A stretch of DNA of 20,209 nucleotides from a virus. The position numbers were made by a program, and so were the translations under genes. This document shows, one piece after another, positions 1 through 20,209 of this stretch. The notes beneath the pieces are model-generated. The model had not been told where the DNA came from. It did not search any database and was given only the letters and a program-made list of their open reading frames with translations. Numbering within the stretch: the stretch's first letter is position 1; each line of letters begins with the position of its first letter. The stretch is from positions 1 through 20,209 of the IMG/VR virus record IMGVR_UViG_3300035162_000390; one strand, given 5' to 3'.

Positions 1-99
1 GAGGGTTACTTTGCGGATAAAATGGAAGCACCTAAAGAAGCTATAGAAGAACAAATGGCTGAACAATTATTAAACCAAATAAAAGACATAGTAAAATGA
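1..99 (+). CDS. C-terminal end of an unidentified phage protein (partial)
   Basis: An open frame runs in from the window edge and ends at TGA 97-99, leaving 32 residues. They are hydrophilic and probably helical (EAIEEQMAEQLLNQIKDIVK at the end). The stop overlaps the ATG of the next gene as ATGA, so it belongs to the same transcript as the head genes. Too little is visible to name it. Confidence 0.65.
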   Translation, partial: EGYFADKMEAPKEAIEEQMAEQLLNQIKDIVK

Positions 100-464
100 A
101 AAGTAACATAGAAAAGGTATACTCTAAACTACCACAGAAGAAACACAACTTGGGTAAGCATAAGGTTGAATTGTCTTTGTTAGATGACTTAAATGATAGA
201 AAAGATAGTTGGACAAGTAAACACGATAATATCACAGAATTATTTGAACAAATAAGAAGTATAAAATCTGAATTTAATTCTATTTTTAATGATGTTTCAA
301 GTGAATACGATAGTTTATCAGATGAATATAATGACTTATTTAATAAAGCAAGTGAATTAGGTGCTGATGATCTTGCAGACAAAGCATTTTCTAATAGATT
401 AGATATGACTAATTATTATGGGAGTGAATGGGATAATGATATATTAAGATTTTTACAAGATTAA
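96..464 (+). CDS. Coiled-coil phage protein, paralog 1
   Basis: A 122-aa hydrophilic protein with no membrane segment. The first 40 residues (MKSNIEKVYSKLPQKK..., then KVELSLLDDL) are closely matched by the next gene, while the later parts differ apart from a similar segment near residues 80-92 (LFNKASELGADD). It looks mostly helical. The start overlaps the upstream stop as ATGA, suggesting translational coupling. Proteins with a KVEL-x-L-DD-L segment occur near structural genes in flavobacterial phages as far as I recall, but I know of no proven role. Being upstream of the capsid module, it may be a virion or assembly protein; that is inference. Confidence 0.75.
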   Translation: MKSNIEKVYSKLPQKKHNLGKHKVELSLLDDLNDRKDSWTSKHDNITELFEQIRSIKSEFNSIFNDVSSEYDSLSDEYNDLFNKASELGADDLADKAFSNRLDMTNYYGSEWDNDILRFLQD

Positions 465-487
465 ATAAATATAAAACCAAATATAAA

Positions 488-859
488 ATGAAAAGTAGAT
501 TAGAAAAAGTTTATAGCAAACTACCAAACCAAAAAGTAAACCTTAAAAAGCAAAAAGTTGAGTTGGGTTTAATGGATGATTTAAGAGAAAGAAAAGCCTC
601 TGTTGATGAAGCAATAGAATTTGTAAAAACTGATACTCAAGAAATTGCTCCAGCTATTAGCAAAATAAGAATGGCACTAACAGAAATGTCAGAACATTAT
701 AATATGGCAGATGCTTTAGAAGAAGATTTTTTGTCTTTTTCAGATAAAGCTGATGAATTAGGTATTGAAATTCCACAAGAAGTAAGAGATGCAGATGCAG
801 CAGCCGATGAATTAAGACGAGTAACAGAAGCATTAGAAAAACTAATTAATGGTCTATAA
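488..859 (+). CDS. Coiled-coil phage protein, paralog 2
   Basis: A 123-aa protein whose N-terminal 40 residues repeat those of the preceding gene with roughly two thirds identity by eye (MKSRLEKVYSKLP, KVELGLMDDL). The rest is acidic and helical, with the matching SFSDKADELGIEI segment near residues 82-94 and a helix rich in Ala and Glu at the end. It follows the first copy after 23 A-rich bases, so the pair looks like a tandem gene duplication that has diverged outside the N-terminal module. The conserved N-terminus may be a shared docking piece with variable partners behind it. Function unknown. Confidence 0.75.
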   Translation: MKSRLEKVYSKLPNQKVNLKKQKVELGLMDDLRERKASVDEAIEFVKTDTQEIAPAISKIRMALTEMSEHYNMADALEEDFLSFSDKADELGIEIPQEVRDADAAADELRRVTEALEKLINGL

Positions 860-864
860 ACTAA

Positions 865-1026
865 ATGCAAAGAAACAACAAAAATAAAACCTTTATACCT
901 AGTAGAACATCACCTACTGGGGGTGGTCGTGCTTGTTTATGTTGGGACACTAACAAGTATTCTATCTCTTGTTGTGATGGTTCTATGCAAGCACAAGGCA
1001 TTGGAGTAATAACAAGAACAGATTGA
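865..1026 (+). CDS. Small Cys-rich phage protein (53 aa)
   Basis: ATG 865 to TGA 1026 gives 53 residues: a basic Asn/Lys-rich start (MQRNNKNKTFIPSR), then a cluster with Cys residues in the pattern C-x-C about 11 residues before a CC-DG pair, and an AQGIG segment near the end. It starts 5 bases after the preceding stop. I remember small proteins with the order C-x-C, Y, CC-x-G, QGIG between structural genes in Bacteroidota phages, which supports this being a real gene despite its size. The four Cys could bind a metal or form disulfides in the virion. Function unknown. Confidence 0.65.
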   Translation: MQRNNKNKTFIPSRTSPTGGGRACLCWDTNKYSISCCDGSMQAQGIGVITRTD

Positions 1027-1065
1027 AAATGCAAAAAGTAAATTAATAATCGTTATATAAATAGT

Positions 1066-1659
1066 ATGGAAAAAACAAAAATGTTAAATCAAATTAGAAC
1101 ACTTCTAAACATCGAGGTAAGACTTGAAGAAATGAAGTTGGAAAACGGTACTGTAGTAAGTGCTGAAACATTTGAAAAAGGAAGTGAAATATTCATTGTC
1201 ACAGACGATGAGAAAGTAGCAATGCCAGTAGGGGAGTATATCCTTGAAGATGGTAGATTAGTAATTGTTGAAGCAGAGGGTATGATTGCGGATGTCAGAG
1301 AAGTATCTGATGAAGTACCAGCTAAAGAAACAGAAGATCTTGAAGAAGAAACTGTTGAAACAGAAGTACCAGAAGAAGTTGCTACTGAAGTTGAAGCAAT
1401 TATTGAAGCAGTAGTTGAGGTGATTGCACCAGTTATTGAAGAAGTAAAATCTGAAATTGAAGAACTTAAAAAACAATACGCTTCTTTAATGGATGACAAA
1501 GAAGAAAAAGCAGATGATAAGAAAAAAGAAGATTTATCAGCTGCAAGAAAACCAATTACAAGAAATTCACAACCAAAAACTAACAAAACTAAAGTAGAGT
1601 TTGGAAGTGGAAAATTCGCAACAACTTTAGATAGAGTATTAAATAAATTAAATAAATAA
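1066..1659 (+). CDS. Acidic pre-capsid protein, possible scaffold or head accessory protein
   Basis: A 197-aa strongly acidic protein located 7 bases upstream of the capsid gene. Residues 1-80 form a small beta-rich domain containing MKLENGTVV, VAMPVGEYILEDGRLVIVE and GMIADV segments, a pattern I recall in Bacteroidota phage proteins next to the capsid gene. Residues 85-150 are a long Glu/Val-rich helical stretch with the look of a scaffold, and the last 45 residues are basic (KKKEDLSAARKP onward). The acidic helical middle with a basic C-terminus is typical of scaffolding proteins that bind capsid subunits through their tail, so assembly or head decoration is plausible. The assignment rests on position and composition only. 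Frames on the opposite strand here are mirror artefacts of the GAA/GTA-rich codons. Confidence 0.7.
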   Translation: MEKTKMLNQIRTLLNIEVRLEEMKLENGTVVSAETFEKGSEIFIVTDDEKVAMPVGEYILEDGRLVIVEAEGMIADVREVSDEVPAKETEDLEEETVETEVPEEVATEVEAIIEAVVEVIAPVIEEVKSEIEELKKQYASLMDDKEEKADDKKKEDLSAARKPITRNSQPKTNKTKVEFGSGKFATTLDRVLNKLNK

Positions 1660-1666
1660 AATAAAA

Positions 1667-2647
1667 ATGGCAAATTTAAGAAAAACAAATCTTGCAACTG
1701 CGGTAAATATCACTACAACTTATGCTGGTGAATTTGCTGGTGAGTATATTGCAGCAGCTTTACTATCTGCATCAACTATTGATGATGGTGGTATTACAGT
1801 AAAAGCAAATATTGCTTACAAAGAAGTATTAAAAAAATTAGCAACTGGTTCTTTAGTAAGTCCAGCAAGTTGTGATTTTACACCTAATTCATCTGTAACA
1901 TTAACAGAAAGAATTATACAACCAGTTGAATTACAAGTTAACCTACAATTATGTAAGTATGATTTTGTAAACGATTGGGAAGCACAACAAATGGGGTATG
2001 GTTTAGGTCAGTCATTACCACCTAAATTTTCTGATTTTATGATTGCACACGTAGCAGCAGAAGTAGCACAAAATACAGAATTTTGTATTTGGCAAGGTGA
2101 TACTGCAGCAGGTACTAACAATTCATTTGATGGGTTTGAAAAACTAATTGCAGCATCAGCAGCAGCAGGTGATATACCAGCAGCACAACAAGTAGCAGCA
2201 GTAGCAGGTGGTTTAGATGCAACAAACATTATTGCAGAATTATCTAAGGTAGTAGATGCTATACCAGCTTCACTTTACGGAAAAGAAGATTTATTCTTAT
2301 ACATTGGTTCAAAAGCAGCTAAATTCTATGTACAAGCATTGGGTGGTTTTGTAGCAGCAGGTTTAGGAGCAAATGGTGTAAACAATATGGGAACACAATG
2401 GTGGAACAACGGAAGCCTAACTGTAAATGGAGTTAAGATTTTTGTATGTCCTGGAATGTCAGACAACAAAATGTATGCAGCAACAAGAAGTAACCTATAT
2501 TTTGGAACTGGATTGTTAAACGATACAAATTCTATTAAAGTATTGGATATGGCAGATTTAGATGCTTCAAACAATGTTAGAATGGTAATGCGTTTTACAT
2601 CAGCAGTACAATTTGGAATTGCTGAAGATTTAGTAGAGTACGCTTAA
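1667..2647 (+). CDS. Major capsid protein
   Basis: A 326-aa soluble protein followed at once by a strong terminator, as expected for the most abundant virion protein. The N-terminus (MANLRKTNLATAVNITTTYAG, then EFAGEYIAAALLSAS) and the segments near residues 80-110 (LTERIIQPVELQVNLQLCKY, DWEA) and 140-160 (FCIWQGD ... FDGFEKL) resemble the capsid subunit family I know from flavobacterial and marine Bacteroidota phages, generally treated as HK97-fold. Residues 160-190 are rich in GCA-coded Ala. The order acidic protein, capsid, tail-like protein, portal fits a head module. It would form the icosahedral shell; the fold itself cannot be proven by eye. Confidence 0.85.
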   Translation: MANLRKTNLATAVNITTTYAGEFAGEYIAAALLSASTIDDGGITVKANIAYKEVLKKLATGSLVSPASCDFTPNSSVTLTERIIQPVELQVNLQLCKYDFVNDWEAQQMGYGLGQSLPPKFSDFMIAHVAAEVAQNTEFCIWQGDTAAGTNNSFDGFEKLIAASAAAGDIPAAQQVAAVAGGLDATNIIAELSKVVDAIPASLYGKEDLFLYIGSKAAKFYVQALGGFVAAGLGANGVNNMGTQWWNNGSLTVNGVKIFVCPGMSDNKMYAATRSNLYFGTGLLNDTNSIKVLDMADLDASNNVRMVMRFTSAVQFGIAEDLVEYA

Positions 2648-2668
2648 AATTAATTAATCAATAAAATA

Positions 2669-2702
2669 GGGTAGGTAGGTCATCTACTTACCCTTTTTTT
2701 TT
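2669..2702 (+). terminator. Rho-independent terminator after the capsid gene
   Basis: GGGTAGGTAG (2669-2678) pairs with CTACTTACCC (2684-2693) to give a 10-bp stem with one G-U pair and a GTCAT loop, followed by nine T residues (2694-2702). It lies 21 bases after the capsid stop and would end or attenuate transcription before the tail-like gene. Confidence 0.9.
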
Positions 2703-2717
2703 AAAAAAAATATATAT

Positions 2718-3239
2718 ATGGCTTGTTTATTAACAACTGGAAGAAAAATACCTTGCAAATCAGCGTTTGGTGGTATTAAAAGAGTATATTTTGCTGATTA
2801 CGGTGGTATAACCGCAGTAACAGTAGATAGTACAACTAAAGAAGCTACATTAACTGGTAGCCCAACGTGGTTTGAATTTGATGTAAAAGGTAATTCATCT
2901 TTAGAAACTACTGTAACAAGTAGTAGAGAAAATGGAACTACATTTTATACACAAACTTTAAACTTAACACTAACTTATTTAGATGCAAAAACACAAGCAG
3001 AACTACAAACACTTGCAGTAGCAAGACCATATATTGTAGTTGAAGATTATTATGGTAATAGCTTCTTGTGTGGTTTTGAAAATGGAATGGAATGTACTGG
3101 TGGTACAGTAGTAACTGGAGCAGCAGCTGGTGATTTAAGTGGTTTCACACTTACCTTTGAGGGAATGGAAGAAACTGCACCTTACTTTTTAGATGCAGCA
3201 GTAACACCTGATGCAACACAAATAGATCCAACTGCATAG
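2718..3239 (+). CDS. Putative tail-tube-like virion protein
   Basis: A 173-aa protein, beta-rich, with no membrane segment or catalytic motif. It starts MACLLTTGRKIPCKS, has alternating Thr/Leu beta strands in the middle (TQTLNLTLTYLD), and ends with a GDLSGFTLTFEGMEE segment. The closing pattern D-L-x-G-[YF]-T-L-T-F-x-G-x-E resembles the last strand region of tube-type major tail proteins in Bacteroidota phages. It is a single gene between two hairpin terminators, which fits a protein made in large amounts. Four Cys are present (residues 3, 13, 118, 126). A major tail protein is my preferred reading; a head decoration or stopper protein remains possible. Confidence 0.7.
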   Translation: MACLLTTGRKIPCKSAFGGIKRVYFADYGGITAVTVDSTTKEATLTGSPTWFEFDVKGNSSLETTVTSSRENGTTFYTQTLNLTLTYLDAKTQAELQTLAVARPYIVVEDYYGNSFLCGFENGMECTGGTVVTGAAAGDLSGFTLTFEGMEETAPYFLDAAVTPDATQIDPTA

Positions 3240-3262
3240 TTTTAATTTTAGTTAATAAATTA

Positions 3263-3290
3263 AGCATCCTTTATAGGGTGCTTTTTTTTT
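3263..3290 (+). terminator. Rho-independent terminator after the tail-tube-like gene
   Basis: AGCATCCT (3263-3270) pairs with AGGGTGCT (3275-3282) in an 8-bp stem with one G-U pair and a TTAT loop; the final T of the stem begins a run of nine T residues (3282-3290). It lies 23 bases after the stop codon. Confidence 0.9.
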
Positions 3291-3337
3291 ACAATATAAT
3301 TTCTACAAATTAGGTAATTATTTACGTTATATAGTTG

Positions 3338-3766
3338 ATGATTATATTAACCACAAGTGCAACTGCACAAACCTTATCTGTAATACCAAGAGATTACTTA
3401 ACAGATTTTATTATGTCTATACGTGATGATAGTACAAACGTAGTAAAAACATATCAAATTAATGGTGCTACACAAGTAGGTAATTATTTAACATTTACAA
3501 ATATATTTAACCCTATATTAGTAGAAAATCATTTTTACGATGTAACATTAGAAACAGCAAATAGTTTTTGGAATACAAATGTTAAGTTATGGGAAAACGA
3601 TACAACGCTTTGGAATGTAGATGATGCAAGTGATGGAGTTATTTATAAGGATAGAATTTTCTGTACAGATCAAGATATAGACCAAAATAATAATGACTAT
3701 TATAACTTAAATAAAGGGCAATATACAACCTACAATGGTTATAATAATACTTATATAGTAATATGA
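3338..3766 (+). CDS. Hypothetical structural-module protein
   Basis: A 142-aa protein. I take ATG 3338 as the start; a TTG three bases earlier is in frame but the ATG is the better choice. The N-terminus (MIILTTSATAQTLSVIPRDY) is mildly hydrophobic but lacks a convincing signal peptide; the body reads as beta strands. The end has a KDRIFCTDQDI segment, then an Asn/Tyr-rich tail ending YIVI. I recall similar K-D-[KR]-I-F-C-T sequences in Flavobacterium prophage proteins without known function. Its stop overlaps the portal ATG as ATGA, so it probably sits in the portal operon and may contribute to the head-tail interface or capsid. Confidence 0.65.
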   Translation: MIILTTSATAQTLSVIPRDYLTDFIMSIRDDSTNVVKTYQINGATQVGNYLTFTNIFNPILVENHFYDVTLETANSFWNTNVKLWENDTTLWNVDDASDGVIYKDRIFCTDQDIDQNNNDYYNLNKGQYTTYNGYNNTYIVI

Positions 3767-5823
3767 AAAGACAAAGAAATAGTAAAGGACAATTTACAAA
3801 AGCATCAAAGGTTTCAGAATTTGGCTTTGTTAATTTAAGTACTTACACAAGTCCAGAAATTAAAGAAGTAAACGGTGAAGATTGGATAGAATACGGTGCA
3901 GATAACAATTATTTTCAATACTTAATAGATAGATACAATGGTTCACCTACTAATAATGCTGCTATTAATGGCATTAGTCAAGCTATATATGGAAAAGGAC
4001 TGAACGCAACTGATAGTAACAAAAAACCTAATGAGTACGCACAAATGATTGCATTGTTTAAAAAAGATGTAGTTAGAAAAGTGTGTTACGATTTAAAGCT
4101 AATGGGTAATGCTGCAATACAAGTAATTTATTCTAAAGACAGAAGTAAAATTGTTCAATTAGAGCATATGCCTATTGAAACATTACGTGCTGAAAAATGT
4201 AATGAAAATGGTGAAATACCAGCATACTTTTATTATGATGATTGGGCAAACATAAAACGTACTGATGAACCTTTAAGGATACCAGCTTTTGGAATGTCTA
4301 AAGAGGGTATAGAAATTTTTTATATAAAACCATATAAAAGTGGTTTCTATTATTATTCACCAGTAGATTATCAAGGTGGTTTACAATATGCAGAATTAGA
4401 AGAAGAAGTATCTAATTACCACCTTAACAATATTATGAATGGTTTAGCACCATCAATGCTAATTAATTTTAATAATGGTACACCTAACCAACAAGAACGT
4501 AAATTAATAGAAAATAAAATTGCTCAAAAGTTTAGTGGTACATCAAACGCTGGTAAGTTTATATTAGCTTTTAATGACAACAAAGAATCACAAGCAGAAA
4601 TAACACCAGTACAATTAAGTGATGCACATAACCAATACCAATTTTTAAGTGAAGAATCTACACAAAAAATAATGGTAGCACATAGAATTGTATCACCTAT
4701 GCTATTAGGTATAAAAGATGGTAGCGGTTTAGGTAACAATGCAGAAGAAATAAAGACTGCATCTTTACTAATGGATAACACCGTTATAAGACCGTTTCAA
4801 GAACTTTTAATTGATTGCTTTGACCAAATATTAGCATACAATGAAATTAGCTTAAACTTATACTTTACAACTTTACAACCATTAGAATTTACAGATGTAG
4901 ATAAGTCAGTACAAGATGCAGATACTATTGAAGAAGAAACTGGTGTTGAAAAAAGAAGATTTAGCCTAAAACAAATTGATGGTAAACAAGCATACGAAAC
5001 CAAAGAAGAAGCAATAAAGGTAGCTGAAGAAATGGGTTGTGGTGGTTATCACCAGCACGAGGTAGAGGGTGTTACATATTATATGCCTTGTGAAACACAC
5101 CAAGAACTTAAAGCTCCTTGTTGGGATGGTTACGAACAATATGGTACAAAAATAAAAGATGGCAAAGAAGTACCTAATTGTGTTAAGATGGAAAAAGAAC
5201 CTTTTTTATCTGATGAAATGGGTGAATCTATTTTAAAACATCTACAAGGTGAAAAAGTTGGTGATGAATGGGAATTGGTAGATGAATTAAGTACAGATGA
5301 AAACATTAGTGATGATGATTGGGCAAATATTTGTATAAAAAAGAAAAAAAGTTTATTCACAAGGCTATATGATGAAATTACATCTAAAAACAATGGTAGT
5401 GCTGAAAGCTATTTAGATTCTAAATATTATAAAATAAGATATAAATATGTTGTAGGATCAACTAAAGCAATGGAAAAAGGCAACCAGTCAAGAACGTTTT
5501 GTAAAAATATGATGCGTTTATCTGATGATGGTATTATATACCGAAAAGAAGATATTGACCAAGCAAGTTTTAGAGGTGTAAATAATGAATTTGGGCATAA
5601 AGGACAAAACTATTCTTTGTTCAAATTTAAAGGGGGTATTTATTGTAGGCATAAATGGGTTAGGGTTTTGTATAGAATGAAAGCAACAACTGAACCATCT
5701 GAAAATTTAGATGATTATAAAAGAACAAGAGCAATACCATCAAGTTATAATATTAAACCAGCTGGTACAAGAGAATCAGAAATAGCACCAATCAATATGC
5801 CTGATAGGGGTGCATACAAATAA
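3763..5823 (+). CDS. Portal protein with a long C-terminal extension
   Basis: A 686-aa protein. Residues 1-380 resemble portal proteins: basic N-terminus, EYGADNNYFQYLIDRYNGSP near 44-63, NAAINGISQAIYGKGL near 65-80, a DLKLMGNAAIQVIY strand near 110-123, PIETLRAEKC near 137-146, and a LSEESTQKIMVAHRIVSPML segment near 295-314 with the GSGLGNN turn. The portal is the dodecameric ring through which DNA is packaged. Residues 400-475 hold a Cys/His-rich segment (C426, H430, H432, C443, H446, C453, C473) including PCWDGYEQYGTK and VPNC. Residues 545-686 form a separate domain with FRGVNNEFGHKGQNYSLFKF and a Cys-x-His-x-W that I remember from flavobacterial phage structural proteins. The length, well above a usual portal, suggests a fusion with a head accessory module. 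The start overlaps the upstream stop by ATGA. Confidence 0.8.
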   Translation: MKRQRNSKGQFTKASKVSEFGFVNLSTYTSPEIKEVNGEDWIEYGADNNYFQYLIDRYNGSPTNNAAINGISQAIYGKGLNATDSNKKPNEYAQMIALFKKDVVRKVCYDLKLMGNAAIQVIYSKDRSKIVQLEHMPIETLRAEKCNENGEIPAYFYYDDWANIKRTDEPLRIPAFGMSKEGIEIFYIKPYKSGFYYYSPVDYQGGLQYAELEEEVSNYHLNNIMNGLAPSMLINFNNGTPNQQERKLIENKIAQKFSGTSNAGKFILAFNDNKESQAEITPVQLSDAHNQYQFLSEESTQKIMVAHRIVSPMLLGIKDGSGLGNNAEEIKTASLLMDNTVIRPFQELLIDCFDQILAYNEISLNLYFTTLQPLEFTDVDKSVQDADTIEEETGVEKRRFSLKQIDGKQAYETKEEAIKVAEEMGCGGYHQHEVEGVTYYMPCETHQELKAPCWDGYEQYGTKIKDGKEVPNCVKMEKEPFLSDEMGESILKHLQGEKVGDEWELVDELSTDENISDDDWANICIKKKKSLFTRLYDEITSKNNGSAESYLDSKYYKIRYKYVVGSTKAMEKGNQSRTFCKNMMRLSDDGIIYRKEDIDQASFRGVNNEFGHKGQNYSLFKFKGGIYCRHKWVRVLYRMKATTEPSENLDDYKRTRAIPSSYNIKPAGTRESEIAPINMPDRGAYK

Positions 5824-5829
5824 GAAAAT

Positions 5830-6336
5830 ATGGCTACAACTTTATTTATAAATAGAACTGATTTAATCCGTAATTCAATTATGGATGGTAATGTTGATAC
5901 TGATCGTTTTATTCAGTTTATTAAGATTGCACAAGAAATAGATGTGCAGCAAATAATGGGAACTAAAATGTACGATGGTTTAACTACTGCAATACCTAAT
6001 ATTGATTTACCAGCTAATGCAAGATGGAAAACAGTTTTAGATGATTATATAGCACCAATGTTAATATGGTATGCACAATCTAACTATATGCCATTTGCAG
6101 CGTATCAAATAAAAAATGGTGGAGTATTTAAACATACATCAGAAAACGCACAATCAGTAGATAAAAATGAAATAGATTTTTTAGTAGAAACAGCAAGAAC
6201 AAACGCTGAATGGTATAGTAGAAGATTTATTGACTTTATGAGTTTTAACCAAACTACATATCCCGAATACACAAGTAACATAAATGATGATATATACCCA
6301 AGTAATGATGCAACTTTTAATGGGTGGGTATTATGA
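5830..6336 (+). CDS. Head-tail connector (adaptor) protein
   Basis: A 168-aa, largely helical protein directly behind the portal gene, the usual place for the ring protein that joins portal and tail. It shows the pattern of Bacteroidota phage adaptor-like proteins: an N-terminal FINRTDLIRNSIMDGNVD segment, an IQFIKIAQEIDVQQIMGTKM helix, a DDYIAPMLIWYAQSNYMPF helix near residues 71-90, and a final Tyr/Asn-rich tail. I believe this is the family catalogued as DUF6712, from memory. The start lies 6 bases after the portal stop. Connector function is a sound inference from position and fold type but not proven. Confidence 0.7.
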   Translation: MATTLFINRTDLIRNSIMDGNVDTDRFIQFIKIAQEIDVQQIMGTKMYDGLTTAIPNIDLPANARWKTVLDDYIAPMLIWYAQSNYMPFAAYQIKNGGVFKHTSENAQSVDKNEIDFLVETARTNAEWYSRRFIDFMSFNQTTYPEYTSNINDDIYPSNDATFNGWVL

Positions 6337-6413
6337 TTTATAAACCGAAAAAAGCAAACATAGAAAAACTAAAAACCTTTTTAAAAAGGGTTAAAATAAA
6401 AAACAAAAAATAG
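6333..6413 (+). CDS. Tiny basic protein (26 aa), possible gene
   Basis: ATG 6333 overlaps the preceding stop as ATGA and the frame ends TAG 6413, one base before the fibre start. The product (MIYKPKKANIEKLKTFLKRV, then IKNKK) is strongly basic and helical. The tight ATGA coupling and the exact fill of the gap between two genes favour translation, but at 26 residues chance cannot be excluded. It could be a short structural peptide or only a coupling leader for the fibre. Confidence 0.4.
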   Translation: MIYKPKKANIEKLKTFLKRVKIKNKK

Positions 6414-6414
6414 T

Positions 6415-9400
6415 ATGGCAACTTTATTTAATACTAAAATATCTGATACTTACGAGGGGTTAATAAAAACATCTGATAATGGTGTAATAGGTGCAGTAGA
6501 AAAAAACCTAACAGATGGTTTAGGCAACGCATCAACTTTAAGTATAGGTACATCATCAGCAAGTTTTACTGGAACATTAAATTTAACAAACGCAACTGTA
6601 GTTGGTTTATCAAGTGGTGCAGTTGATAGTGTAAACGGGCAAACGGGTGTTGTTGTGCTTACAACTACTAATATAAACGAGGGTACAAATTTATATTTTA
6701 CAGATGCAAGAGTAGAAGCAAATAGTGCAGTTACTTTAAATACTGCAAAGGTTGGAATTACTACATCACAATCTGATGCTATTGTTTTAAATACTGCAAA
6801 AGTAGGTATTACACCAACACAAGCAAATGAAATAGCTGCTAATACATTAAAGGTTGGAATAACTACAAGCCAAGCATCAGACATTACAGCAAACAATGCA
6901 AAAGTTACATTCCCCGAAGCACCTAACGATGGGCAACAATATGCAAGACAATCACAAGGTTGGTCAGTAGTAACTGGTGGTGGTGGTGGTGCAGTTGATT
7001 CAGTTAATGGGCAAACTGGTACAGTTGTTCTTGATACTGATAATATAAATGAGGGTACAACTAATTTATACTATACCGATGCAAGAGTAAGTGCAAATAG
7101 TAGTGTAGCAGCGAATACTGCTAAAGTAGGTATTACATCACAACAAGCAACGGACATTACAACTAACAATGCTAAAGTTGGAATTACAACAAGTCAATCA
7201 AACGAAATAGCAGCTAACACTTTAAAGGTTGGCATCACACCTACACAAGCATCAGACATAACAATCAATAATGCAAAGGTAGGCATCACAACGCAACAAG
7301 CAAGTGATATAACAACGAATAATGCTAAAGTAGGCATAACTACTGCACAATCTAATGAAATAGCAGCAAACACGCTTAAAGTTGGTATTACTACTCAACA
7401 AGCAACCGATATAACAAACAACAATGCAAAAGTTGGTTATACGGATGCTTTGGTATCTGCTAATTCAGATGTAGTTGCTAATACTGCAAAGGTTGGTATA
7501 ACGTCAAGTCAAGCATCAGAAATATCTGCAAACACTTTAAAAAATTCTTACCCTACTGCTGATGCAACTAAACTTGCAGGAATACAAGCAGGTGCAGAAG
7601 TAAACGATGTAGATAGCGTAAATGGTTTAACGGGTACAGTTTCTTTAGGATTGCTTGAATTAGATGATGTAGGTGCAGATGGAATAAGTGGTCAAGTATT
7701 AACAACTAATGGTAGTGGTGCTTTTACTTTTACAACTGTTAGTAGTGGTGGTGGTGGTGTTTCAAGTGTAACGGGAACTGGTTCAGTAAGTGGTTTAACA
7801 TTAACAACGGGTGGTACTGCAAGTGATCCTATATTAACATTAGGTGGTACATTAAGTTTAACAAGTGCAAACGTAACAAGTGCTTTAGGCTTTACTCCAT
7901 ACAGTAATACAAACCCAAACAATTATATTACGGGAATTGATAGCAGTGATGTTACAACTGCTTTAGGTTTCACACCTTACAATGCTACCAATCCAGATAA
8001 TTTTATTTCTACATATACAGTAACAAATTCTGATGTAATTACTGCTTTAGGTTTTACACCATATAACAACACAAACCCAAGCAATTTTACAAGTAATTTA
8101 GGGATAGTACAAAGTGTTACGGGTAATGCAGGAATTTTAGAAATTGTTAATGGTGTTTTAAATGTACCACCATCAGCAGGCGCACCAGTAGATAGTGTAA
8201 ACGGTGCAACGGGGGTAGTAGTGTTAGATACAGATAATATTGCACAAGGTACAACCAATAAATATATGGTATTGGGTACAACTGCAAGTACTGCTTTAGC
8301 AGGTAATACAAGTTTATTACAACTTGGATTAACATCTACTACTGCTCTTGCTGGTAATACTACAACAATAACAACTGCACAAGCAAACGAAATAACTGCA
8401 AATACTGCAAAAGTTTCATTTGTAGATGCACCAAGTGATGGTAATGAATATGCAAGGAAAAATGCAGCTTGGGTTGTGGTTACAGATGCAGATAGTGTTA
8501 CAAGTGTAAATACTCAAACGGGTGCAGTAGTACTTGATACGGGTGATATTGCAGAAAATGGTAATCTTTATTTTACCGATGCAAGAGTTGCAGCAAATTC
8601 AGCAGTTACATTAAATACTGCAAAAGTAGGTTTTACACAAGCATTAGTTTCTGCAAATACTGATGTTACAAATAACACTGCTAAAGTAGGCATCACATCA
8701 GCACAAGCAACTGATATTACAGATAATAATGCAAAGGTTTCAATGGTTATTGGTACTGCTGCAAATGAAGCAATGGCAGGTAACACAACTACTATTACAC
8801 CAACCCAAGCTACTGCAATTACAGATAATAGTGCTAAAAATTCTTACCCAAGTGCAGATGCTACAAAGTTAGCAGGAATAGAAGATAATGCAGAAGTTAA
8901 CGTAAAATCAAATTGGAATGAAACAGATACAAATAGTGATTCTTTTATTCAAAACAAACCAACTATACCAAGTGCTGCACCCGTAGATAGTGTTAATGGT
9001 GCAACGGGTACAGTAGTTTTGACAACTGCAAATATATCGGAAGTTACTAATTTATATTATACGGAAGCAAGAGTATCTGCAAATTCAAGTGTAGCAGATA
9101 ATACTGCAAAAATATCTTTTGACAGCACAGCAAGTAATAAATTAAATGGTATTGAAGCAGGTGCGCAAGTTAATACAGTAGATAGTGTAAATAGTTTAAC
9201 AGGTGCAGTAACATTAACTACAAGTAATATTGCAGAAGGAACTAATAAATATATGGTTTTAGGTACTACTGCATCAACAGCGTTGGCAGGAAATACTGCA
9301 TTATTGCAATTAGGTACAACATCAACAACTGCATTAGCAGGAAATACTGATTTATTACAAATTGGTTTAACATCTACAACAGCGTTGGCAGGAAATACAA

Positions 9401-9639
9401 CAACTATTACTGCTCAACAAGCAACAGATATTAGCGATAATAACGATAAAATATCTTTCGATGCAACCTCAAGTGGAAAATTAGCAGGTATTGAAACTGG
9501 TGCAGAAGTAAACACGATTGATAGTATTACAAGTGGTGAACCAACTGGTTCAGACCAAGTTATAAATGTAGTTAGTTTAACACAAGCAGAATATGATAAT
9601 GGAAATAAAGTAGCAACAACTTTTTATATAATTACTTAA
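6415..9639 (+). CDS. Long repeat-built tail fibre protein
   Basis: A 1074-aa protein, Thr/Ala/Asn/Val-rich with no Cys. Residues 1-55 (NTKISDTYEGLIKTSDNG ... LTDGLGNASTLSIGT) resemble the virion-attachment end of Bacteroidota phage fibres. The shaft contains VDSVNG-x-TG-x-V-x-L collagen-fibre-like modules starting near 70, 194, 399, 592, 857 and 922, each usually followed by N-I-x-E-G-T-N-L-Y-[FY]-TDARV. Between them are runs of a 17-residue repeat (G-I-T-x-x-Q-A-x-x-I-x-x-N-x-x-K-V), three ALGFTPY modules (490, 516, 544) and a second 17-residue class with TALAGNT. The C-terminus (SLTQAEYDNGNKVATTFYII) matches a common fibre ending. Expected role: trimeric fibre for host recognition. Length may vary between relatives by repeat recombination. 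Reverse-strand frames across it are artefacts of the repeats. Confidence 0.85.
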   Translation: MATLFNTKISDTYEGLIKTSDNGVIGAVEKNLTDGLGNASTLSIGTSSASFTGTLNLTNATVVGLSSGAVDSVNGQTGVVVLTTTNINEGTNLYFTDARVEANSAVTLNTAKVGITTSQSDAIVLNTAKVGITPTQANEIAANTLKVGITTSQASDITANNAKVTFPEAPNDGQQYARQSQGWSVVTGGGGGAVDSVNGQTGTVVLDTDNINEGTTNLYYTDARVSANSSVAANTAKVGITSQQATDITTNNAKVGITTSQSNEIAANTLKVGITPTQASDITINNAKVGITTQQASDITTNNAKVGITTAQSNEIAANTLKVGITTQQATDITNNNAKVGYTDALVSANSDVVANTAKVGITSSQASEISANTLKNSYPTADATKLAGIQAGAEVNDVDSVNGLTGTVSLGLLELDDVGADGISGQVLTTNGSGAFTFTTVSSGGGGVSSVTGTGSVSGLTLTTGGTASDPILTLGGTLSLTSANVTSALGFTPYSNTNPNNYITGIDSSDVTTALGFTPYNATNPDNFISTYTVTNSDVITALGFTPYNNTNPSNFTSNLGIVQSVTGNAGILEIVNGVLNVPPSAGAPVDSVNGATGVVVLDTDNIAQGTTNKYMVLGTTASTALAGNTSLLQLGLTSTTALAGNTTTITTAQANEITANTAKVSFVDAPSDGNEYARKNAAWVVVTDADSVTSVNTQTGAVVLDTGDIAENGNLYFTDARVAANSAVTLNTAKVGFTQALVSANTDVTNNTAKVGITSAQATDITDNNAKVSMVIGTAANEAMAGNTTTITPTQATAITDNSAKNSYPSADATKLAGIEDNAEVNVKSNWNETDTNSDSFIQNKPTIPSAAPVDSVNGATGTVVLTTANISEVTNLYYTEARVSANSSVADNTAKISFDSTASNKLNGIEAGAQVNTVDSVNSLTGAVTLTTSNIAEGTNKYMVLGTTASTALAGNTALLQLGTTSTTALAGNTDLLQIGLTSTTALAGNTTTITAQQATDISDNNDKISFDATSSGKLAGIETGAEVNTIDSITSGEPTGSDQVINVVSLTQAEYDNGNKVATTFYIIT
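6754..6906 (+). repeat. 51-bp tandem repeats, run 1 (three copies)
   Basis: Three consecutive 17-residue units of the fibre (residues 114-164), each G-I-T-x-x-Q-[AS]-x-x-I-x-x-N-x-x-K-V, encoded by 51-bp units. Synonymous differences between copies are frequent, so the repeat is older than a recent slippage event. Confidence 0.8.
7129..7434 (+). repeat. 51-bp tandem repeats, run 2 (six copies)
   Basis: Six consecutive in-phase 17-residue units of the fibre (residues 239-340) of the same class as run 1, alternating between two subtypes: one ending NNAKV and one ending ANTLKV. A diverged 20-residue unit and one further partial unit follow. This is the longest uninterrupted repeat run in the window. 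Confidence 0.85.
7882..8064 (+). repeat. ALGFTPY modules in the fibre (three copies)
   Basis: Three modules with the heart ALGFTPY followed by N-x-[TN]-N-P-x-N-[FY] at residues 490, 516 and 544 of the fibre, spaced 26 and 28 residues. This LGFTPY/NP motif is common in phage tail fibres. Confidence 0.8.
8272..8373 (+). repeat. Second class of 51-bp repeat (two copies)
   Basis: Two units (fibre residues 620-653) of the pattern L-G-x-T-x-x-T-A-L-A-G-N-T-x-x-x-x, also 17 residues long, following a NKYMV segment. The same class recurs at 9259-9411. Confidence 0.75.
9259..9411 (+). repeat. Second class of 51-bp repeat (three copies)
   Basis: Three consecutive 17-residue units (fibre residues 949-999) with TALAGNT at the centre, again preceded by NKYMV. 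The block including its leader looks like a duplicate of the one at 8272-8373 with one extra unit. Confidence 0.8.
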
Positions 9640-9640
9640 T

Positions 9641-10663
9641 ATGGCATTAAAATTAGGAACAAGCACACCAAGTAGATTATACAAGGGTACAACTGAAATA
9701 AATAGGGCGTATTTAGGTGCAAATTTAGTTTGGAATAATTGGGATTTTGAAATACAAATACAACTTACAGCTCCTAAACTTACTTTTAATTTAGTTTACA
9801 ATAGTGGTGGTACATATACAGGAACTATTTATTGGGGAGATGGAAATACAAGCACGAACAGTTTTGCAAACAGGTCGCATACTTACGCTACAGGTGGAAC
9901 GTATAATATTAAAATTGCAGGGCAAATAAGCGATGTTAGTTTTGTAGATACAGCAAGTGCAGTATATAAATTAATTGCATTTGGCAAAGAAACATTTAAC
10001 TCAATAAGTTTTCAAAGTTGTGTAAATTTAAGTACATCAGATTTAAAAGATACTTTAAAAATAAGTGGAACAAGTTTAAATAATTTATTTTATGGATGTA
10101 CAAGTATAACATCAATACCTTTTATAAATGAATGGGATGTAAGCAGCGTAACAACAATGGTGCAAACATTTAGAGGTATGACAAATTGGGATGATAGTTT
10201 AAGTAATTGGGATGTTTCAAATGTTACAGATTTTTCAGCAACTTTTGGTCAAACATCGTCTTTTAATACAACTGTAAATGCGTGGGATACAAGCAGTGCA
10301 ACAAATATGACAGGAATGTTTGCGCAGTCTGCTTATAACAAATCATTATCTAATTTTGATACATCAAGTGTTACAAATATGCAGCAAATGTTTTTTGGAT
10401 CAACTGCATTTAATAAAGAGTTAGATTGGGATTTTTCAAGCATTACGAATATGTCTAATTTTATGACAGGTAAAAGTGCATCAAATTATGATGCTACAAA
10501 ATATGATACATTACTAAATGCTTGTTATAATGGTGGGCAAATGAATGTTACTTTAAATATGGGAAGTGTAGAATACACAAGTGCTGCATCAACGGTACGC
10601 AATAACTTAACATCATTTTTCGGTGGTAGACGTTGGACGATAACAGACGGTGGACAACAATAA
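9641..10663 (+). CDS. PKD-like plus DUF285 (BspA-like) repeat virion surface protein
   Basis: A 340-aa protein starting 2 bases after the fibre stop. Residues 1-32 (LYKGTTEINRAYLGANLVWN) match a short module common at the start of Bacteroidota phage tail proteins. Residues 50-95 look like a PKD-type beta sandwich (TIYWGDGN ... HTYATGGTYNIKI). From about residue 120 on there are DUF285-type repeats of about 25 residues with the motif W-D-[VT]-S-[SN]-[VA]-T-x-M-x-x-x-F, starting near 165, 190, 215, 239 and 263. DUF285 repeats are known from mycoplasma lipoproteins and BspA-like adhesins. The product probably sits at the fibre tip or on the tail and binds a cell surface; it may be the actual receptor-binding component. 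No signal peptide is visible, as expected for a phage virion protein. Confidence 0.75.
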   Translation: MALKLGTSTPSRLYKGTTEINRAYLGANLVWNNWDFEIQIQLTAPKLTFNLVYNSGGTYTGTIYWGDGNTSTNSFANRSHTYATGGTYNIKIAGQISDVSFVDTASAVYKLIAFGKETFNSISFQSCVNLSTSDLKDTLKISGTSLNNLFYGCTSITSIPFINEWDVSSVTTMVQTFRGMTNWDDSLSNWDVSNVTDFSATFGQTSSFNTTVNAWDTSSATNMTGMFAQSAYNKSLSNFDTSSVTNMQQMFFGSTAFNKELDWDFSSITNMSNFMTGKSASNYDATKYDTLLNACYNGGQMNVTLNMGSVEYTSAASTVRNNLTSFFGGRRWTITDGGQQ

Positions 10664-10674
10664 ATAAAAAAGAT

Positions 10675-10878
10675 ATGGCAATTATAGATTTTCCAACAGT
10701 TAAAAAATGGTTTATAGCTTACAATGATAAAAGCGAAATTATGTCTTATGGTTTAGTTACACCACAGCAAACAATGACGACAGCTTGGGATGAGTTAAGC
10801 ATATATAATACAAAGGACGAATGGCTGCAGGTTTTAGTAGATGCAGGTATTGATATTTTGCCTATCTTTGATGAATAA
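10675..10878 (+). CDS. Small tail-associated protein of unknown function
   Basis: 67 residues from ATG 10675, which has an A-rich leader and lies 12 bases after the preceding stop; an upstream in-frame ATG at 10633 would overlap the previous gene by 31 bases and is less likely. The start DFPTVKKWFIAYND, a central VTPQQ and the end DEWLQVLVDAGIDILP recall small proteins that accompany Bacteroidota phage fibre genes. Ends acidic. Function unknown; possibly fibre assembly or a virion component. Confidence 0.65.
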   Translation: MAIIDFPTVKKWFIAYNDKSEIMSYGLVTPQQTMTTAWDELSIYNTKDEWLQVLVDAGIDILPIFDE

Positions 10879-10895
10879 CTTTAAAAAATATTAAA

Positions 10896-11132
10896 ATGTC
10901 AAAAATCACAAAAGAAGAATTAACATTAATTCAAGAACAAGATCAAAGAAAAAGAGCAATTTTAAATGATATGGGTTTACTGCAAACGCAAGTACATACA
11001 TTAAGTCATTTATTTGCACAACTTAATCAAGAAATTGAAGATAATAAAAAAGTACTTGAAGATAAATATGGTGAAGTAAATATTGAATTATCTGATGGTA
11101 GTATTAAACCTGTAGAAGATGGAAAAAATTAG
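10896..11132 (+). CDS. Small coiled-coil protein before the endolysin
   Basis: 78 residues with a long amphipathic helix (EELTLIQEQDQRKRAILNDM through about residue 55), then a short acidic beta-like end (GEVNIELSDGSIKP). It overlaps the endolysin start by 14 bases. Short helical proteins of this kind are frequent between fibre and lysis genes of flavobacterial phages. Possible roles are a trimerisation or chaperone piece for the fibre or a lysis accessory; the sequence does not decide. Confidence 0.7.
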   Translation: MSKITKEELTLIQEQDQRKRAILNDMGLLQTQVHTLSHLFAQLNQEIEDNKKVLEDKYGEVNIELSDGSIKPVEDGKN

Positions 11133-11580
11133 TGAACATATAAGCTATAAAGAAGCAACATATTCAAATACTGCAAATAAATTAGGTATTGAAAACGAAC
11201 CTAATGATAAGCAACTTAAATGTATGCAAACAGTTGCAGAAAAAGTTTTTGAACCATTAAGGGAATGGGTGGGTTGCCCTATAAAAGTAAACAGTTTTTT
11301 TAGATCAAAAGAATTAAATACTGCAATTAAAGGAAGTGCAACAAGTAGTCATTTAAAAGGCCAAGCAATAGACATTACAAGTATGACTTGTGATAAGGAT
11401 GATTGCAAATCTAATTTAGATATGTTTCACTACATAAAAGAAAATTTAGACTTTGACCAACTTATATGGGAATTTGGTTCTGAACCAAAATGGTTGCACG
11501 TTTCTTACGTATCTAAAAAGAAAAATAGAAAACAAGTTTTAGTAACTAAAAGACCTGGTAAATATTATACTTATAAATAA
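11119..11580 (+). CDS. Endolysin: M15-family peptidase (D-Ala-type carboxypeptidase fold)
   Basis: A 153-aa protein with the zinc peptidase M15 motif set: FRS at 61-63, SSHLKGQAID at 76-85 with zinc ligands H78 and D85, a probable catalytic D/E near W117-E118, and WLHVSY at 125-130 with zinc ligand H127. This matches the compact peptidase_M15_3 type often used as endolysin by phages of Gram-negative bacteria. It cleaves peptide bonds in peptidoglycan. No signal peptide, so it relies on the downstream holin. The C-terminal 20 residues are basic (KKKNRKQVLVTKRPGKY), which may help contact the wall. It is followed by the membrane proteins at 11833 and 11988, forming a lysis cassette. Confidence 0.85.
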   Translation: MEKISEHISYKEATYSNTANKLGIENEPNDKQLKCMQTVAEKVFEPLREWVGCPIKVNSFFRSKELNTAIKGSATSSHLKGQAIDITSMTCDKDDCKSNLDMFHYIKENLDFDQLIWEFGSEPKWLHVSYVSKKKNRKQVLVTKRPGKYYTYK

Positions 11581-11586
11581 TTAATT

Positions 11587-11826
11587 ATGAAAGTAGGTAA
11601 ATACGAATTTGATACTTTAGAAAATTTTGAAGATGCAATAGCAGATGTTGATTCTATAAAAAATAGGGTTGTTTATTTAGGTTTTATTGATGAAAAATAT
11701 AGGGTAGATGTTTTATGGGATGGTGAAGAATCACACCCTACTAAATGGCTACCTTTTGCTATTGATATTGATAACGAGGGGGTACATTATTTTCACGAAT
11801 ACCCATATTTAGAAAACAAATTTTAA
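11587..11826 (+). CDS. Hypothetical acidic protein in the lysis cassette
   Basis: 79 residues, acidic and rich in aromatic residues: KVGKYEFDTLENFEDAIADV, then strands containing VVYLGFI and YRVDVLWDG, ending HYFHEYPYLENKF. No membrane segment or known motif. It looks like a small alpha-beta protein. It stands between the endolysin and the holin genes with 6-base spacing on either side, so it is co-transcribed with them. I recall similar small proteins near lysis genes of flavobacterial phages, function unknown. Confidence 0.7.
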   Translation: MKVGKYEFDTLENFEDAIADVDSIKNRVVYLGFIDEKYRVDVLWDGEESHPTKWLPFAIDIDNEGVHYFHEYPYLENKF

Positions 11827-11832
11827 GAAGAA

Positions 11833-11988
11833 ATGATAACAGACTTTAAAACATTACTTATAAACATAGGAGCGTTTGGTATTTCAATGACAAATATAGA
11901 TATAGCATTAAAAATTATACTTGTACTTGTAACAATAGGTTATACTGTACAAAAGTGGTATTTACTTAATAAAAAGAAAAATAAGTAA
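11833..11988 (+). CDS. Single-pass small membrane protein, holin or antiholin candidate
   Basis: 51 residues from ATG 11833 to TAA 11988, whose last base is the first of the next ATG (TAATG). A short N-terminal segment (MITDFKTLLINIGAFGISMT) is followed by one strong transmembrane helix (ALKIILVLVTIGYTVQ, residues 25-40) and a Lys-rich cytoplasmic end (NKKKNK). The coupling to the holin-like gene and its place after the endolysin fit an accessory holin or antiholin. A basic tail after a membrane helix is typical of small lysis proteins. Function is inferred from context. Confidence 0.7.
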   Translation: MITDFKTLLINIGAFGISMTNIDIALKIILVLVTIGYTVQKWYLLNKKKNK

Positions 11989-12443
11989 TGCCAAAAAAAA
12001 AGTTTAAAGATACAAGAGTAGGCAAATTCTTGGTAAAAGCTGCACCCAATATTTTAGGGGTTGCAAGTGATTTATTACCAGATGCTGGGGTACTTGGTAT
12101 GGTTAAACAACTTATTTCAAATGATAGTGAATTACCAGCTAAAGACAAAGAAGAAGCATTAAAACTTATTGAACTTGATATAGTAGAAGCACAAGAAGTT
12201 AGTAAAAGATGGACTGCTGATATGGCTTCTGATAGTTATTTAAGTAAGAACACAAGACCAATGACTTTAATTTTTTTAACTGTATCTATGATACTTTTGA
12301 TTGTACTTGATTCTTTAGATATTGATTTTGGTGTAAATACTGAATGGATAGAACTACTTAAAAGCCTTTTAATAACAGTTTATGTTGCTTACTTTGGATC
12401 AAGGGGTGTAGAAAAATTCAAATACATATCCCAGAAAAAATAG
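11988..12443 (+). CDS. Holin-like protein (3TM holin family type)
   Basis: 151 residues. The first 90 are soluble, with a basic start (MPKKKFKDTRVG), a GVASDLLPDAGVLGMVKQLI helix and an acidic ELDIVEAQEVSKRWTADMAS helix. Two membrane segments follow, at about 91-110 (PMTLIFLTVSMILLIVLDSL) and 124-140 (LKSLLITVYVAYFGSRG), ending in a basic GVEKFKYISQKK tail. The order long soluble helix, R-W-x-x-D-x-x-S-D-S-x-L-x-x-N-x-R-P, membrane hairpin is the pattern of the holin family known as GTA_holin_3TM or Holin_3TM. It would form membrane lesions that release the upstream endolysin. Last gene before the 185-base AT-rich gap. Confidence 0.8.
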   Translation: MPKKKFKDTRVGKFLVKAAPNILGVASDLLPDAGVLGMVKQLISNDSELPAKDKEEALKLIELDIVEAQEVSKRWTADMASDSYLSKNTRPMTLIFLTVSMILLIVLDSLDIDFGVNTEWIELLKSLLITVYVAYFGSRGVEKFKYISQKK

Positions 12444-12628
12444 AATATATTCCCAAAATCATTACATTTTTATTAATTATATATTTCTTTAGATATATAT
12501 TTATTTTTGTTTATATTTGTTATAGAATATATTTTGGTATTTATTTTTAGATATATTTTTATATAAAATACTAAATTATAAAAAATTCAAAGTTATTACA
12601 TTTTTTTTAAAAATCAAAATAAAATATT
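12444..12628. other. AT-rich intergenic region with short direct repeats
   Basis: 185 bases, nearly all A and T, separating the lysis genes from the replication and regulation genes. It contains pairs of 11-base direct repeats: TAGAATATATT (12441, overlapping the holin stop, and 12523), ATTACATTTTT (12461 and 12595) and TTTAGATATAT (12488 and 12546). GAATATATTC at 12443-12452 is a perfect palindrome. In DNA this poor in G and C some 11-base matches are expected by chance, so only the set as a whole is suggestive. No hairpin terminator with a GC stem is seen after the holin. Confidence 0.5.
12506..12535 (+). promoter_or_regulatory. Candidate promoter upstream of the 12629 gene
   Basis: TTTG at 12506-12509 (within TTTGTTTAT) is followed after 18 bases by TATATTTT at 12528-12535, close to the Bacteroidota consensus TTTG, 19-21 bases, TAnnTTTG. 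An overlapping alternative uses TATATTTG at 12512-12519 with TTTA at 12488. TTTGTTTAT also occurs at the other two operon promoters at 13227 and 18013, which favours the first reading. Confidence 0.4.
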
Positions 12629-12757
12629 ATGGATGAAACTAAATGTTTAAAAATTAGAAAAGAACACTATATGCTATCAATAAGAGGTATTGTAGTAGGC
12701 GAATTTGAATTAAGTGAATTAAGGCATTTAATAGAAGTAATAGATAATGCCATCTAA
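12629..12757 (+). CDS. Small hypothetical protein (42 aa)
   Basis: ATG 12629, after an A-rich leader, to TAA 12757. The product (MDETKCLKIRKEHYMLSIRG, then a mainly acidic helix FELSELRHLIEVIDNAI) has a short strand pair followed by a helix, the shape of a small regulator or adaptor. It overlaps the NinG gene by 11 bases, a spacing seen between other genes here, which supports translation. First gene of the replication-side operon. No function recognised. Confidence 0.6.
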   Translation: MDETKCLKIRKEHYMLSIRGIVVGEFELSELRHLIEVIDNAI

Positions 12758-13160
12758 AACAATACCTAAAAGCAAAAAAAAACCAAGTAGAAGTAAACTT
12801 GTTAAAAAACTGGATGCAGTATTTAGCCAATACATTAGGTTAAAAGATTCAGTAGGTGGTTACGCAACTTGTTTTACTTGTGGTAAAAAAGACCATTGGA
12901 AAAAATTACAGAACGGACATTTCCAAAGTAGAAAGCATTATGCTACAAGATGGGATGAACAAAATTGCCAAGTGCAATGTGCTGGGTGTAATGTGTTTCG
13001 ATATGGTGAACAATTTTTATTTGCAAAGTATTTAGATGAAAGATTTTATGCTGGGTTATCTGATGAACTATACTTTAAGTCAAAACAGATCGTTAAGTTT
13101 TCAAATATAGAAATAGAAGAAATGATTTTAAAATATAAAAACTTGGTAGATAGTATGTAA
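12747..13160 (+). CDS. ninG: NinG/Rap-like recombination nuclease
   Basis: 137 residues. A basic N-terminus (residues 1-22, KSKKKPSRSKLVKK) precedes a zinc-binding core with CFTC (42-45) and CAGC (78-81) flanking QNGHFQSRKHYATRW (55-69) and N73. This is the NinG/Rap pattern, related to HNH-type zinc fingers, in which the G-H-F/Y-x-S-R segment is conserved. NinG proteins promote recombination by acting on branched DNA such as Holliday junctions; in lambda the homolog Rap aids RecBCD-path recombination. The C-terminal helix (IEIEEMILKYKNLVD) is usual for the family. It overlaps the preceding small gene and lies in front of the promoter-terminator cluster at 13143-13258. Confidence 0.85.
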   Translation: MPSKTIPKSKKKPSRSKLVKKLDAVFSQYIRLKDSVGGYATCFTCGKKDHWKKLQNGHFQSRKHYATRWDEQNCQVQCAGCNVFRYGEQFLFAKYLDERFYAGLSDELYFKSKQIVKFSNIEIEEMILKYKNLVDSM

Positions 13161-13173
13161 AACAGTATCTTTG
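13143..13173 (+). promoter_or_regulatory. Candidate promoter at the 3' end of the ninG gene
   Basis: TTG at 13143-13145, 20 bases, then TATCTTTG at 13166-13173: an exact match to the Bacteroidota boxes TTG and TAnnTTTG at the usual spacing. It starts inside the last codons of the ninG gene and would initiate near 13180, only about 20 bases before the hairpin terminator at 13202. Confidence 0.45.
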
Positions 13174-13201
13174 CTTTAGTTTGTTTTGTTATGTTTAAAT
13201 T

Positions 13202-13229
13202 GGGTGGTAGAAATACTGCCCTTTTTTTT
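13202..13229 (+). terminator. Rho-independent terminator after the ninG gene
   Basis: GGGTGGTA (13202-13209) pairs with TACTGCCC (13214-13221) in an 8-bp stem with two G-U type pairs and a stable GAAA tetraloop, followed by eight T residues (13222-13229). The T run merges into the TTTG box of the next promoter. Confidence 0.85.
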
Positions 13230-13258
13230 GTTTATTAACATAAATGTTTATACCTTTA
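13227..13258 (+). promoter_or_regulatory. Candidate promoter for the 13286 operon
   Basis: TTTG at 13227-13230 (within TTTGTTTAT), 20 bases, then TACCTTTA at 13251-13258 (consensus TAnnTTTG with one mismatch). The following leader to the ATG is nearly the same as the one at 18044-18069, which supports it as a real promoter and transcript start. The first box is formed by the end of the preceding terminator's T run. Confidence 0.6.
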
Positions 13259-13285
13259 CAAATATTAATTTTAAAAACAAAACAA

Positions 13286-13414
13286 ATGGTAAACACAAAT
13301 TACAGTAATCAAACTACAAATCAACTACTTACTGAATACCAGTTTAGAGTTGAAGCCTTACAAAACAAGATAGAAGAATTAAAGGCAATTCTACAAGTAA
13401 ACAATTTAATATAA
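13286..13414 (+). CDS. Small coiled-coil protein (42 aa), first gene of an operon
   Basis: ATG 13286 to TAA 13414. Asn/Thr/Gln-rich start (MVNTNYSNQTTNQLLTEYQF) and a heptad-like helix (VEALQNKIEELKAILQV). It sits directly behind a promoter and a leader shared with the gene at 18070, and the next gene follows after 4 bases. The conserved leader makes translation likely. A short dimeric coiled coil, perhaps a regulator; no family recognised. Confidence 0.6.
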   Translation: MVNTNYSNQTTNQLLTEYQFRVEALQNKIEELKAILQVNNLI

Positions 13415-13418
13415 CATA

Positions 13419-13793
13419 ATGGAAAGAAACAAATTAGTTGAGTTATACAAAAAGTATAATTTAGAAAAAACAGATGTATTTAAACACCAACACTATGTAA
13501 TTATTACAAGGCAAGGAATTGAGAAAATACAAGCACAAGAACAAATCAAAATTAAATTTGATGTAATAAAATGTGAACCTAACTTTGCAGTTGTAAAAGC
13601 AGTAAATGAAAATATTGAAACTTTTGGATCAGCTTATAAAGGTGCAAGTTTTAAAGAGGGTAACACCAATAGTTGGTACGTAATGGAAATGGCAGAGAAA
13701 CGTGCTTTATCAAGAGCAGTACTAAAATTAACTGGGTTTTATGAACTTGGTGTATTTGGAGAAGATGAAAGCGAAGATTTTAAAAAGAAATAA
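13419..13793 (+). CDS. Possible recombination or ssDNA-annealing-type phage protein
   Basis: 124 residues. N-terminal helix ERNKLVELYKKYNLEKTDVF, then HQHYVIITRQGIEKIQ and a strand region KIKFDVIKCEPNFAVVKAV, then an SWYVMEMAEKRALSRAVLKL helix (residues 86-104) and acidic end EDESEDF. The E-M-A-E-x-R-A-x-x-R-A-[VL] helix after a small beta sheet resembles the conserved end of Rad52/Sak or Erf-like annealing proteins and of related phage proteins that sit beside SSB. It lies between the NinG and SSB genes, in keeping with recombination. The resemblance is weak and the function should be read as tentative. Confidence 0.5.
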   Translation: MERNKLVELYKKYNLEKTDVFKHQHYVIITRQGIEKIQAQEQIKIKFDVIKCEPNFAVVKAVNENIETFGSAYKGASFKEGNTNSWYVMEMAEKRALSRAVLKLTGFYELGVFGEDESEDFKKK

Positions 13794-13794
13794 A

Positions 13795-15060
13795 ATGATA
13801 AAAATAAAAGAAGAATTTAAAAGTTTAATACCACCATTAACAATGGAAGAATTTAAGCAATTAGAAGATAATTGTTTAGCAGAGGGTATAAGGGAAAAAA
13901 TACTTACTTGGAATGGTTTTATTATAGATGGGCATAATAGGTTTGAAATTTCTGAACGATGGGATTTAGATTTTGAAACTGAAAGTAAACATTTTGAAAA
14001 TGAAGAAGCAGTTAAAGAATGGATGATACTAAACCAATTTGGTAGGAGAAATTTAAGTGCTTATCAAAGAAGTGTTTTAGCATTAGAACTTGAAGATGTT
14101 TTTAGTAAAAAAGCAAAGGAAAATTTAAGTAAAGGTGGTAAAATTTCACAAGAGGGTTTGCAGATTTCTGCAAAGGCTGTGGATACACGTAATGAACTTT
14201 CTAAAGTTGCATCAGTTTCACACGATACAATTGCCAAAGTAAAAAAGATACAAGAAAAAGCACCAGAAGAAGTAAAAGCAAAATTAAGAACTGGTGAAGT
14301 AAGTATTAACGCTGCTTATAAAGAAATAAAGAAAGAGGAAAAAAAAGCAGAATACAAAGAAAAAGTTTTAAAAGCAAGGGTTCAAACAGATATAAACGAT
14401 AACATAAAAAAAGGTGATAGTTTAGAAATATTAAAATCTTTAAAAGATGGTTGTATAGATGTTGTTTTAACTGATCCACCTTACGGTATTAATTATGTAT
14501 CTAACCGTTCTATGTATGATAACGCTATTACTAAACGAGGTTTGTTAAATGATGGCAAAAATGAAGCGTTTGATTTATTGGATAAAACTTGTAAAATATT
14601 ACAAAGCAAAACTGCTGATAATGCACATTTATATTTTTTTTGTAGTTGGAATGTTTTTAGTGATTTTGAAAAAATTATAAGCAAATACTTTACTATTAAA
14701 ACACCTATTGTTTGGGATAAAGGAAATAAAGGAAGTGGGGATTTAGATAACGATTGGGGTAACCAAACAGAAATTATTATATATTGTGTTAAGGGCAAGA
14801 AATTAGTAAACACAAGAAGAGGTAATATTCTAAACGTATCAAGGTTACATACATCTAAAATGGTACACCCAACCCAAAAACCAATAGAATTATTAAAAGA
14901 AATATTAAAAGTATCAGTATCAGCTGGTGATTTTATAGTAGATCCTTTTATGGGTTCTGGTAGTACAATAAAAGCTGCAAACGAACTAAATTATAAAAGT
15001 CTTGGTATTGAATTAGATGATGAAATGTTTTATATTGCAAATAATTTTATAAATGGATAA
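13795..15060 (+). CDS. ParB-like / DNA methyltransferase fusion
   Basis: 421 residues from ATG 13795, two bases after the preceding stop; an in-frame ATG at 13741 would overlap that gene. Residues 1-60 resemble a ParB/sulfiredoxin N-domain (LTWNGFIIDGHNRFEISERW at 37-56); residues 78-185 are helical with a KVASVSHDTIAKVKKI helix-turn-helix (137-152). Residues 205-421 form a DNA methyltransferase with DPPYGI at 227-232 (catalytic motif IV), HPTQKP at 358-363, and VDPFMGSGST at 382-391 (AdoMet site, motif I). Motif IV before motif I is the beta-class order of amino-methyltransferases that make N6-methyladenine or N4-methylcytosine. ParB-methyltransferase fusions are known in phages and mobile elements. 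The HTH may set target specificity. It overlaps the next gene by 8 bases. Confidence 0.85.
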   Translation: MIKIKEEFKSLIPPLTMEEFKQLEDNCLAEGIREKILTWNGFIIDGHNRFEISERWDLDFETESKHFENEEAVKEWMILNQFGRRNLSAYQRSVLALELEDVFSKKAKENLSKGGKISQEGLQISAKAVDTRNELSKVASVSHDTIAKVKKIQEKAPEEVKAKLRTGEVSINAAYKEIKKEEKKAEYKEKVLKARVQTDINDNIKKGDSLEILKSLKDGCIDVVLTDPPYGINYVSNRSMYDNAITKRGLLNDGKNEAFDLLDKTCKILQSKTADNAHLYFFCSWNVFSDFEKIISKYFTIKTPIVWDKGNKGSGDLDNDWGNQTEIIIYCVKGKKLVNTRRGNILNVSRLHTSKMVHPTQKPIELLKEILKVSVSAGDFIVDPFMGSGSTIKAANELNYKSLGIELDDEMFYIANNFING

Positions 15061-15556
15061 TGTTAGAAAATTAGAAAATAAATTTTTTGAAGAAATAGAA
15101 TTTCATATTAAAAAAGCATTTCCTAATATTAATGGTAATTTAGTACCATCTACCAGCGAAGAAGATAGTAAACTTTCTTTTGATGCTAAAATTAATAATA
15201 AACAGTTTTCAATAAGAATACGCAAAAACAATTATTTAAAATATTTAGATTTAACAATAAGATCAAGAAGTAAAAAAAATGGTAGAACAGAAATTGATAA
15301 AATAAAAGATGGTTTAGCAGAAATATATTTTTATTCATATATGAGTAAAAATCAAGACTGTTTGCAAAAAGTAAGAATAGTAGATGTAAATGCAATCAGA
15401 AAATTAACTAACAAAAATAAATTTACAATAAAAAAAAATGTAGATGGAACAGAATTTAATGCGTATAAATTTTCAGATATAAAAAAAGAAAATGGGAATA
15501 TTTATAAGTATGATAAAACACGAGGTATTGCGTGTATTGACAATACCAAAATTTAA
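15053..15556 (+). CDS. Hypothetical protein with nuclease-like features
   Basis: 167 basic residues. N-terminal helix (VRKLENKFFEEIEFHIKKAF), then LSFDAKINNKQFSIRIRKN (about residues 42-60), LDLTIRSRSKKNGRTEIDKI (65-85), GLAEIYFYSYM and a later IVDVNAIRKL. The series strand D-x-K, strand with Arg, [D/E]-x-T-I-R, T-E-x-D-K-I, G-x-x-[DE]-x-[YF]-F-Y recalls phage proteins that I regard as possible members of the PD-(D/E)XK nuclease group, but no clear E-x-K is present, so catalysis is uncertain. The start overlaps the methyltransferase stop by 8 bases, implying coupled expression. The pair could act on the same DNA. Confidence 0.5.
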   Translation: MDNVRKLENKFFEEIEFHIKKAFPNINGNLVPSTSEEDSKLSFDAKINNKQFSIRIRKNNYLKYLDLTIRSRSKKNGRTEIDKIKDGLAEIYFYSYMSKNQDCLQKVRIVDVNAIRKLTNKNKFTIKKNVDGTEFNAYKFSDIKKENGNIYKYDKTRGIACIDNTKI

Positions 15557-15566
15557 TATATAAATT

Positions 15567-15872
15567 ATGAGTACATTAATTAATGGTTCAATTAGAGTAG
15601 ACAAACTACCAAAAGAAAAATTTGTGAAAGGAAAAGATGGTGCAGTTTATTACAACTTTACTATTGCAGTAAATGATGAAACACGATACGGGAACAACGT
15701 AGCGTTTATGGATTCACAAACAAAAGAAGAACGAGAAGCTAAAATGCCAAAAACCTATTTAGGTAATGGCAAAGTAGTATGGGTTTCAGATGGAACTATA
15801 CAAGTAGCTGAACGAGAAGAAGAAAAGGTAGCAGTACCAGTAGATGATCAAAGTGGTGATTTACCATTTTAA
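15567..15872 (+). CDS. ssb: Single-stranded DNA-binding protein
   Basis: 101 residues. An N-terminal beta barrel (INGSIRVDKLPKEKFVKGKD ... VYYNFTIAVND) reads as a small OB-fold, and the protein ends in an acidic tail SGDLPF. A short acidic stretch finishing D-x-P-F is the classic SSB tip that recruits partner proteins, and it is the strongest evidence here. It is smaller than E. coli SSB but similar to phage SSBs. It would coat single-stranded DNA during replication and recombination. It is followed by a terminator at 15881, so it ends the operon that probably starts at 13286. Confidence 0.8.
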   Translation: MSTLINGSIRVDKLPKEKFVKGKDGAVYYNFTIAVNDETRYGNNVAFMDSQTKEEREAKMPKTYLGNGKVVWVSDGTIQVAEREEEKVAVPVDDQSGDLPF

Positions 15873-15880
15873 ATTTAAAA

Positions 15881-15910
15881 GGGTGTTATTAATTTAATGC
15901 CCTTTTTTTT
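15881..15910 (+). terminator. Rho-independent terminator after the SSB gene
   Basis: GGGTGTTA (15881-15888) pairs with TAATGCCC (15895-15902) in an 8-bp stem with two G-U pairs and a TTAATT loop, followed by eight T residues (15903-15910). A TATCTTTA at 15912-15919 just behind it could be a -7 box, but no upstream box is convincing. Confidence 0.85.
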
Positions 15911-15933
15911 ATATCTTTATAGAAAAATAATAT

Positions 15934-16773
15934 ATGACTAAACAACAACAAACTGAACACAATATGTTAATGGACTTTATAGAACACGATTGTAAAGTTG
16001 ACATTAATGAAAAAATAGATTATCCACCAGTAGCATTAAGTTATGGTGAAAAACTTTTAAAATCTGAAAGTGGTGATAAATTAGTACCTATTGCTTTAGG
16101 AACTTACGGAAACTTATCAGTAGTTACTGCACCACCAAAAACTATGAAAACTTTTTTTATATCTTTATTAGCATCAGTATATTTAAGTGGATCAAATATA
16201 TATGGTGGTAACTTAAAAGGGCATAAAGGTAATGGGCATCTTTTACACATAGATACAGAACAAGGATTATGGCATTGTCAAAAGGTATTTAAAAGACCAT
16301 TAACAATGGATTCAAGTATAAACACAAATAACTATCATACATTTGGGTTAAGGTCAATAGATCACAAAATGCGAATAGATTTTATAGATTACTATTTAGA
16401 AAACAAAATAGATAAACCAAGTTTAATAATAATAGATGGTATTGCTGATTTATGTAGTGATGCCAATGCAATAGTAGAATCAAATGCTTTAGTACAAAAA
16501 CTAATGGAGTGGAGTGCTAAATATAAATGTCATATTATAAATGTTATACACCAAAACTATGGTAGTCAAAAATTAGGTACTGGACATTTAGGAAGTTTTC
16601 TTGAAAAAAAAGCAGAAACAGTTATAGCATTAGAAGCAAATACAGTAAACAAAGATTGGGTTACGGTTAAGTGTGGTAGGTCAAGGGGTTACTCTTTTGA
16701 TACATTTTCATTTGAAGTTAACGATGTAGGTTTACCTCAAATAGTAAATAATATTTATGATCCTTTAGCGTAA
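15934..16773 (+). CDS. RecA/RepA-like AAA ATPase (putative replication or recombination ATPase)
   Basis: 279 residues. Walker A-like APPKTMKT at 66-73 (T72-T73 retained but both Gly of G-x-x-x-x-G-K-[ST] are missing), acidic residue in HIDTEQ at 105-110, Walker B LIIIDG at 164-169, and a VIHQNYGSQK-like loop at 204-213 with a GHLGSFLEKKAETV helix (217-230). This is the layout of the AAA_25/RepA group of hexameric RecA-fold ATPases and of phage ATPases used in helicase loading or single-strand annealing (Sak4-type). It lies between SSB and the sigma-like gene. The degenerate Walker A resembles that of related phage RepA-like proteins (K-x-x-K-T), so activity may be kept. Confidence 0.75.
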   Translation: MTKQQQTEHNMLMDFIEHDCKVDINEKIDYPPVALSYGEKLLKSESGDKLVPIALGTYGNLSVVTAPPKTMKTFFISLLASVYLSGSNIYGGNLKGHKGNGHLLHIDTEQGLWHCQKVFKRPLTMDSSINTNNYHTFGLRSIDHKMRIDFIDYYLENKIDKPSLIIIDGIADLCSDANAIVESNALVQKLMEWSAKYKCHIINVIHQNYGSQKLGTGHLGSFLEKKAETVIALEANTVNKDWVTVKCGRSRGYSFDTFSFEVNDVGLPQIVNNIYDPLA

Positions 16774-17252
16774 TGGTAGAAAAAACAATGATTCTTATTG
16801 CTGAAAAGCACAAAACGTGGGTAGAAATTGTTACCAGCTTTGGTTGCCCAAAAGAAACTTCAGAAGATATTGTGCAGGAAATGTATTTAAAAATACATAA
16901 AAAACTAAATAAAGGTTTAGATATTATGTACAATGATGAAGTAAACTACTACTACATATTTAAAACTTTAAGGTCATTGTTTTACGATTTAAAACGCAAA
17001 GAAAAAAACATTACTATTATTAATATTGAAGATGTAGATATTGATAAGTCTATTTCAGATATTGATTATGATAAGGCATACGCAATAATAAAAGAAGAAT
17101 TAGATAATATGTTTTGGTATGATAGGAAAGTATTTGAAATAATTAATAGTGGTGAAAGCATTGCTGAATTTAGTAGAAAATCATACATACAATATTATTC
17201 ATTGTATAATACCTACAATAAGGTAAAAGACAAACTAAAAAAATTATTATGA
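16773..17252 (+). CDS. Sigma-factor-like protein
   Basis: 159 residues; the ATG uses the last A of the previous TAA. Residues 1-80 have region 2 features of an ECF-type sigma factor: KHKTWVEIVTSFG helix, CPKETSEDIVQEMYLKIHK (25-43), and an IFKTLRSLFYDLKRKEKN helix (62-79) equivalent to the promoter -10 binding helix. A central acidic linker follows (IINIEDVDIDK). Residues 100-159 contain MFWYDRKVFEIINSGESIAE and a possible degenerate helix-turn-helix in place of region 4. Such small sigma-like proteins occur in flavobacterial phages and may steer the host RNA polymerase to late genes. No anti-sigma gene is beside it. It overlaps the next gene as ATGA. Confidence 0.65.
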   Translation: MVEKTMILIAEKHKTWVEIVTSFGCPKETSEDIVQEMYLKIHKKLNKGLDIMYNDEVNYYYIFKTLRSLFYDLKRKEKNITIINIEDVDIDKSISDIDYDKAYAIIKEELDNMFWYDRKVFEIINSGESIAEFSRKSYIQYYSLYNTYNKVKDKLKKLL

Positions 17253-17395
17253 AATTAGGAAACCTTATTTACTACATTACTAAATATACTGGTATAAAAT
17301 ACCTTGTTGATACTTGGCATAAATTACGTGGTACAAAATGTAATTGCAATGAACGTAGAAAAAAGTTAAACGAAATAAAAATAGACCGATGGTAA
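17249..17395 (+). CDS. Small CxC protein (48 aa)
   Basis: ATG 17249 (ATGA overlap) to TAA 17395. MKLGNLIYYITKYTGIKYLV, a DTWHKLRGT turn, then KCNCNERRKKLNEI. The layout G-I-K-x-[LV]-V-D ... G-x-x-C-x-C-x-x-R-x-x-K-L-N is one I recall from many tiny flavobacterial phage proteins, which argues strongly for a real gene. The C-x-C pair with downstream Arg/Lys may bind zinc together with a partner. It overlaps the next gene by 7 bases. Function unknown. Confidence 0.65.
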   Translation: MKLGNLIYYITKYTGIKYLVDTWHKLRGTKCNCNERRKKLNEIKIDRW

Positions 17396-17601
17396 AATTT
17401 AATAAACAAGACTATGCAAAATGGGAAAACTTTAGAATGGGTACAAAGCAACACATTACTAACCAGGAATTTGAATTGGTGTGTAAACTACACGCTGAAT
17501 ACCACAAACACAACTACTATAAACCTTGTACTTGTAACCCAAGAACAATAAAACAATGGATAAAAGATTTAAACGTAATTTGGAATAATGGTATTAAATA
17601 A
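17389..17601 (+). CDS. Small Cys protein (70 aa), phage-family type
   Basis: 70 residues. Basic start, then ITNQEFELVCKLHAEYHKHN and KPCTCNPRTIKQWIKDLN. The pattern [IVL]-x-x-x-E-[FY]-E-L-[IV]-C-K-L-H-A-x-[YF] followed by K-P-C-T-C-N-P-[KR]-T-I-K-x-W-[IL] is a family I recall from Flavobacterium phages and prophages, usually of unknown function. It has a C-x-C like its upstream neighbour and overlaps both neighbours (7 and 14 bases). The helical C-terminus with T-I-K-x-W may be a nucleic-acid-binding helix. Confidence 0.7.
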   Translation: MVKFNKQDYAKWENFRMGTKQHITNQEFELVCKLHAEYHKHNYYKPCTCNPRTIKQWIKDLNVIWNNGIK

Positions 17602-18001
17602 AATACACCAGCTTGAAAAAGCAATGGTAGTGCTACTAAATTTTGATGGATGGAATTTACAATGGAGTGGTGAGGGTTCAGAAAGATACGATGCTAAAGG
17701 TAAAACACCTAAAGGTTTTGATTGTGTTATAGAAATGAAATTTAGAAAAACATACTATGAAACCAAGATGCTGGAAAAAGATAAATACGATGCTTTAATG
17801 AAGTTGGATAAAGATGTAATAAAGATTTATTTTGTAAACGATTTAAAAGGTAATTATATGTATTACTTAAATACATTAGAAATGCCAAAGACCGAAAAGA
17901 AATATTGCCCAGATACTACAATGTGGACTAAAAAAAGACTGCTTAAAGATGTTTACCTACTAAAGGAAAATGATGCAGTTAGAATTAATTTGAACGAATA
18001 G
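17588..18001 (+). CDS. PD-(D/E)XK-like protein (possible nuclease)
   Basis: 137 residues. A first helix (IHQLEKAMVVLLNF), W-N-L-Q-W, then R-Y-D-A-K-G (33-38), and GFDCVIEMKFRKTYY (43-57) with D45, E49 and K51 in the spacing of a PD-(D/E)XK nuclease core, followed by an EKDKYDALMKL helix and the strand IKIYFVND. This is the layout of phage and restriction-type nucleases, though it could be a non-catalytic relative. No neighbouring methyltransferase; SSB, ATPase and FEN lie within 3 kb, so a role in replication or recombination is likely. It ends just before the promoter at 18013. Confidence 0.6.
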   Translation: MVLNKIHQLEKAMVVLLNFDGWNLQWSGEGSERYDAKGKTPKGFDCVIEMKFRKTYYETKMLEKDKYDALMKLDKDVIKIYFVNDLKGNYMYYLNTLEMPKTEKKYCPDTTMWTKKRLLKDVYLLKENDAVRINLNE

Positions 18002-18012
18002 TTATCAATAGT

Positions 18013-18043
18013 TTTGTTTATAAGTTAATTAATAGTATATTTG
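18013..18043 (+). promoter_or_regulatory. Promoter for the 18070 operon
   Basis: TTTG at 18013-18016 (within TTTGTTTAT), 19 bases, then TATATTTG at 18036-18043: an exact match to the Bacteroidota consensus. The leader from 18048 to the ATG at 18070 repeats that at 13263 with a single-base difference. Confidence 0.7.
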
Positions 18044-18069
18044 TTATTATTAATTTTAAAACAAAACAA

Positions 18070-18234
18070 ATGTTACACAAAAAACGAATACAAGATTTAA
18101 TTGATTTAACTAAAACAACTGATAATAGTTATTTGTTGCATCAGCTTGAACTTTTACAAATAGAAATTGAAAGGGATATGATACAAAATAAATATGATAC
18201 TATTGATGAATGTTATAAAAAAATAAACAGATAA
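18070..18234 (+). CDS. Small helical protein (54 aa), first gene of an operon
   Basis: ATG 18070 to TAA 18234, whose last base starts the next ATG (TAATG). Product MLHKKRIQDLIDLTKTTDNS, then a long helix (LHQLELLQIEIERDMIQNKY) and a basic end. Like the gene at 13286 it follows a promoter plus the same leader and encodes a short coiled-coil-like protein, although the two proteins are not clearly homologous. Function unknown; early-regulator or antihost peptide are guesses. Confidence 0.6.
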   Translation: MLHKKRIQDLIDLTKTTDNSYLLHQLELLQIEIERDMIQNKYDTIDECYKKINR

Positions 18235-18350
18235 TGGAACGAACTACTACACTTATGAAAATAGCATTTAGGTTATACAACAAATGCTTAACTGAATTAA
18301 CAGTTGAAGAAAAAAATAATGTTATGGATATATACCAAGATTTTTATTAA
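18234..18350 (+). CDS. Tiny hypothetical protein (38 aa)
   Basis: ATG 18234, overlapping the preceding stop, to TAA 18350, whose last base starts the next gene. MERTTTLMKIAFRLYNKCLT followed by an acidic helix (VEEKNNVMDIYQDFY). The chain of TAATG junctions on both sides is good evidence for translation. No family recognised. Confidence 0.5.
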   Translation: MERTTTLMKIAFRLYNKCLTELTVEEKNNVMDIYQDFY

Positions 18351-18544
18351 TGATACAAATAGCAATAGGGTTAATAGTATTAAGTTTCTTTGTACCAGCA
18401 GAACCTACTTTTTATGCTTTACGCAATAAAGGTTATGTAAAACTTGCACAAGTATTAGAAACAATAATAACTGGATTAGCAATAATATGTCAATGGTCTT
18501 GGTACTTTACATTTTTCTATATAATAATAAGCATATTCAGATGA
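18350..18544 (+). CDS. Two-helix small membrane protein
   Basis: 64 residues: a hydrophobic helix at the start (IQIAIGLIVLSFFVPAEP), a basic loop (RNKGYVKLAQ), and a second strongly hydrophobic segment (TIITGLAIICQW ... FFYIIISIF). The loop with Arg and Lys suggests a hairpin with a cytoplasmic turn. It is in an early operon, far from the lysis genes, so a superinfection-exclusion or membrane-sensing role may be considered, without evidence beyond placement. Confidence 0.65.
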   Translation: MIQIAIGLIVLSFFVPAEPTFYALRNKGYVKLAQVLETIITGLAIICQWSWYFTFFYIIISIFR

Positions 18545-18690
18545 AAGTAAGCAAAGCAGTATGGGATGGTTTAAAAGAGCAAATAGAACACTTTACAAAT
18601 CAAGACAAAGAAATAACTGATATAACAATTACATATCAAGTAAGACCAGCAGAAAACAAAAACTATTTAAAACTAACAGTAAAACAATGA
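18541..18690 (+). CDS. Small hypothetical protein (49 aa)
   Basis: Start taken at ATG 18541 because it overlaps the previous stop as ATGA; an in-frame ATG at 18487 would overlap the membrane protein gene by 58 bases. MKVSKAVWDGLKEQIEHFTN, then KEITDITITYQVRP and a Lys-rich beta strand (YLKLTVKQ). One helix then two strands. The stop overlaps the exonuclease start as ATGA, so it is coupled to that gene. Function unknown. Confidence 0.6.
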   Translation: MKVSKAVWDGLKEQIEHFTNQDKEITDITITYQVRPAENKNYLKLTVKQ

Positions 18691-19400
18691 TATTATTAGT
18701 AGATGCAGATAGTTTAATATTCGCTGCTTGTTATAAGAAACGAGAACACCCAGAGGATGAAAAGTACTATACAGATATAGAAGATGCAAGGGCAAAGTTT
18801 GATGAGCAATATATGTCAATAGTAAACCACCTTGAAGAAATGTACCAAATAGATAAGGTAATAACCTTTAGTGGATCAAAGGGCAACTTTCGAAAACTTA
18901 TAACAAACGATTATAAAGCCAATAGAAAAAAACAAGAGTTACCACCATTACTAAATGAAATGCACAAATTTGTAAAAGAACATTATGATTCAGTATATGG
19001 TTATGGTATTGAAACTGATGATATGGTTGCAAGGTACTGGAAGCAATTAAGTGATGAATTAGGTAGGGATGAAGTAATGATAGTATCAATAGATAAAGAC
19101 TACAAACAATTCCCAGCTTTAATATACAACTATCACTATAAGCACAAAGAAGTATTAAATATTTCAGAAGATGAAGCATTGTATAATTTCTATGAACAAA
19201 TGATTGTAGGTGATACTGCTGATAATGTAAACTACTTTAAAGGTAAAGGTGTAAGATTCGCACAAAAGTATTTTGAAGATTGCCAAACAAAATACCAATA
19301 CACAAAAAAGTTATACGAATTATTTAAAGAACAATATAAAGGAAAAGCAAAACAAAAATATATAGAGTGCTACAACCTTTTAAAATTAAGAACCAATTAA
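18687..19400 (+). CDS. FEN/PIN-type 5'-3' exonuclease
   Basis: 237 residues. Metal-binding acidic residues typical of the T4 RNase H/T5 exonuclease group: D6 and D8 in LLVDADSLIF, FSGSKGNFRK at 61-70 followed by DYKANRK, GIETDDMVARYW at 107-118 (E109, D111, D112), SIDKDYKQ at 134-141 (D136, D138), and GDTADN at 175-180 with D176 and D179. G-D-T-A-D-N and the following GKGVR match the H3TH region of phage flap endonucleases. It would remove RNA primers or trim flaps during replication. It is co-transcribed from the promoter at 18013 and overlaps its neighbours by ATGA and TAATG. Confidence 0.85.
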   Translation: MILLVDADSLIFAACYKKREHPEDEKYYTDIEDARAKFDEQYMSIVNHLEEMYQIDKVITFSGSKGNFRKLITNDYKANRKKQELPPLLNEMHKFVKEHYDSVYGYGIETDDMVARYWKQLSDELGRDEVMIVSIDKDYKQFPALIYNYHYKHKEVLNISEDEALYNFYEQMIVGDTADNVNYFKGKGVRFAQKYFEDCQTKYQYTKKLYELFKEQYKGKAKQKYIECYNLLKLRTN

Positions 19401-19978
19401 TGGATATACAAAAACACGAAATAGAACTTAATAGAATAAAAAGCTATGTAGATAAACATAGTGGATATGATATAAGCACAAGGTCAAGGAAAGCAGAAGT
19501 AGTATTGTTTAGAACATTGTACTTTAAAATAGCAACCGATACTACCAGCTGGTCATTACAAAAAATAGGGCAAACAGTAAATAGGGATCACGCAACAGTA
19601 TTACACGCAAAGAAAAAACTATATGCTGAACTGATGCAAAATAAACATCTAACAAGCCTATATGAAATATATAGAATAGAAGTATTAGGTCAACAAGTAG
19701 ATACGTACTATAAAGATGTAGAACAATACAATAGACTAAAACAAAAGTATAACGATTTACTGGCTTTAAAAATACCTAACAATTTAGGTTACGAACTAAC
19801 CAAAAACGAAACTGCATATAGAAACTTATCACCAGAAGATAAAAAGGTATATGATGAACGTGCAGAACTTGTAATAAAGTCTTTTGAATGGAAGCGTAAA
19901 GATGAACACAGAAAAGAAGTATATGATATAATTATTGGTGAACCAACAGTAACCGATGCAAGAGCAAGTTTAAGATGA
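19400..19978 (+). CDS. Free-standing DnaA domain IV-like DNA-binding protein
   Basis: 192 residues from ATG 19400, which shares its A with the upstream TAA; an in-frame ATG at 19367 lies inside the exonuclease gene. Residues 26-75 match the DnaA C-terminal DNA-binding domain: SRKAEVVLFRTLYFKI helix, WSLQKIGQTV (51-60), and NRDHATVLHAKKKL (61-74), which corresponds to the DnaA signature G-R-D-H-T-T-V-x-x-A. There is no AAA ATPase domain. The second half (85-192) is a long helical region with EQYNRLKQKYNDLLALK and an end rich in charged residues. Likely a phage initiator accessory, regulator or competitor for DnaA boxes. It overlaps the next gene as ATGA. Confidence 0.75.
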   Translation: MDIQKHEIELNRIKSYVDKHSGYDISTRSRKAEVVLFRTLYFKIATDTTSWSLQKIGQTVNRDHATVLHAKKKLYAELMQNKHLTSLYEIYRIEVLGQQVDTYYKDVEQYNRLKQKYNDLLALKIPNNLGYELTKNETAYRNLSPEDKKVYDERAELVIKSFEWKRKDEHRKEVYDIIIGEPTVTDARASLR

Positions 19979-20121
19979 TAGATTGGGAATTAGAAATACA
20001 ACTGCACTACCCGCACGATAGATTTATGTTAGGGTGGGAATTTTTACAAGCAACAGAAGAATATAATTATAGAACTATAAAACTATATTTATTTATAGTA
20101 ACATTTACTTTAGACTTTTGA
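19975..20121 (+). CDS. Small protein with a hydrophobic end (48 aa)
   Basis: ATG 19975 (ATGA overlap) to TGA 20121. MIDWELEIQLHYPHDRFMLG, then WEFLQATEEYNYRTIKLYLF and a hydrophobic end IVTFTLDF. The order D-R-F-x-L-G-W-x-F/Y ... E-E-Y-N-Y/F is a pattern I remember from small Bacteroidota phage proteins. It may lie at the membrane or be a small soluble protein; function unknown. The PP-loop gene follows after 1 base. Confidence 0.6.
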   Translation: MIDWELEIQLHYPHDRFMLGWEFLQATEEYNYRTIKLYLFIVTFTLDF

Positions 20122-20122
20122 T

Positions 20123-20209
20123 ATGGTAACAGTTAATAGTATTAGTGGTGGTAAAACATCTGCATATTTAATGAAACACTACCCAGCAAACATAAATATA
20201 TTTTCTTTA
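20123..20209 (+). CDS. PP-loop (PAPS reductase-like) phage protein, N-terminal part
   Basis: The frame starts at ATG 20123 and is still open at the window end (29 codons). It reads MVTVNSISGGKTSAYLMKHY ... INIFSL. SGGKTSAYL right after a beta strand is the pyrophosphate-binding PP-loop (S-G-G-x-[TS]-S) of adenine nucleotide alpha-hydrolases and PAPS reductase-type enzymes. Phages carry such proteins with roles in sulfur chemistry or DNA or nucleotide modification. Which one applies cannot be read from 29 residues. Confidence 0.7.
   Translation, partial: MVTVNSISGGKTSAYLMKHYPANINIFSL

What the first reader, a model, noticed from the sequence alone, without database searches (positions are those of the whole stretch)
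13795..15556. ParB-like/methyltransferase fusion overlapping a nuclease-like gene
The 421-aa protein joins a ParB-type domain with HTH to a beta-class DNA methyltransferase (DPPYGI, then DPFMGSG). The next gene begins inside its last codons and has features that recall nuclease folds. The pair could be a compact phage modification and restriction (or host-DNA discrimination) unit, or simply a protective methylase with a replication partner. ParB-methylase fusions are known; the coupling with this second protein is the point to examine.
Basis: partly seen in the sequence, partly recalled or inferred. Interest (0 to 1): 0.5.

Follow-up and report, generated by a model that had tools for sequence, protein, structure and literature searches.

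The report
Swappable phage restriction-modification cassette
A phage gene pair looks like a small restriction-modification system: a DNA-marking enzyme tethered to a DNA-binding head, followed by a likely DNA-cutting enzyme, and related phages appear to exchange the marking and cutting parts together as one block while keeping the head.

Summary
A 421-aa ParB-like/HTH/beta-class methyltransferase (MT) fusion (13795-15060) overlaps by 8 nt a 167-aa gene (15053-15556). The 167-aa protein fits no family model, but its predicted structure (pLDDT 84) best matches PD-(D/E)XK restriction enzymes (DpnI Z 9.8, PvuII 7.7). Its canonical E-x-K is replaced; invariant E80/K83 may stand in.

The coupling is strong: an MT lies directly upstream in 49 of 50 nuclease-seeded viral loci that can be read (exception L243). 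Behind related MT fusions the same slot holds about nine small-protein groups that profiles do not join, mostly nuclease-like.

Related phages share the head (up to 97%) and the downstream SSB-like gene while MT domain and nuclease between are replaced together: in 9 of 11 chosen pairs DNA homology ends at residues 182-193 and resumes at or shortly before the nuclease stop. Nuclease type follows the MT-domain tree (6 changes, the minimum), not the head tree (25).

Best reading: an exchangeable, phage-borne type II-like restriction-modification unit with its MT tethered to a DNA-binding head. Cleavage, specificity and role (host-DNA destruction or exclusion of rival phages) are inferred, not shown.

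The parts
13795..14361 (+). ParB-like + HTH head (residues 1-189) of the fusion protein; stays constant among relatives while what follows is exchanged
   Evidence: PHROG ParB-like hits; alignment A3 of 9 heads, 60-75% identity to the window; up to 97% identical between loci with different MT and nuclease
14338..14373 (+). left exchange junction, window-equivalent residues 182-193 of the fusion
   Evidence: DNA homology ends here in 9 of 11 chosen pairs of relatives (positions converted); L009/L028 ends at 232 and L050/L044 at 416
14365..15057 (+). beta-class DNA methyltransferase domain (residues 191-421; DPPYGI then DPFMGSG)
   Evidence: Pfam PF01555 E 1.7e-27; PADLOC MTase_II E 3.9e-36; PDB DpnA-type MTase E 1.2e-18
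15053..15556 (+). 167-aa PD-(D/E)XK-fold nuclease candidate; residues 1-155 are shared with relatives, the last 12 come from reading into the right-edge element
   Evidence: AF2 pLDDT 84.1; VIA best DpnI Z 9.8, Eco15I 8.4, NhoI 7.8, PvuII 7.7; invariant R5 D38 D44 S53 R55 R57 D66 T68 I69 E80 K83 Y92 F93 Y94 D131 in 17 sequences
15053..15060 (+). 8-nt overlap of MT stop and nuclease start
   Evidence: the same 8-nt overlap recurs in many nuclease-seeded loci, 2-8 nt in the rest of the beta-class ones
15515..15547 (+). right-edge element of the exchanged block: inverted repeat GGTATTG/CAATACC (15524-15530, 15541-15547) overlapping ACACG/CGTGT, before the SSB-like gene
   Evidence: found in 14 of the 83 loci scanned, at the nuclease stop and beside nucleases of different clusters; stem letters change together to GGTGTTG/CAACACC in 4 of 14; single copy in the window
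15567..15872 (+). SSB-like gene, right flank of the exchanged block
   Evidence: weak Pfam SSB, E 0.0079, below its cut-off; DNA homology resumes at or shortly before the nuclease stop in relatives; present in 5 of 17 long records, window included
13419..13793 (+). 124-aa gene, left flank (single-strand-annealing-like by eye only, unassigned)
   Evidence: no convincing family; 73% identical in L117 and 70% in L134

Best explanation
The pair is a phage-borne, type II-like restriction-modification unit. The MT domain marks a short target sequence in phage DNA; the small PD-(D/E)XK-fold enzyme, probably made by translational coupling from the overlapping gene, cuts the same sequence where unmarked (host DNA, or DNA of a co-infecting phage). 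The ParB-like/HTH head binds DNA, probably phage DNA, and so puts the MT on the genome to be protected. Phages renew the specificity by exchanging the MT domain and nuclease as one block through homologous recombination in the conserved head (left) and the SSB-like gene region (right). Shown here: predicted fold, near-constant pairing, tracking of nuclease type with MT domain, the two edges of the exchanged block. Inferred: cleavage, matched specificity, role of the head, the route of exchange, the biological target.
For: Structure: PD-(D/E)XK restriction enzymes head the list for the window protein. Pairing from the nuclease side: 53 loci, 50 readable upstream, 49 with an MT directly upstream (46; L257 and L258; L259 by the last residues of an MT-A70 gene), on at least four kinds of N-terminal head. 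Pairing from the MT side: 89 distinct loci; 2 have DUF4326 instead of an MT; of the other 87, 81 have a next gene of 80 aa or more starting within -75..+80 nt, 4 end inside the fusion gene, L120 ends 202 nt after it, and L047 has a nuclease broken by an early stop. Tracking: 55 beta-class loci and 7 nuclease clusters need 6 changes on the MT-domain tree (minimum 6; shuffled mean 27.9, 0 of 200 as low) but 25 on the head tree; enlarged trees 66 rows, 8 changes, minimum 8, and MT-A70 30 rows, 4 changes, minimum 4 (added rows chosen). Exchange: edges in 11 chosen pairs. Purifying selection. Related pairs outside this phage group: L135, L139, L152, L153, L162 by profile.
Against: The window nuclease lacks the canonical E-x-K, so it might not cut. 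L243 holds an intact 51% identical nuclease whose 307 upstream nt encode no MT, and no MT like the window's is found in its 7.5-kb record (the record starts there, so an MT further off is not excluded). One MT subtype pairs with two nuclease clusters that profiles do not join (L050 and L044, MT 72% identical), and one nuclease cluster (c8) goes with a C5-cytosine MT in L122 and a beta-class MT in L131. Cluster c0 is not one clade of the MT tree (2 changes). Exchange of a block between shared flanks would by itself make MT and nuclease track each other within this phage group, so tracking is not proof of matched specificity. Foldseek gave no match with E <= 0.001. Of 15 cellular heads with an MT motif, 5 (L137, L142, L146, L174, L177) had no nuclease-like next gene in my reading. 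No specificity or cleavage datum exists.
Confidence: 0.72

Rival explanations
1. The small protein is a nuclease-fold accessory without cleavage: a specificity or DNA-binding subunit of the MT, so that the pair only modifies phage DNA against host restriction.
For: E-x-K is missing in the window family (S53-x-R55); overlap of the genes suggests a complex; phage MTs, ParB-fused ones included, are mostly described as orphan (PMC6536676 passages); an intact nuclease without an adjacent MT (L243) would be safer if it did not cut.
Against: Other partner clusters in the same slot keep a D...[D/E]xK pattern: c1 15/15, c3 8/8, c5 5/5, c6 3/3, c8 2/2, c10 2/2, c2 10/13, though 70 of 213 control ORFs (33%) have it too and c4 has it in 1/8, c9 in 0/1. 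E80 and K83 are invariant in 17 window-family sequences and seen by eye in remote relatives (L153, L257).
Confidence: 0.14
2. Replication or recombination pair: the nuclease is a Holliday-junction resolvase-like enzyme and the MT fusion a replication or packaging factor; both sit in the recombination region.
For: Neighbours are recombination/replication genes: NinG-like 12747-13160, SSB-like, AAA, 5'-3' exonuclease. Hjc (Z 6.8) and RecU (5.2) are also structural matches. Published suggestions that ParB-MT fusions act in replication or packaging (PMC3459991 and PMC6536676 passages).
Against: A resolvase need not change family together with the MT domain, yet nuclease type follows the MT tree with the minimum of changes. 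The window already has a NinG-type gene. The same MT and nuclease types occur on unrelated heads.
Confidence: 0.09
3. Hitch-hiking: MT and nuclease are swapped together only because they are neighbours between shared flanks, with no functional match.
For: Exchange by recombination in conserved flanks would carry both genes; L050/L044 share an MT but differ in nuclease cluster; L243 has the nuclease without an adjacent MT.
Against: 49 of 50 pairing across at least four heads; related nuclease with related MT type in Bacteroidota phages, Eubacteriales, Selenomonadales, Chitinophagaceae and Methanoperedens loci.
Confidence: 0.05

Closest known systems
Type II restriction-modification systems (e.g. 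PvuII)
   Same: MT gene next to a small PD-(D/E)XK-fold nuclease gene; many unrelated nucleases, each with its MT (the latter recalled)
   Different: in a tailed phage; MT fused to a ParB-like head; MT domain and nuclease exchanged behind a constant head. Type II REases 'rarely occur on bacteriophages' (PMC4081073 passage), but complete R-M on phages is known: a PMC6536676 passage says so and cites Sau42I of phage Phi42
ParB-MT fusions of phages and prophages (ParB-Tls locus; BCE_0392)
   Same: ParB-like domain fused to an N6/N4 MT at a site where modification enzymes vary
   Different: in the passages seen they are described as MTs near terminase genes (PMC6536676) or as a prophage ParB-methyltransferase with nicking-associated activity (PMC3459991, PMC5512222); no partner nuclease is mentioned there. 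Here the locus lies in a recombination-type region before an SSB-like gene
Virus-encoded R-M of chloroviruses and marseilleviruses
   Same: viruses carrying MT plus restriction nuclease; host-DNA degradation or exclusion of rivals proposed (PMC10101028 passages)
   Different: viruses of eukaryotes; no ParB head mentioned in what I saw; marseillevirus R-M was found not to degrade host DNA (PMC7253447 section 8)
DpnI, NhoI and Eco15I nuclease domains
   Same: best structural matches of the window nuclease
   Different: DpnI is m6A-dependent (PMC10101028 passage) and the NhoI/Eco15I entries are titled with methylated target DNA; a nuclease of that kind beside its own MT would attack its own DNA, so only the fold is compared

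Membership tests
Type II restriction-modification system | DNA methyltransferase with intact motifs | tested here: met
   PF01555 1.7e-27, DPPYGI and DPFMGSG present
Type II restriction-modification system | nuclease gene paired with the MT gene | tested here: met
   window and 49 of 50 readable nuclease-seeded loci; exception L243
Type II restriction-modification system | nuclease cuts a defined sequence; methylation of that sequence blocks it | not testable with these tools
   needs purified proteins; tracking of nuclease type with MT domain is only consistent with it
PD-(D/E)XK superfamily | core fold | tested here: met
   AF2 pLDDT 84.1; VIA Z 9.8 DpnI, 7.7 PvuII, 6.8 Hjc; Foldseek best E 0.0041 only
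PD-(D/E)XK superfamily | canonical D...(D/E)xK motif in the window protein | tested here: not met
   D44 is followed by S53-x-R55; E80 and K83 invariant. The protein is therefore described as PD-(D/E)XK-like in fold with an unusual site, not filed as a canonical member
ParB-methyltransferase fusion (phage) | ParB-like domain N-terminal to an N6/N4 MT | tested here: met
   PHROG ParB hits and PF01555 in one chain; Pfam does not see ParB in the window head
ParB-methyltransferase fusion (phage) | location between ParB and terminase genes (ParB-Tls locus) | not tested
   terminase genes were not searched for; the neighbours identified are NinG-like and SSB-like genes
Holliday junction resolvase (Hjc/RecU) | closest fold match | tested here: inconclusive
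   Z 6.8 and 5.2, below DpnI 9.8 and PvuII 7.7
Chlorovirus/marseillevirus R-M | homologous proteins | not tested
   no sequence comparison made

The most novel reading that the evidence does not exclude
Virulent tailed phages carry a gene-internal exchange slot: a constant ParB-like head loads whichever DNA-modifying domain is currently fused to it (beta-class N6/N4, MT-A70, C5-cytosine, even a DUF4326 enzyme) onto the phage genome, and the nuclease that travels with that domain destroys what is unmarked. Swapping the block gives the phage a new DNA identity code in one recombination step, a weapon in phage-phage and phage-host conflict.
Probability: 0.35. Interest if true: 0.8.

Novelty: new variant of a known kind. 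Interest (0 to 1): 0.64.

Why it matters
Phage methyltransferases are usually read as orphan shields against host restriction, and type II nucleases are described as rare on phages. A phage locus found in many viral contigs, in which different MT-nuclease pairs replace each other behind one constant DNA-binding head, would be a natural library of small matched restriction-modification pairs, several with nucleases that no family model searched here recognises. It would also make testable how a lytic phage manages self/non-self marking within one infection, and whether phages fight each other with exchangeable DNA codes.

Tried and rejected
Chance overlap of an unrelated ORF: rejected (49 of 50 pairing, dN/dS 0.15-0.63). 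A single nuclease family in all relatives: rejected, about nine profile groups. Identification of the 167-aa protein by family models: Pfam, PHROGs, NCBIfam, PADLOC gave nothing convincing; INPHARED tblastn none; GTDB scan with the nuclease alignment none, although a scan with the head later brought L134, which has a 57% identical nuclease, so one search missed it; PDB profile search only chance-level hits. A PDB profile search with the head alignment returned designed repeat proteins and chance-level hits, no ParB. The D...[DE]xK pattern alone is weak evidence: 70 of 213 control ORFs have it. The c4 nuclease model was of low reliability (pLDDT 72, the other four models 48-53) though the rows shown with Z >= 5 are PD-(D/E)XK proteins (class recalled), best 6.5. 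An RNA hairpin reading of the right-edge element: stem letters change together but folding is not better than shuffles (z -0.69, -0.94); Rfam none at gathering threshold. Recombinase search as a test of lifestyle: PF00589 and PF00239 in 0 of 17 long records; records may be fragments, so 'virulent' is only likely. A scan seeded with the c2 nuclease was planned and dropped after one search failed. The pairs were chosen for high head identity with different nucleases, not at random. L061/L118 had been joined to cluster c0 by BLAST, probably through the right-edge tail, and were split off by hand, not.
Full report
Observation. The window is a 20,209-base virus record. The fusion gene runs 13795-15060 and the 167-aa gene 15053-15556, overlapping by 8 nt. 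The C-terminal half of the fusion is a beta-class DNA methyltransferase (PF01555, E 1.7e-27; PADLOC MTase_II E 3.9e-36; PDB DpnA-type MT E 1.2e-18). The N-terminal half is ParB-like by PHROGs; the HTH is my reading. Pfam does not see ParB in it at E <= 1. A relative with the same MT and nuclease type has a different head that Pfam calls ParB_N (L029).

The 167-aa protein. No Pfam, PHROG, NCBIfam or PADLOC family fits convincingly and tblastn finds it in no INPHARED record. With 17 sequences the AlphaFold2 model reached mean pLDDT 84.1, pTM 0.80. Foldseek's best PDB matches were D212 nuclease (E 0.0041) and PvuII (E 0.013 and weaker), none at E <= 0.001. VIA-align 2 put DpnI first (Z 9.8, rmsd 3.5, 131 residues), then Eco15I 8.4, NhoI 7.8, PvuII 7.7, SPARDA 6.9, Hjc 6.8, RecU 5.2, HinP1I 5.1, MspI 5.0. 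Most rows shown are nucleases that I recall as PD-(D/E)XK; human Rep15 (Z 5.0) is also in the list. DpnI stands above the 7 to 8 that the tool calls common. Invariant residues are M1, R5, D38, D44, S53, R55, R57, D66, T68, I69, E80, K83, Y92, F93, Y94 and D131. By spacing, D44 and S53-x-R55 sit where D and E-x-K are expected; that E80 and K83 at the start of the next helix supply the missing acid and lysine is my inference. Read by eye, the D, an R, and the E..K pair recur in remote relatives (L153; L256-L258).

Pairing from the nuclease side. Seeding with the nuclease alignment A2 gave 53 viral loci, not de-duplicated. Three begin at the nuclease itself (L245, L254, L255). Of the other 50, 49 have an MT directly upstream: 46 (31 distinct upstream proteins), L257 and L258, and L259, where the last residues of an MT-A70 gene precede the nuclease. 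L256-L259 are remote relatives of the window nuclease with MT-A70 domains. The exception is L243: an intact nuclease, 51% identical, whose 307 upstream nt encode no MT in three frames; no match to the window MT domain was found in its 7,464-base record. In the 46, 41 upstream genes have a head similar to the window's by BLAST (one of them, L256, at 25%); five do not: L253 (a canonical ParB; same contig as L029), L220, L221 and L227 (one type without evident ParB), and L225 (another).

Pairing from the MT side. Seeding with the MT fusion (best 80 of 204 kept) and with its head (best 80 of 244 kept) and the nuclease gave 132 loci with a head, 89 after removal of duplicates. Of the 89, 83 have a next gene of at least 80 aa starting within -75..+80 nt; 2 of these carry DUF4326 instead of an MT (L099, L125); 81 carry an MT (55 beta-class, 25 MT-A70 including six DPAW variants, 1 C5-cytosine). 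The six without are four that end inside the fusion gene (L065, L079, L080, L104), L120 (202 nt left) and L047, whose nuclease has an early in-frame stop. The next gene's earliest start lies at or before the end of the MT stop codon in 74 of 81.

Diversity of the partner. The next genes fall into eleven clusters, one of them the DUF4326 partner: ten by BLAST, L061/L118 split off by hand. Profile comparison of 22 sets, 231 comparisons, joined c0a with c0b (91%), c1a with c1b (96%) and c1a with c2 (93%), and left c3, c4, c5, c6, c8, c9 and c10 apart (c9 near L153 at 64%), so about nine profile groups stand beside MTs. A D...[DE]xK pattern is in all members of c1, c3, c5, c6, c8 and c10, in 10 of 13 of c2, 12 of 24 of c0, 1 of 8 of c4 and 0 of 1 of c9, against 70 of 213 control ORFs. 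A model of c4 (pLDDT 72, other models 48-53) matched RecU 6.5, I-Ssp6803I 6.4, Eco15I 6.0 and PvuII 5.6. Weak Pfam/NCBIfam matches of c1 and c5 representatives include UPF0102/YraN and, for c1, NERD, all below cut-off. c3, c6, c8, c9 and c10 rest on motif or reading alone.

Exchange as a block. Pairs of loci with heads 90-97% identical and different nuclease clusters mostly have MT halves of about 20-35% identity; pairs of c3 with c6 have 65-72% (there numbered 1 and 5). In 11 chosen pairs the DNA homology covering the head is 86-98%. It ends at window-equivalent residues 182-193 in 9 of 11; L009/L028 runs to 232 and L050/L044 through the MT to 416; L028/L054 has a further 135-nt stretch at 72% in the MT. 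It resumes within 6 nt of both nuclease stops in 7 of 11, 17-27 nt before them in L044/L027 and L073/L081, and in the two L061 pairs 1 nt from the partner's stop but 41-44 nt before that of L061, whose ORF, like the window's, reads into the right-edge element. It continues for 0.1-2.7 kb at 78-95%. On trees, 55 beta-class loci with 7 nuclease clusters need 6 changes on the MT tree, the minimum (c0 alone needs 2, because L110 and the L032 type lie apart), and 25 on the head tree of the same loci; on the head tree of 83 loci the clusters need 45 changes. With added cellular and archaeal-virus loci, 66 beta-class rows need 8 (minimum 8) and 30 MT-A70 rows need 4 (minimum 4); these additions were chosen because a nuclease-like next gene was present.

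Beyond these phages. Of 80 cellular loci with a related head (best 80 of 472), 15 carry an MT motif (14 flagged, L139 seen); the other 65 were not examined for other kinds of MT. In 10 of 15 the next gene looks nuclease-like: L134 by BLAST, L135, L139, L152, L153 and L162 by profile, L149 weakly (49%), L143, L145 and L157 by motif only. L137, L142, L146, L174 and L177 do not. Next genes of unflagged heads, seen only in their first 110 residues, are of other kinds where I could read them. L134 is from a Vicingaceae (Flavobacteriales) assembly with the 124-aa flank gene, head, MT and nuclease at 70, 72, 79 and 57% identity, which hints at the host group. The archaeal Methanoculleus virus L4768 has a ParB-MT gene overlapping a 189-aa gene with a D...DVERK stretch.

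Right edge. At the nuclease stop, before the SSB-like gene, 14 of the 83 loci scanned share an element with the inverted repeat GGTATTG/CAATACC (10) or, with both sides changed, GGTGTTG/CAACACC (4). In the window the nuclease ORF reads into it, adding 12 residues. RNA folding is not better than shuffles. It may be an operator of the SSB-like gene; nothing shows a role in the exchange.

Lifestyle and role. None of 17 long records has a tyrosine integrase or serine recombinase match, so the phages are probably virulent, within the limits of fragments. For a virulent phage a restriction enzyme could break up host DNA or exclude rival phages; both are proposed for other viruses (PMC10101028 passages), and for marseilleviruses host degradation was tested and not found (PMC7253447 section 8).

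Prior work. ParB-MT fusions are known in prophages and phages: PMC6536676 (passages) at the ParB-Tls locus, citing a 2013 paper not held here; PMC5512222 and PMC3459991 (passages) on BCE_0392; PMC12704722 (passages) surveys ParB-fold fusions, N6_N4 MTs in phages among them, and suggests anti-defence or phage-host roles. In the passages seen, none mentions a nuclease travelling with a ParB-fused MT. PMC4081073 (passage) says type II REases rarely occur on bacteriophages; PMC6536676 says that phages may have complete R-M systems, citing Sau42I. My ten accepted literature searches listed no paper that I recognised as describing this unit; the library is open-access only and listings were capped.

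Verdict. The new points are the near-constant pairing, the many unjoined nuclease-like groups in one slot, and the exchange of MT domain and nuclease as one block behind a constant ParB-like head. Function remains to be shown at the bench.

Noticed in passing
L243:308-790: Intact relative of the window nuclease with no MT in the 307 nt upstream, next to a 243-aa frame and phage structural-looking genes: a solitary copy or a moved one.
   Followed up: partly
L099:4001-5582 and L125:4001-5594: The same ParB-HTH head is fused to a DUF4326 domain (Pfam E 8.4e-17 in L099) instead of an MT and followed by an overlapping 223-aa gene without a Pfam family (tested in L099): possibly a different DNA-modification pair in the same slot.
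   Followed up: partly
L122:4001-5786, L120:4001-5383, L131:4001-5562: The head fused to a C5-cytosine MT (L122 by Pfam; L120 by motif); L122 and the beta-class L131 have related small nuclease-like partners, so one nuclease type with two MT chemistries.
   Followed up: partly
L047:3796-4217: Nuclease reading frame broken by an early in-frame stop beside an open MT frame: a possible natural nuclease-null, or a sequencing error.
   Followed up: no
L225:3875-5008: MT domain with DSPY in place of DPPY beside an apparently intact nuclease: changed base specificity or a weakened MT.
   Followed up: no
window 15515-15547: Inverted repeat with paired letter changes before the SSB-like gene, at the right edge of the exchanged block.
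   Followed up: partly
window 96-464 and 488-859: Two adjacent ORFs that look paralogous (MKSNIEKVYSKLP.. and MKSRLEKVYSKLP..).
   Followed up: no
window 3763-5823: Portal protein (PF04860) with a DUF3721 match and a long C-terminal extension in one 686-aa ORF.
   Followed up: no
window 6415-10663: Repetitive 1074-aa protein (51/153-bp repeats at 7114-7436) followed by a 340-aa DUF285 repeat protein (E 1e-55), perhaps adhesion or tail proteins.
   Followed up: no
window 19367-19978: 203-aa protein with a DnaA C-terminal DNA-binding domain (PF08299, E 1.3e-10) and no Pfam match to an AAA part.
   Followed up: no
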